Origin: an uncultured Acidobacteriota bacterium
GTDB lineage: Bacteria > Acidobacteriota > Thermoanaerobaculia > UBA5066
Reading direction: 5' to 3'
DNA length: 59,489 bases
NCBI GenBank assembly: GCA_903845115.1
Contig: CAIMWE010000092.1
Span: 1 to 59,489 of the forward strand
The position numbers and the translations under genes were made by a program. Positions 1 to 59,489 of this stretch are shown here, piece after piece (positions within the stretch are counted from its first letter, which is position 1; each line of letters begins with the position of its first letter). The notes beneath the pieces are model-generated. The model had not been told where the DNA came from, did not search any database, and was given only the letters and a program-made list of their open reading frames with translations.

Positions 1-1
1 C

Positions 2-139
2 CGGGGGCTGCACCGGCTGGCCGAGGTGGCCGGGAAGGGCTTCGCGGGGGGAGCGATCCTCCATGCCGGGACGAGCATTCTGCCGACATCCGATCCGAGG
101 GTCCTGGCCGTCCCGCTCTCGGAGCTGTGGACCGGATGA
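2..139 (+). CDS. C-terminal end of an AAA ATPase, DUF4143 family (partial)
   Basis: Only the last 45 residues lie in the window and the gene enters from the left edge. The segment ends in VLAVPLSELWTG, the hydrophobic stretch plus 'vPlsaLW' that typically closes AAA/DUF4143 ATPases. These proteins are often chromosomal paralogs whose role is unclear, sometimes with toxin-antitoxin-like context. Nothing of the Walker motifs is visible, so the family call rests on the tail alone. It is followed 27 bases later by a broken protease gene. Confidence 0.5.
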   Translation, partial: RGLHRLAEVAGKGFAGGAILHAGTSILPTSDPRVLAVPLSELWTG

Positions 140-166
140 AGCTGCCGAGACGGAGATGAGACGGCG

Positions 167-592
167 ATGAGCAGCGTCCTGGGGCGGCGCTACCGGCTGA
201 CAGTGGAGCAGCGGGATGGCCTGAGCAAAGTCCTCCTTCCCGGCAAGTCGAGGATCGTCCCTTCTGTTCGGCCGGGCGTCAGCGCTGTAACGCGAGGACG
301 GGTCCTGGAGCGATGGTACCGGACTCAGCTTCGGGAGCTGGCGGAGCCCTTGGTTCGACAATGGGAGGCCAGACTGGGAGCCAAGGTGACGACCTGGGGC
401 ATGAAGAAGATGAAGACGAAGTGGGGCTCATGTAGCCCAGCTACGGGGCAGGTGTGGCTGAACCTCGAGTTGCTCGGTTCGGTCGAGCTGAAGGGGATGG
501 CGCTCGGCACCTTCGTCGCCATCGGCCTCAGCCTCCTCCTCGCCCTCTTCGACCGGCTCGGGTGGACCGCCAGTCAGAGTAGCGGCTCGTGA
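167..592 (+). pseudogene. YgjP-type metallopeptidase (M48-like, DUF45) fragment, catalytic end missing
   Basis: Residues 5-105 match the middle of YgjP/DUF45 zinc peptidases: LGRRYRL near the start, then ERWYRTQL, then the family signature MKKMKTKWGSCSP at 80-92 and VWLNLEL at 96-102. In intact members this signature is followed within about 20 residues by the HExxH zinc site. Here similarity stops at about residue 107 and the reading frame runs on into an unrelated hydrophobic segment (about 111-128) and a short polar tail. The N-terminal strand region before LGRRYRL is also missing (intact proteins are about 230 residues, this one 141). The product cannot be a working protease, so it is read as a decayed fragment joined to foreign sequence. 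It overlaps the next gene's GTG by four bases. Confidence 0.75.
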
Positions 593-2100
593 CGATGCAC
601 CTCTCGGCGCCGGGGGACTGGCTGGCTCGCCTCTCGGCGCCCGGGATGCGGCGCCTCCTCCTCGCGCTCGTGGCCACGGTCGCCGTCGGGCGGGTCGCTG
701 TGACGGTCTTCGAGGGGCCCGCCCACCTCTTCTCCGAGCACCGGCTCATGCCGGTCTTCCTCGCTCTCGAGGGGAGGCCGGTCTACCCGCCTCCCGCCGA
801 GGGCCCGTTCTACGTCCCCATGTACCCGCCCCTCTCCTTTCTCGTCTACCTGCCGGTGGCCCTCTCCCGGGACCCCGTCGGCGTCCTCCGCCTCGGGAGC
901 GCGATCACGGCCGCGGCGGTCTTCCTGCCGGGCCTCCTCTTCCTCTGGCCGCCGGGGCGCGGCCGGAGGGACCTCGCCGGCTCCGTCCTGGCCCTGACGA
1001 CCCTGGTCGCGTGGGTGCACCTCTCGCCCGTCCTGGTCTCGGCCCTGTACGTCCACGCCGACGCCCCGGCCCTCCTCCTGGCGGGCCTCGGAATCTGGCT
1101 CCTCGACCGCTCCCTCTCCCGGGGAAGCGGCCCGCTCCTCGCCGCGGCCCTGGTCCTCTGCTCGCTCGCCCCCTGGGCGAAGCAGACGTTCCTCCCCGTC
1201 GTCCTGCTCCCCGTCCTGGCGCTCTTCGCCGCCGGGTCGAGACGCCGGGGCCTTCTCGCCCTCTCGGGGACCGTGGCCCTGCAGGCGATCTGGGCCGGAC
1301 TGGCCGGCCTGGCCTTCGGCTTCCGGCCGCTCGCCTTCTGGCTGCTGGAGTTCCCTTCGCGGCATCCGTGGATCGCCGCCCCGTGGAGAGCCCTGTCGAC
1401 GTCCAACCGGATCCTCCTCAGCGAGGGCCTCCCCCTCCTCGCCGTCGCGGTCTGGGGGGCGGTCGCGGCCAGCCGGCGAGAGGGCTCCCGGGCGGCCTGG
1501 GCCCGCACCCTCTGGGGACTCCTGCTCGCCGCGGCGGTCCTCCTCTGGCCCACCTCCGTCCTCGGCTACGTCAAGGTCGGAGGAGCCCCCAACGCCTTCA
1601 CGCCGACCCTCTACTTCCTGACCTGCTCCTGCGTCCTCCTGCTGCTGGAAGCCAGCCGGCGCGAGGAGCCTCCCGGGCCGCGCCCCGCCCGGAGCGTCCT
1701 GCTCCTCCTCGCCGCGGTGCTGGCCGTCCAGACCGGGATCGAGGGGATCCTCGCCTTCGAGAAGGCCCATGGGAAAAAGTGGAATTCGAGCGTCGTCCTG
1801 AAGTCGGTCAGGTCCGACCCGGGCCGGTTCTATTTCCCCTGGTATCCCCTGTCGACCTACCTGGCCTCCGGCCGGTTCGTCGACTGCGACCTGGGGATCT
1901 CGGACCGGAAGCTCGCCGGGATCGCGATTCCGCGTTCCGAGATCCTGGCCCGGACCCCCAAGGAGCTCCGCTACGTCATCTGCGACGCGACGCCGTGCCC
2001 GACGACCCTGGAGAGCTTCGAGGTGCTGCGCACCTCCCGGAGCCCGCAGGGCAGCGGGGACTGGACCATCCACGAGGTCCGTCGTCCCGTCGAGCCCTGA
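589..2100 (+). CDS. Multi-pass membrane glycosyltransferase-like protein
   Basis: This 503-residue protein has about ten hydrophobic segments (first near residues 20-38, then 90-115, 130-165, 178-240, 275-330, 360-385) and a polar C-terminal domain of about 110 residues. The layout, with a first periplasmic loop containing FSEHRLMP and YPPLSFLVYLPVAL, resembles lipid-linked-sugar glycosyltransferases of the GT-C type (GT39/GT87-like). No diagnostic acidic DxxE motif is seen, so substrate and activity are unknown. The frame opens with GTG at 589 (ACG next), but ATG at 595 is an equally good start. It overlaps the upstream YgjP fragment, and no good ribosome-binding site is visible. Called by topology and context only. 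Confidence 0.6.
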   Translation: MTMHLSAPGDWLARLSAPGMRRLLLALVATVAVGRVAVTVFEGPAHLFSEHRLMPVFLALEGRPVYPPPAEGPFYVPMYPPLSFLVYLPVALSRDPVGVLRLGSAITAAAVFLPGLLFLWPPGRGRRDLAGSVLALTTLVAWVHLSPVLVSALYVHADAPALLLAGLGIWLLDRSLSRGSGPLLAAALVLCSLAPWAKQTFLPVVLLPVLALFAAGSRRRGLLALSGTVALQAIWAGLAGLAFGFRPLAFWLLEFPSRHPWIAAPWRALSTSNRILLSEGLPLLAVAVWGAVAASRREGSRAAWARTLWGLLLAAAVLLWPTSVLGYVKVGGAPNAFTPTLYFLTCSCVLLLLEASRREEPPGPRPARSVLLLLAAVLAVQTGIEGILAFEKAHGKKWNSSVVLKSVRSDPGRFYFPWYPLSTYLASGRFVDCDLGISDRKLAGIAIPRSEILARTPKELRYVICDATPCPTTLESFEVLRTSRSPQGSGDWTIHEVRRPVEP

Positions 2101-2139
2101 ACGAGGGAGACCCTGGCGGCTTACCGCGCCGCCGGCCGG

Positions 2140-2589
2140 TCAGCCCCCGAACTGACGGAGGTGGTGGTCGGCGTGCTTGTAGGTCAGGCGCCCCCACTGG
2201 TCGCCGCTCAGGCGGCCGAAGAAGGGGTGGACCGAGGCGGCGGACTTCTCCGGTCCGGCCGCGCCGAGGCGCCTGACGGCGGCCAGGAGCCGCGCCTTCT
2301 CCTTCTCGAAGTCCCTCTCGTCCCGGACGACCCACGCGGGATCCGTCGGAGCGCCGTGCGCGAACGGTTTCTCGTCCAGGACCTTCCAGAGGATCAGCGG
2401 CGTGACGACCCTCCCGAGGAGGCTCTGCCGCTGCCGCCCCTCCCCGGCCGCGCACTCCATCGCGAGGGAGAGGTGCGTGAGCGCCTGCGCCGGGGTCATC
2501 TTCCCCCACCGCCGCGCCGCCGAGGCCGGCAGGCGCGAGATCCGGTCCAGGATCGACTTCCGGTCCCTCCCGTCGAAGAGGTTCAGCAT
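2140..2589 (-). CDS. DUF1569 family protein (DinB-like fold)
   Basis: This 149-residue protein matches DUF1569 along its whole length: an N-terminal LFDGRDRKSILDRISRL, RWGKMTPAQALTHLSLAM with the conserved WGKM and histidine, HPFFGRLSGDQWGRL, and the C-terminal YKHADHHLRQFG. The family is related to the DinB/YfiT four-helix bundle. Its three histidines (about H39, H141, H145) are the expected metal-site positions, but no biochemical role is settled. It is convergent with the upstream membrane protein and faces away from its neighbours. Length is normal and nothing suggests damage. Confidence 0.8.
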   Translation of the reverse strand: MLNLFDGRDRKSILDRISRLPASAARRWGKMTPAQALTHLSLAMECAAGEGRQRQSLLGRVVTPLILWKVLDEKPFAHGAPTDPAWVVRDERDFEKEKARLLAAVRRLGAAGPEKSAASVHPFFGRLSGDQWGRLTYKHADHHLRQFGG

Positions 2590-2647
2590 CCCCGTAGGCT
2601 ACGAGACCGTCCCGGCCCTCCGCAAGCCTTCACTGTTCAAGGCCTTT

Positions 2648-3775
2648 CTAGATCCCCCCGGCCAGCCAGGACCGGAGGCGCTCGTAGACCTCCGGGCTGC
2701 CGAGCAAGTCGAGGTGGGCCGTTCCGTACGTCACCCACTGCCGGGAGGGGGGAAGGCCGAGGTCCCGGTCCGCCTTCCTGTGGCGACCGAGGGCGCTGTC
2801 CAGGGGCACCAGCCCGTCGCCGAGCAGCCGGCACGCCGCACCTCCCTCCTGCTTCGCCGTCATCGCGGCGATCGCGAGGAGGGGGACTCCCTCCGGGACG
2901 GGGACGGCGTGCCGGGAGTCGATCCCCCGCGCGAAGCGGTCGCGCCCTTCCCAGTCCTCGTCCACGAGGTTCCCGTAGCGCAGGTCGGTGATGCCCGCGC
3001 TCCGGATCCGGGCCAGCCGGCCGAAGTGGACGGCGTAGGGGGTCGCCCCCAGGACGAGGCCGATCCAGTTTCCGATCCGCTCCAGCGGTGTGCCGTGGTG
3101 GGGAGTCCCGAGCGTCACGAGGGCCCGGAGCGCCTTCGGCCAGCGATGTCCGGCGGACTCCCCGTAGTGGCAGGCGCTGCGGGCGAGGAGCCCCCCCATG
3201 CTGTGACCGACGAGGACCAGCTCCTCCAGGGGCACCGGCCAGGCCTGGGCCAAGGCCTCGAGAAGGCCGGCGAACGCGCGGCCGTTCACCGACGTGTGGA
3301 GGCCGCTGTTGTAGTGGAGGTGGAGGGGCACGAAGCCGAGGTCCCGCGCGAGGAGAGCCGAGTGGTCGTGTCCCCCGCGGTTCCACTCGAGATCGTTCAT
3401 GCACAGCCCGTGGACGAAGAGAGCGACCCTGCCGCCGGACCCGGCCACCGATCCCAGCGCCGACCGCTCCAGGACGAGAGGCCGCCCCGCGTGACGCAGG
3501 GAAGCCTGGATGGCCAGAGGGTTCTCCGTCTTCGCGAGGTGGTCTCCCAGGACCCCGTTCAGCGCCGCGAGGACGCCCTCGCGCTCCGGGGACGAGCCCC
3601 GCGGTCCGAGCGTCGGCACCAGCTGCGCCAGGACGGCGTCGAGGCCTTCGCCCACCAGCCGGGTGGCCCCGCGAACGCTCCCGTAGACGAGGCCGGTCAG
3701 GCCCCGGCTCAGCTCCTCGCTCGGATTGCCCGGCAGGCCCGGTCCCCAGGCGATCGACCGGTGCAGCGAGTCCAC
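2648..3775 (-). CDS. Alpha/beta hydrolase (lipase/esterase-like)
   Basis: The core has VALFVHGLCMNDLEW (oxyanion-loop region, residues about 117-131) and LVLVGHSMGGLLARS, placing the nucleophile at Ser192. Late histidine and aspartate candidates fit a serine-hydrolase triad. It belongs to a group of about 400-residue proteobacterial-type hydrolases of unknown substrate. The GTG at 3775 probably cuts the protein short. The same frame stays open upstream and encodes HPSDVRGATRLAADATAGLI, which matches the usual N terminus of this group. No ATG, GTG or TTG is available there; a CTG at 3863-3865 is the best candidate. Stand-alone gene ending beside DUF1569. Confidence 0.75.
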   Translation of the reverse strand: MDSLHRSIAWGPGLPGNPSEELSRGLTGLVYGSVRGATRLVGEGLDAVLAQLVPTLGPRGSSPEREGVLAALNGVLGDHLAKTENPLAIQASLRHAGRPLVLERSALGSVAGSGGRVALFVHGLCMNDLEWNRGGHDHSALLARDLGFVPLHLHYNSGLHTSVNGRAFAGLLEALAQAWPVPLEELVLVGHSMGGLLARSACHYGESAGHRWPKALRALVTLGTPHHGTPLERIGNWIGLVLGATPYAVHFGRLARIRSAGITDLRYGNLVDEDWEGRDRFARGIDSRHAVPVPEGVPLLAIAAMTAKQEGGAACRLLGDGLVPLDSALGRHRKADRDLGLPPSRQWVTYGTAHLDLLGSPEVYERLRSWLAGGI

Positions 3776-3917
3776 GAGGTCGATCAGGCCGGCCGTGGCG
3801 TCCGCCGCCAGCCGAGTGGCTCCCCGGACGTCCGAGGGGTGAATGTGCTTTCGCGTCGTCGTCAGGGGAGCAGTGTATCGCCCGCTCCGGGGCGGAGAAA
3901 GCCGGGCCGCTGCCGAG

Positions 3918-3960
3918 AAAAAAGAAAAGCGCGCGGGCCGGTCTCCCGGTTCCGCGCGCT
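3918..3960 (-). terminator. Intrinsic terminator for the RRM gene
   Basis: A perfect 9-bp stem (arms 3928-3936 and 3952-3960, sequence AGCGCGCGG paired with CCGCGCGCT) is followed, on the minus strand, by a T-rich run (TTTTCTTTTTT, 3918-3928). This is a textbook Rho-independent terminator just past the stop of the RNA-binding protein gene. It is the clearest one in the window. Confidence 0.85.
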
Positions 3961-4000
3961 GGTCAGGACAGGCCTTGTCGGGCCGTCCGGCTGCTACTGA

Positions 4001-4297
4001 CTAGTAGCGGCCGCGACCGCCACCGCCGCCGCCGTAACCGCCGCCGCCGCCCCGGTTTTCCTGGGGCTTGGCTTCGTTCACCTTGATGGCGCGGCCGTCG
4101 ATCTCGCGGCCGTTGAGGGCGCCCATCGCCTTCTGGGCGTCGGCGTTGGACATCTCGACGAAGCCGAAGCCCTTCGAGGTGCCGGTGTCGCGATCGGAGA
4201 TCACGCGGGCCGATTCAACGGTGCCGAACGGAGCGAACAGTTCGTTGAGCGAGGAGTCCGTGGTGGAATAGGAGAGGTTTCCGACGTAGAGCTTCAT
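4001..4297 (-). CDS. Glycine-rich RRM RNA-binding protein
   Basis: This 98-residue protein has one RNA recognition motif. RNP2 is LYVGNL at residues 3-8 and RNP1 is KGFGFVEM at 42-49, each with the aromatic residues that stack on RNA. A tail of GGGGG/Y/R repeats ends in GRGRY. It resembles the cold-inducible Rbp family of cyanobacteria and many Gram-negatives, which act as RNA chaperones. The start is the ATG at 4297 (MKLYVGN), preceded by AGAAGGA; the frame stays open further upstream but that part has no family match. About 220 bases separate it from the peroxiredoxin stop. That gap has an unusually AT-rich patch near 4425-4480, likely the promoter and a long leader. It has its own terminator downstream. 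Confidence 0.9.
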   Translation of the reverse strand: MKLYVGNLSYSTTDSSLNELFAPFGTVESARVISDRDTGTSKGFGFVEMSNADAQKAMGALNGREIDGRAIKVNEAKPQENRGGGGGYGGGGGGRGRY

Positions 4298-4518
4298 CTC
4301 AGGGTCCTTCTGAAAAGCACCGTCCGGGCGGACGAGCATGGCTGGTAGAGAGTGGTGAGATCAGCCGAGGCCAGACGGGGCCAGCAGGGTCGCTGTTCCG
4401 CGCCGTCCGTCTCGAGGAAGGCGTGCAGGAATTTGGACGAGTACTACTTCAACAAAGGGAATCTATCACACTTCTTCCGGACGTGCCGGGAATCTCCGGA
4501 AGCGGGGGGCGAGCGGCC

Positions 4519-5067
4519 TCATCTGGAGGCCTGGAGCTTCCCCAGGTCGGCGAGCACCTCTTCGCTGTGCGAGGACGGGGTGACCTTCAGGTAGACCTTC
4601 CGGATCACGCCGGACGGGTCGATCAGGAAGGTGTTCCGCGCCGCGATCGTCACGCCCATCATGCTCGACAGCGAGCCGTAGGCTGTCGTCACCTTCTTGT
4701 CGGCGTCCGCGAGGAGCTGGAAGGAGAGCGACTCCTTCGTGCAGAACTCTTTGTGCGAGTCGACCGAGTCGAGGCTGACCCCCAGGACGACGGCATTCGC
4801 CTTCTGGTACTTCTCGAGGTCCCGCTGGAAGTTGTGGGCCTCGGTGGTACAGCCGGGGGTCCCGTCCTTCGGGTAGAAGTAGAGGACCACCCACTTCCCC
4901 TTGTTCTGCTCGAGCGAGACGGGCGGGCCCTCCTGGCCCTGGAGGGAGAAGCCGGGCGCCCTGTCGCCGACGGCGGGCACCTCCGCGGCGGCGGCGGGGA
5001 GGGCCGCGGCGACGGAGAGGGCGAGGAGGAGCGGGAGAGCGGGGCGGGACAGCAGGGCGTGTCTCAT
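4519..5067 (-). CDS. Exported PrxQ/BCP-type peroxiredoxin
   Basis: This 182-residue thiol peroxidase has a clear signal peptide (basic start, hydrophobic residues 10-24, AAAA cut region at 25-28), so it should act in the periplasm. The peroxidatic cysteine is Cys73 in DGTPGCTTEA. Most BCP/PrxQ enzymes have a second cysteine five residues later; here that position is histidine (EAHNF). The only other cysteine is Cys109 in HKEFCTKE, so the enzyme may resolve through Cys109 or work as a one-cysteine enzyme with an external reductant. It lies 31 bases after the response-regulator stop, and that gap contains a palindromic operator-like site. Confidence 0.9.
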   Translation of the reverse strand: MRHALLSRPALPLLLALSVAAALPAAAAEVPAVGDRAPGFSLQGQEGPPVSLEQNKGKWVVLYFYPKDGTPGCTTEAHNFQRDLEKYQKANAVVLGVSLDSVDSHKEFCTKESLSFQLLADADKKVTTAYGSLSSMMGVTIAARNTFLIDPSGVIRKVYLKVTPSSHSEEVLADLGKLQASR

Positions 5068-5078
5068 GCCAGAAAGAT

Positions 5079-5095
5079 ATCAGACTGAGTCTCAA
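5079..5095 (-). promoter_or_regulatory. Fur/PerR-like palindrome before the peroxiredoxin gene
   Basis: Halves ATCAGACT and AGTCTCAA flank a central G; six of eight positions pair. The site lies 12-28 bases before the peroxiredoxin ATG, inside the short gap after the response-regulator stop. The same GAGTCTCAA half-site precedes the exported cupin gene at 21670-21686. The 7-1-7-like layout resembles Fur-family boxes, but the assignment is inference. Confidence 0.35.
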
Positions 5096-5098
5096 CCT

Positions 5099-5557
5099 TC
5101 AATCGGGTTCCGCGCCCCAGGTCGGGGATGGGAAGTTGAGGCGCGTCCAGTACTCCGCCAGCTCCTGGAGCGCCCGCTCGTGCGCGGAGAACTCCACCGG
5201 CTTGACGACGAAACCGTTCGCCCCGGCCCGGTAGCACCTCTCCACGTCCGCCGGGAGCATCGAGGAGGTCAGGACGACGACAGGGATCGTCCGGGTCGCG
5301 GGGTGGGCCCTCACCGCCGCGAGCACCTCGTGCCCGCTGATCTTCGGGAGCTTCAGGTCGAGGAGGACCAGGCGGACCGTTTCGGCGCCCGGCCGCCCCT
5401 GGAAAGCGCCCCGGCCGAAGAGGAAGTTCAGAGCCGCCTCCCCGTCTCCGGCGTGGTGGACAGAGCCGGGAGGGGTCACCGAGGCCAGCGCCAGCAGGGC
5501 CAGCACGGCATCTCCCTCGTCGTCCTCTACCAGCAGGATCCGGACCGGCTCAGGCAC
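5099..5557 (-). CDS. Single-domain response regulator (Rcp1/CheY-like)
   Basis: This 152-residue receiver has no output domain. Acidic pocket residues are in LVEDDEGD (11-13), the phospho-acceptor is Asp67 in LVLLDLKLP, the switch threonine is Thr97 in VVLTSS and the conserved lysine is Lys119 in VVKPVEF. The long loop between beta-2 and alpha-2 and the KISGHEVL segment are typical of the Rcp1 group, partners of phytochrome-like and other hybrid kinases. It overlaps the upstream kinase stop by eight bases, so the two are translationally coupled and form a kinase/regulator pair. With no DNA-binding domain it must signal by protein contact. Confidence 0.9.
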   Translation of the reverse strand: MPEPVRILLVEDDEGDAVLALLALASVTPPGSVHHAGDGEAALNFLFGRGAFQGRPGAETVRLVLLDLKLPKISGHEVLAAVRAHPATRTIPVVVLTSSMLPADVERCYRAGANGFVVKPVEFSAHERALQELAEYWTRLNFPSPTWGAEPD

Positions 5558-7346
5558 GCCCTGCCCCCGGGTCCGGCAGCATGAAGGTGAAGGCCGCCCC
5601 TCCGTTCAGCGTCCCCTCCGCGCGGATCTGTCCGCCGTGCCGCACGGCGATTCGCTTGGCGATCGCGAGGCCGATCCCCGTCCCTTCGACCTCCGCGCCC
5701 ACCTCGAGCTGCTGGAACACGCCGAAGAGCTTGTCGGCGTACTCCGGGTTGAACCCGACGCCGTCGTCCTCCACCCGGTACTCCGCCCACCCCCCCTCGC
5801 GCTTCCCGGAGACCTCGATCCGCCGCTCCGGCCTGGGCAGCGAGAACTTGACCGCGTTGGAGAGGAGGAGGCGAAAGAGGTTCCCGAGCAGCTCCGGGTC
5901 GCCGACCGCGGGGGGAAGCTCTCCCACCGTGAAACGGAAGGTGCGGCGGACCTCCTCGACCGCCACCTCGTCGAAGGCCCTCCGCGCCAGCGCGCCCATC
6001 TCCACCGGCGCCGGGCGCATCGGGACCGTGCCGATCCCCGCGTACTGGATCAGGTCGCGGATCAACCGGTCGGCGCGCTGCGCGCCCCTTCGGACGCGCC
6101 CCAGGAGACGGACGCCGTCGCCCTCGAGGCGCCCCGCCAGCTCGCGCTCGAGGAGGCCCGAGAAGCCGTCCACCGCGCGAAGGGGGGCCCGCAGGTCGTG
6201 CGCGATCGAATAGACGAGCGCCTCCAGCTCGCGGTTGGCGTCCCGCAGCTCCGCGGTCCGGTCGGCGACCCGCCTCTCGAGCCTCACGTTCCACTCCTGG
6301 ATCTGCCGCGCGCTCTCCTCCCGGGCCTCTTCCGCCCGCCTCTGCTCCGTCACGTCGCGGGTGACGCTCATGACGTGGGGAACGCCCCGAAGGGAGAAGA
6401 CCCGGGCCGACAGGCTCCCGACGAACGTCGTCCCGTCCTTCCGGCGGAACGGGACCTGCACGGAGCTCACCGAGCCCTTCTCCTTCAGGGCCTCCACGAT
6501 CCCCTGGCGGTCCGCCGGGCTCCGGTAGATATCCAGGTCCGTCATCGCGTGGCCGAGGGCTTCCGAGCGGCTGTAGCCGGACAGCGCCTCGAATCCCTGG
6601 TTGACGTCGAGGCAGACGCCGTCCTCCACCCGGGTGATCAGGACCGCCTCGGGGCTCGTGTGGAACAGGAGCTCGAAGTGGTCCCGGGCCTCCACCATCT
6701 CGGTGTAGGAACGCTGGTTGATCAGGATGATGAGGCCGACGGCGAGGAGGTTCCCGACGACGAAGCCGTCGAGGAGCGGGGCGATGTTCAACGGTGTCGC
6801 GCTGAAGAAGTCGGTGACGCGGGCCCCGGCGAGGATCACCGCGCTCCGGGAGAGGAAGAAGAGGCCGTGCAGGAGGAGGACTCCACAGAGGAAGTTCGCC
6901 GACGTCGAGGTGCCCCGCGTCCTCGCCGACCGGAGCTCCCAGGCGGTGAAGAGCGAGATCGCCGCCAAGGCGACGTTGACGAGGACCGAGCGGACCCAGA
7001 TGTCGTCGGAGACGAGGGTGAAATAGGCGTGGGCGGCGAGGTAGGAGGGGATCACGGTCGCGACGAAGGGCCGGTTCACGCGGCGGGAGTAGAACCGCAT
7101 CAACCCGACGTAGAGGAACGTCACCCCGAGGACGATCAGCCAGTTCTGCGCAACGATCGAGAGGAGTCGCAGCTCGGGATGGTGGCGGAGGACGGCGAAC
7201 GCGGACCCTGCGGCCACGGAGGCGCTCCAGAGGAGCCACCAGCCGATCCCCCGGTAGGTCCGGTTGACGACGTACTGCACGGAGAGCCCCACGACCTGGA
7301 GCAGGTGGCTGAGTCCCAGCATCGTCGCGAGCGTGCTGATGTCCAC
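5550..7346 (-). CDS. Membrane PAS sensor histidine kinase
   Basis: In this 598-residue kinase, residues 1-210 form about seven hydrophobic helices with no large extracellular domain. A PAS domain (about 225-335, HTSPEAVLITRVEDG) is followed by a coiled coil (335-375). The HisKA domain has the phospho-acceptor His383 in SIAHDLRAPLRAVDG. The HATPase domain has N box NAVKFS, G1 DDGVGFNPEY and G2 GTGIGLAIAKRI. It is the phytochrome-like HisKA subtype that usually pairs with an Rcp1 regulator, which is what follows. The signal sensed by the membrane region cannot be read from sequence. Confidence 0.9.
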   Translation of the reverse strand: MDISTLATMLGLSHLLQVVGLSVQYVVNRTYRGIGWWLLWSASVAAGSAFAVLRHHPELRLLSIVAQNWLIVLGVTFLYVGLMRFYSRRVNRPFVATVIPSYLAAHAYFTLVSDDIWVRSVLVNVALAAISLFTAWELRSARTRGTSTSANFLCGVLLLHGLFFLSRSAVILAGARVTDFFSATPLNIAPLLDGFVVGNLLAVGLIILINQRSYTEMVEARDHFELLFHTSPEAVLITRVEDGVCLDVNQGFEALSGYSRSEALGHAMTDLDIYRSPADRQGIVEALKEKGSVSSVQVPFRRKDGTTFVGSLSARVFSLRGVPHVMSVTRDVTEQRRAEEAREESARQIQEWNVRLERRVADRTAELRDANRELEALVYSIAHDLRAPLRAVDGFSGLLERELAGRLEGDGVRLLGRVRRGAQRADRLIRDLIQYAGIGTVPMRPAPVEMGALARRAFDEVAVEEVRRTFRFTVGELPPAVGDPELLGNLFRLLLSNAVKFSLPRPERRIEVSGKREGGWAEYRVEDDGVGFNPEYADKLFGVFQQLEVGAEVEGTGIGLAIAKRIAVRHGGQIRAEGTLNGGAAFTFMLPDPGAGRA

Positions 7347-7392
7347 GGGCGAGGCTTCCTCCCTGCGAGGACCATCATACGTCCCGCCCCGC

Positions 7393-8460
7393 CTACGGCA
7401 TCGCCCGGAGCACCAGGACCAGACTGTCGGTTCCGAGCACGTTCCGGCCCGCCGCCGTGTGCTGGTACCCGATCTTCAGCTCGATCGGGAATCCGGCCGA
7501 CGGCGTCAGGAGGTCGAGGGTCGGGAAGACCGTCACCCGGTAGCCCGCGTTGTGCTGGTCCACGCCGTCCAGGAGCGGCGCCGGATAGATCCGGTCCCGG
7601 ACCGGCAGGTAGAAGCCGGCCCTGAGGATCCCCGGCACCACCCAGAGGTCGAATCGCGGCTCGACCTCGAGGTAGAGGTCGTACCGGTGGTCGATCCGGA
7701 CCCCGGCGAGCGACGGGTCCAGGTAGCGTCCGAGGCTCGTCTCGGCGTAGCTGGCCGTCGCGAGGTAAGGGATGTACTGCCCGTACAGGTTGACGTAGAG
7801 CTCCCTCGCCCGCGTCCTGGTGACGACCCAGTCGACGTGCAGTCCGAAGACCGGGGCGACGAGGTGCTTGTCGACCGCCTGCACGAGATAGGAGCTCCCC
7901 TCCGCGTACCGGCGGGCCTCCCGTCCCCAGTCGATCGTCGTGACCGGGAACTTGACCGCCAGGCCGAGCGCGACCCGGAACGAGTCGCTCAGGAAGAGAC
8001 CCGTCGTCCGAGCGGGGTCCTTCCCGGTCGACCCGACGAGACCGATCTTGAAGCCGGCGAGGGCGTCGAAGGTGTCGTCCAGGTTCGCCCGGTCGCGGTG
8101 TCCAGGATCGGAGGAGGGGACGTCGAACGAGGAGGAGAGGTTCGCGCCGGGCGTCAGCTGGATGCCGGCCGTGAGCCACCGGTTGACCCCGTACTCGACC
8201 GCCATCCCCAGGTTGAAGGAGCGGATCCGCCCCGAGCCCTCCGGGATCTCGTGCCGCACCCCTTCGCCGTCCCAGGTCGCCTTCACCTCCGTCCAGGCCG
8301 GGACGGCGTAGATTCTGAAGAGGCCCGGGGGGAGGACGAGGGCGTCGTCTGCCCCGGCGTCCCGGGCCGGCGCGCCGGCGACGGCCAGGGCGAGGCAGCC
8401 CCACGCGCGAATCCCCGCAAGACTCCGCAACCACCCACGACGTCGGACGGCGCTCCCCAT
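7393..8460 (-). CDS. Predicted outer-membrane beta-barrel protein
   Basis: The 355-residue product starts at ATG 8460 with a basic then hydrophobic leader (RRRGWLRS, then a hydrophobic run ending APARDAGA), which reads as a signal peptide. The mature part is rich in alternating polar/hydrophobic strands with aromatic girdles (NLGMAVEYGVNRWLTAGI, LYVNLYGQYIPYLATASY, RYDLYLEVEPRFDLWVVP). This is typical of outer-membrane porins or 'transporter' proteins in the MetA-like group. No family could be fixed. Open frame continues further upstream but overlaps an aldehyde dehydrogenase scrap on the other strand, so the shorter start is preferred. Confidence 0.7.
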   Translation of the reverse strand: MGSAVRRRGWLRSLAGIRAWGCLALAVAGAPARDAGADDALVLPPGLFRIYAVPAWTEVKATWDGEGVRHEIPEGSGRIRSFNLGMAVEYGVNRWLTAGIQLTPGANLSSSFDVPSSDPGHRDRANLDDTFDALAGFKIGLVGSTGKDPARTTGLFLSDSFRVALGLAVKFPVTTIDWGREARRYAEGSSYLVQAVDKHLVAPVFGLHVDWVVTRTRARELYVNLYGQYIPYLATASYAETSLGRYLDPSLAGVRIDHRYDLYLEVEPRFDLWVVPGILRAGFYLPVRDRIYPAPLLDGVDQHNAGYRVTVFPTLDLLTPSAGFPIELKIGYQHTAAGRNVLGTDSLVLVLRAMP

Positions 8461-8548
8461 GGACAGCCGCCAGCATAGGACAGGCGCCTGCTTCCTGGAA
8501 AGGCCGGCGGAACTCCCTGCCCTGCGCCGCCTCTGCCGCCGCTCCGTC

Positions 8549-8797
8549 GCGGACGGACGCCGGCCGACCGCCGAGGAGCACCAGAAGGGCTGGTTCGTGG
8601 CCCCGACCGTCTTCGCCAGCGCGCAGCGGAAGATGCGGATTCCCCGCGAGGAGATCTTCGGGAGTTGACGACCGTGATCCCGATCGCCTCCCTCGAGGAG
8701 GGGATCCACGTCGCCAACGACGGCGAGCACGGCCTCTCGTCGGCGATCTTCGCCCAGGACGTCAACAAGGCGTTCACGGCGATGGGGGACGCGGAAC
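8549..8797 (+). pseudogene. Aldehyde dehydrogenase scrap, frameshifted
   Basis: Two adjacent frames together encode one piece of an NAD(P)-dependent aldehyde dehydrogenase. The first frame gives KGWFVAPTVF and MRIPREEIFG (to about 8665). The next frame gives VIPIASLEEGIHVANDGEHG, LSSAIFAQDVNKAFTAM and then DAE (to about 8797). In intact enzymes these segments are contiguous and lie in the C-terminal third. The frame change falls right after EEIFG, where a TGA stop interrupts. The catalytic Glu and Cys regions, the whole N-terminal half and the C-terminal tail are absent, so this is a remnant and not a functional gene. Confidence 0.8.
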
Positions 8798-9491
8798 ATC
8801 AGGGGGCGGCCCCGTCAGTCGGCGCCCAGCCGAGAAAGCCAGTAGCCGCTCTCGCGGCGAGGCCAGGACGAGGTCCGGATCCATCGCCAGCGCCTGCGCG
8901 GTCGCCCCCCCCAAGACCACTTCAGCCCATCTCATCCTGCCCCGGCCATCAGCCGCACTGCCGCCGAGAAAATACACTCCCTGTCAGCTCTTCATTCGAG
9001 GCTGCGAGGCCCTGACTGCTCGTGATTCCCCCTCTTCGGGCGCAAACCGCCTCGCTTCGATCTGGGACCCGGCCGCGGCGGACGCAAGGACGACCCTTCC
9101 TGCGGATGACCGGACTCTCCTCGTCCTGAAGACGGTCCGGCGGGAAGAAACGCAGGAGCGGGTCGTCGCGGCTCCCCGGAAGACGTCGCGGTCTGCCAGC
9201 CATCGTCTCCCGCTGACCGAAGCCCAGAGCCTGCTACGATCAGAACATGGCCGTCGACCTTCATCTTGCTGCGTTTCCTGCCTCTTCCGCGGGCCAAGGC
9301 TCGGCCCCCGTCTGGCCCTGCCGTCCGACCGAAAAGGCACCGGAATGCGAGGTCGAGAAGGACCGCGGGAAGCCCCGAGACGAGGAGCCCGTTCCGGAGG
9401 ACCGCCTTCCCTGCGCGCCGTGCGCTTCGGTCCTCTCCTTCGTGTCGGTCGTCCCGGTGAGAGTGATCGACGAGGTGCTTCCACCCGCCAC
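8798..9491 (+). other. Non-coding or decayed stretch
   Basis: No convincing gene was found. Short frames exist on both strands, but they are proline/arginine-rich shadows without family features. At about 8863-8910 (minus) the translation ALAMDPDLVLA resembles the Walker B region of an ABC ATPase, too short to annotate. Base composition is less G/C-biased here than in the flanking genes. With the upstream dehydrogenase scrap, the whole 8.5-9.5 kb stretch looks like decayed DNA. Confidence 0.5.
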
Positions 9492-10766
9492 ATGGGCGTT
9501 CTGACCGGCATCTCCCGGTTCCGGAGCCTCCTCTCCCTTCGAAAAGGGTGGGAGAGAGGGGCTTGGATCTTCTTCCTCCTCGCGGCAGGGATGGCGCCCT
9601 TCATGGCGCCGGCCAACATCGCTCTCGCCCTTGCGGCTGTCTCTTCACTGGTCTGGCGCTGGAAGATGCGAAAGGCGGGGGAAGCATTCTTCGGCCCGTT
9701 CCGCGGGCACACCCCCGTTCTCCTCCCGATCGGGGCCTTTGTTGCCTGGTCCTTCGTCTCGGCAGTCTTCTCGACGCTTCCTTCCCGGTCGCTCGTCCAA
9801 TCGAAAGGTCTCACGACGTTTCTCCTGATCCCGATCGCGGCGGCTCTCTTTCGCCACGCGAACGATGTCGATCTGGCTGTGGACCTGTGGCGGATTTCTG
9901 CCTTGGTGCTGATGAGCCGAGGCTTCTGGGAGCTTTTCCGTGAGCGAGCGGACCTCGATTTCCGGCTGACCGGCGGTCTGTCGCACTACATGACCTTCTC
10001 GGGCTTGCTTCTCCCCTTCGCGCTCATCTTTCTCGCCCGGTGGCTCCGAAAAGGGGGATCTCCTTCGAACCGGTGGTTCGACCTGCTCGTGGCTGTCGCC
10101 TGCCTGACCGCCCTCGTCCTGTCGCTCACCCGGAGCGCGTGGCTCGGCATGGCAGCGGGCCTCGCGGCCCTCTTCTTCATGGCTCGCCCGAAGCTCCTGT
10201 TCCTGGTGCCGCTCCTCTTGGCGGTCCTCTTCGTCGCTCCTCGAGGGCTGTCGGAACGAGCGCTCTCCATCTTCGACCCGTCTGACGGATCGGCGCGCGA
10301 CCGGATCTCGATGTGGAAAGCTGGGTGGGAGATGGTGAAGGACCATCCGGTGACCGGGGTCGGCCCGGGGCGGGTGAAACAACTCTATCCAGAGTATCGC
10401 CAGCCTGGCTATGTGATGGAGAGACCGGGGCATCTGCACAACAACGTGGTCATGATCGCGGCGGAGACGGGCCTCCCGTCCCTCGGTTGCTATCTCTTCT
10501 TCCTCTTCGCCTTCTTCCGCGGAGCGCTCCCGCTAACGCGCGGCATAGACCCGCGGCGCGCGGCGATTGCGGCTGGAGCGGTCGCGTCGATGGTGGCGCT
10601 GTTCGTGGCAGGCCTCTTCGAGTACAACTTCGGGGACGTGGAGGTTCTGCGGGTGACGCTGCTGCTTTCCGTCTACCCTTTCCTGCCCGTGCCGGTCCGT
10701 TCCGGCCTATCGGCAGGCGAGGGGGCTTCCGGACCCCCACAACGGCTTGATCCTGTCGCGTCGTGA
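9492..10766 (+). CDS. O-antigen ligase / Wzy-like polysaccharide polymerase
   Basis: This 424-residue protein has about ten to eleven membrane helices. It carries the Wzy_C signature: a large loop with SARDRISMWKAGWEMVKDHP, then VTGVGPGRVKQLYPEYR and a conserved HLHNNVVMIAAETG, where histidine and arginine are the usual catalytic candidates. Such proteins join lipid-linked O-antigen to the lipid A core or polymerise repeat units. The start is ATG 9492 (MGVLTGISRF); earlier starts lie in sequence without helices. It is followed 152 bases later by another membrane protein, so the two may form a small surface-polysaccharide module. Confidence 0.8.
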   Translation: MGVLTGISRFRSLLSLRKGWERGAWIFFLLAAGMAPFMAPANIALALAAVSSLVWRWKMRKAGEAFFGPFRGHTPVLLPIGAFVAWSFVSAVFSTLPSRSLVQSKGLTTFLLIPIAAALFRHANDVDLAVDLWRISALVLMSRGFWELFRERADLDFRLTGGLSHYMTFSGLLLPFALIFLARWLRKGGSPSNRWFDLLVAVACLTALVLSLTRSAWLGMAAGLAALFFMARPKLLFLVPLLLAVLFVAPRGLSERALSIFDPSDGSARDRISMWKAGWEMVKDHPVTGVGPGRVKQLYPEYRQPGYVMERPGHLHNNVVMIAAETGLPSLGCYLFFLFAFFRGALPLTRGIDPRRAAIAAGAVASMVALFVAGLFEYNFGDVEVLRVTLLLSVYPFLPVPVRSGLSAGEGASGPPQRLDPVAS

Positions 10767-10918
10767 ATCCCGACGAGGCGACCGAGGAGTGGTTCGGTTC
10801 CGACCCGACTTCGCCACTCGCGTCGGGGCTTCGCCGGGAGAGCGATTCGCACAAGACACGCCTGCGATGATGCCGGCGGCAGGGCCTTCGGATCAGGCGG
10901 AGCCAATGGGGTAGGGAG

Positions 10919-12427
10919 ATGCCACTTCGTGGGACAGAAGAGGGCTGGATTCCGTTCGGGGTCACGGCGTTCGCTGTCCTGCTGCAACCGCTGATCTGGG
11001 CTGGGGCAGGTGGGCGCCTCCCCTGGGGACTTCTGGGATGGGAGCGGGGCGCGGCGATCGCCTGGGCCCTCGTCGCGCTCTGCCTCGTCGTGTCCGGACG
11101 CACCCTCGGCGCGTTCCTCGAGGAACGGCCTGGGCTCATCGAGAAGAGTGCGATCGCCCTCCTCCTGTGCGCTCCTTTGGTCACGGTTTTCTTCGACCTC
11201 GCGAGTTGGGTCTTGTTCGGGCGATTCGGCTATCTCTTTCCCGCCTTGCCAATCGCCGTCGACCTGACGGTTCTCGTCGCGGTTGCACTCTGGGTCCGTC
11301 GAGCCCGACCGGTCGGCATTGGCGTATTGATCGCCACGCTCGGCTCGACGGCACATCACGCCCTCTCGATCGTCCTCTTTCCGCTCGATGGCCGAAGGTC
11401 GGACATGCTGACGTCGATCCTTCACGGCCTCACGCTCTGGCACCAGGGCGACTCCCCTTACGCTCAGCAGCCGAACGTCGAGGCTGGGGCCGGATCGTGG
11501 GGCATGATGCCGTATCTGCCCGGGACGTTCATCGGCCATCTCCCGTCGGTCTGGACCGGTGCCGATCCGCGCTGGCTCGAGACCCTCTTCATCTTGGCCG
11601 TGGGAATCGGAAGCATCTGGGTCCTCCGAAGGTCGAAGCCGTCCACTACGCGGTCACGAGGTCTCGGCCTGGCCGAGTTGCTCTCGGCCGTCGTCCTCCT
11701 GAGCCCGTACCACGCATTCAGGCACGAACTCTACTTCGGGGCCTTCCTGTTCCTCACCGCGGCGCTGTTCTTCTGGGTCAGGCGGCGTGCCCCTCTCCCG
11801 ACGGCCGAACTGGCTCTCTGCGGGGCAGCCGTCGGAATCGCGTGTGCGACGCGCCAATGGGCTTGGGTCTACGGTCCCTTCCTCCTCGTCGCGGCAGCCA
11901 GGCCGCTCCGCCGCTCCTGGGGGCTCCTCCTGTCACGCCTCGCCCTGTCGACCGGCATCGCCGCCGCAACGGCGTATTCCATCGTCGCGCCCCTGGTCGC
12001 CATCGATCCGGCCGCCTTTCTTGGAGCAGTTTTCTACCATTCGAACGCCCCAGGGGGCGAGATTTCCCTCGGAGTGGCCCTCGCTGCCGAGCAGTTTCGC
12101 CTGAGCCATTTCCTCCCCTTCATTCAGGCAATTCTCTGCGCGGGGACCTTCGGGTCCAGCCTCTGGGGTAGTGGAGCTGGAAGGCTCGAGTCCCAGACGA
12201 CGTTGGCAGCGGGCTGGACGGTCCTCGTCGCGGTCGTACTTCTGAACCCGTTCATCGAGAACTACTTCTATCTGACGCCCTCATTTGCTGCCGTCGGGTT
12301 CGCCATGGGGGAGTTGGGTCGGCCCGGAGGAGGCCAGGAGGCGCGGGACGAGCGACTGATGACCGCGGACGGGGCTGAAGAAGGTGAGTCCGATGGTCCC
12401 TGCCGCCGCGCAGGGGAGGCGCGATGA
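10919..12427 (+). CDS. Multi-pass membrane protein, GT87/GT39-like
   Basis: This 502-residue protein has about ten to twelve hydrophobic segments, a periplasmic loop with LWHQGDSPYAQQPN and MMPYLPGTF, and a late YHAFRHELYFGAFLF segment. The loop pattern (substrate-loop aspartate, then PY) recalls mannosyltransferase-like GT-C enzymes of the DUF2029/GT87 type. The C-terminal 40 residues are polar and probably cytoplasmic. Together with the ligase-like gene upstream it suggests O-antigen or exopolysaccharide assembly. Codon use is less G/C-extreme than in most neighbours. Exact function is unknown. Confidence 0.6.
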   Translation: MPLRGTEEGWIPFGVTAFAVLLQPLIWAGAGGRLPWGLLGWERGAAIAWALVALCLVVSGRTLGAFLEERPGLIEKSAIALLLCAPLVTVFFDLASWVLFGRFGYLFPALPIAVDLTVLVAVALWVRRARPVGIGVLIATLGSTAHHALSIVLFPLDGRRSDMLTSILHGLTLWHQGDSPYAQQPNVEAGAGSWGMMPYLPGTFIGHLPSVWTGADPRWLETLFILAVGIGSIWVLRRSKPSTTRSRGLGLAELLSAVVLLSPYHAFRHELYFGAFLFLTAALFFWVRRRAPLPTAELALCGAAVGIACATRQWAWVYGPFLLVAAARPLRRSWGLLLSRLALSTGIAAATAYSIVAPLVAIDPAAFLGAVFYHSNAPGGEISLGVALAAEQFRLSHFLPFIQAILCAGTFGSSLWGSGAGRLESQTTLAAGWTVLVAVVLLNPFIENYFYLTPSFAAVGFAMGELGRPGGGQEARDERLMTADGAEEGESDGPCRRAGEAR

Positions 12428-12497
12428 GCCATGGGGCTCCGGCCGACCCTCCTCGTCCGGCCCGAGACCGGCGACGTCGTCGCGTCGGCGGCGCGCC

Positions 12498-13271
12498 TCA
12501 GCCGCCGCGCCGTTCCTTCTCCTTCTCGCCTTCCTCGACGAGGAAAGCGGCCCGCAGGAAGTAGTACAAGGCGTGGAGGAGCGCGACGCCGACGCCGGCG
12601 CGCCCGTCGAGGAAGCCCCTCTTCAGCGCCCAGCTCCGGAGGAATTCCAGCGGCGGACGGAAGAAGACCGAGAGGAAGCCTCCCCTCTTCCCGCGGTCGA
12701 AGCGGTCGAGCGCGGAGAGCCTCGCGTAGAGGGTGTTCTTCCTCACCGCGTCGGCGACGTCGCGGTAGGGGAAGTGAAGGATCGGAGCGGAGAGGTCCCG
12801 CACTTCCCCGTCGACCTCGAGGTGCTCGTGGACGCGGCCCCCCGCGGCGCGCAGTCCCCTCGAGCGCAGGCCCAGGCGAAGCTTGCGGCCGGGCCACCAG
12901 ACGCCGTGCCGGATCGGCTGGGCGCCGATGTGGGAGAGGCGGGGTATCCGGAATCCAGCGACCGGGCCCGGCGACTCGAGCGCACACGAGATCGCCTCGG
13001 CCAGGAGGGGCGAGACCCGCTCGTCGGCGTCGAGGACGAGGACCCAGTCGTTCTTCGCGAGCGCGAGAGCCCTGTTGCGCGTGGCGACGTACCCCTCCCA
13101 TGGGATCGTCTCGACGCGGGCCCCGGCGGCCCGGGCCAGCTCCTGCGTTCCGTCGGTGGAGCCGGTGTCGGCGACGACAACCTCGTCGGCCCAGCCGACC
13201 GAGGCGAGGGAGGGGCCGAGCCGATCGGCCTCGTCTTTCACCATGAAGACGGCGGAGACGGCGGGGCCCAT
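12498..13271 (-). CDS. Glycosyltransferase family 2, WaaE/KdtX-like
   Basis: This 257-residue GT-A enzyme starts at ATG 13271 (MGPAVSAVFMVKDEADRL). The nucleotide-binding start is followed by ADTGSTDGT (34-42), the acidic LDADE (80-84) expected to hold the metal, and VHEHLEVDGEVRDLSAPILH, characteristic of the WaaE/LgtF group that adds glucose to the LPS inner core. A hydrophobic amphipathic C terminus (LHALYYFLRAAFLVEE) may dock on the membrane. Open frame upstream of this start has no family match. A divergent truncated heptosyltransferase starts nine bases away, so the pair may once have been one LPS-core locus. Confidence 0.85.
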   Translation of the reverse strand: MGPAVSAVFMVKDEADRLGPSLASVGWADEVVVADTGSTDGTQELARAAGARVETIPWEGYVATRNRALALAKNDWVLVLDADERVSPLLAEAISCALESPGPVAGFRIPRLSHIGAQPIRHGVWWPGRKLRLGLRSRGLRAAGGRVHEHLEVDGEVRDLSAPILHFPYRDVADAVRKNTLYARLSALDRFDRGKRGGFLSVFFRPPLEFLRSWALKRGFLDGRAGVGVALLHALYYFLRAAFLVEEGEKEKERRGG

Positions 13272-13280
13272 CCGTTGATT

Positions 13281-13466
13281 ATGCTGGACGGCGCGAGGGT
13301 CCTCCTTCGCGCAAGGAGCTGGGCGGGCGAGGTCGTGATCTCGCTCCCGGCGCTTTGCGCCCTCAGGGCCCACCACCCCAGGGGCCGGACCTCCGCCCTG
13401 GCCCGACCCTGGGTCGCCTCGCTCTACCGTCTCCTTCCCGAGGTCGACGAGGTCGTCGTCGAGTAG
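13281..13466 (+). pseudogene. N-terminal stub of a WaaF-type heptosyltransferase (GT9)
   Basis: A 61-codon frame begins MLDGARVLLRARSWAGEVV and continues ISLPALCALRAHHP, then LARPWVASLYRLLPEVDEVV. This is the normal N terminus of lipopolysaccharide heptosyltransferase II, including the glycine-rich loop (here WAGE where intact proteins usually have LGD) and the first Rossmann strands. It then meets a TAG. Family members run to about 340 residues, and no continuation was seen in other frames. It is a truncated gene left beside the WaaE-like gene. Confidence 0.75.
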
Positions 13467-13606
13467 CCGAAGGGACTCCCCGCCGGGTCGGTCGGGCGCG
13501 CCGGAAGCCGGGTCACCTGGAAGCCGGAGTGGCAAGGTTCAACACCACCAGCGCTTCCGGAGCTCCTGCGAAACGTCCCTTTGCTCGCCGCAGGAATCGG
13601 GGAAGC

Positions 13607-14332
13607 CTACGCCGCTTCCGCGGCCGGGACGTCGCGGACGATCTTCCCGTCCCGGATCTCGACGATCCGGCCGGCCCGCCTCGCCAGCGCCAGGTCGTGG
13701 GTGATGACGACGAGCGTCCTCCCCTGCGCGGCCAGGTCCAGGAAGATCCCCATGATGTCGCTCCCCGAGGTCGTGTCGAGGTTCCCGGTCGGCTCGTCGG
13801 CCAGGACGATGTCGGGGTCCATTGCCAGTGCCCGGGCGATGGCGACCCGCTGCATCTGGCCGCCCGACAGCTCCGTCGGCTTGTGGTCCATCCGGTCGCC
13901 GAGGCCCACCCTCTCGAGCACCTCGGCCGCCCGCTCGCGCCGCCGCTTCACCGGAACGCCGCCGAAGACGAGCGGCATCTCGACGTTCTCGAAGGCGCTG
14001 ATCTGCGGCAGCAGGTTGAAGGCCTGGAAGACGAACCCGACGCGCCGGTTCCTCACGTCCGCGAGGCGGTCGCGCGTCAGCCCTGCCACCGTTTCGCCCC
14101 CGATCCGGTAGACCCCCTCCGTCGGCGTGTCGAGACAGCCGAGAAGGTTCATCAGCGTCGACTTCCCCGACCCCGACGGGCCGACCACCGCCACGAACTC
14201 CCCCCTGGAGACCGAGAGGTCGATCCCCTTCAGCGCCTCGACCTTCACCTTGCCCGTGTCGTAGACCTTCCGGATCCCGGTCATCTCGATGATCGTGCCG
14301 GGAGGCGCGGCTGCGGAGATCAGGCTGGCCAT
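13607..14332 (-). CDS. ABC transporter ATPase, LolD/MacB type
   Basis: This 241-residue ATPase has Walker A GPSGSGKST (51-59), Q loop VFQAFNLLPQ, signature LSGGQ (155-159), Walker B IVLADE (175-180) and switch H212 in VVITHD. The group energises LolCDE/MacB-type transporters, which work by long-range conformational change across the periplasm instead of moving a substrate through the membrane. It is last in the operon adaptor-permease-permease-ATPase, 12 bases after the second permease. The split ATPase differs from E. coli MacB, where ATPase and permease are fused. Confidence 0.9.
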   Translation of the reverse strand: MASLISAAAPPGTIIEMTGIRKVYDTGKVKVEALKGIDLSVSRGEFVAVVGPSGSGKSTLMNLLGCLDTPTEGVYRIGGETVAGLTRDRLADVRNRRVGFVFQAFNLLPQISAFENVEMPLVFGGVPVKRRRERAAEVLERVGLGDRMDHKPTELSGGQMQRVAIARALAMDPDIVLADEPTGNLDTTSGSDIMGIFLDLAAQGRTLVVITHDLALARRAGRIVEIRDGKIVRDVPAAEAA

Positions 14333-14344
14333 CTCGTTCGTCTC

Positions 14345-15595
14345 CTATTCGTACCGGAGGGTGGTCGCCGGGTCGATCGCGGCGGCGCGGCGGGCCGGGA
14401 AGTAGCCGGCCAGGAGGCCGACCGCGCCGAGGATCCCGGCGGTCGCGATGCCGATCGGGAGGGAGAGGGTCGGCTTCCCCATGAACTCGAGGGCCTTGTT
14501 CCCCGCGGTCGGGACGAAGCCGAGGGCCGTGACGATCAGGATGGAGAGCGCGAGGCCGGCCATCCCCCCGACCAGGGTGTAGACGAGCCCCTCCAGGACG
14601 AACGGCCCCGAGATCCAGGAGGCGCGCGCACCCAGCGCCATCTTCACGCCGATCTCGCGGGTCCTCTCCTTCACGACGGCGTACATGATGTTGGCGACTC
14701 CCACCCCCCCGATCAGGAGGGTCAGGGCGCCGATGATCCCGAGAAAGATCTGGATCCCGATCAGCATGTTCCCCATCGTCTTCGACGATTTCACCGTGTC
14801 CCACGTGCCGAACACCCGCTCGTCGGTCGGGTCGAAGCCGAGCTTCGGCCCGAGGACCTCACCGAGGTGCTTCAGGGCCGCGGGCATCTCCTCGGGCTTC
14901 GCCACCTGGATCACGAAGACGTTGAGCCGGTCGCGGCCGAAGAGCGCCTTGAAGGTCGTGATCGGGATAACGGCGTGCCCCGCGTCTGGCCCTCCGTACA
15001 TCCCCATCTGGATCTTCTTCTGCATGACGCCGACGACGGTGAAGGCGTTGTTGTTGACGAGGAGGGTCTTCCCGACCGGGTCCTCCTTGCCGAAGACGTC
15101 CGCCGCCAGCTCGTCGCCGAGGAAGACGACGCGCCGGCGCTCGGTCTCGTCGGTGGGGACGAGGAACCGGCCTCCCTCCTTCGGGTAGTGTTTCCTCACC
15201 TCTCCGTAGACGACGTTCGTCCCGATCACCCGGCCATTCACGGTCTTCTTTCCGTACGTCAGGTTGGTCCGCCACGAGGTGACCTCGCCGATCACGGCCG
15301 ACAGCTCGGGCATCCGCTCGGCGATGTAGGGAACGTCGTCGGCCGTCACGCGGATGGAGCGCCCCGGCGGGATCCCCTTCCAGGGCTTCGTCGTCTCGCC
15401 GGGCCAGATGACGGCGATGTTCTCGCCCATGGACCGCCGGTTCTTGTCGAGCTGGAGGCGGAGCCCCTCGCCGAACGCCAGGAGGAGGACGATGGCGACC
15501 GTTCCCCAGGCGATGGCCGCGATCGTCAGCACCGCGCGCTTGCCGGCGAGGCGCGCCGACTGGAGGAAGAGGCGGAAGATCACGCGCGCGTTCAC
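14345..15595 (-). CDS. MacB/FtsX-type ABC permease (second of two)
   Basis: This 416-residue permease starts at GTG 15595. An N-terminal helix (RAVLTIAAIAWGTVAIVLLL) is followed by a periplasmic MacB_PCD domain (about 50-285) and three C-terminal helices of the FtsX domain, with VKERTREIGVKMALGA between the first two. It ends in AAAIDPATTLRYE, the usual MacB C terminus. Its partner permease lies eight bases upstream, so the transporter probably uses a heterodimer of two permeases. The cargo is not visible from sequence (macrolide, lipopeptide or envelope lipid are all possible). Confidence 0.88.
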   Translation of the reverse strand: MNARVIFRLFLQSARLAGKRAVLTIAAIAWGTVAIVLLLAFGEGLRLQLDKNRRSMGENIAVIWPGETTKPWKGIPPGRSIRVTADDVPYIAERMPELSAVIGEVTSWRTNLTYGKKTVNGRVIGTNVVYGEVRKHYPKEGGRFLVPTDETERRRVVFLGDELAADVFGKEDPVGKTLLVNNNAFTVVGVMQKKIQMGMYGGPDAGHAVIPITTFKALFGRDRLNVFVIQVAKPEEMPAALKHLGEVLGPKLGFDPTDERVFGTWDTVKSSKTMGNMLIGIQIFLGIIGALTLLIGGVGVANIMYAVVKERTREIGVKMALGARASWISGPFVLEGLVYTLVGGMAGLALSILIVTALGFVPTAGNKALEFMGKPTLSLPIGIATAGILGAVGLLAGYFPARRAAAIDPATTLRYE

Positions 15596-15603
15596 GCTTC
15601 CCC

Positions 15604-16833
15604 CTACATCTTCATCGCCACGACCGGGTCGAGGCGGGAGGCCTCGCGGGCGGGGAAGTAGCCCGCCACGAGGCCGATCAGGCCGAGGACGGCGACGGTG
15701 ATCGACGCCACCGCCGGCGAGACGTCGGGGTTGCCGACGTACTCCTCCAGGCCAAAGCTCGGGAAGACGGCACAGAGGGCGAACGTGATGGCGAAGCCGA
15801 TCGCCCCGCCGATGGTCGTCAGGATCAGCGTCTCGAGGAGGAACTGCCCGAGGATCGACCCCTGCCGGGCGCCGAGTGCCATCTTGATCCCGATCTCCTT
15901 CGTCCGCTCCTCGACGACGACGTTCATGATGTTCGAGACGCCGATGCCGCCGACGACGAGGGTCAGGCACCCCATGATGCCGAGGAAGAGCGTGAAGGCG
16001 AGCATGAAGACCTCGAAGAACTTGAACTGCTCCGTCGTGTCCCAGACGCTGAGCGCCTCCTTGTCCTTCGGGTCGAACTTCAGCCTGTTTCCCAGCGACT
16101 CGAGCACCCGCGCCGAGACCCCCTTCGACTCGAGCGCGGTGGCGGGCTGGAAGACGAAGTTGGAGACGTACTTCTTCCCCGTCAGCGCCCGGAAAGTCGA
16201 GCCGGGGATGAACGTCTGGTCCGCGTCGCGGCTGTTGTAGCTCGAGTCCTGCTGCTTCTTCTTCAGGACGCCCACCACCGTGAAGGGCGAGCCGGCGAGG
16301 AGGACGCTCTTCCCGATCGGGTCGGTCCCCTTGCCGAAGACGGTCTCGGCCACCTTGTTCCCCAGGAAGAGGACGCGCCGCTGCTGCTCGACGTCGATCG
16401 GGTTGATGAACCGCCCACCCGCCTCCGGGACCAGGTTCCGCATCTGCTCGAACTCGGGGCCCACTCCCGCGGTGTCGACCGGGTAGGTCTTGGTGCCGTA
16501 GTTCAGCTTGAACGAGTCGGAGTACTCGGAGGAGATCGCCTTCAGCCCTTCCACCCGGACGCGGACAACCTGGATGTCTTCCTCCGTGATCCTGATCCGG
16601 CGCCCTTTTCCGAGCCCCTGCCACGGGACGGACGTGAGACCCGGCCAGGCGATGCAGATCCGGTCCCCCAGCCCCGCGGTCGTCTTGATCATCTGACGCT
16701 TCAGACCGGTGCCGAAGGCGAGGAGCAGCGTGACCGCCACCGTCCCCCAGACGATCCCGAAGACCGTCAGGAAGGTGCGGAGCTTCTGGCTCCGGAGGTC
16801 CCGGGCCAGCTGGCGAATGGCGTCCTTCAGCAT
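15604..16833 (-). CDS. MacB/FtsX-type ABC permease (first of two)
   Basis: This 409-residue permease shares the plan of its downstream neighbour: helix RTFLTVFGIVWGTVAVTLLL, a large periplasmic domain, then three helices with VEERTKEIGIKMALGA. It ends LDPVVAMKM. It starts four bases after the adaptor stop and is translationally close to it. The two permeases are clearly paralogs but well diverged, so the duplication is old. A single ATPase serves both. Confidence 0.9.
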   Translation of the reverse strand: MLKDAIRQLARDLRSQKLRTFLTVFGIVWGTVAVTLLLAFGTGLKRQMIKTTAGLGDRICIAWPGLTSVPWQGLGKGRRIRITEEDIQVVRVRVEGLKAISSEYSDSFKLNYGTKTYPVDTAGVGPEFEQMRNLVPEAGGRFINPIDVEQQRRVLFLGNKVAETVFGKGTDPIGKSVLLAGSPFTVVGVLKKKQQDSSYNSRDADQTFIPGSTFRALTGKKYVSNFVFQPATALESKGVSARVLESLGNRLKFDPKDKEALSVWDTTEQFKFFEVFMLAFTLFLGIMGCLTLVVGGIGVSNIMNVVVEERTKEIGIKMALGARQGSILGQFLLETLILTTIGGAIGFAITFALCAVFPSFGLEEYVGNPDVSPAVASITVAVLGLIGLVAGYFPAREASRLDPVVAMKM

Positions 16834-16837
16834 CGGC

Positions 16838-17944
16838 TCACATGATTTCCTTTGGAGGCCTCTGGACGACCTTGTCCCCCTTCTTCAGCCCCGTGACGAC
16901 CTCCACGTTCAGGCCGTCGGAGATCCCCAGCGTCACCGCGACCTTCTTCGGCTCGTCCTTCTCCTTCGCGCCGGGGATCTCCACGAACGTCTTCTTCCCG
17001 CCGTCCTCGAAGATCACGAGCCGCTCCGGGATCGTCACCACGTCCTTCTTCTCGCGGATGATCAGGTCGGCGTTGGCCGAGTAGCCGGCCCGGAGCGTCA
17101 CCTTCGGGTTGGGGTCCAGCTCGATCTCGACGTCGAAGAGGGTCGCCCCGTCCTTCTGCTGGGCCTGCGGCGCGATCCGGGAGACCTTCCCGGTGACGAC
17201 GTCGGTCGGGAGCGCCCCCACCTTGATCCGCGTCGGGAGGGCGACGCGGAGCTTGCCGACGTCGATCTCGTCCACCGTCCCCTTGAAGATCAGGTCGGTC
17301 ATGTCGGCCACCGCCGCCAGCTCGGTGCCCGGCTGGTACGACGTCAGGGGAACGACAGGGTCGCCCGGGTTGACCGCCCGCGACAGGACGGTCCCGACCG
17401 CTGGCGACCGGATGATCGAGTCGATGCCGGAGACGGCGATCTCCAGCTTTCCCTTCCGGACGAGATCGCGGTTCTGCTGGGCCTTCGTCTGCGCCACCTT
17501 GGCGAGCTCGAACGCCTCCCGCTTCGAGTCGACGTCCGCCTTCGGGACGATCCCCTGCGCGGCCAGCTCCTTCGTCCTCTCGAAGTCTAGGCGAGCCCTC
17601 TCGAACGTCGCGAGGGCCGACTCCACTTGCCGTTCCACCTCGGTCACCTCGAGCGGCGTCGGGTCCGGGGCGATCTCGAAGAGCGGCTGCCCGGCCGCCA
17701 CGCGGTCGCCCACCTCGACGCGGCAGACCTTGACGATCCCGGAGATCTTGGACTTCACCGAGAACTTCTGCCTCGGCTGGATCTGCCCGACGGCCAGGGC
17801 CTTCTCCGTGATCGAGCCGGTCTCGGCGTCCACCAGCTTCATCCCCCCGGCCGCCTTCTTCCCGGAGCTCGCCCAGGCGTAGACGCCCGTGGCAACGCCG
17901 GTCAGGACGACGAGGCCGATCAGGACCCTGAAGAGCTTGCCCAT
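16838..17944 (-). CDS. MacA/HlyD-type periplasmic adaptor
   Basis: This 368-residue protein starts at ATG 17944 (MGKLFRVLIGL) with GGGAGGA seven bases before it. One N-terminal anchor helix (about 5-25) is followed by a split lipoyl domain (KISGIVKVCRVEVGDRVAAG and RSPAVGTVLSRAVNPGDP), an alpha-helical hairpin (about 100-160), a beta-barrel domain and a membrane-proximal domain. In MacAB systems the adaptor links the permease to an outer-membrane TolC channel; no TolC gene lies nearby. It heads the four-gene operon and is divergent from an unknown gene at 18107. Confidence 0.9.
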   Translation of the reverse strand: MGKLFRVLIGLVVLTGVATGVYAWASSGKKAAGGMKLVDAETGSITEKALAVGQIQPRQKFSVKSKISGIVKVCRVEVGDRVAAGQPLFEIAPDPTPLEVTEVERQVESALATFERARLDFERTKELAAQGIVPKADVDSKREAFELAKVAQTKAQQNRDLVRKGKLEIAVSGIDSIIRSPAVGTVLSRAVNPGDPVVPLTSYQPGTELAAVADMTDLIFKGTVDEIDVGKLRVALPTRIKVGALPTDVVTGKVSRIAPQAQQKDGATLFDVEIELDPNPKVTLRAGYSANADLIIREKKDVVTIPERLVIFEDGGKKTFVEIPGAKEKDEPKKVAVTLGISDGLNVEVVTGLKKGDKVVQRPPKEIM

Positions 17945-18106
17945 GGGAATCCTCCCGCGGCAGCTACCGCCCGGCGAGCGCCGGACGGGCCGCTCCACGA
18001 CGCTTCACCTGCAGATACGTGGACCGGGGGCGAGAGGTTCCGCTCGCATCCGGAGCTTCCCTGGTTATCCTGGGACCGTGAGCCCGGGGGCCGGGCGGGA
18101 GGTGAC

Positions 18107-18835
18107 GTGGAGAAGGTCAGCGTGAGCAAGGGGCTCCTGGTCGGGCTCGTGGCCGTTTCCCTGACGGCCTGTCTTGCGCTGGCGTTCCTCCTGGGGCGGG
18201 CCTCGGGACCCGGGATCCCTCCCCCGCAGCCGCCTGGGAGGCCGCTTCCGGCCCCGGCATCGCCGCTCCCCGAAACACCGGCCCCGGACCCTTCCTCACC
18301 GCCGCCCGCTCCGTCCGCCGCCGCCCTCGCCGAGCCTGCGAGCGCCCCGCCTCCCGCCACGGCCGTGCCGTCCCTCCCCGAGCACGGGACTGGCCCGAGG
18401 GGGGACCGCGGCCCGGCGCCCGAACGGCCCGACCCGGACCGGGCCGGCGTCGCCTCCTACCTCCAGACGGTCGACCGGATCCACCCGGGCACGATGGGGG
18501 GCGACGCGGAGAGCGTCGCGGGCGAGATGGCCGCGGCCCTCGCGAAGGGCGACACGTCGAGTCTGGACAGGATGATCCGGGAGACCGAGGCGGCCAGGGA
18601 ACGCCTCGCCGCCCTCGCGCCGCCGGAATCGTGCGCCGGCCACCACCGCGAGAGCCTCGGGAGCCTCGACGACGCACTGGAGATGCTCCGCTCCCTGAAG
18701 AAGGCGATGGAGTCGCCGGAACCGGCCGCCGGGCTCGCGGGGGTCGCCAGCCGGGCCACCGCCCTGCGCTCCCGCTCCGAGGCCCTCCAGAAGGAAGAGC
18801 TGGCCCTCCGCCAGCGATACGGACTGCCGCGCTGA
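18107..18835 (+). CDS. Proline-rich membrane-anchored protein, unknown
   Basis: The 242-residue product begins at GTG 18107 behind GGGAGG. One N-terminal hydrophobic helix (residues 8-28, GLLVGLVAVSLTACLALAFL) is followed by a proline/alanine-rich linker (about 33-110) and a soluble helical domain (about 115-240) with heptad-like leucines and alanines. Such anchored helical domains often act in the periplasm. The Cys within CAGHH is not part of a haem motif. No family recognised. It is divergent from the MacA-like adaptor across 162 bases. Confidence 0.55.
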   Translation: MEKVSVSKGLLVGLVAVSLTACLALAFLLGRASGPGIPPPQPPGRPLPAPASPLPETPAPDPSSPPPAPSAAALAEPASAPPPATAVPSLPEHGTGPRGDRGPAPERPDPDRAGVASYLQTVDRIHPGTMGGDAESVAGEMAAALAKGDTSSLDRMIRETEAARERLAALAPPESCAGHHRESLGSLDDALEMLRSLKKAMESPEPAAGLAGVASRATALRSRSEALQKEELALRQRYGLPR

Positions 18836-18951
18836 CCCGCCGGACGGTATCCGGGGGGAGCGGCCAGGCGAGCGGCCACCCTCCGATCACCGGGAGCGGT
18901 AGGTCGAAACACGCCGGGAACCCGGGGCGCAGGCGCTTGGGCCGCGCCCCG

Positions 18952-19287
18952 TCAGGCTACCCGGACCATCAGGATCGGGAGTTCCTCCTCCGTGGCCGCC
19001 AGGGTCTTCCCCTCGACCACCACCTTCTGGATCATCCCCTTCTCGTCCTCCACCACGAGGACCATCCCGGGCTCGAGCTCCTCGTAGCCGGCCTCGAAGA
19101 CCGACTCGTCGGGGTTCTTGACGATGACGGCGGCGACGATCACCTCCGTCGGCTCACCGGTCCCCTCGGGCCGCTTGACCATCCGAAAACGGCCGGGCTC
19201 GGAGCGCGGCCCCTTCTTGCGCTCCCTGCGCGCTTCCTCGCGGCGCCGCTTCTCGGCCCGCTTTCGCTGAATCTCCCAAGGCTTCAC
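18952..19287 (-). CDS. Small basic protein, unknown
   Basis: The 111-residue product starts at GTG 19287 with GAGAGGA upstream. Residues 1-35 are extremely basic (RKRAEKRRREEARRERKK); the rest is a compact beta-rich domain (EVIVAAVIVKNPDESVFEAG, MVLVVEDEKGMIQKVVVEGK) ending in ILMVRVA. It may bind nucleic acid through the basic arm. It is divergent from the DEAD-box helicase, with 160 bases between them. No family recognised. Confidence 0.5.
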   Translation of the reverse strand: MKPWEIQRKRAEKRRREEARRERKKGPRSEPGRFRMVKRPEGTGEPTEVIVAAVIVKNPDESVFEAGYEELEPGMVLVVEDEKGMIQKVVVEGKTLAATEEELPILMVRVA

Positions 19288-19447
19288 GTGGTCGTCCTCT
19301 CTTCCCCGCCGCAGATGCAGCGCGTCGCCCGGAAGGGGCAACGGTGAAGCGGAAGATAGGACAATCCGTCCCGAAAGTCTCCCTCGAAAACAAAAGTCCG
19401 GGCGCGGACCCGGGAGCTCAGCCCCGAGTCGCGTAGCATGGTGTCGA

Positions 19448-21139
19448 GTGAAGAAGACTGAAAACCCCGCCGCCACCGGTTTCGCCGCCCTCGCCCTCGA
19501 CCCCAGGCTCGTCACCGCGCTCGGCGCGCTCGGGTACGAGGAGCCCACCCCCATCCAGAGCGAGGCGATCCCTCCCCTCCTCGCCGGCCGCGACCTCCTC
19601 GCCCAGGCGGCGACCGGGACCGGCAAGACCGCCGCGTTCGCGCTGCCGATGCTCCACCGCCTCTCGCTGACCGAGAAAGGCCGCAAGGGGGCCTTCGGCC
19701 TGGTCCTGGTCCCCACGCGAGAGCTCGCGATGCAAGTGGCGGAGGCCATCCACCGGTACGGCCGCGAGCTTCACGTGCGGGCGCTGGCCGTCTACGGCGG
19801 CTCCTCGATGAGCCAGCAGCTCCGGTCGATCGAACGCGGAATCGACGTCGTCGTCGCCACTCCCGGGCGCCTCCTCGACCACCTCCGGCGCGGCAGCCTC
19901 TCCCTGTCGGACCTCGGGCTCGTCGTCCTGGACGAGGCCGACGAGATGCTCGACATGGGCTTCCACGAGGACCTCGAGGCGATCCTGGAGGCGACGCCGA
20001 AGGGGCGGCCGATCGCGCTCTTCTCCGCCACCCTTCCGGCCCGCATCGCCGGCCTCGCCTCCAAGCACCTCCAGGACCCGGTCTCCATCCGCCTGGACGG
20101 AAGGACCCCGAGCGGCCTGCCGTCCGCGGCGGCGGGGCGCGTCCGCCAGACGGCGTACGTCGTCTCCCGGGCGCACAAGCTCGCCGCGCTCTCCCGGATC
20201 CTGGACATCGAGGACCCCTCCTCCGCGATCGTCTTCTGCCGGACCCGGACCGAGGTGGACCAGCTGACCGAGACCCTCACCGCCCGAAGCCACCGGGCGG
20301 AGGCGCTCCACGGGGGCTTCGCTCAAGAGCAGCGGGACCGCGTCATGAAGCGGTTCCGGTCGGGCGCGACCGACATCCTCGTCGCCACCGACGTGGCCGC
20401 GCGCGGGCTCGACATCCAGCAGATCTCGCACATCGTCAACTACGACGTCCCCAGCGAGCCCGAGGCCTACGTCCACCGGATCGGCCGCACGGGCCGCGCG
20501 GGCCGGGAGGGAGTCGCCATCACTCTCTTCGAGCCGCGGGAGCAGTGGCTCCTCCGGAACATCGAGCGGCTGACGAAGCAGAAGATCGAGATGACCTCGG
20601 TCCCGACCGTGGCCGACCTCCGCGCCCGCCGCCTCGAGCTGACCCGGGCGTCGCTCCGGGAGGCCCTCCTCGGGACCGACCTCGACAGCTTCCGCGTCGT
20701 CGTGGAGTCGCTCTCCGAGGAGTTCGACCTGCTCGACATCGCCGCCGCCGGCGTGAAGCTGGCCCACCAGGCGGGCGGAGGCACCGACGACGAGCCGGAG
20801 ATCCCGAAGGTGTCGCTCCAGGTCGAGCGGCCTCGGCCGCCCGCGGGTCCGGTCCGCGCGGCGCCTGTGCGGCGGGTCCCGAAGTCCCCCGACGCGGTCA
20901 CGCTCTTCATCGGCGCAGGCCGGCAGGCGGGAGTCCGCCCGGCCGACCTCTTCGGCGCGATCGCCGGCGAGGCCAAGGTGCCGGCCGGGGCGATCGGGGC
21001 GATCGAGATCACCGACCGCTTCTCGCTCGTCGAGGTGCCCGGCGACGTCGCGGAGACCGTGATCGTGGCGCTCCGGAAGGCGAAGATCCGCGGCCGCAAG
21101 GTGACCATCCGCCGCGAGCGCGAGGCGCCGCGGGACTGA
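19448..21139 (+). CDS. DEAD-box RNA helicase with DbpA-type C-terminal domain
   Basis: This 563-residue ATP-dependent RNA helicase has Q motif TPIQ (34-37), Walker A ATGTGKT (55-61), PTREL (89-93), DEAD (162-165), SAT (193-195), and in the second RecA domain VATDVAARGLD and HRIGRTGRAG. Residues about 485-557 form a DbpA/CsdA RNA-binding domain (VTLFIGAGRQAGVRPADLFG). These enzymes remodel rRNA during ribosome assembly or act in cold adaptation. The start is GTG 19448. Full length, no damage seen. Confidence 0.93.
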   Translation: MKKTENPAATGFAALALDPRLVTALGALGYEEPTPIQSEAIPPLLAGRDLLAQAATGTGKTAAFALPMLHRLSLTEKGRKGAFGLVLVPTRELAMQVAEAIHRYGRELHVRALAVYGGSSMSQQLRSIERGIDVVVATPGRLLDHLRRGSLSLSDLGLVVLDEADEMLDMGFHEDLEAILEATPKGRPIALFSATLPARIAGLASKHLQDPVSIRLDGRTPSGLPSAAAGRVRQTAYVVSRAHKLAALSRILDIEDPSSAIVFCRTRTEVDQLTETLTARSHRAEALHGGFAQEQRDRVMKRFRSGATDILVATDVAARGLDIQQISHIVNYDVPSEPEAYVHRIGRTGRAGREGVAITLFEPREQWLLRNIERLTKQKIEMTSVPTVADLRARRLELTRASLREALLGTDLDSFRVVVESLSEEFDLLDIAAAGVKLAHQAGGGTDDEPEIPKVSLQVERPRPPAGPVRAAPVRRVPKSPDAVTLFIGAGRQAGVRPADLFGAIAGEAKVPAGAIGAIEITDRFSLVEVPGDVAETVIVALRKAKIRGRKVTIRREREAPRD

Positions 21140-21147
21140 AGGCCGGG

Positions 21148-21642
21148 CTATTTCTTCGGGGCGGCTTTCCCCTCGTCCGCCAGCACGACGTCCCAGGCGC
21201 CACCGGCGTCGATGAAGACGACGCACTCGGCCCCGGGCGCGCACTTCGTGGAGTGCTTCTTCTTCCCGGTATAGGCGACGTACGAGCCGCTCGTCAGGGA
21301 CCTCTCCGCCTCGCCTTCCACGGTCTGGACGAGCGTCCCGGAGACGACGACGCAGCGGTACCCGGCCGAGTGGAAGTGGAGCGGCACCGAGAACCCGGGG
21401 GCGAACTTGTGCAGGGCGCCGAAGGCCCCCTTGGCAGGGTCACCCCAGAGGACCGCCATCTGCACGCCGGGCGGGCTGTTCGGCGGCACCACCCACTTCA
21501 TCTCGCCGAAGGGGACGATCACCGCCTTCCCGCCGGCCGCTTTCGCCGGCGGCTTCGCCTTCTGCTCCTCGGCCCGGCTGCCGGGCGCGAGGGCCAGGAC
21601 TGCCATCGCACCGACCACGAGGATTCCGGATCGTCTCGTCAT
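21148..21642 (-). CDS. Exported cupin-domain protein
   Basis: This 164-residue protein has a signal peptide (MTRRSGILVVGAMAVLALA, cut near residue 24) and one cupin domain. Histidines 89 and 91 lie in PLHFHSAGYR. The glutamate that usually completes motif 1 is replaced by Arg96 (YRCVVVSGT), so a three-residue-plus-Glu metal site is incomplete. It resembles the DUF4437/cupin group of unknown function. The start is ATG 21642 with AGAGGAAG upstream. A palindromic operator-like site 28-44 bases upstream is shared with the peroxiredoxin gene. It lies downstream of the cytochrome c biogenesis gene but 161 bases away. Confidence 0.7.
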   Translation of the reverse strand: MTRRSGILVVGAMAVLALAPGSRAEEQKAKPPAKAAGGKAVIVPFGEMKWVVPPNSPPGVQMAVLWGDPAKGAFGALHKFAPGFSVPLHFHSAGYRCVVVSGTLVQTVEGEAERSLTSGSYVAYTGKKKHSTKCAPGAECVVFIDAGGAWDVVLADEGKAAPKK

Positions 21643-21669
21643 TTTCGACTTCCTCTTCTCTTTGATATA

Positions 21670-21686
21670 TCGATACAGAGTCTCAA
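21670..21686 (-). promoter_or_regulatory. Fur/PerR-like motif before the cupin gene
   Basis: On the plus strand this reads TCGATACA-G-AGTCTCAA; five of eight positions pair with the opposite half. Its strong half, GAGTCTCAA, is identical to that at the peroxiredoxin site 5079-5095. It may be an operator or part of a shared promoter type (TTGAGACTC on the coding strand). Confidence 0.3.
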
Positions 21687-21803
21687 TGTACGCATGGACC
21701 ATCTCCCTGTCAAGGCCAAGGAAAGAGCCGTTGCCTCCCAATGCCTTCGCCGCCCCTCGCTGCGAGCGGGGAGTGCCCGGTCTGGCGGGGGGCCTGCCGA
21801 TTC

Positions 21804-24164
21804 CTACGCCGGGGCGACCGGTCCGGCGGGACTGCCCGGGCGGCCGAGGTTCCTGCGGTAGGCGACGGCCCCCCAGACGAGGAAGGCCGCCTCGGCCGCG
21901 GCGACGAGGAGCATCCACTTGACGACCGGCGAGTCCCCCGCGCCGTACGCGTGCATCCCGGACCCGAGGACGAAGTTCACGCCGAGGTAGGTCATCACGA
22001 TCGTCTGGAACGCCGCGATGCTGACCACCGCGACGCCGAAGGTCCCGATCACCTTGTCGACCTTGAGGTGGAGGATCGCCATGTAGGCGAGGAACCCCAC
22101 GAGGGACCAGACCTCCTTCGGGTCCCATCCCCAGTACCGTCCCCACGAGGAGGCGGCCCACATCGAGCCGGTCAGGATGCCGGCGAGGAGGAAGATCGAG
22201 CCGACGAACATGTACCAGTAGAGGAGCTCGTACATCTTCGCGGCGAGATCCGCCCGGGCGGGGGCGAAGATCGAGACGCCGATCTGCATGTGGGCGACGA
22301 CGAGCCCGAGCGCGAGGACGGCGTAGCCGACCATGATGATCGGGACGTGGATGGCGAGCCACGGCGTCCCGGCGAGGACCGGCGCGATCGGGTGGATGAA
22401 CCGGTCGATCGGCAGCAGGTCCGCGAGCGCCATCGTCAGGGCGGCCATGACGGCGGCGTTCGAGACGACGACCCGGTTGCGCAGGAGGGCGTAGGCGACG
22501 ACGGCGAAGAGGCCGACGCCCCAGGCCAGGAAGAGCATCGACTCGTACATGTTCGCCGCCGGGATCCGCTCCCCGGCCGCCCAGCGGAGGCCGATCCCCC
22601 ACGTCATCGTGCCGAAGCCGGCGAGGAGGAGCACGAAGGCCGCCCGGTCCAGGAGGAGGCCGGAACGGCTCCCCAGGCGGGCCGCCACGATCGAGACGAC
22701 CAGCGAGCCGAGCAGGACGATCCAGGAGAGGCGGACCGGGTTCAGCTGGTTGTAGAAGATCTCGCGGTCGATCTTCTCCGGAGCGGGCCACCCCTCGGGA
22801 CGCGGGCCGGTCGCCAGGAAGGTGAGGGAGTCGGGCGAAAGGATCGCGGGGACCCCCCACCTGGCGTTCGGGTTCCGGGGGACCGGGATGGGGCGGACCG
22901 CCTGGCGCTCGATCACGCTCTGCATGGCCAGGAGGCGCTGCTCGAGCTTCTCGGCCTCCTGGAGGAGACCCGTGCGGGGCCGCTCCTGGGCCGCCGCCTG
23001 GTCGGCGGACTCGACGAGCTTCATCGCCTGCGGGTTCTGGACGATGTGGATGAACGAATCGTGAGAGGTCCCTCGCGGGAGGCCGAGCGCCTCGGCGAGC
23101 TCTCTCGACCCGAGGCGGACGACGGGGGCCTCGAGGGCGGAGCGGGGGTCGAAGAGCCAGCCGGCGAAGGTCGAGACCGGGTCCTCGCCCTGCCACCCGT
23201 GCGACCCCGTGACCTTCCAGACCGTCTCGCGGGCGAGCGTGTCTAGCGGCATCGTCCGGCCGTCGTGCTGGACGGGGATCCGCCGGAGGAGCTCCGGGTT
23301 TCCCGTGGGGACGGCGGTCGCCGCTCCCCCGAGGGCCGCGCCGGACGCGAGGGCCGCGGCCCCGACGGCCAGGAGGATCGAGAGGGCGCGCGGCGCCGAC
23401 GGGAGCGAGAAGCCGGCGGGTGCGGGCCTCGACCCTGGCGCCGCGCGCTCCCCGGCCTGCCCGATCCGCGTGAAGAGGACGACGATCATCCCGAGGACGA
23501 GCGCGACGTACCCGGCGAAGACGATGTTCTGGCCGGGGTCCTTCGCGACGGAGAGAACCGTCGCCTCGCGCCCCCCCTCCTGCCGGTAGCTCGACTGGAA
23601 GAGCGCGTACCCCCGGTGGTGGAGCTCGTGGTTCATGAAGATCCGGGCCGGGAAGCTCTGCCCCGAATCGGTGTCGGTCACTTCGACCTTGCTGAGGAAG
23701 CCCGAGGGACGCATCGTCCCGGGATAGGTCTCGAGGACGAAGTCGTCGAGCTTCACGGAGAAGGGGAGCTGGTGTCGGGCGACGACCTTCCCCTCCTTGT
23801 CGCGGCTCTCGATGACCGACCCGCTCTCCCCCTCCCACAGGCCCAGGGACCCTTCCACCTTGAAGAAATAGGTGACGGCCGAGCCCGCGAAGATGAGGAG
23901 GAGAGAGGCGTGCGTCAGGACGAATCCGACGCGCTTCTTCCCCCAGGGGAAAAGGTTCGCGATGGAGGCCGCCACGTTGATGGCGAAGGTCCCCTGCAGG
24001 GCGAGGAACCACCAGGAGTAGTAGACGAGGCGGCCGGCGGTCTCGACTCCGGCGCGGGACTCGACGATCGTCCCCGCCGAGAGCCCGAAGAGGAGGAGCA
24101 CGAGGAGGACGACCGCGAGCTTGAGGGACGAGAGGAGTGCGAAGAGCTGTCTCAATGGATCCAT
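21804..24164 (-). CDS. ResB-CcsA fusion, cytochrome c biogenesis (System II)
   Basis: This 786-residue fusion covers both halves of the System II haem-attachment complex. The N-terminal ResB-like part (about 1-240) has helices at 15-35 and 70-95 and a periplasmic domain. A variable periplasmic linker (about 290-440) follows, then the CcsA-like part (about 470-775) with many helices and the tryptophan-rich haem signature WGRYWGWDPKEVWSL near residue 675. It moves haem across the membrane and attaches it to apocytochromes. The start is ATG 24164. The longer open frame upstream has no features. No thioredoxin-like CcsX is adjacent. Confidence 0.92.
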   Translation of the reverse strand: MDPLRQLFALLSSLKLAVVLLVLLLFGLSAGTIVESRAGVETAGRLVYYSWWFLALQGTFAINVAASIANLFPWGKKRVGFVLTHASLLLIFAGSAVTYFFKVEGSLGLWEGESGSVIESRDKEGKVVARHQLPFSVKLDDFVLETYPGTMRPSGFLSKVEVTDTDSGQSFPARIFMNHELHHRGYALFQSSYRQEGGREATVLSVAKDPGQNIVFAGYVALVLGMIVVLFTRIGQAGERAAPGSRPAPAGFSLPSAPRALSILLAVGAAALASGAALGGAATAVPTGNPELLRRIPVQHDGRTMPLDTLARETVWKVTGSHGWQGEDPVSTFAGWLFDPRSALEAPVVRLGSRELAEALGLPRGTSHDSFIHIVQNPQAMKLVESADQAAAQERPRTGLLQEAEKLEQRLLAMQSVIERQAVRPIPVPRNPNARWGVPAILSPDSLTFLATGPRPEGWPAPEKIDREIFYNQLNPVRLSWIVLLGSLVVSIVAARLGSRSGLLLDRAAFVLLLAGFGTMTWGIGLRWAAGERIPAANMYESMLFLAWGVGLFAVVAYALLRNRVVVSNAAVMAALTMALADLLPIDRFIHPIAPVLAGTPWLAIHVPIIMVGYAVLALGLVVAHMQIGVSIFAPARADLAAKMYELLYWYMFVGSIFLLAGILTGSMWAASSWGRYWGWDPKEVWSLVGFLAYMAILHLKVDKVIGTFGVAVVSIAAFQTIVMTYLGVNFVLGSGMHAYGAGDSPVVKWMLLVAAAEAAFLVWGAVAYRRNLGRPGSPAGPVAPA

Positions 24165-24326
24165 CCTGGCGAGAGAGATGCGGGCAAACCGCCCGAAAGG
24201 CCCGCAGTCTCCCATCGGGAGGCTCCGAAGTCGAGGAGGACCCCTCTCCGGCCGGGACACAGGGGCCGCGTCCGGGCGGACGACCCGGCCCGCCGCCGGC
24301 GGTGGCGCCGTTCGCCGCCGCGTGAA

Positions 24327-24896
24327 ATGATTTCCTGGCCGATGCGCCGCCATTTCGCTGCCGCCCCCTGGTCGACCGGGCTGAAGGTGACGTCCCTGCT
24401 CGGGACCGTGGTGGTCCTCGCCGCGGCCGTCTTCGCGTACAGGGCCGTGCCGGTCCCGACGGGCTTCACGCACGCCTTCGGGGTCGGCGTGGCCCTCGTC
24501 CCGGTCGCCCTCCTCGGGGGAGCCCTTCTCTTCGTCGTCTCCGGGTTCGCCGTCGAGGGGAACGTCCTGCTGATCGAGAGGCTCGTCACCTCGACGCGCG
24601 TCCCGCTGGACGGCCTCACGAAGATCGCCTTCGAGCCGCAGGCGTGCAAGGGCTCTCTCCGGGTGATCGGGAACGGCGGGCTCCTCTCGTTCACCGGCAT
24701 CTATTACTCCAAGGCCCTGGGCCGCTACCGGCTCTTCGCGACCGACTTCTCGCGGTCGGTCGTCCTCACCCTCCCGCGCCGCGTCGTCGTGGTGACGCCG
24801 GCGTCGCCCCACGCCTTCGTGGCGCACCTCCGCTCCCTCTACCCCGCCGCCGAGGCGGGGGTGGCCCCGGGGACCGAACGCCCGTCGACCGGCTGA
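24327..24896 (+). CDS. Membrane PH-like domain protein
   Basis: In this 189-residue protein two hydrophobic segments (about 18-38 and 50-72) precede a small beta domain (about 75-170) with RVPLDGLTKIAFEP and VVLTLPRRVVVVTPASPHAF, the usual pattern of bacterial PH-like (bPH) domains that end with a short 'tP..p..f' helix. Role unknown; such proteins sit in the inner membrane. The start is ATG 24327 or 24342. It is divergent from CcsBA with 162 bases between, and 62 bases before the BNR-repeat gene. Confidence 0.6.
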   Translation: MISWPMRRHFAAAPWSTGLKVTSLLGTVVVLAAAVFAYRAVPVPTGFTHAFGVGVALVPVALLGGALLFVVSGFAVEGNVLLIERLVTSTRVPLDGLTKIAFEPQACKGSLRVIGNGGLLSFTGIYYSKALGRYRLFATDFSRSVVLTLPRRVVVVTPASPHAFVAHLRSLYPAAEAGVAPGTERPSTG

Positions 24897-24958
24897 CCGC
24901 GCCGGAACCGCCCCCTCGTCATTCCCTTCCCCGGTCCCGCCTGGATCAAGGAGCCGAA

Positions 24959-27900
24959 ATGAACCGTCGCCTCGCACCCTTCCTCGTCGCCCTCGCCCTC
25001 TTCTCCGCCCCTCTCGCCGCCGAGGAGGCAGAGGCCGGGAAGGCCGAAGGGAAGCCGAGGCAGCCGTTCTCCGCCGAGACCTTCTCGGGGATCCAGCTCC
25101 GCTCCCTGGGACCGGCCGTCACCTCGGGCCGCATCGGCGACCTCGCCGTCGTCCCCGGCAGGCCGAGCACCTGGTACGTCGCGGTGGCCTCGGGCGGCGT
25201 CTTCAAGACGGTCAACGCCGGGACGACCTGGACGCCGGTCTTCGACGAGCAAGGCTCCTACTCCATCGGCTGCGTGACGATCGACCCGACCAACCCCAAC
25301 GTCGTCTGGGTCGGCACCGGCGAGAACAACTCCCAGCGGAGCGTCGGGTACGGGGACGGCGTCTACAAGTCGCTCGACGGCGGCAAGAGCTGGAAGGACG
25401 TGGGGCTGAAGGCCTCGGAGCACGTCGGGAAGATCGTCGTCGACCCGAAAGCTCCTGACGTCGTCTACGTCGCGGCGCAGGGACCGCTCTGGTCCGCCGG
25501 CGGCGACCGGGGTCTCTACAAGACGACCGACGGCGGCAAGAGCTGGAAGCAGGCGCTGGCCGTCTCGGAGAACACCGGCGTCTCCGACATCTGGATGGAC
25601 CCGCGAGACTCGGCGGTCCTCTACGCCACGTCGTACCAGCGCCGCCGCCACGGCTGGGGGATGGTCCACGGCGGACCCGAGTCGGCGATCTGGAAGACGA
25701 CCGACGCGGGGGCCACGTGGCGCAAGCTCGAGAAGGGGATCCCGAAGGCGGACCTGGGGCGGATCGGCCTCGCCGTCTCGCCGGCCGACCCGGACGTCGT
25801 CACCGCGCTCGTCGAGGCGAGCGACCCGAAGGACCGGGGGACCTACCGCTCCACCGACCGCGGCGAGAGCTGGACCCGCGCGGGCGACTACACGCCGAAC
25901 GGCCCCCAGTACTACCAGGAGCTGGTCCCCGATCCGAAGAAGGTCGACCGCCTCTATTCCCTCGACACCTTCAACCAGGTGACCGAGGACGGCGGGAAGA
26001 GCTGGAAGCGGCTCGGCGAGAAGTCGAAGCACGTCGACAACCACGCCCTCTGGGTCGACCCGGCCGACACGGACCACCTGATCAACGGGAACGACGGCGG
26101 CGTCTACGAGTCGTGGGACCGCGGGGCGAGCTGGGCATTCAAGGCGAACCTCCCCGTGACCCAGTTCTACCGCGTCGCCCTCGACGACTCGAAGCCGTTC
26201 TACTTCGTCTATGGCGGGACGCAGGACAACGCCACGCTCGGCGGGCCCTCCCGGACGACGAGCGCCCACGGCATCCTCAACTCGGACTGGTTCGTGACGA
26301 CGTTCGGGGACGGCTTCTTCTCGGCGGTCGACCCGAAGGACCCGAACATCGTCTATTCCGAGTCGCAGTACGGCGGCCTGGTCCGCTTCGACCGGAAGAC
26401 CGGCGAGGAGATCGACATCCAGCCGCAGCCCGGCCCGGGCGAGGCGCCGCTCCGCTGGAACTGGGACTCCCCGCTCATCGTCAGCCCGCACGCCGCCTCC
26501 CGGATCTACTTCGCGGCGCAGCGGCTCTTCCGGAGCGACGACCGGGGCGGCCACTGGACCCCCGTGAGCCCGGACCTGACGCGGCAGGTCGACCGGAACC
26601 GGCTGAAGATCATGGGCCGGGTCTGGAGCGTCGACGCGGTGGCCAAGAACAGCTCCACGTCGCTCTACGGGAACATCGTCTCCCTGGCGGAGTCGCCGAG
26701 GAAGGAAGGGCTCCTCTACGCCGGCACCGACGACGGGCTCGTCCAGGTGACCGAGGACGGCGGGACGGCGTGGCGGAAGGTCGAGGCCTTCCCCGGCGTC
26801 CCCGCGAACAGCTACGTCTCCGACCTCGCCCCCTCGCCACACGACGACCAGACCCTCTACGCCGCGTTCGACAACCACAAGGTGGGGGACTTCAAGCCGT
26901 ATCTCCTGAGGAGCGGCGATCGCGGAAGGAGCTGGGTCTCCATCGCGGGCGATCTCCCGGCCAGGGGAACCGTCCACACCGTGATCGAGGACCCGGCGAA
27001 GCCCGGTCTCCTCTACTGCGGGACGGAATTCGGCCTCTTCTTCACGCCGGACGGCGGGAAGCGGTGGGTCCAGCTGAAGGGCGGGCTTCCGACGATCGCC
27101 GTCCGGGACCTCGAGATCCAGCAGCGCGAGGGGGACCTCGTCGTCGCGACCTTCGGGCGGGGCTTCTACGTCCTGGACGACCTGACGCCGATCCGGAAGG
27201 CGACGGAAGAGCTGCTGACGTCGGAAGCGGCGCTGCTCCCGGTGAAGAGCGCGTGGATGTACATCCCGGCGAAGCCTCTGGGCCTCCGGGACAAGGCGTT
27301 CCAGGGCGAGGCGTTCTTCACCGCGCCGAACCCGCCCTTCGGCGCCGTCTTCACCTACTTCCTGAAGGACGAGCCGACGACGAAGAAGAAGGCGCGGCTC
27401 GCGGCGGAGAAGAAGATCGCGACCAAGGGGGGAGACGTCTTCTACCCGACGTGGGACGCCCTGCGGGCCGAGGCGGTCGAGGAGGAGCCGTCGATTCTCC
27501 TGACGGTCACCGACTCGGCCGGGAACGTCGTCCGCCGCCTGACCGGTCCGGTCACGGCCGGTTTCCACCGCGTCGCCTGGGACCTCCGCACCCCCGCCTC
27601 GAACCCGCCGGCTCCTTCCCGCGGCGGCTCCGACGACGAGGAGGACCTGTTCTCCCCCGGCCCGCGCGGGCCGCTGGCGATGCCAGGCACCTACAAGGTC
27701 GCGCTGGCAAAGAAGGTGGACGGGACGATCACGCCCCTCGGCGGGCCGGCCGAGTTCTCGGCCGAGATCCTCGGCACGGCGAGCCTCCCCGCCCCCGACC
27801 GGGCGAAGGTCCTCGCCTTCGAGCAGAAGACCGCCCGGCTCCAGCGCGCCGTCCTCGGCTCCGTGGAGATGGCGAAGGAGGCCCAGAAGCGGCTCGACGG

Positions 27901-28273
27901 CTTGAAGAAGGCGCTCCTCGAAACACCCTCCGCCTCCCCCGCTCTCCTCGGGCAGGCGCGGCAGCTGGAGCTCGGCCTGAAGGACCTCCAGACGTCGCTG
28001 AGCGGCGACAAGGTCCTCGCGAAGTACCAGGAGCCGGTCCCGCCGTCGATCGTGGACCGGGTCCAGGGCGTCGTCGACGGCCACTGGTCGACCACCTCCG
28101 CCCCCACCGGCACCCACGTCCGGTCGTACGAGGTGGCCGCGCAGGAGTTCGCGCCGGTCCTCGAGAAGCTCAGGATCCTCGTCGAGACCGACCTGGCAGG
28201 CCTCGAGGCGAAGGCGGAAGGCGCCGGGGCGCCGTGGACACCCGGACGCGTCCCAACCTGGAAGGCGGAATAG
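24959..28273 (+). CDS. Large exported BNR/VPS10-like beta-propeller protein
   Basis: This 1104-residue protein has a signal peptide (residues 1-20, AAEEAEA after it) and repeated Asp-box motifs (SLDGGKSW, TTDGGKSW, TTDAGATW, STDRGESW, SDDRGGHW) building sortilin/VPS10-like propellers over about residues 35-740. The later part has an FlgD-like Ig segment (VTDSAGNVVRRLTGPV, about 842-857) and a C-terminal helical region with coiled-coil character. This architecture is common in Acidobacteriota and Gemmatimonadota, usually annotated as glycosyl hydrolase-like without proof. It is likely periplasmic or surface-located. The start is ATG 24959 with AAGGAG upstream. No catalytic residues identified. 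Confidence 0.85.
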   Translation: MNRRLAPFLVALALFSAPLAAEEAEAGKAEGKPRQPFSAETFSGIQLRSLGPAVTSGRIGDLAVVPGRPSTWYVAVASGGVFKTVNAGTTWTPVFDEQGSYSIGCVTIDPTNPNVVWVGTGENNSQRSVGYGDGVYKSLDGGKSWKDVGLKASEHVGKIVVDPKAPDVVYVAAQGPLWSAGGDRGLYKTTDGGKSWKQALAVSENTGVSDIWMDPRDSAVLYATSYQRRRHGWGMVHGGPESAIWKTTDAGATWRKLEKGIPKADLGRIGLAVSPADPDVVTALVEASDPKDRGTYRSTDRGESWTRAGDYTPNGPQYYQELVPDPKKVDRLYSLDTFNQVTEDGGKSWKRLGEKSKHVDNHALWVDPADTDHLINGNDGGVYESWDRGASWAFKANLPVTQFYRVALDDSKPFYFVYGGTQDNATLGGPSRTTSAHGILNSDWFVTTFGDGFFSAVDPKDPNIVYSESQYGGLVRFDRKTGEEIDIQPQPGPGEAPLRWNWDSPLIVSPHAASRIYFAAQRLFRSDDRGGHWTPVSPDLTRQVDRNRLKIMGRVWSVDAVAKNSSTSLYGNIVSLAESPRKEGLLYAGTDDGLVQVTEDGGTAWRKVEAFPGVPANSYVSDLAPSPHDDQTLYAAFDNHKVGDFKPYLLRSGDRGRSWVSIAGDLPARGTVHTVIEDPAKPGLLYCGTEFGLFFTPDGGKRWVQLKGGLPTIAVRDLEIQQREGDLVVATFGRGFYVLDDLTPIRKATEELLTSEAALLPVKSAWMYIPAKPLGLRDKAFQGEAFFTAPNPPFGAVFTYFLKDEPTTKKKARLAAEKKIATKGGDVFYPTWDALRAEAVEEEPSILLTVTDSAGNVVRRLTGPVTAGFHRVAWDLRTPASNPPAPSRGGSDDEEDLFSPGPRGPLAMPGTYKVALAKKVDGTITPLGGPAEFSAEILGTASLPAPDRAKVLAFEQKTARLQRAVLGSVEMAKEAQKRLDGLKKALLETPSASPALLGQARQLELGLKDLQTSLSGDKVLAKYQEPVPPSIVDRVQGVVDGHWSTTSAPTGTHVRSYEVAAQEFAPVLEKLRILVETDLAGLEAKAEGAGAPWTPGRVPTWKAE

Positions 28274-28302
28274 CGATTCCGTTCGCGCCAGCCGGTCCGG
28301 GT

Positions 28303-28321
28303 GCCGGGGAGGCTCCCCGGC
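28303..28321. terminator. Hairpin between convergent genes
   Basis: GCCGGGGAG and CTCCCCGGC pair with one base between (about 7 bp of usable stem and a 5-base loop). It lies between the stops of the BNR-protein gene and the GGDEF gene, so it may end transcription from both sides. There is no T run, so it is weaker than the 3918-3960 terminator. Confidence 0.4.
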
Positions 28322-28324
28322 CCT

Positions 28325-29239
28325 CTACCCCGCGACGACCCGGTTCCGTCCGCTCCGCTTTCCCTCGCGCATCGCCTCTTCGGCCCTGCGGATGCACTCG
28401 TCCGCCGGGAGATGTTCCTGGACGGTCCCGGCGCCGATCGTGACGGTGAAGGAGACCTGGCTTCCGTCGTCGTGAACGCGGATCTCCTCTGCCCCGCGCC
28501 GGACCCTCTCGGCGACCAGGAGCGCCCCTTCGAGGGAGGTCTCGGGGAGGACCAGGAGGAACTCCCCGCCTCCCCAGCGGGCGGCGATGTCCAGCTCCCG
28601 GAGCATCGACCGGAGGAACACCCCGAGCCCTTTCAGGACCGCGTCCCCGCATACCTGGCCCCTCTCCTCGTTGATCTTCCTGAGGCCGTCCACGTCGAGC
28701 ATCACCAGGCTGAGGGGACGGTGCGTCCGCGCCGTCCGGCGGACTTCCTCCTGCAGTCTCTCGGTGGCCTCGCGGCGGTTCGCCAGGCTCGTGAGGGAGT
28801 CGCTGCGAGCCTGCTCCTCCATCCGGGAATAGGCCACGGACATCTCCGCGTTCGCCCACTCGTTCACCCGGTTCCGCGCGAGGAGGAGGACCGCCGCCGC
28901 GGCCAGCAGGAGCAGGGCCGTCGCGACGGCCCCTGCCCAGAGCTTCCGGTGACGGGCCCGCAGCGCCCGGATCTCCTGGTCCCTCTTCAGGAGCTCGACG
29001 CGCCGCTGCTCCCTCTCCGCCTCGAGCCTCGCCTCGACGGCGCTCAGCCTCTCCGTCAGGGAGCGCACCTCTTCCGGATCCCCGGTGGTCTCGAGGCGGC
29101 CGGCCCCGGGAGCCGCCGGCTGTCCGCCCGCCGGAGAGGCGGCATCCCCGGCGCCGAGCGGCAGGGCGAGCAGGAGCAGGAAGGCTCCCACGGCCACCCG
29201 GTACGGCACGGGACTGTGCGATCCCTTCATCCGCTCCAC
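28325..29239 (-). CDS. Membrane GGDEF-family protein with altered signature
   Basis: This 304-residue protein has a hydrophobic leader (about 14-32), a coiled coil (about 55-100), one membrane helix (101-121) and a GGDEF domain (about 140-304). The domain has SDSLTSLANRR and a metal/GTP loop region (MLDVDGLRKINEERG). The active-site motif is GGGEF (223-227) instead of GGDEF or GGEEF, so the acidic third residue that binds metal in active diguanylate cyclases is missing. It may therefore be inactive and act as a binding or scaffold domain, though activity cannot be ruled out. The start may also be the ATG three codons in. Convergent with the BNR gene. Confidence 0.8.
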   Translation of the reverse strand: MERMKGSHSPVPYRVAVGAFLLLLALPLGAGDAASPAGGQPAAPGAGRLETTGDPEEVRSLTERLSAVEARLEAEREQRRVELLKRDQEIRALRARHRKLWAGAVATALLLLAAAAVLLLARNRVNEWANAEMSVAYSRMEEQARSDSLTSLANRREATERLQEEVRRTARTHRPLSLVMLDVDGLRKINEERGQVCGDAVLKGLGVFLRSMLRELDIAARWGGGEFLLVLPETSLEGALLVAERVRRGAEEIRVHDDGSQVSFTVTIGAGTVQEHLPADECIRRAEEAMREGKRSGRNRVVAG

Positions 29240-29339
29240 TCCTCCGCGTCAGCCAAGGCAATCTAGCACGCGGACCGGCGGCCAGTGCGAACCGGGGGTC
29301 CGCCGGCGGAACGGCGCGACCGGCATTTCGACCGGGCGG

Positions 29340-30254
29340 TCACGCCCCGCGCGTACCCACGAGAAGGAGGATCCCGCCCACCACCACGATCACGCCGAGG
29401 GTCGTGGCGAGCGAGAAGCGCTCCCGTCCCGACAGGACGGCGAACGGGACCGAGACGACCGGGGCGAGGGACGAGAGGGCCGCGCCGATCGCGAGCGGGG
29501 AGCGGGTCATTCCGAGGAGGAAGAGCATCGACCCGCCGAACCCCTCCAGCACGAAGAGCCAGGCGACGGGGCGGGCATCGGCGGCCGGGACGAACAGCGC
29601 CGCCCCCGGGCCCATGGTGAAGCGGCACGCGAGGGGGACCACCGCCAGCACGGCCGCCATGCGGACCGTGTTCGCCACCGCGGGGGAGATGCCCTTCCCC
29701 CCCCGCGCGATCGCGTAGGCGTTCAGCGCCCAGAAGAGGGAGGTCGCGATCGCCAGGAGGACACCCCGCGCGCGGCCGTCCCGGCTCGCCCCTTCCGGAC
29801 CGGAGCGCGCACGGATGACGGTCACGACGCCGCCGACCACCATCACGAGACCCAGGACGCCGGCCGCCCCCATCCGCTCTCCCCTGACGAGCCAACCGGC
29901 GAGCGCCGACCAGAGCGGGTAGGTCGACGCGATCGAGAGCGCCCCGGGAACGCCCAGCGCGTGGGTGCTCCGGAAGAAGAGGGCGTCCCCGAGCGCGTAG
30001 GAGCCGACGACGCTGACCGCGAGCCAGAGGAGGTTGGGGGCCGGAAGGCGGAAGGCCCCGGCCAGGTCTCCCCACCCGGTCACGACCGCCGCCAGGAAGA
30101 AGCACGGGAGGGCGAAGAGGGCCCGCGTGCCGTTCACGGCGAACGCGTTGCTCCTCAGCGAGAGGCGCGAGTAGACGGTCGCCGCCACCGCCCAGGTGAC
30201 CGAGGAGAGGAAGGCCGAGACGGGGCCGACCCAGGAGGCGTCGGAGGCGGTCAA
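29340..30254 (-). CDS. EamA/DMT-family transporter
   Basis: The 304-residue protein has ten predicted membrane helices in two EamA repeats. The first repeat ends near residue 145 (MVVGGVVTVIRA) and the second near 300 (VVVGGILLLVGTRG). The conserved LPLW-like YPLWSALAGWLVRGER segment closes the first repeat. Members export amino acids or metabolites or are of unknown substrate. It is divergent from the radical SAM gene across 138 bases. No substrate clue in context. Confidence 0.88.
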   Translation of the reverse strand: MTASDASWVGPVSAFLSSVTWAVAATVYSRLSLRSNAFAVNGTRALFALPCFFLAAVVTGWGDLAGAFRLPAPNLLWLAVSVVGSYALGDALFFRSTHALGVPGALSIASTYPLWSALAGWLVRGERMGAAGVLGLVMVVGGVVTVIRARSGPEGASRDGRARGVLLAIATSLFWALNAYAIARGGKGISPAVANTVRMAAVLAVVPLACRFTMGPGAALFVPAADARPVAWLFVLEGFGGSMLFLLGMTRSPLAIGAALSSLAPVVSVPFAVLSGRERFSLATTLGVIVVVGGILLLVGTRGA

Positions 30255-30392
30255 GGAGGGCAGTGTAGACGACCGGACGGGGCTTCCCCGTCCGGCCCCG
30301 CCCGTCCGTCTTCCTCGAGACCATCCCGGGCCTTATCCTGAGCGGGCACGGCCGACCTCCGGGTCGAGGAGACGCCGGCGACGGGAGGCCGA

Positions 30393-32093
30393 ATGACCGC
30401 GGCGAGCGAAGTGACGTCCCTTCCGGAGCCGCCGACGCAAAAGCCCTGGAGCGGTGCCTCCAGGTCCGGAGGACGACGGCCGTTCCGGGTCGTCCTGATC
30501 AAGCCCTCCCGCTACGACGACGAGGGGTATCTGGTCAGCTGGTTCCGTTCGGCCTTTCCCAACCCGTCGCTCGCCTGCCTCCACGGGATCACCACGGCCG
30601 TCGCGGCCTCCGGCCGGCTCGGACCCGACGTCGACGTCTCGATCGACGTCTTCGACGAGGCCAACCGTCCGGCCCCGGTCCGCTCGGTCGTCCGGGAGCT
30701 GCAGGCGCCCGGGGTCCGGGGCGTCGTCTGCCTCGTGGGCGTCCTCTCCACGCAGGTCCCGCGCGCCCTCGACCTCGCCCGCGCCTTCCGGAAGGCCGGG
30801 CTCCCGGTCCTGATGGGTGGCCCCCACGTCGGCGGGAGCCTCTCCATGCCGGAGGTGCCCGACCGGGATCTGGACGTCGCGACGGAGCTCGGCGTGACGC
30901 TCGTGGCGGGCGAGGTCGAGAAGCGCCTGGGCGACGTCCTGGAGGACGCGCTCCACGGACGGCTGAAACCTCTCTACGACTTCCTCGGGAACCGACCCGA
31001 CCTCCGCGGAACGGCGTGGCCGTTCCTGCCGCCCCTCTCGAGAGCGCGCACCCTGGGCCGGATCGCCACGTTCGATGCGGGCCGCGGGTGCCCGTTCGCG
31101 TGCACGTTCTGCACGGTCATCAGCGTTCAGGGCCACGAGTCGCGATGCCGGAGCGCCGACGACGTCGAGGCCATCGTCCGCGCCAACCTCTCGACGGGCG
31201 CTCGCCGGTTCTTCGTCACGGACGACAACTTCGCCCGGAACCGGAACTGGGAGGAGATCCTGGACCGGCTGGCGCTGCTGCGCCGCCGGGACGGCCTGGC
31301 TTTCTCCTTCAGCCTGCAGGTGGATTGCGCGAGCCACCGCGTCCCGCGGTTCGTGGAGAAGGCCGCGGAGGCCGGCTGCCAGACGGTCTTCATCGGCCTG
31401 GAGAGCCTCGACGCCGCGGCGCTCGAAGGCGCCGGAAAGAGGCACAACCGGGTCTCCGAATACCACGAGACGGTTCTCGCCTGGCGCCGGTTCCACGTCG
31501 TCGTGCAGGCGAACTACATCATCGGGTTCCCCACCGACACCGTCGACTCGGTCCGGCGCCACATCGAGATCCTCAAGCGCGAGCTCCCCATCGACGTGGT
31601 GTCGTTCGCCATGCTCACGCCGCTGCCGGGCTCGGCGGACCACCGGGCGCTCTCGGGCCGGGGGGAGTGGCTCGAGCCGGACCTGAACCGGTACGACTAC
31701 GCGCATCCGTGCCGGCGGCACCCCCTCATGTCCAGCGAGGAGTGGACCGGCGTCTTCCGGGAAGCCTGGCGGTCGTACTACACCCCGGAGCACATCGAGA
31801 CGATCCTGAGACGCCGGTACGCCGAGGGGCAAGGCACCGGGAAGCTGGTGGGGCAGCTCTTCTGGTTTCTGAGCGCGATCCGGGTGGAGGGCGTCTACCC
31901 GCACGACTCGGGCCTCGTCCGCCGGAAGCGCCGCACGGACAGGCGACCGGACCTTCCCACCGAGACGCGCCTCGGGTTCGCGCTCCGGCGGGCCCGGGAG
32001 GTCCCCGCGGAGCTCGTCGGTCTCGCGCGGCTCTGGAGGGAGCTCCGGCGTGTGGAGAAGCGGGTCCACCGCGACCTCGACCGGACGGCCTGA
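30393..32093 (+). CDS. B12-binding-type radical SAM protein, unknown product
   Basis: This 566-residue enzyme has an N-terminal cobalamin-binding-like region (about 30-200, with VLMGGPHVGG; the classical DxHxxG is not seen). The radical SAM domain has Cys233, Cys237 and Cys240 in GRGCPFACTFC binding the iron-sulphur cluster. Downstream motifs RRFFVTDDNFARNRNWEEIL, FIGLESLDAAAL and RSYYTPEHIETILRR are typical of a widespread BchE/P-methylase-like family with no assigned reaction. It starts the plus-strand run into a GT39 gene 30 bases later, so it may modify a lipid or sugar carrier in envelope synthesis; that is inference from context. Confidence 0.85.
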   Translation: MTAASEVTSLPEPPTQKPWSGASRSGGRRPFRVVLIKPSRYDDEGYLVSWFRSAFPNPSLACLHGITTAVAASGRLGPDVDVSIDVFDEANRPAPVRSVVRELQAPGVRGVVCLVGVLSTQVPRALDLARAFRKAGLPVLMGGPHVGGSLSMPEVPDRDLDVATELGVTLVAGEVEKRLGDVLEDALHGRLKPLYDFLGNRPDLRGTAWPFLPPLSRARTLGRIATFDAGRGCPFACTFCTVISVQGHESRCRSADDVEAIVRANLSTGARRFFVTDDNFARNRNWEEILDRLALLRRRDGLAFSFSLQVDCASHRVPRFVEKAAEAGCQTVFIGLESLDAAALEGAGKRHNRVSEYHETVLAWRRFHVVVQANYIIGFPTDTVDSVRRHIEILKRELPIDVVSFAMLTPLPGSADHRALSGRGEWLEPDLNRYDYAHPCRRHPLMSSEEWTGVFREAWRSYYTPEHIETILRRRYAEGQGTGKLVGQLFWFLSAIRVEGVYPHDSGLVRRKRRTDRRPDLPTETRLGFALRRAREVPAELVGLARLWRELRRVEKRVHRDLDRTA

Positions 32094-32123
32094 AGGCGGA
32101 CCGACGGCGCTCGGGGCGAACAC

Positions 32124-33800
32124 GTGAGCGGAGCGGGAGAAGAGGGACGGTCCCACGGTGGTAGGGTCTCGAGCGGGTCCGCCTCCGGGCGTCACCCCGC
32201 GCGGTCCTGCGCCGCGGCAGCCGCTTTCCTTTGCTTCCTCGCGGGAGGGGCGCTGGTCCTGACCTCCTCCCGCTCGACGCTCTGGGACCGTGACGAGGCG
32301 GTCTACGCGCAGGAGGCCGCCGAGATGCGGGCGTCGGGCGGCTTCCTCGTCCCGACCCTCGGCGGACAGCCCTGGATGGAGAAGCCCCCCTTCGTCCTGT
32401 GGCTGATGGCCGCCGCCCTCGGCCTGCCGGTCCCGCCCGAGACGGCCGTCCGCCTTCCGTCGGCCGCCGGTCTCGCCGCCGCCGGGTGGTTCACCTTCCG
32501 CCTCGGCGCCGCGGTCCGCTCTCCGCGCGAAGGGCTCCTCGCCTGCGCGATCCTCCTCCTCTCACCGCTCGCCCTGGCTTCGGGAGCGGCCGCCACGATG
32601 GACGCGGTGCTGCTCGCCTCGACGACGGCCGCGCTCTCGATCCTCGCCGCGGCCCCTCCCGACGCGCCCCGGCGACGAGACGTCCTCGCCCTCGGAGTCG
32701 CGCTGGCGCTCGGACAGCTGACGAAGGGGCCGGTCGGCCTCCTCCTCCCGCTCCTCTCCGCGGCGCCGGCTCTCCTGCTCGGCCCACCCGCCGCCCGGAG
32801 GGGGTTCGTGCGCCTCGTCGTCCCCGCGGCGAGCCTCTCCCTTCTCGCCTACCTCGCGTGGGCGGTTCCCGCGAACGCGGCCTCGTCGGGACTCCTCTTC
32901 TCCGAGGGATTTGGAGTCCACGTCCTGGGAAGGGTCCTCTCCCCGATGGAGAGCCACGGGGGATGGGGTCCGGTCGGGCTGCTCTTCCACCCGGCCGTCC
33001 TCGTCGTGACGTTCTGCCCGTGGACCCTCTTCGCCGTCGCGGGCCTCCGGGAGATCGGCCCCCCGGCGGCCTCCCGGGGCGCCGCACTCCTGGCCGGCAG
33101 CGTCGCCGTCCCGCTCCTTCTCTTCTCCGCCGTCGCGACGAAGCTGCCGCACTACGTTCTGCCGGCGCTTCCCGCGCTGGCGATCGCGTCGGCGGCCGGC
33201 GTCCTCGCCCCGCTCCCGGGACGAAGGGGGCGGTGCGCCGGCCCGGCGCTTCTCCTCCTCGGCTCGGCCGCGTGGCTCGGCCTCCTCGCGTTCGCGGCGG
33301 GCCACGCGTCCCCTCCCCTCCGGGCTTTCGCGCTCGCGATCGTCGTCCTGTTCGTCCTCTCGTCCGGCGCCGGCCTCGCCCTCTTCGTCCTCGGCCGCCG
33401 CGTCCAGGCAGCCGCGGCGCTCGGCGCCGGCTTCGCGCTCTCCGCAACGCTCGTGGCAGGCGCGGTCCTCCCCGCGTTCGAGCCCTTCAAGCCGGTCCCT
33501 CCCGTCGCCGCCGCCGCCCGGCGCGCCGCCCCCTTCCCGGTGGCCTCCTTCGGGTTCGGGGAGCCGAGCCTGGCGTTCTACGCCGGACCCGGGCCGATCG
33601 AGAGGCTCCCCTCGGATCGTGCCGTAAGGACGTGGACCAGGCGCCCGGGAGGCGGGGTCCTCGTGACGACGGGAGCCGAGGCGGCGCGACTCTCCCTCGC
33701 CGGGGAGGGCCGGCTCGTGCTCCTCGCCAGGGCCGTGGGAATCGACCTCGTGCACGGCCGTCCCACCGAGCTGGTCGCCTTCCTCCGCGCGGAGCGCTGA
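32124..33800 (+). CDS. GT39-family (ArnT-like) membrane glycosyltransferase
   Basis: This 558-residue GT-C protein starts at GTG 32124. The first helix (about 30-48) leads to the substrate loop with WDRDEAVYAQEAAEMRASGG (54-73), the acidic DRDE expected to be catalytic. GGQPWMEKPP follows at 80-89, and then about ten further helices. ArnT-like enzymes move a sugar from a polyprenyl phosphate onto lipid A or another acceptor in the periplasm. It follows the radical SAM gene and precedes lpxA on the other strand, consistent with lipid A or LPS modification. Donor sugar unknown. Confidence 0.85.
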   Translation: MSGAGEEGRSHGGRVSSGSASGRHPARSCAAAAAFLCFLAGGALVLTSSRSTLWDRDEAVYAQEAAEMRASGGFLVPTLGGQPWMEKPPFVLWLMAAALGLPVPPETAVRLPSAAGLAAAGWFTFRLGAAVRSPREGLLACAILLLSPLALASGAAATMDAVLLASTTAALSILAAAPPDAPRRRDVLALGVALALGQLTKGPVGLLLPLLSAAPALLLGPPAARRGFVRLVVPAASLSLLAYLAWAVPANAASSGLLFSEGFGVHVLGRVLSPMESHGGWGPVGLLFHPAVLVVTFCPWTLFAVAGLREIGPPAASRGAALLAGSVAVPLLLFSAVATKLPHYVLPALPALAIASAAGVLAPLPGRRGRCAGPALLLLGSAAWLGLLAFAAGHASPPLRAFALAIVVLFVLSSGAGLALFVLGRRVQAAAALGAGFALSATLVAGAVLPAFEPFKPVPPVAAAARRAAPFPVASFGFGEPSLAFYAGPGPIERLPSDRAVRTWTRRPGGGVLVTTGAEAARLSLAGEGRLVLLARAVGIDLVHGRPTELVAFLRAER

Positions 33801-33860
33801 CGCGGCCGGCAACGTCCTCGGGGAGAGCGCGGCCGCACCCGCGAGGCCCCGCGTCCCGGG

Positions 33861-34646
33861 CTAGCCGCGATGCACGCCGCGTTCGGCTTCACGGATGAAC
33901 CGGATGAGATAGGCCACGGCGGCGACGTTCCCCTGCTCCGCCTCGGCCTGGGCCAGCGCCTCCTCGATCCCGAGGCCCGAGCGAAACAGGAGGCGGTGGG
34001 CCCTCTTGAGAGACTCCACCACCTCCGGGGGAAAGCCCTTCCGCTGGAGGCCGAGGGTGTTCGGGCCGTAGCTCCGGGTGTCCCGCGAGCCCGAGGTCCT
34101 CATGTACGGCAGCAAGTCCATGGTGACCACGGTGAAGCCGCCGGTGAACGCGTGATCGCCCACGCGGCAGAACTGGTGCACCGCCGTGAAGGCGCCGAGG
34201 GTGCAGTCGTCGCCCACATCCACGTGGCCGGCCAGGGTGGCGTTGTTGGCGAAGACGTTCCGGCTCCCCACCCGGCAGTCATGGGCCACGTGCGCGCCCG
34301 CCATGAACAGGTTGTCGTCGCCGATCGCGGTGACGCCGCCCCCCCCCTCGGTTCCCCGGTGGAGCGTGCACCCCTCCCGGATCACGTTCCTGGCCCCGAT
34401 CCGCAGCAGCGTCGGGCTTCCCCGGTACTTCGTGTCCTGGGGCGCGAGCCCGAGCGTGGCCTGCGGGTACACCTCGTTGTCCTCCCCGATCTCGGTGAAG
34501 GGGCCGACGACGACGTGGCTCCGCAGAACGGTGCGCACGCCGAGGACCGCGTCGCCCTCGACGACGCAGAACGGTCCGACGACGACGTCGTCACCGAGGC
34601 GGGCCGCCGGGCTCACCACGCTGCTCGGATGGACCTGCGCATTCAT
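33861..34646 (-). CDS. lpxA: UDP-N-acetylglucosamine acyltransferase
   Basis: LpxA catalyses the first lipid A step, adding a 3-hydroxyacyl chain to UDP-GlcNAc. The 261-residue protein (usual length about 260) is a left-handed beta-helix of hexapeptide repeats. The catalytic base is His122 (AGAHVAHDCRVG), equivalent to E. coli His125. The hydrocarbon-ruler position (E. coli Gly173) is valine here (GGFTVVTMD), which by analogy would favour a shorter acyl chain than C14. The start is ATG 34646 with GAGAGGGA upstream. It is divergent from lpxD across 138 bases, not in the common lpxD-fabZ-lpxA-lpxB order; lpxC and fabZ are not in the window. Confidence 0.95.
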   Translation of the reverse strand: MNAQVHPSSVVSPAARLGDDVVVGPFCVVEGDAVLGVRTVLRSHVVVGPFTEIGEDNEVYPQATLGLAPQDTKYRGSPTLLRIGARNVIREGCTLHRGTEGGGGVTAIGDDNLFMAGAHVAHDCRVGSRNVFANNATLAGHVDVGDDCTLGAFTAVHQFCRVGDHAFTGGFTVVTMDLLPYMRTSGSRDTRSYGPNTLGLQRKGFPPEVVESLKRAHRLLFRSGLGIEEALAQAEAEQGNVAAVAYLIRFIREAERGVHRG

Positions 34647-34784
34647 GGAACGTCCCTCTCCGTCCGCGGGCGGGGCGCGCCCGCCCGCTTCGATGATCTC
34701 ACGGACCTCCGCCGCCCCACGGACCGCCCCGGAGCCTGGCCGGCTTCCCTTGGTCGGCCTGCTACTCTGGCCAGCCGGAGGCGC

Positions 34785-35816
34785 ATGGGAGTGAAGGCGG
34801 TCACGGCCCGGGAGCTGGCGGAGAGGCTCGGGGGATCCCTCCTCGACTGTTCCCCGGATCTGGCCCTCACCGAAGTCAGGACGCTGAAGGAGGCCGGGCC
34901 GACCTCCGTCAGCTTCCTGGCGAGCGCGCGGTACACGGCCCAGGCGAGGGAAAGCGGGGCGGGACTTCTCCTGGCCCGGCCCGGCGACGATCTGGAGGGT
35001 CGGCCCCGGCTCGTCATGGATTCCCCGTACCTCGGCTTCGCCCGGCTGATGGCCCTCTTCCACCCGGAGCCGGTGCCCGACTGGGGCGACGGGCCGGTCC
35101 ACCCCACGGCTCGCGTCGATCCGGGCGCCCGCGTCGCCCCCGGCGCCAGCGTCGGAGCCCGGACCGTCGTCGGCTCCGGCTGCATCCTCTACCCGGGCGT
35201 CCACGTGGGCGAGGACTGCATCCTCGGCGCGGACTGCGTGCTCCTGAGCGGCGTGGTCCTCTACCGCGGGACGATCCTCGGCGACCGCGTCCGCATCCAC
35301 GCCAACTCGGTGATCGGCTCCGACGGCTTCGGATACGCCTCCTCCGGCGGCCGGCACGTCAAGATCAACCAGGCCGGCTGGGTGGAGGTGGGCGACGACG
35401 TGGAGATCGGCGCCTGCTCCGCCGTGGACCGCGGGGCCCTGGGACCCACCCGGATCCTCTCGGGCACCAAGATCGACAACCTCTGCCAGATCGGCCACGG
35501 CGTCCAGATCGGCGAGCACTGTCTCGTCGTTGCCCAGGTGGGAATCTCCGGCAGCACGACGATCGGGAACCAGGTCACGCTGGCGGGCAAGGCCGGCATC
35601 GCCGGCCATCTCCACGTCGGGAGCCGCAGCGTGGTCCACGGCCTGACCGTCGTGGCCAAGGACCTGCCCGAGGACAGCTTCGTGAGCGGCTGCCCGGCGC
35701 GTCCCCACCAGAAGTGGCTGGAATCCCAGGCCGCTCTCTACCGCCTTCCACAGGTCCTCAAGAAGCTGGCCCGGAGCCTGGAGGGCCGGCCGGAGCCGCC
35801 GGAGCGGAAGGGCTGA
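34785..35816 (+). CDS. lpxD: UDP-3-O-(3-hydroxyacyl)glucosamine N-acyltransferase
   Basis: LpxD adds the second (N-linked) acyl chain in lipid A synthesis. This 343-residue protein has an N-terminal uridine-binding domain (about 1-95), then hexapeptide repeats and a C-terminal helix. His238 in NLCQIGHGVQIGEHC matches the catalytic histidine (E. coli His239). VIGSDGFGYASSGGRHVKI is family-typical. The start is ATG 34785 behind GGAGG. Divergent from lpxA, so both may share regulation. Its 3' end overlaps, on the other strand, a short decayed gene. Confidence 0.95.
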   Translation: MGVKAVTARELAERLGGSLLDCSPDLALTEVRTLKEAGPTSVSFLASARYTAQARESGAGLLLARPGDDLEGRPRLVMDSPYLGFARLMALFHPEPVPDWGDGPVHPTARVDPGARVAPGASVGARTVVGSGCILYPGVHVGEDCILGADCVLLSGVVLYRGTILGDRVRIHANSVIGSDGFGYASSGGRHVKINQAGWVEVGDDVEIGACSAVDRGALGPTRILSGTKIDNLCQIGHGVQIGEHCLVVAQVGISGSTTIGNQVTLAGKAGIAGHLHVGSRSVVHGLTVVAKDLPEDSFVSGCPARPHQKWLESQAALYRLPQVLKKLARSLEGRPEPPERKG

Positions 35817-36000
35817 CCGGCCGGGACGCCGCGTCGCGCTCCCAGGGAGGGACGCAGCCGGGGCAGTAGTACTTCCTCAGGACGTCGCGTTGCACCTCGG
35901 CCCGGTAATTCTCGAGGTCGAATCCCTCGGCCCGGACGACCCACCAGCGGCCGCCCCCCCCGATCGCCTCTCCCGGGGGGTCCACCGCGACCTCCTCCAC
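35758..36000 (-). pseudogene. Small ORF, probable C-terminal remnant
   Basis: The 80-residue frame has a compact, well-formed start (VDPPGEAIGGGGRWWVVRAE, then GFDLENYRAEVQRDVLRKYY, CPGC) followed by a low-complexity proline/alanine tail. It overlaps the end of lpxD on the other strand by 59 bases. In its own frame similarity-like sequence continues upstream of the GTG (SSSRVEEVAVD), so it is likely the surviving tail of a larger gene and not a complete gene. It directly abuts a GT39 fragment in another frame. Family not recognised. Confidence 0.35.
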
Positions 36001-36360
36001 CCGCGAAGAAGAGCGAAGGAAGCGAGGACCGGAAGAAGAGCGCCGCGGAGAGGAACGAGAAGAGCACCAGGGGGAGGTCGGGCGTGGCGAGAACCGGGAC
36101 GAAGACGAGCGGGCTGAAGCAGTAGCACCAGGCCACCAGCGAGGCCCGCCGCGAATCGACGGCCGTCCGCATCCACGCGCGCAGGGCCATGGTCGTCCCG
36201 ATCAGCACGAGGAGGTTCGGGATCCGGACCCAGGACGGGTTCACCGAGAACCGAGCGAAGAGCGCCTCCCACCACCCGATCATCGGAGGATGGTCCCAGT
36301 AGCCTCCGGCGGGATGCGCGCCCCAGTACAGGTAGTACGCGTCCGTCGTCCTGGCCGCCG
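35996..36360 (-). pseudogene. GT39-family membrane glycosyltransferase fragment
   Basis: One frame encodes TDAYYLYWGAHPAGGYWDHP, then PMIGWWEALFARFSVNPSWV and three hydrophobic helices ending in FLSAALFFRSSLPSLFFAG. This is the first-loop and early-helix region of ArnT/PMT-like proteins, where the first acidic residue pair would precede DAYY. There is no start codon with a leader helix, and the frame breaks near 35996 into a different frame (see 35758-36000). The intact family has about 500 residues. It starts inside the stop region of the GT2 gene upstream, so the N terminus was lost there. Confidence 0.7.
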
Positions 36361-36369
36361 CTCCCGGCG

Positions 36370-37125
36370 TCAGCGGTCCCGCTGCAGCCTTCGCAGGAGG
36401 GCGTGCTTGAGGAATGCCTCGCGGGCGATGAGGCGGGCGATGCGCCAGCCCTCGGGGCCATCCAGGAAGCCGCGCCGCAGCAGGTAGCAGCGGAACCAGC
36501 GAAAGGCCGCGTGGCCGTACGGTGCCAGCGGCCCGGCGGACCGGCCCTCGTCGAACCGGTCCTCGGCCCAGAGCCGCGAGTACCTCTCGCACCGGGCCCA
36601 GTGATCGGCAGCGTCGCGGAATGAGTAGTGGTGAAGGTCGCCCGGCAGGCGGCGAACCTCTCCCGTGATCTCGAGCCGTTCGTGGACCCGTCCTCCCGCG
36701 AACCGGGCGCGGCCGGATCGGAAGAGGCGCACCAGCCGGTCGGGATACCAGTCGCCGTGGCGGATCCACCGCCCTTCGTAACGGACGCAGCGGGGCACGC
36801 TGAAGCCGCTGACGCTACCGGGTACGGACAGCCCCTTGAGGGCGGCGAGGTCGCCCCGGAGCTGCGTCGAGAGCTCCTCGTCGGCGTCGACGGCGAACAC
36901 CCATTCGTGGGCGGCCAGGGAGACGACCCTGTTCTTCTGCTCCACGTACCCGGGCCACTCCTGCCTGAAGAACCTTGCGCCGGCTGCTCGCACAATGGCT
37001 TCTGTGGCGTCGGTGCTGCCGGAGTCCAGGACCACGATCTCGTCCGCCAGGGAGGCGAAGCTCTCGAGACAGCGCGGGAGGTTCTCCTCCTCGTTCCGCG
37101 TGATGAGGCAGAATGAAATCTTCAT
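36370..37125 (-). CDS. Glycosyltransferase family 2, WaaE-like
   Basis: This 251-residue enzyme starts at ATG 37125 (MKISFCLITRNEEENLPRC). The nucleotide-binding fold has LDSGSTDATE (34-42) and the metal-binding acidic cluster VDADEE (79-84), then GGRVHERLEITGEVRRL as in LPS-core glucosyltransferases of the WaaE group. It is the second gene of this subgroup in the window (the other at 12498). Its start overlaps the upstream GT2 stop by four bases (ATGA). Likely an LPS-core sugar transferase; donor unknown. Confidence 0.85.
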   Translation of the reverse strand: MKISFCLITRNEEENLPRCLESFASLADEIVVLDSGSTDATEAIVRAAGARFFRQEWPGYVEQKNRVVSLAAHEWVFAVDADEELSTQLRGDLAALKGLSVPGSVSGFSVPRCVRYEGRWIRHGDWYPDRLVRLFRSGRARFAGGRVHERLEITGEVRRLPGDLHHYSFRDAADHWARCERYSRLWAEDRFDEGRSAGPLAPYGHAAFRWFRCYLLRRGFLDGPEGWRIARLIAREAFLKHALLRRLQRDR

Positions 37126-38000
37126 GCCAGCCGCGCCCGGAGCCCGCCGACGCGGCGTCCCCACCGGAAGGCGACGGTGCGTTCGGGCTCGGCGAGAGCC
37201 GTTCCGGTCGCCGGCCGGCCACGGCGGAGATAGTAGCGGTCGAAGAAGGAGGAGGTGACGCCCCACTTGCGCAGAAACTGCCGGCGTCCGTCGTTCCGGG
37301 CGACCCTCCCGGTGCTCTTGCTCATGAAGTGATAGGAGAGACTGCTCCCGACACCGAGGAAGACCCGGCAGCCGGCGGCCCAGAGCTTCATCGAGAGGTC
37401 GTTGTCGCCCCCCATCCCCGGGCTGAACTCGGGGCTGAACCCTCCCACGGCCCGCCACCAGCGGCGGGCGACCAGCGTCGGCGGCCAGGTGGCCCCGTAC
37501 CAGTCCGGCCGAGCGAGGGAGCGGAACGAACGGAGGAGCTCGGACGGGCGGAACGTCTCCACGTCGCGCCCGAAATCGCTCACCGCAACGCAATGATTGC
37601 CGGACGGCACCGGCTCGATCATGGTGCCGGAGAGCATGAAGGCGTCGTGCCCGATCGCCTCCACGCGCTGGAGCAGCGCCGTATCCCAGTCCGGGCAGCA
37701 GTACATGTCGTCGTTCAGGTAGAGGACCAGGTCTTGCCGCGCGAGGGCGGCGCTCTCGTTGACCGCGTGGCAGACCCCGACGTTGGAGGCCGACCAGGTG
37801 TGCGGGAGCCCCTCGGAGCGGACCCACGCGAGGGTGCCGTCACTGCCGTCGTTCACGTGGACGACGACCTGATGGGGCGCCGCGCTGTTCCTCCGGACGC
37901 TCTCGACACAGGTCTTCAGGTACGCGAGGTTGTTCCAGCTCGGGACCACGATCGAGAAGAGGCGGGAGGAGGACGGCAAGGGCTGCGGTTTCAGGTCCAC
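37122..38000 (-). CDS. Glycosyltransferase family 2
   Basis: This 292-residue GT-A enzyme has SIVVPSWNNLAYLKTCVESV at the start, VNDGSDGTLAWV for nucleotide binding, LYLNDDMYCCPDWD as the DxD-like metal site, and MGGDNDLSMKLWAAG as the acceptor-side ED-like motif. It is the first of a two-gene minus-strand unit with the WaaE-like gene. It faces away from the plus-strand operon that begins 150 bases on. Probable role in O-antigen or core assembly. Confidence 0.85.
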   Translation of the reverse strand: MDLKPQPLPSSSRLFSIVVPSWNNLAYLKTCVESVRRNSAAPHQVVVHVNDGSDGTLAWVRSEGLPHTWSASNVGVCHAVNESAALARQDLVLYLNDDMYCCPDWDTALLQRVEAIGHDAFMLSGTMIEPVPSGNHCVAVSDFGRDVETFRPSELLRSFRSLARPDWYGATWPPTLVARRWWRAVGGFSPEFSPGMGGDNDLSMKLWAAGCRVFLGVGSSLSYHFMSKSTGRVARNDGRRQFLRKWGVTSSFFDRYYLRRGRPATGTALAEPERTVAFRWGRRVGGLRARLA

Positions 38001-38149
38001 GGCGCGGAGGCCATTCTACGGAGCGGGGCGGGGGTCTCTTACAATCGCCCCCCCGCAGAAGGGTCCCGGAGTTCCGGAAAGCTCCGCCGCGGCAGGCACG
38101 AGGGGAGGTCCCGCTGATACCCACGAAGAGCGACACGGCGCCCCCCCGG

Positions 38150-39046
38150 GTGTCGGTCGTCGTCTGCACGCGCGACCGTTCCGCCCTGCTGGCGCGGTGC
38201 CTGGAGAGCCTGCGGGCGCAGGACTACGGGAACCTCGAGATCCTGGTGGTAGACAACGGCTCGTCCGATGACACGGCGGCCGTGGCCCGTGAGCACCCGG
38301 TCCACTACGTCTTCGAGGGACGCCCGGGGGTCTCTCACGCCCGCAACCGGGGGATCGAGGCCAGCACGGGGGAATTCGTCGGCTTCGTGGACGACGACGA
38401 GGAAGCCGGGCCCGACTGGGCCAGCCGGATGGTCGAGGCCTTCGCCCTCGGCGACCGGGTCGCCGCGGCCGGAGGCCCGGTCGTCCCCGTGTACGAGGTG
38501 GAGCCGCCGGCCTGGCTCCCCCGCGGTTTCTGGGAGTCCGGCGGTGCCGGCCCGGCCGTCGAGCCAACCGGGCCCTACGTCTTCAACCGGGTCTTCGGCA
38601 CCGGGTGCTCGATGTTCCGGCGCCGGCACCTGGGCGAGCTTCGCTTCCGGACGGACCTCGGGCGAAAGGGAGACTCGCTCCTCTCCGGAGAGGACACGGA
38701 ACTGGTGGGAAGGCTGCTCGCGGGCGGCTGGGAGACGGCCCACGTCCCCCGGGCGCCCGTCAGGCATTTCGTCCCCCGCGAACGGATCGCCTTCCGGTGG
38801 CTACTGAAGCGGGCGCTCGCCGAGGGAGAGACCGAGTTCCGCTGCCGGGGCCCCGGGGTCCTGTGGCGAAGGGCGCACAAGCTGCCGGTGGATCTCCTGC
38901 GGGTCCTCCTCGCGCTCTTCACCTTCGACCGGGGGACGATCGCCGCCCGGGCGGTCCGGTTCGCCCAGACGTCGGGGATCTTCTACGGGGCGATCACAGG
39001 ATCCCTCGGGGCCGCGGCGGACCACGCGAGGCGAGGGGGATCGTGA
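38150..39046 (+). CDS. Glycosyltransferase family 2 (operon leader)
   Basis: At least 298 residues, with SVVVCTRDRSALLARCLESL, VVDNGSSDDT, the acidic FVDDDEEAGPDW, and a later GEDTELVGRLLAGG. The domain matches rhamnosyl/glucosyl-like GT2 proteins. The GTG at 38150 gives almost no leader before the first strand. A CTG at 38114, in frame and 5 bases behind AGGGGAGG, would add 12 residues and is the likelier start. It leads five genes joined by four-base overlaps. Confidence 0.85.
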   Translation: MSVVVCTRDRSALLARCLESLRAQDYGNLEILVVDNGSSDDTAAVAREHPVHYVFEGRPGVSHARNRGIEASTGEFVGFVDDDEEAGPDWASRMVEAFALGDRVAAAGGPVVPVYEVEPPAWLPRGFWESGGAGPAVEPTGPYVFNRVFGTGCSMFRRRHLGELRFRTDLGRKGDSLLSGEDTELVGRLLAGGWETAHVPRAPVRHFVPRERIAFRWLLKRALAEGETEFRCRGPGVLWRRAHKLPVDLLRVLLALFTFDRGTIAARAVRFAQTSGIFYGAITGSLGAAADHARRGGS

Positions 39047-40152
39047 GCGGAACGGGCGAGCCGGCGGACCTCCGCGGCTTCCAGGCCGCGACGCGCGGGG
39101 CACGGAAGGTCCTGGTGGTCGACCTCGGCTTCTTGGGGGATACCGTCCACCTCGTCCCCGCTCTCTGGGAGATCAGGCGGAGCTACCCGGAGGCGGCCCT
39201 GCACGTCCTGACCTCCCCGCTGGGGGCCGGGGTCCTGGCCCTGACGCCCTGCGTGGACCGCGCCTGGGCGGTGGAGCTGGCCCCGGAGAAGCGGTCCCTC
39301 CGGCAGCACGCGGCGGTCTTGCGCGCCCTGCGCCGCGAGCGCTTCGACGTGGCCCTCAACTTCAGCGGCGCGGACCGGACGCTCTTCATGACCATCCTCG
39401 CCGGCGCTCGCCGGAGCGTGACCCACGAGGCCGGCCGGAAGCACTTCTGGAGCCGCTGGCTGCTGCCGGACCGGGTGGCGCGGAGGAGCGCCGGGATGCC
39501 GGTCTTCGAGCAGCGGCGCGCGGTGCTGGCCGAGTGCGGGCTCGCGCTGGCGCCGGCGCGATTCGACCTGTCGGTGCCCGAGGAGGCCCGCTCGTGGGCG
39601 GCTGCCCACGTCCCGGAGGGCGCCACCCACGTCTCGGTCAGCACGGCCCAGGCCCTCAACGAGTGGCCGCTCGCGCACTGGATCGCGCTGATCCGTCGCC
39701 TGATGGAGCTCGACCCCGAGCTCCAGCTCGTCGCCACGGGCAGCGGCAGCGAGCGCGAACGCCGCCGCCTCACCGAGCTCGAGACCTCCGTCGCGCGTCC
39801 GCGCCTGCGGATTTTCTCCGACCTGCCGGTCCCCCGGCTCGCGGCGCTCCTGGAGCGTTCGGCCCGGCACCTGGGCGCGGACTCCGGCGTGACGCACCTC
39901 GCCGCGGCGCTGGGCGTTCCCACGCTGTCGATCTTTCGAGGCTATCCCGGCGTCAACGCCTGGGTCCCGCGCGGTCCGCGGCACCGACAGCTCTTTGCCC
40001 CCTGCGCCTGTGCCTCTGCCACGCAGGGGCGGGGGTCCTGCCATCTCCGACGGGAGGCCGAGTGCCTCGCCGGGCTCTCGCCGGACACGGTCCTGGCCGC
40101 GCTCACCGGCCCGCCGCCGTATCCTCCCCGGGTGGAGGCCTTCCTAGCTTGA
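39043..40152 (+). CDS. Heptosyltransferase-like GT9 protein
   Basis: This 369-residue GT-B enzyme starts at GTG 39043, overlapping the GT2 stop (GTGA). The N domain has KVLVVDLGFLGDTVHLVPAL with the GD motif of GT9. The C domain has HLGADSGVTHLAAALGVPTL with the sugar-nucleotide contacts (D/SGxxH). LPS heptosyltransferases (WaaC/F/Q) have this plan. It carries a cysteine pair late (CACAS) that is not typical. Likely adds heptose or a related sugar to the LPS core. Confidence 0.85.
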   Translation: MSGTGEPADLRGFQAATRGARKVLVVDLGFLGDTVHLVPALWEIRRSYPEAALHVLTSPLGAGVLALTPCVDRAWAVELAPEKRSLRQHAAVLRALRRERFDVALNFSGADRTLFMTILAGARRSVTHEAGRKHFWSRWLLPDRVARRSAGMPVFEQRRAVLAECGLALAPARFDLSVPEEARSWAAAHVPEGATHVSVSTAQALNEWPLAHWIALIRRLMELDPELQLVATGSGSERERRRLTELETSVARPRLRIFSDLPVPRLAALLERSARHLGADSGVTHLAAALGVPTLSIFRGYPGVNAWVPRGPRHRQLFAPCACASATQGRGSCHLRREAECLAGLSPDTVLAALTGPPPYPPRVEAFLA

Positions 40153-41774
40153 CCCTCCCGCGGGCCGTCTCCCTCCTGCCCTGGCGAATCGTGCCCCTCG
40201 TCTTCCTCGGCGGGCTGCTCCTCTTCGGCGCCTTCAACGGCCTGCTGCCGATCACCGACCCCGTGGAGTCGACCTACGCGCTGACGGCCAAGGAGATGAT
40301 CGAGTCGGGGGACCTCCTGTCGCCCCGGATCCACGGAAGGTTCTGGTACGACAAGCCGGCCCTCTTCTACTGGCTGCTGATCCTCTCCTTCCGGCTCTTC
40401 GGCTTCACCGATTTCGCGGCGCGTCTCCCTTCCGCGTGCGCGGGAGCGGCGGCGCTCGCCTTCTCGTCCTGGTTCTACCACCGCCTCTACGGGAGCGTTC
40501 GCGGCGCTCTCCTCCTCCCTGGGCTCCTCGCCGGGTCCCTGATGTTCTGGGCCATGTCGAGGATGGTCCTGACCGACGCCGTCCTCGCCGCCTCGATCTC
40601 CGTCGCGCTGGGCTGCCTGTGCCTCCACCTCCGGGACAGAAGCCCGGTCCTCCTCGGCGTCGCCTGGTTGATGGCCGGGGTCGGGGTCCTCGACAAGGGA
40701 CCGGTCGCCATCGTCGTCCCCGCGATCGTCGTCGCGCTCTACGCGCTCCTCCGGCGGGACCCGGGGGTCCTCCGCCGGTCGATCTCCCCGTCCGGGGTCC
40801 TGGTCTTCCTGGCGGTCGTCCTCCCCTGGTACGGCTTCATGCTCCACGCTCACGGGACCGACTTCGTGAACGGGTTCCTGGGACTCAACAACCTGGTCCG
40901 GGCGACCGTCTCCGAGCACCCCGGCGACGACCGGTTCACCTACTACCTCTGGATGGTCCCGGCTTCGCTGCTCCCCTGGACGCTCGTCGCGGCGCGCGCC
41001 CTCTGGACCGAGAGGAAGGAGGGGGGGCACCTGTTCGCGGTCGCCTGGATCCTCGGGTTCGTCCTCTTCTTCACCGCGATGGCGACCAAGTACCCCACCT
41101 ACTGCCTGCCGGCGGTCTTCCCCGCCCTCCTGCTCGCCGCCCGCCGCATCGACCGGGTGTACGACGACCTCCCCAGGCTCGACGCGTTCCTTGTCGGCGC
41201 TCCCTCCGTCCTCCTCGCGACGGCCCTCGCCCTCGCCGGCCTCGTCTTCTCCCCCGGCCGGGGACGGACCTCCGCCCTCCTCGTGGCGGCTCTCCTGGCA
41301 GGGTTCCTCGTCGTCGTTCGGACGGGAAGCGCCCGCGTCGCCCTCGCCTCGATCGCCCTGGCGACGGGTTCGCTGACCGCCGTCGCCCGGGTCGCTCCGG
41401 CCTACATGCACCAGCGTTCGGCGAAGGGCGCCGCGGAGCAACTCCCGAAGGGCCCGGCCGCCGTCGCCTGCGCGGAGGAGTTCGCCACGTCCGCCGCCTA
41501 CTACAGCGGCCAGCGGATGGTCGAGCTGGGAGTCCCGGACACCGGTCCCTGGGCCGGGAAGTACGTGATGCCGCACGAGCCGCCAGAGAGCTTCTTCGCG
41601 CGGACGCGGGAGGTGGACGCGTGGGTCCTCGCCTCGACGCCGTCCGGAGGGAGGAACTTCCGATCGGGACCCCACGGCCGGGAGTTCCGCCCGGTCTTCG
41701 ACGACGGGATCCACTCCCTGTTCCTCCGGAGGGCCGCCCCTGACGGGGGGGCGGCGGAGGCCGTCCCGAGATGA
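40149..41774 (+). CDS. GT39-family (ArnT-like) membrane glycosyltransferase
   Basis: This 541-residue protein starts at TTG 40149, overlapping the preceding TGA. The first helix (14-30) leads to ITDPVESTYALTAKEMIESG (D37, E40), then RFWYDKPALFYW, about ten helices and a C-terminal periplasmic domain of about 110 residues. It is an ArnT/PMT-like enzyme using polyprenyl-phosphate sugar. Its position between GT9 genes suggests it glycosylates LPS core or lipid A after export. Confidence 0.85.
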   Translation: MTLPRAVSLLPWRIVPLVFLGGLLLFGAFNGLLPITDPVESTYALTAKEMIESGDLLSPRIHGRFWYDKPALFYWLLILSFRLFGFTDFAARLPSACAGAAALAFSSWFYHRLYGSVRGALLLPGLLAGSLMFWAMSRMVLTDAVLAASISVALGCLCLHLRDRSPVLLGVAWLMAGVGVLDKGPVAIVVPAIVVALYALLRRDPGVLRRSISPSGVLVFLAVVLPWYGFMLHAHGTDFVNGFLGLNNLVRATVSEHPGDDRFTYYLWMVPASLLPWTLVAARALWTERKEGGHLFAVAWILGFVLFFTAMATKYPTYCLPAVFPALLLAARRIDRVYDDLPRLDAFLVGAPSVLLATALALAGLVFSPGRGRTSALLVAALLAGFLVVVRTGSARVALASIALATGSLTAVARVAPAYMHQRSAKGAAEQLPKGPAAVACAEEFATSAAYYSGQRMVELGVPDTGPWAGKYVMPHEPPESFFARTREVDAWVLASTPSGGRNFRSGPHGREFRPVFDDGIHSLFLRRAAPDGGAAEAVPR

Positions 41775-42829
41775 GCGGTCCACGCCTCCTCGTGGTCCGC
41801 ACCGATGCCCTCGGCGACACGGTGCTCAGCCTGCCCGTCGCCGACGACCTCAAGGCCGCCCTGCCCGGCTGCCACGTCACCTGGCTCGCCAGGCCGCCCG
41901 TGGCGCCCCTGCCGCGCCTCGACGCCAACGTCGACGCCGTGCTGGAGTGGTCCGACGACTCCCCCCTGGAGCCGTTGCTGTCGCAGCTCGAGGGGGGCCG
42001 CTTCGACGCCGCCGTCGTGCTGCACCCCAAGCCCAAACGCTGGTCGCCCCTGGCCAGCGCCCTCTGCCGGGCCCGCATCCCCGTGCGCGTCGGCACGGGC
42101 CGGCGCTGGTGGGGCCTCGCGCTCTACACCCACCGCGTCTGGGCCACCCGCCACCGCGCCGGCCTTCACGAGTGCCGGCGCGCCCGGGAGCACGGCCGGG
42201 TCCTCCTGCGCGCCCTGGGAGCCGACCCAGGCGTCTGCGACCGCGCCCCCCGCACGCGCCTGGCGGCGCCCGGAGAGGCGCTGGCTCACGTGGAGGACCA
42301 GCTCGAGCGCACCGGCCTCGGGAGTCCCGTCCTCCTGCACGCCGGCAGCAACGGCTCCGCAGGGGACTGGCCTCTCGACCACATGGCCGCCCTCGCCGAC
42401 AGGCTCGGCGACGAGGGCGAGAAGGTCGTCTTCTGCACCGGCCTCCGGCGCGCCGACCTGGAGGAAGGGCTGCGCCGCCTCTGCCGCCGCGCGCCGGTCT
42501 TCACTCCCTCCGACATGTCGCTGGACCGGTTCGCCGCCTGGCTGCGCCTGGCCCGCTGCGTGGTGACGAACAGCACCGGCCCCCTGCACCTCGCGGCCGC
42601 CCTGGGGACGCCCACCGTGGGGCTCTTCCCCAACGTGAAGGACTGCCTCCCCGAGCAGTGGGGCCCCCTCGGCGACAGGTCCGTGAACCTGGTCGCCCCG
42701 GCCCCTCCGGGCGGCATGGTCAAGAGGCGCGGCACCGCGCCACCCGGTCACATGGCCGGACTGACCGTGGACCAGGTCCACTCGGCGCTGCGCGGGCAGC
42801 TCGCCCGCTTTCCTCGGGACAGGTCATGA
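41771..42829 (+). CDS. Heptosyltransferase-like GT9 protein
   Basis: This 352-residue enzyme has RLLVVRTDALGDTVLSLPVA at the start with the GD motif. LLHAGSNGSAGDWPLDHMAA and VVTNSTGPLHLAAALGTPTV in the C domain complete a GT9 fold. It overlaps the previous stop (ATGA). It is the second of three GT9 proteins in the operon. Donor specificity cannot be told from sequence; heptose is the family norm. Confidence 0.87.
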   Translation: MSGPRLLVVRTDALGDTVLSLPVADDLKAALPGCHVTWLARPPVAPLPRLDANVDAVLEWSDDSPLEPLLSQLEGGRFDAAVVLHPKPKRWSPLASALCRARIPVRVGTGRRWWGLALYTHRVWATRHRAGLHECRRAREHGRVLLRALGADPGVCDRAPRTRLAAPGEALAHVEDQLERTGLGSPVLLHAGSNGSAGDWPLDHMAALADRLGDEGEKVVFCTGLRRADLEEGLRRLCRRAPVFTPSDMSLDRFAAWLRLARCVVTNSTGPLHLAAALGTPTVGLFPNVKDCLPEQWGPLGDRSVNLVAPAPPGGMVKRRGTAPPGHMAGLTVDQVHSALRGQLARFPRDRS

Positions 42830-43965
42830 AGCGGCCCGAGATCGCCCCGTCCCGATCGACGGCAGCGATCCCGCTGACCCGGATCCTGCTCGTCCGCCTC
42901 CGGCTCATCGGCGACGTCGTCCTGACGACACCGGTCATCCGCGCCGTGCGGCGGGCGCTGCCCGACGCTCACCTGGCCTATCTCGTCGAGCCGCGCGCGG
43001 CTGGCGTCGTGCTGGGCCACCCGCTGCTCGACGACGTCATCGTCGCACCGGCGCTGCGCGGCTGGGCGAGGTGGCGGGCCGACGCCGCGCTCGCGCGGCG
43101 TCTCCGGCGGGATCGCTACGACGCCGTCCTCGACTTCCACGGCGGACCACGAAGCGCTTTCCTCACCCGGGCCTCCGGTGCCCCCCGCCGGATCGGCTAC
43201 GACGTCCCGGGCCGCCGCTGGATGTACACCGAGCGGATCCCGCGGCCCCCGGGCCGCCCGCGCCATTCGGTCGAGAACCAGTGGGACCTCCTGGAGGCGC
43301 TCCTCCCCGGCATCGGGCGGCCGACACGGGCGCACGACCCGGCCGAGATGCCGGACGACACCGACGCGAGGGGGCGGCTCTCGGAGCGGCTGGCGGCGCT
43401 GGGCGTGGCGGCGGACTCGCCGCTCCTCGTCGTCCACGTCGGCGCGGGAAACGAGTTCCGAACGTGGCCGGAGGAGTCCTTCGCCGCCGTCGTCGCGTCC
43501 CTGCACGCCCACGACCCGGAGCGGCGGATCGTCCTGACGACCGGCGCGGAACAGGAGGCGACCGCCGTGCGGATCTCCCGGCTGGCCCGGGCGGCGGGAG
43601 TGCCGGAGGAGGCGGCTCCGGTCCTTTGCGACCTGGACCTGGCGGAGGTCCGGGCGCTCGTCGCCCGGGCCCGGGTCTTCGTCGGCGGCGACAGCGGACC
43701 GGCGCACATCGCGGCAACGACCGGTGTCCCGATCGTCGGGATCTTCGGGCCGACGACCCCCGCGGTCTGGGGGCCATGGCGGGACCCGGCCTCCGTCACC
43801 GAGCTGGTGGAGATCGAAGGTCTCGGCTGCCGCCCGTGCGATCAGCGGCATTGCGAGCCCGGCGACTTCCGCTGCCTGCGGGCCATCCCGCCCGGGCAGG
43901 TCGTGTCGGCCGTGGAGCGCGCGCTGGAGCGCGAGGCGGCCCGGCCGGACGCTTCGCGCCCCTGA
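42826..43965 (+). CDS. Heptosyltransferase-like GT9 protein
   Basis: This 379-residue enzyme starts at ATG 42826, overlapping the previous TGA. RILLVRLRLIGDVVLTTPVI carries the LIGD motif. VHVGAGNEFRTWPEESFAAV and VGGDSGPAHIAATTGVPIVG with IFGPTTPAVWGPW match WaaQ/WaaF-like proteins closely. A C-terminal CRPCDQRHCEPGDFRCLRAI contains four cysteines, common in this GT9 subgroup. It ends the plus-strand operon, seven bases from the convergent GT4 stop. Confidence 0.9.
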   Translation: MKRPEIAPSRSTAAIPLTRILLVRLRLIGDVVLTTPVIRAVRRALPDAHLAYLVEPRAAGVVLGHPLLDDVIVAPALRGWARWRADAALARRLRRDRYDAVLDFHGGPRSAFLTRASGAPRRIGYDVPGRRWMYTERIPRPPGRPRHSVENQWDLLEALLPGIGRPTRAHDPAEMPDDTDARGRLSERLAALGVAADSPLLVVHVGAGNEFRTWPEESFAAVVASLHAHDPERRIVLTTGAEQEATAVRISRLARAAGVPEEAAPVLCDLDLAEVRALVARARVFVGGDSGPAHIAATTGVPIVGIFGPTTPAVWGPWRDPASVTELVEIEGLGCRPCDQRHCEPGDFRCLRAIPPGQVVSAVERALEREAARPDASRP

Positions 43966-43972
43966 TCGCCGG

Positions 43973-45046
43973 TCAGCCGTCCAGCAGCGTGGCGTAAAAG
44001 GCGTTGAGCGCTCTCGCCTCGCGCTCGATCGAGAACTCCGCCTCGGCGCGGGCGAGGGCGCTCTTGCCCATCTCCTCCAGACGCTCGCGGTCGCCGAGCA
44101 GCTCGCGAAAGACCGCCGCGAGCGCCTTGGTGTCGGCGCACGGGACCAGGCGCCCATCCTCGCCGTCGCGCAGGAGCAGCTCGAAGGCGCCGGTCCGCGT
44201 CGCCACGACCGCGGTGCCGCTGGCCATCGCCTCGAGGCAGGTGAGGCCGAATCCCTCGTTGCGGGGCACCGCCGCCACCAGCGACAGGCGGCGGAACCAA
44301 CCGGGCAGCTCGCCGAAGGGGAGCTTCCCCAGCCAGCGGAACCTCTCCTCGAGCCCCCGGTCCCGGACGTACCGCCGGAGGTCGGCCTCGAAGGAGGCGA
44401 AGCGCGGCGTGGTCTCGCCGACGATCACCGCCGTCGCCTCCGGCACGTCCGGCAGGACACCGCAGAGGGCCTCCACGAACTCGCGCAGCCCCTTCTGGGG
44501 ACGGATACGGCCCAGGATCCCGACGCCGAAGGTCCCCGGCAGGCCGGTGCTGCGCCAGGCGGCCGCACGGTCCGGCTCCGGCCGGTAGAGCTCGAGATTC
44601 ACCCCGTGGGGGATGACCGCAGCCGGGGGCCGCTCGAGGTACGAGGCGGCCGCAGGGGACGTGGAGAGGACGGCGTCCATCCGCGCGAGGAGGGCGCGCG
44701 TCCAGCGGGTGTGGCGGCGCTGGGCCGTGGACGTGAAGACCAGCTGCACGCGCCGCCGGAGCAGGCGCCTCAGGAGGAGACCCGCCAGCATCTCGTTGTT
44801 CCGGCGCGCGTGGAAGATCCTCGCCCGCCCGCCCGGGAGCGGATCCGCCGTGAGCCGGAAGAGCTCCTTCCAGCCGATCCGGGGGAGGGGGACCGGGATC
44901 GGGGCTCCGACGCTGGCGATGCCGAGGGTCCGGGCCTGGATCGGCGCCACCGCCGCAAGCGTCGCGGTGATCCCCGAGAAGCGCCTCTTGAGGTTGGGCA
45001 GGATGACCTGGATGGGGAGGTTGGCTTCGATGTCGTCGTCGCGCAC
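43973..45046 (-). CDS. Glycosyltransferase family 4
   Basis: This 357-residue GT-B retaining enzyme starts at GTG 45046. The C domain has GVGILGRIRPQKGLREFVEA and NEGFGLTCLEAMASGTAVVA, with the EX7E motif that contacts the nucleotide sugar. The N domain has FHARRNNEMLAGLLLRR. It is the last gene of the minus-strand waaA operon, 26 bases after the preceding GT4. Likely LPS-core or O-antigen sugar transfer. Confidence 0.87.
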   Translation of the reverse strand: MRDDDIEANLPIQVILPNLKRRFSGITATLAAVAPIQARTLGIASVGAPIPVPLPRIGWKELFRLTADPLPGGRARIFHARRNNEMLAGLLLRRLLRRRVQLVFTSTAQRRHTRWTRALLARMDAVLSTSPAAASYLERPPAAVIPHGVNLELYRPEPDRAAAWRSTGLPGTFGVGILGRIRPQKGLREFVEALCGVLPDVPEATAVIVGETTPRFASFEADLRRYVRDRGLEERFRWLGKLPFGELPGWFRRLSLVAAVPRNEGFGLTCLEAMASGTAVVATRTGAFELLLRDGEDGRLVPCADTKALAAVFRELLGDRERLEEMGKSALARAEAEFSIEREARALNAFYATLLDG

Positions 45047-45072
45047 GCTTGTCTCTCGCAGGCCTCCGGGAC

Positions 45073-46137
45073 CTACGCCTCCCGGTAGACGCGCTCGGTC
45101 GCCTCCACCATCCTCTCGATCGTCAGCCTCTCGAGGAAGGTGCTCCGGGCGTTCGCGCCGAGCCGGGCGCGCAGCCCGGCGTCCCCGGCGAGCGCGCGGA
45201 TCGCAACCGCGAGCCCTTCGACGTCCCCGGCGTCGACGAGCAGGCCGTTCTCCCCGTGCCGGACGATCTCGCCCTGCGAGCCGCTCGCGCTGACGACGAC
45301 CGGCAGCGCGCCGCTCATCGCCTCGACCATCGCCATCGGTCCGCCCGACTCCGGGACGACCGAGGGGAGGACGAAGACATCGGCGTTCGCCAGCTCCGCG
45401 CCGACGTCCTCCGAGAACCCGCCGACGCGCACCGCCGGGCCGAGGTCGTTCTCCCTCACGAAGGAGCGGACCCAATCCTCCATCCCCTGGTCGAAATCCC
45501 CGGTGAGCTGGAGCCGCACCGGGAGCCCCTTCAGGAGCGCCATCGCCTTCAGCAGCGTGTCCGTCCCCTTCCTGCGCGACACCCGTCCCACGGCCAGGAG
45601 CCTCAAGGTCTCGTCGCTCCCGCCCGGAGGCCGGTCCCGGAGGCAGTCCTCCGTGCCGTTCGGGACCGCGACGAACTTCCCGGCGGGGAGGGAGGGGAAT
45701 AGGCCCCGGAAGAAGGCGCACGCGAACTCCGAGGGACAGATGACCGCGCGAAAGCTCCCCATGAGCCATCGGTGAAGCGGGTCGCGCTTGGGCCGGTCCG
45801 GCACCATGTGCTGCGTGCCGAAGACCTTCTCGACGCCCGCGACGCGGGCCGCGAAGAGCGCCAGCCAGCCGACCTTGTTGTGGTGGGCGTGGAGGACGTC
45901 GACGCGGTTCTGGGAGAGGAACCTCGCGAGCCTCAATCCCGAGGCGAAGTCGAGGACGTTGCGCATCGCCAGCGGCAGGACCTCGCACCGGCGGGCCATC
46001 CGCCTCTCCACCACCGTCCCGGCCCGGCAGGCGACGTGGACACGGTGCCCGCGAGCGGCGAGTCCCTGCGCCAGGACCTCCACGTGCCGCTCCGCGCCCG
46101 TCCAGACGCCCGTCCCGATCATCAGGACGACGTTCAT
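45073..46137 (-). CDS. Glycosyltransferase family 4
   Basis: This 354-residue enzyme starts at ATG 46137. MIGTGVWTGAERHVEVLAQG opens the N domain; RLLAVGRVSRRKGTDTLLKA and PESGGPMAMVEAMSGALPVV are the C-domain motifs. Eight residues separate the two glutamates instead of the usual seven, a small oddity. The start overlaps the deacetylase stop by four bases. Part of the waaA-lpxB operon. Confidence 0.87.
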   Translation of the reverse strand: MNVVLMIGTGVWTGAERHVEVLAQGLAARGHRVHVACRAGTVVERRMARRCEVLPLAMRNVLDFASGLRLARFLSQNRVDVLHAHHNKVGWLALFAARVAGVEKVFGTQHMVPDRPKRDPLHRWLMGSFRAVICPSEFACAFFRGLFPSLPAGKFVAVPNGTEDCLRDRPPGGSDETLRLLAVGRVSRRKGTDTLLKAMALLKGLPVRLQLTGDFDQGMEDWVRSFVRENDLGPAVRVGGFSEDVGAELANADVFVLPSVVPESGGPMAMVEAMSGALPVVVSASGSQGEIVRHGENGLLVDAGDVEGLAVAIRALAGDAGLRARLGANARSTFLERLTIERMVEATERVYREA

Positions 46138-46895
46138 CCCGGACCCCGGCTCCCCGTCCGGAAACGCCTCAGCTCCTTCGACACGAGGTTCACCGTCGAT
46201 GCCGCAAGGTAGAGGGGACCCGTCTTGTAGGCGAGCTTCCTCTCTCCCCACGAGTCCCGGACGGCGACGCGGTGGACCCGGTACCGGTCGGCCCTCCACG
46301 GTCTCGTCCCGCGGTACGTCGCGAAGCCCGCCTCGTAGCCCGCCCGCCGGGCCAGGGACTCCGTGACCTCCGAGAAGGCCCCCCAGGGGTAGGCGACGGC
46401 GGTCACGGCCACGCCGAGGAGCGCCTCCAGCCGCGTCCGGCTCCCGGAGAGTTCGGCCCACTGCTCGCCCTCGTCGAGCGTGTCGAGAGGCCTGTGGCTG
46501 GAGGTGTGGGATCCGACCTCGAGGCCCCGGGCGGCCCACTGGCGGAGCTGCCCGGCGCCCATCATCCGCGCGGAGGAACGGCCGGGAGCCGTGTCCCACT
46601 CGTTCGTCCGGCCAACCCAGTCCGCGATCACGAAGACGATCGCCGGGAAGCCGAACTCACCCAGGATGCCGGCCGCAACGTGCAGGTTGTCCTCGTATCC
46701 GTCGTCGAAGGTGAGCAGGACGGGCCGGTGGGGGGCGCGGGCCCCGCCGAAGGCGCAGTCGACGAAGCGGGCAGCCGGGATCGGCGTGTGTCCGCTCCGC
46801 CGGAGGTACTCGAGGTGCCTCCGGAAGAGCGCGGGACGGACGCACTCGGGGCCCGGCTCGTCGGTGATCCTGTGGTAGGTGAGGACGGGAATCAT
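46134..46895 (-). CDS. Polysaccharide deacetylase (NodB domain, CE4)
   Basis: This 253-residue enzyme has motif 1 LLTFDDGYEDN (catalytic base and metal Asp64/65), motif 2 SHTSSH (His130, His134 metal ligands) and AYPWGAFS as motif 3. It has no signal peptide, so it probably acts in the cytoplasm on a lipid-linked or nucleotide sugar. It overlaps both neighbours by four bases, so it is tightly coupled to LPS synthesis. It may remove an N-acetyl group from a core sugar. Confidence 0.88.
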   Translation of the reverse strand: MIPVLTYHRITDEPGPECVRPALFRRHLEYLRRSGHTPIPAARFVDCAFGGARAPHRPVLLTFDDGYEDNLHVAAGILGEFGFPAIVFVIADWVGRTNEWDTAPGRSSARMMGAGQLRQWAARGLEVGSHTSSHRPLDTLDEGEQWAELSGSRTRLEALLGVAVTAVAYPWGAFSEVTESLARRAGYEAGFATYRGTRPWRADRYRVHRVAVRDSWGERKLAYKTGPLYLAASTVNLVSKELRRFRTGSRGPG

Positions 46896-47631
46896 CCCTG
46901 GAGGGCTCCCGGCCGCCCGGCCTTTCCCTCCTTGCGGTCGCGGAGCCCGGCGAGAGAGTCCGCCCGCGCCGTGACCTCGTGGATGGCCGCCTCGATCCTC
47001 GTTCTCAGCTCCTCGATCTCCTCCCCTTCGTTCCGGAGGATCGGCTCCCCGGCCACCCAGACCCCCCGCGCGAACGGCCAGGGGATGAGGAGCCGGTCCC
47101 ACGTCCCGAGGCGAAGGGCCCGCGACGAGGAGAAGGCGGCCGGCACGACCGGACGCCCGGTCCTCGCGGAGAGCCACGCCGTTCCCGGCTTGACGATCCC
47201 GGGCGGCCCTTTCGGCCCGTCGACCGAGATCCCGAGGTCGCGCCCCTCCTCGAGGAGCTGCGCCAGCCGGACGAGGGCTCTCGCCCCCCCGCGCCGCGAA
47301 GAGCCCCGGACCGCCGGCGCGCCCAGGTTCGCCAGCATCCCCGCGACGATCTCCCCGTCCCGGTGCGTGCTGACGAGGACGTGGATACCCGGCCCCTCGT
47401 AGATAAACCGCATCATCAGCAGCCGGCTGTGCCAGAAGGCGATGACGTAGTTTCCCCCCTTGCGTTGATCTCGCGCATCCGCTCCCCGCCCACCGTGCGC
47501 CACCTGAGGCTGCGGCGGAGCAGCCGGACGAGGACGGAGAGGACGAAGACGGGGGCCGCTCCGCCCAGGAAGGTCGCGAGGCGGATCCGCGCCTCCTTTC
47601 CCGCTGCGACGGGCCCGTGCGAGTCCGTCAC
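46892..47631 (-). pseudogene. DUF374 lysophospholipid-acyltransferase-like gene with frameshift
   Basis: Two frames join one DUF374 protein. The N-terminal part (GTG 47631, SVLVRLLRRSLRWRTVGGER) is in one frame, and the rest (GNYVIAFWHSRLLMMRF, VSTHRDGEIVAGMLANLGAP, LGISVDGPKGPPGIVKPGTA) is in another. They meet at a run of six C on the plus strand (47454-47459, six G on the coding strand). One extra G would restore an intact gene of about 246 residues. The start overlaps the lpxB stop (GTGA) and the end overlaps the deacetylase start, so the operon position is kept. It may be a sequencing error, a phase-variable run or a true lesion. DUF374 proteins are thought to acylate lipid A-like lipids. 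Confidence 0.8.
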
Positions 47632-48800
47632 CGGAACGCCCGGCGAGCCCGTCCCGAGTCGATGAGCTGCAGCACCTCGGCCGCCGCCCGTGCCGCCGCC
47701 CCGGGAGGGCCGATCTCCCCGAGGAGCTCCCCGAACCCTTCGAGCATCCTCCGCCGGGGCTCGCCCTCCGCGAGGAGGGGAAGGGCGGCCTCGACGATCC
47801 GGGCGGGAGTCATCTCCTCCTGGATGAGCTCGGGCATGACGTCCCGTCCGGCGAGGATGTTCGGGAGGGCGTAGCGGGAGATCTTCACCCGCGCGAGGCC
47901 GAACCGGTGGGTGAGGGGGTCGACGCGGTAGACCACCACGCAGGGCGTCCCGAGGAGGGCCGCCTCGAGCGCGGCGGTCCCGCAGGCCACGAGGCCGAGG
48001 CGCGCCGCCCCCAGGACCTCGTGCGTACGCCCCACGGCGAAGCGGAGGGGATGCCCGCCGAGCGTGGGGGGGAGGAGGCCCGGGTCGAGGCTCGCCGCGA
48101 GGGCGACCAGGGGTTGGAGGGAGGGCTCTCGACGGACGAGCTCCTCTGCCGCCGCGAGGAGCGCCGGGAGGATGCGGCGGACCTCCGGGCGCCGGCTCCC
48201 GGGGAGGAGCGCGAGGACGGGGCGTGCCGGGTCGAGGCCGACCCCCGAGAGAAACGCCGCCCGGTCCGGAGCGGGCCGGACGAGGTCCCGCGCGGGGTGC
48301 CCCACGAAGGTGACGGGGATGCCGGCGGCGCGCCAGATCGCCTCCTCGAACCGGAAGAGGACGAGCATCCGGTCCACGTGGCTCGCGAGGAAGCGGGGCC
48401 GGTCGTCGGTCTTCCAGACCCAGACCTTCGGCGCGACGTAGTAGGCCACCGGGACCCCCTGGGCGCGGAGATCCCCAGAGACCCGGATGTTGAAGCCCGG
48501 GTAGTCGACGAAGAGCGCGGCGTCGGGACGCCGCCTCTCCACCTCCTCGACGAGCCTTCGCCGGATCGAGTTGTGGCGGGGGACCTGGAGGAAGACCCCG
48601 AAGAAGCCGGTGGCCGAGAGGTCCCGCACGTGGGAGAGCAGCTCGGTCCCGGCGGCCGCGAGCTCGTCTCCGCCGAGGCCGAAGACCTCGAGGTCGGGCC
48701 GCAGGGAGCGGATCTCGCGGACGACCGCGGCGCCGAGGAAGTCGCCCGAGGGCTCCCCCGCGACGACGACGAGGGACGGGGGCCGACGCGCCTCGATCAC
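47628..48800 (-). CDS. lpxB: Lipid-A-disaccharide synthase
   Basis: LpxB joins UDP-diacyl-GlcN and lipid X into the lipid A disaccharide (GT19). The 390-residue protein has SLVVVAGEPSGDFLGAAVV, VDYPGFNIRVSGDLRAQGV, then YYVAPKVWVWK (usually P.VWAW), and LALLPGSRRPEVRRILPALL, all family hallmarks. It sits nine bases after waaA and overlaps the acyltransferase start. Normal length. Confidence 0.95.
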   Translation of the reverse strand: MIEARRPPSLVVVAGEPSGDFLGAAVVREIRSLRPDLEVFGLGGDELAAAGTELLSHVRDLSATGFFGVFLQVPRHNSIRRRLVEEVERRRPDAALFVDYPGFNIRVSGDLRAQGVPVAYYVAPKVWVWKTDDRPRFLASHVDRMLVLFRFEEAIWRAAGIPVTFVGHPARDLVRPAPDRAAFLSGVGLDPARPVLALLPGSRRPEVRRILPALLAAAEELVRREPSLQPLVALAASLDPGLLPPTLGGHPLRFAVGRTHEVLGAARLGLVACGTAALEAALLGTPCVVVYRVDPLTHRFGLARVKISRYALPNILAGRDVMPELIQEEMTPARIVEAALPLLAEGEPRRRMLEGFGELLGEIGPPGAAARAAAEVLQLIDSGRARRAFR

Positions 48801-48809
48801 GCGGCGATC

Positions 48810-50114
48810 CTACAGGGCCGCCGCACCGAGGACGAGGTCGGCGCTGCGCCGCACCGCGCCGCGGTATCGGTCGAGGACCTCCCGGCCGCGCCGCGCGACC
48901 TCCTCGCGGGCCGCCGGGTCGAGGAGGAGGCGCTCGCACGCGGCCCGGAGCGCCTCCTCGTCGGCCGTCTCGACGGCCCCGCCCGCCGCGAGGAGCTCGC
49001 GGGAGACCGCCGCGAAGTTCCCCATGCGGGGGCCGAAGAGGACCGGCTTGCCGGCCGCGACCGGTTCCATCGGGTTCTGGCCGCCCCCCCTCGAGAGGCT
49101 CTTCCCGACGAAGGCGACCGTCGCCACGCCGTACCAGTCGCGGAGGTCGCCGGTCGAGTCGACGACGACGGCGTCCGAGCCTCCGGACCGGGCTTCGGGC
49201 CGCGACGCGAGGACGACGGCGAGCCCCGCTTCCTCCAGCTCCCGGGCCACGGAGCGAGAACGCTCGGCGTAGCGCGGGACGACCACCAGCGCCAGGCCGG
49301 GGACCGCCGTTCGGAGGCGAAGGAAGACGCGCGCGAGGATGGCCTCCTCGCCCCGGTGCGTGCTCCCCCCGAGCAGGACCGGCCGCGAGCGGTCGATCCC
49401 GGCGGCGGCGAGCGCCGCGATCGGCCCGTCGCACGCTCCCCGGGGGATCCCCTCGTCGTCGAACTTGATACGACCGGTCGCCACGACCCGGCCGGGGCGG
49501 ACCCCGAGGCCGATCCAGCGGGCCCCCTCGGCCGCGTCGGGGACCCCCACCGCGTCGAGCGAAGCGAAGACGTCGCGGGACCCGCCGAGGAGGACGCGGC
49601 GGTGGACGAACTCGGAGCGGTCCGAGATCCTCGCGTCGACGACGGTCACGCGCACTCCGCGCTTCCTCGCCTCGACGACGAGGTTGGGCCACACCTCCTC
49701 CTCGATGAGGACGAGATGCCCGGGAGCCACGAGATCGAGGGTCTTGCGGACGGCGAAGCGGAAGTCGAGGGGGGCGAAGAAGGAGGGAACCTCCGGGAGC
49801 CTCCTCCGCGCCAGGGCGAGGCCCGTCGTCGAGGTCGTCGAAAGGACGACGCGCAGGTCCTCGCGCCGCCGGAGCAGCTCCCCCACCAGGCGGACGGCGA
49901 TCATCACCTCGCCGACGCTGACCGCGTGGATCCAGATCGACGCGCCTGCCGCCAGGCGGGTGCGCGCCTCGCGGTCGAAGAGCCCGAAGCGCTGGCCCGC
50001 GCCCGACTGCACCCCCCCGCGGCGGAGTACCCGCGGGAGGAAGAACGGGATCCAGGCCGTGAAGAGCAGCGGCGTGAGGGCGTTATAGGCTGCGAAGCAG
50101 AGCCGCTGCCACAT
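48810..50114 (-). CDS. waaA: Kdo (3-deoxy-manno-octulosonate) transferase
   Basis: WaaA/KdtA adds Kdo to lipid IVA (GT30). The 434-residue protein has an N-terminal membrane-associating helix (about 3-28), SGAGQRFGLFDREAR, ASIWIHAVSVGEVMIAVRLV, LIEEEVWPNLVVEARKRGV, GGSTHRGEE and GGGQNPMEPVAAGKPVLFGP with RMGNF. All are conserved family motifs. The start is ATG 50114. It is the first gene of the six-gene minus-strand LPS operon. Confidence 0.95.
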   Translation of the reverse strand: MWQRLCFAAYNALTPLLFTAWIPFFLPRVLRRGGVQSGAGQRFGLFDREARTRLAAGASIWIHAVSVGEVMIAVRLVGELLRRREDLRVVLSTTSTTGLALARRRLPEVPSFFAPLDFRFAVRKTLDLVAPGHLVLIEEEVWPNLVVEARKRGVRVTVVDARISDRSEFVHRRVLLGGSRDVFASLDAVGVPDAAEGARWIGLGVRPGRVVATGRIKFDDEGIPRGACDGPIAALAAAGIDRSRPVLLGGSTHRGEEAILARVFLRLRTAVPGLALVVVPRYAERSRSVARELEEAGLAVVLASRPEARSGGSDAVVVDSTGDLRDWYGVATVAFVGKSLSRGGGQNPMEPVAAGKPVLFGPRMGNFAAVSRELLAAGGAVETADEEALRAACERLLLDPAAREEVARRGREVLDRYRGAVRRSADLVLGAAAL

Positions 50115-50473
50115 CGCCGGATTCTATGGGGCGCTCGCCGAACGCTCTCTTTCCCGCGCACGGTCCGCTCCTGCACCTCCCCGCACGGTGTGGGGGGGGG
50201 CGGCACGACCACCTCGCCATCCCCCGGGGCCACCTCCACAAGGGCCGGCTTCAGGAATGTCCCGCAGCTCCGGAGTCTGTCCCACCGTGATCCATGTGTG
50301 TCTCGAAACTGTCCCTCGGGACGACACCGGAATGGGCGCAGAGTCGAGAGCGCCCTTCGATCCAGCGGGTTGCCGGGCACCTCCACCATGGCACAACGAA
50401 TGCTACAGTCCGCCATCCGGCCAGGGGCAACCGTGCGGGATGGGATCGGGGCAGGGAGAGAGAGGGGGGGGCT
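50115..50473. other. Divergent intergenic region
   Basis: This holds the promoters of waaA (minus) and the IPTL-CTERM lectin gene (plus). Besides the sigma-54-like site at 50389-50404, no hairpin, RNA gene or small protein stands out. A G run at 50463-50471 (AGAGGGGGGGG) serves as ribosome-binding site for the lectin gene. Confidence 0.4.
50389..50404 (+). promoter_or_regulatory. Sigma-54-like promoter (-24/-12)
   Basis: TGGCACAACGAATGCT fits the TGGCACG-N4-TTGCW consensus with both key dinucleotides (GG and GC) at correct 10-bp spacing; only the G at position 7 and the first T of the -12 box differ. It lies 70 bases before the lectin start. PEP-CTERM-type sorting substrates are known to be controlled by sigma-54 with PrsK/PrsR. 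Role here is inference. Confidence 0.55.
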
Positions 50474-53035
50474 ATGTTCAGTAGGGGTAACTCCAGGGAG
50501 ACGGGGACGACTGCGCTGCCATCGATGGTCCTGTTCTGCGCCGCGGCGCTGCTGGCGGGAATGCCGGGTCGTCTGGACGGCCTCGTGGTCATGAGCGAGG
50601 ACTTCCGGACGGCGACAGCGACCGCGAAAGGCTGGACGCTCAAAGGCAACGCTACTCTGACGAGCGGCGGCGTCGACCCGGCCGGCGCGGGCTGGCTCCG
50701 GCTCACCTCCGCGTCGGCCACCCAGGCCGGCTCGGCGATCTTCGACACGGCCTTCTCCAGCTCGGACGGCGCGCAGATCACCTTCTCGTACGCCACCTAC
50801 GGCGGCAACGGAGCCGACGGCATCTCCTTCTACCTGATCGACGGCACGGCGGCCACGACGGTCGGGGCGCCCGGCGGGGGGCTGGGCTATTCCCGGATCA
50901 CCGACCCGACGGTCACTCCCGGCGTGACGGGCGGGTACCTCGGCGTCGGTCTCGACGAGTACGGCAATTTCGCCAAGGATACGTCGGGCACCTGCAACCC
51001 GAGCTGTCCCGGCCAATCTCCCAACCACGTCACCATCCGGGGCTCCGGCAGCCTCAACACGGGCTTCAACTACCTCACCCAGCAGGGGTTCACGATCGGG
51101 ACGACCGATCGCGCCGGCGCCAAGAGGGTCCGGATCACGGTCTCGCCGGACCCGGTCACCATCACCGTCGAAATCGACTCGGGCTCGGGCTTCGTGCCCG
51201 TCATCTCCAGCTTCCCCGTCGCCGGGGCGCTCGGCCAGGTCGCCACGCCGACAACCTTCAAGATGGGCCTCTCCGCCAGCACGGGCGGATCCAACAACTA
51301 CCACGAGATCCGCGACCTGAACCTGAACGGCGCCCGGCCGTCCACCACGACCCTCGTCTCCTCGCCCAGCTCGTCAGTCGCGGGGCAGTCCGTCACCTTC
51401 ACCGCGACCGTGACCGTCACCGGCGCCGCCGGCTCCCCCTCCGGAACGGTGACCTTCAAGGACGGGGCCACGGTCCTCGGCTCCTCCTCCGTCTCTTCCG
51501 TCTCCTCCGTCACGGGCACCGCAACCCTCGACACCTCCGCACTGACCGTGGGAACGCACAGCATCACGGCGACCTACTCGGGCGACGGGATCTACGCGAG
51601 TTCCCTGTCCAGCGCGGTGTCCCAGGTCGTGAGCCTGGCGGCGTCCACCACGATCCTCGCATCCTTGCCCAACCCGTCGCCCTCGGGGCAGTCCGTCACC
51701 TTCACGGCGACCGTGACCGGCGCCGCCGGCTCCCCCACCGGAACGGTGACGTTCCGGGACGGGGCCATGGTCCTCGGCTCCCCCTCCGTCGCCTCGGGCA
51801 TCGCGACTCTCGCCACGTCCGCGCTGACCGTGGGAACGCACAGCATCACCGCCACCTACTCGGGCAACGCGACCTACTCGAGTTCCGTTTCCGACACCGT
51901 CTCCCAGGTCGTCGCGAACTCTGCGCCGACGGCCTCGTCGATGAACCCGGCGTCCGGACCCCTCGGGGGCGGGACGAGCGTGACGATCTTCGGGACGAAT
52001 TTCGTCTCCGGAGCCACCGTGACCTTCGGGGGGACCGGCGCTTCGGTGGCGACCCTCTCGCCGACGCAGATCAAGGTGACGACGCCCGCCGGGGCGGCCG
52101 CCGGAGCCGTCGCCGTCAAGGTGACGAACCCGGATACCCAGTCGGTGACGCTCGCCCAGACCTTCACCTACAACCCGTCAGGGTGCTGGCCGGACACGAC
52201 CGCCAAGAGCGCGATGGTCGGCCCCTGCAATCCGATGGTGGCGGGAGACCCGAGGGACCCCGGCGCAACGCCGATCTCGCCCTCGGTCAGCCCGGACGGC
52301 ACGATCTACCAGCTCCCGCCGCTCTGGAGCGGGGTGCTGCCCGGCGACAAGCTGGTCTTCTTCACGGGTGCGCCGCCGACTCCGACGAAGGCGACCGGCC
52401 GGATCCCGGCCTCCCCGGCACCGACCACTTCTGGGACGGGGACCACGGGAGCCTACGTGGAGACCACCGGCAGCGGGATCATCTCCGTCGGACTCTTCCA
52501 GGGGAGCGCGGCGGGGAAAGCAACCCGCGGCGCCACCCCCGCCACGTTGACCGGCTACGGGATGACGGTGACCGGCTACCGGGCCGGCGTGCCGACGTTC
52601 ACGTCGACCGTCGCGCTCGCCTCGTCGAGGGGGAACGGCGTTTTCGACCGGGTCGTGAAGAGCGGCGACTTCGACCTCCCGCTCGTCACGATGGACGCCG
52701 ATAGAGACGGCTTCGCCGACCACATCAGCGCCCCCTGGGCGCTGATCGGCACCTTCCTGGGCGGGTACACCGGCGGCGGCGCCCCGGGACCCACTCCCCA
52801 GGTCTGGCTCCCCCTCGCCGACACGGACGGGGACGGGTACGGCGACGCGATCGTCTTCGACTTCGGGGGGACCGGTCAGCCGAGCGCGGTCATCCCGCAG
52901 ATGCCGGCGCTCCTGCCGCCGGTCAGCCAGAGGGACCTCTTCGCGATCCCGGCGCTGGGCGAGTGGGGCCTCTTCGCGCTCGCCCTCTCGGTGGCAGCCG
53001 CAGGCTGGTTCGTCCTGAGGAGGACGGTCTCGTAG
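50474..53035 (+). CDS. Secreted lectin/Ig-like/IPT protein with IPTL-CTERM tail
   Basis: This 853-residue exported protein has a leader helix (about 15-38). A legume-type lectin domain (about 40-280: SEDFRTATATAKGWTLKG, GNGADGISFYLIDG, GYLGVGLDEYGNF) is followed by two bacterial Ig-like repeats (about 285-385 and 390-480, each with SVTFTATVT and TVGTHSITATYSG) and an IPT/TIG domain (about 482-565). The C-terminal region has two acidic calcium-like loops, DADRDGFAD (about 740) and DTDGDGYGD (about 782). It ends in IPALGEWGLFALALSVAAAG and an RR-containing tail, the IPTL-CTERM signal cut by exosortase H. Start: ATG 50474 behind a G-rich site. It likely works at the cell surface, in adhesion or matrix. 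The exosortase itself is not in the window. Confidence 0.9.
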   Translation: MFSRGNSRETGTTALPSMVLFCAAALLAGMPGRLDGLVVMSEDFRTATATAKGWTLKGNATLTSGGVDPAGAGWLRLTSASATQAGSAIFDTAFSSSDGAQITFSYATYGGNGADGISFYLIDGTAATTVGAPGGGLGYSRITDPTVTPGVTGGYLGVGLDEYGNFAKDTSGTCNPSCPGQSPNHVTIRGSGSLNTGFNYLTQQGFTIGTTDRAGAKRVRITVSPDPVTITVEIDSGSGFVPVISSFPVAGALGQVATPTTFKMGLSASTGGSNNYHEIRDLNLNGARPSTTTLVSSPSSSVAGQSVTFTATVTVTGAAGSPSGTVTFKDGATVLGSSSVSSVSSVTGTATLDTSALTVGTHSITATYSGDGIYASSLSSAVSQVVSLAASTTILASLPNPSPSGQSVTFTATVTGAAGSPTGTVTFRDGAMVLGSPSVASGIATLATSALTVGTHSITATYSGNATYSSSVSDTVSQVVANSAPTASSMNPASGPLGGGTSVTIFGTNFVSGATVTFGGTGASVATLSPTQIKVTTPAGAAAGAVAVKVTNPDTQSVTLAQTFTYNPSGCWPDTTAKSAMVGPCNPMVAGDPRDPGATPISPSVSPDGTIYQLPPLWSGVLPGDKLVFFTGAPPTPTKATGRIPASPAPTTSGTGTTGAYVETTGSGIISVGLFQGSAAGKATRGATPATLTGYGMTVTGYRAGVPTFTSTVALASSRGNGVFDRVVKSGDFDLPLVTMDADRDGFADHISAPWALIGTFLGGYTGGGAPGPTPQVWLPLADTDGDGYGDAIVFDFGGTGQPSAVIPQMPALLPPVSQRDLFAIPALGEWGLFALALSVAAAGWFVLRRTVS

Positions 53036-53087
53036 GAGGAGCGCGGCTCCTCGTTCCGGCCCGGCAGCGCTGAGCGCGGCCGGGCCG
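53036..53087 (+). terminator. Tandem hairpins after the lectin gene
   Basis: GAGGAGC/GCTCCTC (stem 7, loop 3; 53036-53052) starts right at the stop codon. A second hairpin, CGGCCCGGC/GCCGGGCCG (53057-53065 with 53079-53087), follows. There is no clear T run, so termination may be inefficient or Rho-assisted. They separate the lectin gene from the acyltransferase 20 bases later. Confidence 0.4.
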
Positions 53088-53108
53088 TCCGCGCTACATT
53101 GCGGTCCC

Positions 53109-53930
53109 ATGGCGGCTCTCTCGTGGATCCTGGCCCGCACTCCGCTCCCGGTGGCGGCGGCGTTCGCCTGCGCCGTTTCGTGGCTCTGGTGGGTCGTCGC
53201 TCCCGTGCGCCGGCGGCTGGCCGAACGGAACTTCCGCGCCTCCCTTCCGGGCCTCCCCCCCGGCCCGGCGCTTCGCCGCATGACGAGGGGAATCGTCCTC
53301 GGCTACTTCGAGCTCCTGCGGGAGATGCGCCGGCCCGGGACGGTGCGATTCGACGTCGAGGTGGCCGAGGCGCTCCGGGAGAGTTCGAGGCGAGGCGAGG
53401 GGGCGCTGCTCCTCGGCGGACATTTCGGATCGTGGGACCTCGTCGGGAACCTCCTTCCGGGGCGCACGGGGATCCCGATGAGCACGATCGGCAAGGTCCC
53501 CCATTCCCGGGGGGCCGCCGACCTCATCGCGAGGGCCAGGGAGGCCTTCGGTCTCGGGAGCATCCCGCCCGACGAACGGGCCATGCGCCGCGTCATGAGG
53601 CTTCTCGCCGAGGGGCAGCTCGTCGTCTTCACCCTCGACCAGAACCACCCGGGTGGCCTCCCCGTCCCGTTCTTCGGGCGGCCCGCCCTGGCCGCGACCG
53701 CCCTGGCCGCGGTCGCGGCCAGGAGGCGCGTCCCCGTCTATTTCTGCGAGCACTGGCGCGAGGGGACCGGCCACCACCGGGCGCTCATCTCGGGGCCCCT
53801 CCCGACGACCGGCCGGGTCGAGGACGACACCGTCGCCTTCACCCGGCGCGTGGAGGACGCCATCCGGCGCCGTCCCCACAACTGGCTGTGGCTCCACAAC
53901 CGCTGGAAGGGCGTCCCGGCGCGCGGCTGA
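53109..53930 (+). CDS. LpxL/HtrB-family lipid A acyltransferase
   Basis: This 273-residue protein has an N-terminal membrane helix (about 12-32), the AERNFRASLPG region and the catalytic HX4D motif His105-Asp110 in LLGGHFGSWDLVGNLL. DQNHPGGLPVPFFGRPALAA and HNWLWLHNRWK are conserved in late lipid A acyltransferases. It uses acyl-ACP or acyl-phospholipid to finish lipid A acylation. It stands apart from the lpx genes, after the lectin gene, and is convergent with the PHP-like gene 10 bases away. Confidence 0.88.
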   Translation: MAALSWILARTPLPVAAAFACAVSWLWWVVAPVRRRLAERNFRASLPGLPPGPALRRMTRGIVLGYFELLREMRRPGTVRFDVEVAEALRESSRRGEGALLLGGHFGSWDLVGNLLPGRTGIPMSTIGKVPHSRGAADLIARAREAFGLGSIPPDERAMRRVMRLLAEGQLVVFTLDQNHPGGLPVPFFGRPALAATALAAVAARRRVPVYFCEHWREGTGHHRALISGPLPTTGRVEDDTVAFTRRVEDAIRRRPHNWLWLHNRWKGVPARG

Positions 53931-53940
53931 ACGGGCGTCG

Positions 53941-55224
53941 CTACGTCCGGCCGCCGACGGCGAGGGCAAGCAGCCACACAGTGACCAGCCCGGAGAGGAT
54001 CGCGGCGGTCCGCAGGAGGCGGGTGGGCCACACCCTCTCGCGGGGCACACGGTTCCCCACGGGGTCCGTGCCGGAGTGACGAAAGACCGGGTTGAGGTAG
54101 ATCCGGGTCTCTCCCGGGAAGCGGATCTCCGTCCTGACGTAGCTGTCGCCGGCCGCGAGCCGGTACTCGGCCCGTGCCGCTTCGACGGCGCGGCCGAGCT
54201 CCCTTCCTCCCTGGCCGACGAAGCGGATCTCCGGGGCCGGGGCGGTGAGGGCGACCCGGATCGTCTCCCCGTCGACGGCGAAGCCCGCCGGGCGGGAGAG
54301 GTTCCGCAGCCGGGCGAGCCGGGCTGCCGGGGTCTCTCCCTCCTCGTAGCTCACCTTGATCCCGTAGGCCCTTCCCGCCCCGAGGGCCGCGACGATCCCG
54401 GCGCCGTCGGACGCCGGCGCGCCGACGAGCGTGGCACAGCGCCCGAACCGTTCCCCGTCCTCGAGGCCGTGGGAGTCGTCGTCCGCGAGGAGGAAGACGG
54501 GGTGCCCGGCGGAGAGCGCCGCGTCCCAGGACGGGGCCGCGTCCCCGGGGAGACTGCTCGCCACCTCGAGGAGCTGGTATCCCGACAGGAGCCGGAGGTC
54601 TTCGAGCGAGTAGCCCCAGTGGTGGGGGTGGACGACGGCGACCGCCTCCGCCGAACGCCCGAGGCGGTCGATCACCGTCTGCTTGTGATGGACAGTCTGG
54701 AAGAGCGGAAACTCGGTCCAGTCGACGCGGGAGGCCCCGATACAGAGGTGGTGCGTCTTCGTGATCCCGTAGCCATGCTCGTACGTCGGGATCCACGCTC
54801 CCGCCCCCTCGCCGCGCGGCCGGATCGCCATGTAGTCGCTGACCTGGGCGACGTCGTACCCGAGGTCCGCGTAGGCCTTCCGGAGTTCCCTGGCTGCGAT
54901 TCCCTCCCCCGCGGTCAGCCCTCCCCACGACCTCGCGTGCGCGTGGAAGTTCGCCCGGACGAAGGAGCCCGGACCGAAGTCGGCGCCGCCGTACGGGTTG
55001 TAGAGCGACGGCCCGTGAAAGGGAGCCGGTTCGGGGAAATCCCAGACCCGCGTGAAGAGGTGCCACGAGAGCAGAGGGAGAGCGACCGCGGCGACGCCCC
55101 GGAGAACGCTCCTCGCGGCCTTCCGGGCAGGCGGATTCAACCCCGGACCCTCTTCGCGGTCGCTCGACGCACTGCCGATCGAGTCTAGCAACCGCGCTCC
55201 CGTCCCCCGGGGCGGGGGTACCAT
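53941..55224 (-). CDS. Membrane-anchored PHP/CehA-like metal-dependent protein
   Basis: This 427-residue protein has an N-terminal helix (about 40-56) and a C-terminal helix (about 400-422) around a soluble domain. Metal-binding candidates follow PHP order: His94/His96 in ANFHAHARSWGG, Asp130 in AQVSDYMAI, His179/180, His199/201/202 in VVHPHHWGY, and Asp248-250 with His252 in LADDDSHGLEDG. The domain resembles CehA/McbA-type PHP phosphoesterases, though metal chemistry and substrate are unknown. The extension before the first helix is uncertain; ATG 55224 is used. Divergent from the sialidase-like gene with 21 bases between, so they probably share a promoter region. Confidence 0.7.
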   Translation of the reverse strand: MVPPPRGTGARLLDSIGSASSDREEGPGLNPPARKAARSVLRGVAAVALPLLSWHLFTRVWDFPEPAPFHGPSLYNPYGGADFGPGSFVRANFHAHARSWGGLTAGEGIAARELRKAYADLGYDVAQVSDYMAIRPRGEGAGAWIPTYEHGYGITKTHHLCIGASRVDWTEFPLFQTVHHKQTVIDRLGRSAEAVAVVHPHHWGYSLEDLRLLSGYQLLEVASSLPGDAAPSWDAALSAGHPVFLLADDDSHGLEDGERFGRCATLVGAPASDGAGIVAALGAGRAYGIKVSYEEGETPAARLARLRNLSRPAGFAVDGETIRVALTAPAPEIRFVGQGGRELGRAVEAARAEYRLAAGDSYVRTEIRFPGETRIYLNPVFRHSGTDPVGNRVPRERVWPTRLLRTAAILSGLVTVWLLALAVGGRT

Positions 55225-55245
55225 CCCGCGCACGAGACTCCCGTC

Positions 55246-56424
55246 GTGACACGCGCCGCTTCCGCCCCGGAGCCCTGCCCGGCGCCCGCCGGGAAGCGCC
55301 GTCTCTCCGTCCCGGCGGCGCTCGTCGCGGCGGGGGCGCTCGCGGCCGCGGCCTCGCGGGTCCCGTCGGTCGGCCCCGCCGGATTCGAGATCCCGCCGGC
55401 CTCCGCCGCGGAGGGTCCGGGTGAGACAGCGGTGGAGCTCCCCCCCGGGGCGCCGGCCGCTCACGCGCCGACCCTGGCCGTCCTGCCGGGGGGCGATCTC
55501 ATCGTCGCCTGGTTCGCGGGCTCGCGCGAAGGGGCGCGGAACGTGTCGATCCGGATGGCCCGCCTCTCGGGGGGAAGGATCGTCGCCGAGTGGGAATCTC
55601 TGACCCGGCCCCAGCTCGAGCGGCTCGTCCAGCGCCGCGTCAGCAAGCTCGGGAACCCCGTCCTGCACATCGCGCCCGACGGATCGGTCCAGCTCTTCGT
55701 CGTCTCGGTCAGCGTGGGCGGATGGGCCGGAAGCAGCGTGAACCACCTCCGCTCCGGGGACGGCGGACGGACGTGGCTCTCCGCCCGCCGGCTCGTCATC
55801 TCGCCGTTCCTGAACCTGGGCACTCTCGTCCGGACGCCTCCCGTCGCGCTGGACGACGGATCCATCCTCCTTCCCGCTTACCACGAGTTCGTCCGCAAGT
55901 GGGGGATGACGCTGCGGATCGCACCAGGCGGCCAGGTGGTCGGCGTCTCGCGGATCCGGGGAGAGACGGGCCTCCTCCAGCCCGCGGTCGCGCCGATCGA
56001 CCGGACGCGCGCGGTGGCTCTGCTCCGCTCGGCCTCGTCCGCCAGGCCCCGGGTCTTCCGGTCGGTGACGGGAGACGCGGGCGCCACCTGGGTGCCCGCC
56101 TCCGCCACGGAGATCCCGAACGCGGACAACAGCGTGGCCCTGGTGCGCCTCGCAGACGGCCGCCTCCTGGCCGCCGCGAACCCGTCGGAGACGACCGCGA
56201 ACACTCTTGCGCTGATCGTCTCGGATGACGGCGAAGGGAGCTGGCGGACGGCCCGCACGGTCGAGTCGAGCCCCCGGCCGGACGACCAGTTCCGCTACCC
56301 GGCGCTCGCGCAGTCGCCCGACGGGACGATCCATCTGGCCTACTCCGTGAACCGCAAGGCGATCCGCGTCCGTTCGCTCCCTCCCTCGGCTCTCCGGGCC
56401 GACCGCGGGACGGCCGGCCCGTGA
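55246..56424 (+). CDS. Exported sialidase-like (GH33/BNR) protein
   Basis: This 392-residue protein starts at GTG 55246. It has an N-terminal hydrophobic leader (about 20-36, with A-rich signal), then APTLAVLPGGDLIVAWFAGS, GNPVLHIAPDGSVQLFVVSV, SGDGGRTWLSAR, and DDGEGSWRTARTVES with Asp-box motifs, and QFRYPALAQSPDGTIHLAYS. The fold should be a six-bladed propeller. The group is annotated as exo-alpha-sialidase-like; catalytic Arg triad residues cannot be confirmed. It heads a three-gene unit with two membrane proteins (GTGA overlap with the next). Confidence 0.75.
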   Translation: MTRAASAPEPCPAPAGKRRLSVPAALVAAGALAAAASRVPSVGPAGFEIPPASAAEGPGETAVELPPGAPAAHAPTLAVLPGGDLIVAWFAGSREGARNVSIRMARLSGGRIVAEWESLTRPQLERLVQRRVSKLGNPVLHIAPDGSVQLFVVSVSVGGWAGSSVNHLRSGDGGRTWLSARRLVISPFLNLGTLVRTPPVALDDGSILLPAYHEFVRKWGMTLRIAPGGQVVGVSRIRGETGLLQPAVAPIDRTRAVALLRSASSARPRVFRSVTGDAGATWVPASATEIPNADNSVALVRLADGRLLAAANPSETTANTLALIVSDDGEGSWRTARTVESSPRPDDQFRYPALAQSPDGTIHLAYSVNRKAIRVRSLPPSALRADRGTAGP

Positions 56425-57059
56425 CGGCCTCCGTCGCCTTCGCCTTCCTCTCGCAGGGGGTCCTCGCGGCGTCCTCGCTCCTCGCCGTGGCCTCGCGAAT
56501 CCCGGGGCTTCGCCCCGTCCGCGGAACGCTCCCGGCGGTCGCCGCGTGGGCAACGCTCGCCCTCCTCCCCGCCGTCGTCCGGGTGGAGGGACTCCCGCTC
56601 GCGGCCCACCTGCGCGGCCTTCTCGGCGACCCCAGCGTCGTCTCGGTGGTCCTCCTCGCCCTCTCGGCCGTGAGGCCCGCGGCCCTCCCCGCGGCGCCGC
56701 CCCCCCGGGCGGCCCTCCTGCTCGCTCTTTTCGCCGGCCTTCTCCTCTACCTTCCCCTCGCGACCGGACCGCTCCCGGCCGGGCTCGACCTTCACGCGCT
56801 CGGGTGGCGGGGCACGCCCGTCCTCGCGGTGCTCGCCATGCTCGCAGCGCTCGCGTGCCTTCGCGGCGCAAACCGATGGGTGATCGTGGTCTCCGTCGCC
56901 CTCCTCGCCTGGGGCGCCGGGCTCGTGGAGTCCGACAACCTTCTCGACGCCCTCGTCGATCCCGGCCTGGTCCTCGCGTGCGCCGTCCGCGCGCGCCGTA
57001 GCCGGCCGGGCGCCGCGGGAGGCGGCCCCGGTGCAAGGACCCTCGAGGTCGGCTGCTAG
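56421..57059 (+). CDS. Small multi-pass membrane protein, unknown
   Basis: The 212-residue product has about six hydrophobic segments (about 5-24, 38-50, 70-82, 92-112, 132-147, 153-166). No catalytic motif was found; exosortase signatures (AC[ST]G, NxxR) are absent, so it is not the missing sorting enzyme. It overlaps the sialidase-like stop by four bases and precedes another membrane protein by nine bases, so the three are probably one operon. Confidence 0.6.
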   Translation: MTASVAFAFLSQGVLAASSLLAVASRIPGLRPVRGTLPAVAAWATLALLPAVVRVEGLPLAAHLRGLLGDPSVVSVVLLALSAVRPAALPAAPPPRAALLLALFAGLLLYLPLATGPLPAGLDLHALGWRGTPVLAVLAMLAALACLRGANRWVIVVSVALLAWGAGLVESDNLLDALVDPGLVLACAVRARRSRPGAAGGGPGARTLEVGC

Positions 57060-57068
57060 CATCCGAAG

Positions 57069-57866
57069 ATGCCCTGGTTCCATCGCTGGTTCGTCCTCGC
57101 CTCGGCGTGGGGCCTCTCTCACGCGCTGATCGAGAAGTTCGGCGTCTTCCGATGGGGACTCAACCTCGAGTTCCTCGTCGACCTCCTCGTCATCCCTCTC
57201 CTCCAGGCGTTCGCCGTCCGCCCCTTCCTGCGCCCTTCACCCACCGGCCCCGTGGGCGTCGCGCTCCGGCTCCTCTTGCCCGTTCTCCCGCTGCACCTCG
57301 TCGCGACGGCCGGGGTCGCACACCTCTTCGGCCACGTCGACCTCCGGCCGCACACGATCGCGGGCTACCTTGCCATTCCGCTCCTCCAGGCGGCCGCGCT
57401 CGCTGGCCTCGTCCCGAGGCCGGCCGCGGCCTCTCCGGCCGCGCCGCCCCCGGGTGCACGGCGAAGGGACGCCGTCCTCGCCCTCTTCCTCCTGCTCCTG
57501 CTCGCCGCGCTCGCCGCCGACGCCGTGTTCGGCTGGTACGGGCCGGCCCTCTGGCGGCTGCTCCCGGGCTGGCCGGCCCCCCTCCGGGGCCTCGCGGGCT
57601 ACGGCGTCCCGTCGGTCGCCGCGCTCGGCCTCCTCCTGGCTTTCCGCGCGCGCAGCCGTTCGGAACGGGCCGTCGCGGCGCTCCTCGACGCCTCCGCCGC
57701 CACGTTTCTCGCGACGCTCGTCGGCGCGGTCGGGCAGTACTACCAGCGTCCCTTCCTCGTGCGGCCGTGGTCGACGCTTCTCCCCGCCGGGCTGTGGCTT
57801 TCGGTCGCGGCGCTCCTTGCGGCCCTCGCGCTGGCCGGGGCGGCGGCGGTCCGGGCGCGCCACTAG
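57069..57866 (+). CDS. Multi-pass membrane protein, unknown
   Basis: The 265-residue product has about seven hydrophobic segments. An early conserved-looking motif IEKFGVFRWGLNLEFLVDLL lies in the first loop, and a late loop holds GQYYQRPFLVRPW. No known family was recognised. It ends the sialidase-like operon. A 322-base stretch with a lectin-gene scrap follows before the PAP2 gene. Confidence 0.6.
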   Translation: MPWFHRWFVLASAWGLSHALIEKFGVFRWGLNLEFLVDLLVIPLLQAFAVRPFLRPSPTGPVGVALRLLLPVLPLHLVATAGVAHLFGHVDLRPHTIAGYLAIPLLQAAALAGLVPRPAAASPAAPPPGARRRDAVLALFLLLLLAALAADAVFGWYGPALWRLLPGWPAPLRGLAGYGVPSVAALGLLLAFRARSRSERAVAALLDASAATFLATLVGAVGQYYQRPFLVRPWSTLLPAGLWLSVAALLAALALAGAAAVRARH

Positions 57867-57985
57867 CGGTACTTTACGGCGAGAGCGGCCGTGCTTGGGC
57901 CCAACTGGATGCTTCGCAAGGGGTTACGAGCGCGCGTCTTACCTACGCATTTATTGCCAGGGCGCGCAGGAGCGGAGGTCTGTAG

Positions 57986-58132
57986 GTCGAGCTCGACCTT
58001 CCCATCGTCACGATCGACGTGAACGGCGACGGGAAGGCCGATTACGCCAGCCTGCCTTGGGGCGCCATCGGGCCCCTGCTGGGCGGCTTCACCGGAGGGG
58101 GTGGCGCGCCGGGCACGGTCGAGGCCGCGTGA
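57986..58132 (+). pseudogene. Scrap of a second IPTL-lectin-type gene
   Basis: A frame open only from 57986 to TGA at 58132 encodes DLPIVTIDVNGDGKADYASL and PWGAIGPLLGGFTGGGGAPG. This aligns with residues about 733-765 of the lectin protein at 50474-53035 (DLPLVTMDADRDGFADHIS, then PWALIGTFLGGYTGGGAPG). There is a stop just before it and no start, so it is a fragment of a related gene. The sequence between 57867 and 57985 has low GC for this window and no recognisable gene. Confidence 0.75.
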
Positions 58133-58188
58133 GAGAATCTTCGCGGAGGAAGGTCCCCCCGGGCGACGCCGCAGGGGGGGATTCCGTG

Positions 58189-58830
58189 ATGTCGCCGTTC
58201 GACCTCGTCTTCACGTGGGACGTCGCCTTGTTGCGGCTTGTCAATACGAGCGGGAGTCTCTGGCTCGACCCCTGGATGGCTCGCCTGTCCGGGTGGCAGG
58301 CTGTCCGTTGGCCCGTCGTTGCCCTGCTCGCACTGCTGTTCCTGAAGGGCCGGCTGCGCGAGAAGGTCCTCGTCCTCTTCGGCGCGGCCGCCATCCTGCT
58401 CGGGGACGCGGGACTCTGCCAGCCGCTGAAGCGCCTCGTCGCCCGTCCGCGGCCCTACCTGGCCTTCTCGGGCCTGCGCGTCGTCGGGCTCGGCGGCGTC
58501 GTGATCTCCCCGATTCCCGGCGTGCACAACGCCTCGATGCCCTCCAGCCACGCCTTCAACCTCGCCGTCCTCGCGGTGCTGCTCTCCGTCTTCTACGGCG
58601 GGTGGGCGCACCTCGGCTGGCTCTTCGCGGCGCTCGTCGGATACTCCCGCCTCTACACCGGCGCGCACTACCCCGCCGACGTCCTGGCGGGGCTGGCGCT
58701 GGGCCTCGCCTGGGGCCTCGCGGCGATCGCGCTCGGGCGAAGGCTCTGGAGCGCTCTGGGCCCGCGCCTACGCCCCGCGTGGCACGAGAGCCACCCCGAG
58801 CTGCTACCACCGCCTCCTCCCGCCCCCTGA
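58189..58830 (+). CDS. PAP2-family membrane phosphatase
   Basis: This 213-residue protein starts at ATG 58189 with a G run upstream (GTG 58186 is also possible). It has five to six helices. The three PAP2 motifs are present: KRLVARPRP (KX6RP), PSSHAF (PSGH-like) and SRLYTGAHYPADV (SRX5HX3D). Members remove phosphate from undecaprenyl pyrophosphate or lipid phosphates. It sits 25 bases before a GT39 remnant, a polyprenyl-phosphate-using family, which suggests a carrier-lipid or lipid A phosphate role. The proline-rich end is unusual. Confidence 0.88.
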   Translation: MSPFDLVFTWDVALLRLVNTSGSLWLDPWMARLSGWQAVRWPVVALLALLFLKGRLREKVLVLFGAAAILLGDAGLCQPLKRLVARPRPYLAFSGLRVVGLGGVVISPIPGVHNASMPSSHAFNLAVLAVLLSVFYGGWAHLGWLFAALVGYSRLYTGAHYPADVLAGLALGLAWGLAAIALGRRLWSALGPRLRPAWHESHPELLPPPPPAP

Positions 58831-58855
58831 GGGGGAAGGAACGCAGGCCTTCCCG

Positions 58856-59212
58856 ATGCTATTCCGGATCGCTCTCGTCCTCGTGACGGCCTGGAACCTC
58901 TTCGCGGCGCTCCGGCTCGACCTCTGCGACGACGAGGGGCACTACTTCACCTGGTCGCTCTTCCCGCAGACCTGCGACCTCGACCAGCCTCCGCTGACGG
59001 CGTGGGCGGTGGCGCTCTCGCGCTCCCTGCTCGGGGAGACCGTGCTCTCGGTGCGGCTCTGGCCCCTGCTCGGTGGCGTGGCGCTCGCGCTTGCCGGGGC
59101 GGCCGGGGACGCCGACGCGGTGCGCCGGGCGTTCGTGAAGTCCGGGGCCGACTTCATCTGCGTCGACGGATACCAGCTCTTCGGCCGGTTCGCGTTCTAC
59201 GCTCCGGAGCTG
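58856..59212 (+). pseudogene. GT39-family glycosyltransferase with internal deletion
   Basis: From ATG 58856 the frame gives a leader helix, the acidic substrate loop LCDDEGHYFTWSLFPQTCDL and DQPPLTAWAVALSRSLLGET of an ArnT/PMT-like protein. After about residue 83 it jumps to a segment (RRAFVKSGADFICVDGYQLF, GRFAFYAPEL) that belongs far downstream, in the periplasmic C-terminal part. Several hundred residues of membrane helices are missing. The frame then runs into an inverted-repeat element at about 59210. It is a broken copy and cannot work as a transferase. Confidence 0.75.
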
Positions 59213-59489
59213 AGTACCCCGCTCCCTAAATACGATGACGTGCGTTCGGAGCGCCGCGCGGCCAGGTGCGAGGCGTCGCGACGAACGTGGCCGTCCGACC
59301 TCGGAGGAGCGACAACAAAGCAGATGGCCGCGCGCCGCCCGAACCCAAAGGGCGTAAGGCGGCTGCGGGCGATTTCTGCGTTGCGCCTCCTCGGCGGAGA
59401 GCCAACTCCAGCCTGCGTCGGCGCGCCTTGAAAGCGCCTCGCAGGCGCCATGCGCGCACGTCACCGTATTTGTGGAGCGGGGTACTAAG
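59210..59489. mobile_element. Inverted-repeat element (MITE-like), at the window edge
   Basis: Ends 59213-59244 and 59455-59486 are inverted copies matching at 29 of 32 bases (AGTACCCCGCTCC, then AAATACG and TGACGTGCG). The match reaches 31 of 35 if extended to 59210 and 59489, so the true right end may lie outside the window. A further 9-bp inverted match, TGCGAGGCG, lies inside. The roughly 280-bp interior has no transposase, only a shadow frame. Size and ends fit a non-autonomous transposable element or a structured repeat. It is inserted in the GT39 remnant. Confidence 0.6.

Follow-up and report, generated by a model that had tools for sequence, protein, structure and literature searches.

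Does the sigma-54-like promoter in front of a gene for an IPTL-CTERM lectin protein control that gene, and would such control extend to the other IPTL-CTERM proteins of the same genome? The question was raised by a preliminary description of the window (the whole 59,489-nt stretch of DNA from an uncultured Acidobacteriota bacterium that was analyzed here), which had suggested that the gene might stand under the PrsK/PrsR logic of PEP-CTERM proteins. Our analysis led to a narrower reading, namely that the lectin is an individually sigma-54-controlled exosortase H substrate outside any shared IPTL-CTERM regulon, and we put the probability of this reading at roughly 0.75. The features of the locus are collected in Table 1.

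Table 1. Predicted features of the lectin locus, in window coordinates
Feature	Position	Strand	Basis
lpxB, beyond kdtA	47628-48800	-	
kdtA/waaA (Kdo transferase), divergent neighbour	48810..50114	-	homologues in relatives
Divergent intergenic region between kdtA and the lectin gene, 359 nt	50115..50473	+	
Putative sigma-54 -24/-12 element TGGCACAACGAATGCT, predicted transcript start about 50415	50389..50404	+	
IPTL-CTERM L-type lectin gene, 853 aa	50474..53035	+	
Signal-peptide-like N-terminus, residues 1-37	50474..50584	+	by eye
L-type (legume) lectin domain, residues 38-286	50585..51331	+	AlphaFold2, VIA-align, weak PF18483
Two Big_3_5 Ig-like repeats, first boundary approximate	51341..51913	+	PF16640, two stretches, 143 bits
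IPT/TIG domain, residues 485-566	51926..52171	+	PF01833, 58.5 bits
C-terminal domain with two DxDxDG calcium-type loops, upstream boundary approximate	52520..52945	+	
IPTL-CTERM tripartite sorting signal AIPALGEWGLFALALSVAAAGWFVLRR	52946..53023	+	PF18203, genome motif scan
Two strong hairpins directly after the lectin stop codon	53036..53087	+	MFE -47 kcal/mol, z -2.7 vs shuffles
Lipid A acyltransferase (htrB/lpxL type), next gene downstream of the lectin	53109..53930	+	PF03279, 105.6 bits

Architecture and predicted sorting of the lectin protein

The reading frame of the lectin gene is open upstream as far as an ATG at 50294. Across this extension the GC content was flat by codon position (0.67/0.63/0.68) while GC3 was 0.90 downstream of 50474; we therefore placed the start at 50474, which leaves the -24/-12 word intergenic.

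The product had been described beforehand as a lectin with two Ig repeats, an IPT domain, calcium-like loops and an IPTL-CTERM tail, arranged as in a surface protein, and each of these parts was recovered. Pfam recognized the tail (PF18203, 27.7 bits against a gathering threshold of 20.8), the TIG domain and both Big_3_5 repeats, the latter pair being visible in the DNA as a repeat of about 300 nt, and the two DxDxDG loops lie at about 52694-52720 and 52820-52846. The lectin domain scored below Pfam gathering (PF03388, 16.7 bits against 24; PF18483, 52.4 bits, E 8e-14, against 78.3). Its AlphaFold2 model, built on 32 aligned relatives drawn from many phyla, had a mean pLDDT of 94.2 and a legume-type fold over the whole length; VIA-align gave Z 24.0 and an rmsd of 2.5 A over 206 residues for pea lectin (5t7p_B), with ERGIC-53 close behind. 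The domain is thus predicted to adopt the legume-lectin jelly-roll fold. Segments ADG, GG and DEYGN, in which plant lectins have the Asp, Gly and Asn that make up their site for sugar and calcium, are conserved in the lectin-domain alignment. Judging by these domains, the protein may bind sugar and play a role in adhesion or in a matrix. The closest paralogue in the same genome, on contig C169, shares 53% identity across residues 18-510 and likewise has an IPTL-CTERM end.

The protein has a predicted signal peptide, a C-terminal IPTL motif, a hydrophobic stretch and an Arg cluster, as expected of an exosortase H substrate, and TIGR04174 scored 17.8 bits in the whole-protein scan (cut-off 20.5) and 24.2 bits in the genome scan. 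The preliminary description had suggested looking for exosortase H and for other IPTL-CTERM proteins; the genome encodes one exosortase H (XrtH; 112 bits, cut-off 86) and contains 14 IPTL-CTERM motifs above cut-off. After xrtH comes the gene for a membrane protein similar to the XrtH-associated family NF041730 (29.5 bits against a cut-off of 35). By virtue of its tail the lectin is a predicted substrate of this exosortase H, which is encoded elsewhere in the genome, and would be processed by it. Our literature search turned up no paper with experiments on exosortase H. Two IPTL-CTERM motifs on contig C86 (22339-22413 and 27284-27361; L057) lie mid-way in long frames, and a signal-peptide-like stretch then follows in frame, as if genes had been fused or a stop codon lost.

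A -24/-12 element upstream of the lectin gene

A sigma-54 promoter was taken as one that starts transcription 12 nt after the GC and depends on RpoN. The word upstream of the lectin gene has both invariant dinucleotides of TGGCAC-N5-TTGCW, GG at 50390-50391 and GC at 50402-50403, 10 nt apart. It has one mismatch, ATGC instead of TTGC in the -12 part, and also has A instead of G at position 7. Between its end and the ATG at 50474 are 69 nt, which upholds the earlier claim of a match 70 bases before the gene, and this 69-70 nt distance fits the mean of 71 nt between sigma-54 box and start codon in PEP-CTERM genes (Haft et al. 2006, PMC1569441).

We scored the element with a position weight matrix built from the published sigma-54 consensus, with weights that we set ourselves, and obtained 16.2 of 19.7 bits. 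The next-best site of the window reached 12.7 bits and was intragenic, and second-order Markov shuffles yielded about 2 sites of at least 16 bits per 2.7 Mb of strand. No other of the 214 upstream regions scored in the same genome (400 nt each) exceeded 14 bits. The pattern TGGCACN5WTGCW was expected 0.01 times in the window and occurred twice in 5.85 Mb. The intergenic region contained no TTTACA, no excess of palindromes and no sigma-70-like site; it has one imperfect repeat (50301-50349), and no activator site was recognized in it.

A full-length orthologue of the lectin was not found in 80 relatives, and a genome of the same genus (77% complete) also gave no match; a footprint of the promoter across the phylogeny is consequently absent. 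Relatives of the lectin in other phyla had no consistent upstream site, a few high scores lying at wrong distances.

Extent of the transcript

The gene order in the window is lpxB and kdtA on the minus strand, divergent from the lectin and acyltransferase genes on the plus strand. Since the acyltransferase starts 74 nt past the lectin stop on the same strand, a sigma-54 promoter could yield a lectin-htrB transcript and so couple a surface lectin to lipid A acylation. We consider this unlikely: the two hairpins directly after the lectin stop suggest that the transcript may end there despite the nearby gene, and most PEP-CTERM genes under sigma-54 control form units of one gene (PMC1569441). The lectin gene is probably transcribed alone. 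Rfam gave no matches within 50000-53200.

Function of -24/-12 elements in the genome

The match could also be a chance word, the gene being read from a promoter of a type outside these scans. As the main test of whether -24/-12 elements function in this organism, we counted TGGCAC-N6-TGC in the genome with wrong spacings as the control; a reversed-pattern control was dropped because its dinucleotide content differs. The true spacing occurred 24 times and the wrong spacings N7 and N8 together 13 times, so that the true spacing was 3.7 times commoner per spacing (24/37 against one third, binomial p 9e-5). Of the 24 true-spacing words 14, and of the 13 controls 2, stood no more than 150 nt before a gene on their own strand; in other words, 14 of 16 properly placed words had the true spacing against one third expected (p 1e-5). 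Two of the 14 depend on start codons corrected by eye (L161, L164), and two precede short ORFs of a small contig, without which 12 remain. An excess of this size would make about nine of every ten properly placed words genuine. The genes behind them include those for an ammonium transporter (388.9 bits), GvpA, CheW, CsbD and a ferredoxin. Probable sigma-54 promoters were noted before gas-vesicle, ammonium transporter, CsbD-like, ferredoxin, CheW, HD-GYP-like and cytochrome-like genes (L173 on C191, L171 on C117, L175 on C208, L174 on C201, L168 on C108, L177/L178 on C222).

The machinery for such promoters is present as well. The genome has one rpoN (425 bits), for which the preliminary description had also proposed a search, and about 30 sigma-54 activators, of which at least 15 of the 20 checked had GAFTGA, GSFTGA, GAYTGA or a near variant.

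In favor of a chance word, the control spacings also gave about one properly placed word per spacing, and the region upstream of the C169 paralogue has only half of the element, a TGGCAC at -156 with no GC at -12 (TGGCACGGGGGTTCTC, 5.0 bits). Blastn found no homology between the upstream regions of the two paralogues. On the other hand, 14 placed words of the true spacing stand against about one expected from the control, the lectin element has the best score of the 214 upstream regions and its distance to the start codon is typical (PMC1569441). A chance match is thus distinctly improbable. The earlier proposal of a sigma-54 promoter is supported by the rarity of the word, its matrix score and the genome-wide spacing control, and on this sequence evidence the element is very probably a genuine sigma-54 promoter.

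Lipid-A-like gene clusters with IPTL-CTERM proteins

The DxDxDG-loop domain of the lectin recurs in short proteins of IPTL-CTERM or similar type encoded in clusters of four other genomes (G004, G006, G011, G023) and on contig C113 of the same genome. These clusters, opened by the IPTL-CTERM genes, contain genes for a FabZ-like protein, LpxB, LpxD, a ketosynthase, an ACP and a second ketosynthase, and mostly lie opposite a second kdtA. The same clusters at loci L200, L320 (C113), L183, L182, L184 and L186 also have acyltransferase genes. In G004 and in another family, xrtH adjoins two ketosynthase genes and a thioesterase gene; at L302, L306-L308 and L315-L317, xrtH and the gene for its associated membrane protein lie beside two ketosynthase genes and one for a 4HBT-type thioesterase.

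It is possible that clusters of the FabZ-LpxB-LpxD type encode a dedicated pathway of lipid-A-like kind that is linked to exosortase H sorting. The further proposal, that exosortase H substrates receive a Kdo-lipid-A-like anchor from such a pathway and that the lectin is its sigma-54-inducible member, is in our opinion a long shot. A profile search of the genome contigs with an alignment of the C-terminal domain gave no matches. In the kdtA tree the kdtA of the window did not group with the IPTL-linked kdtA genes, and the two kdtA/IPTL pairs therefore need not share one origin.

Other IPTL-CTERM genes and the regulator beside xrtH

A regulon of the kind first proposed would have the same box before most genes with the sorting signal. 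It was found before one of 12 IPTL-CTERM genes. Among the 11 others with enough upstream sequence, two of which (on C86) have uncertain start codons, no comparable site was seen and none exceeded 10 bits (best scores 2.3 to 9.3 bits; background of upstream regions: median 3.2, 95% quantile 7.9, 99% quantile 12 bits). No sigma-54 site was found upstream of xrtH. The best proteins for PrsR and PrsK reached 424 bits (cut-off 502.6) and 91.5 bits (cut-off 300), respectively, the latter matching in the kinase domain only. In the PrsR box, motif 1 has TTTACA at its end and lies about 63 nt before the sigma-54 box (PMC1569441); this core is absent upstream of the lectin gene.

Genes for a histidine kinase and for a regulator that combines an AAA+ domain with a Fis-type DNA-binding domain flank xrtH and are kept in seven genomes of the family; an FHA domain was recognized in the G004 orthologue of the regulator. 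The regulator gene (L056:15295-17151) is convergent with xrtH and has orthologues at L295, L298 and L300-L303. In all seven genomes GAFTGA is lost from its AAA+ domain, which is three residues shorter there and reads SGAPGE or similar, and the Asp of Walker B is replaced by Glu; in three genomes of a sister family (L306-L308) the AAA+ domain is gone at the same position, the FHA-like and Fis parts remaining. These changes make the regulator unlikely to activate the sigma-54 polymerase, and it gives no link between the sorting enzyme and sigma-54; as GAFTGA is missing, it was set aside as support for sigma-54 control. The series may represent a stepwise loss of sigma-54 dependence.

A sigma-54 regulon of IPTL-CTERM proteins under a PrsK/PrsR-like pair is thus not supported in this genome and is very improbable: rpoN, XrtH, many activators and the kinase and regulator genes beside xrtH would suit it, but the upstream regions with no comparable site, the sub-cut-off PrsR and PrsK, the missing TTTACA and the degenerate or lost AAA+ domain speak against it.

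Discussion

We propose that the lectin gene stands under sigma-54 control by itself. The computation established the site with its rarity and placement, the fact that -24/-12 elements work in the genome, the domains, xrtH and rpoN; that the gene actually depends on sigma-54, that XrtH processes the product and that the lectin binds sugar and acts in adhesion or a matrix are inferred. Transcription would start near 50415 once some enhancer-binding protein, one of the about 30 in the genome, is activated, and the gene should be silent until then. The product would be secreted and would combine an L-type lectin domain with two Ig-like domains, a TIG domain, calcium-type loops and an IPTL-CTERM tail for XrtH. 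A tight sigma-54 promoter that serves a single gene for an exosortase H substrate offers an inducible model substrate, and the PrsK/PrsR logic should not be transferred to exosortase H without testing.

Compared with legume L-type lectins such as pea lectin and ERGIC-53, the lectin domain has the same predicted fold (Z 24) and keeps the Asp, Gly and Asn positions, but it is only about 20% identical and is a bacterial module fused to Ig, TIG and IPTL-CTERM parts. The known exosortase H/IPTL-CTERM system (TIGR04177, TIGR04174, NF041730) is represented here by XrtH, the adjoining XrtH-associated membrane protein and the 14 motifs, with the differences that the associated protein does not reach its cut-off (29.5 against 35) and that a degenerate AAA+ regulator lies beside xrtH. 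The closest parallels are the PEP-CTERM genes with a PrsR box (PMC1569441) and pepA of Aquincola, a PEP-CTERM gene driven by a mapped sigma-54 promoter, TGGCAC/CTGCTT, of the same -24/-12 form as here (PMC9850573). Like the lectin gene, they encode an exosortase substrate and follow a long intergenic region, with the -24/-12 element ~70 nt before the start. The sorting systems differ, PEP-CTERM with EpsH/XrtA there and IPTL-CTERM with XrtH here, and unlike the PrsR-box genes the lectin gene would be a single gene outside a shared regulon, with neither PrsK/PrsR nor TTTACA.
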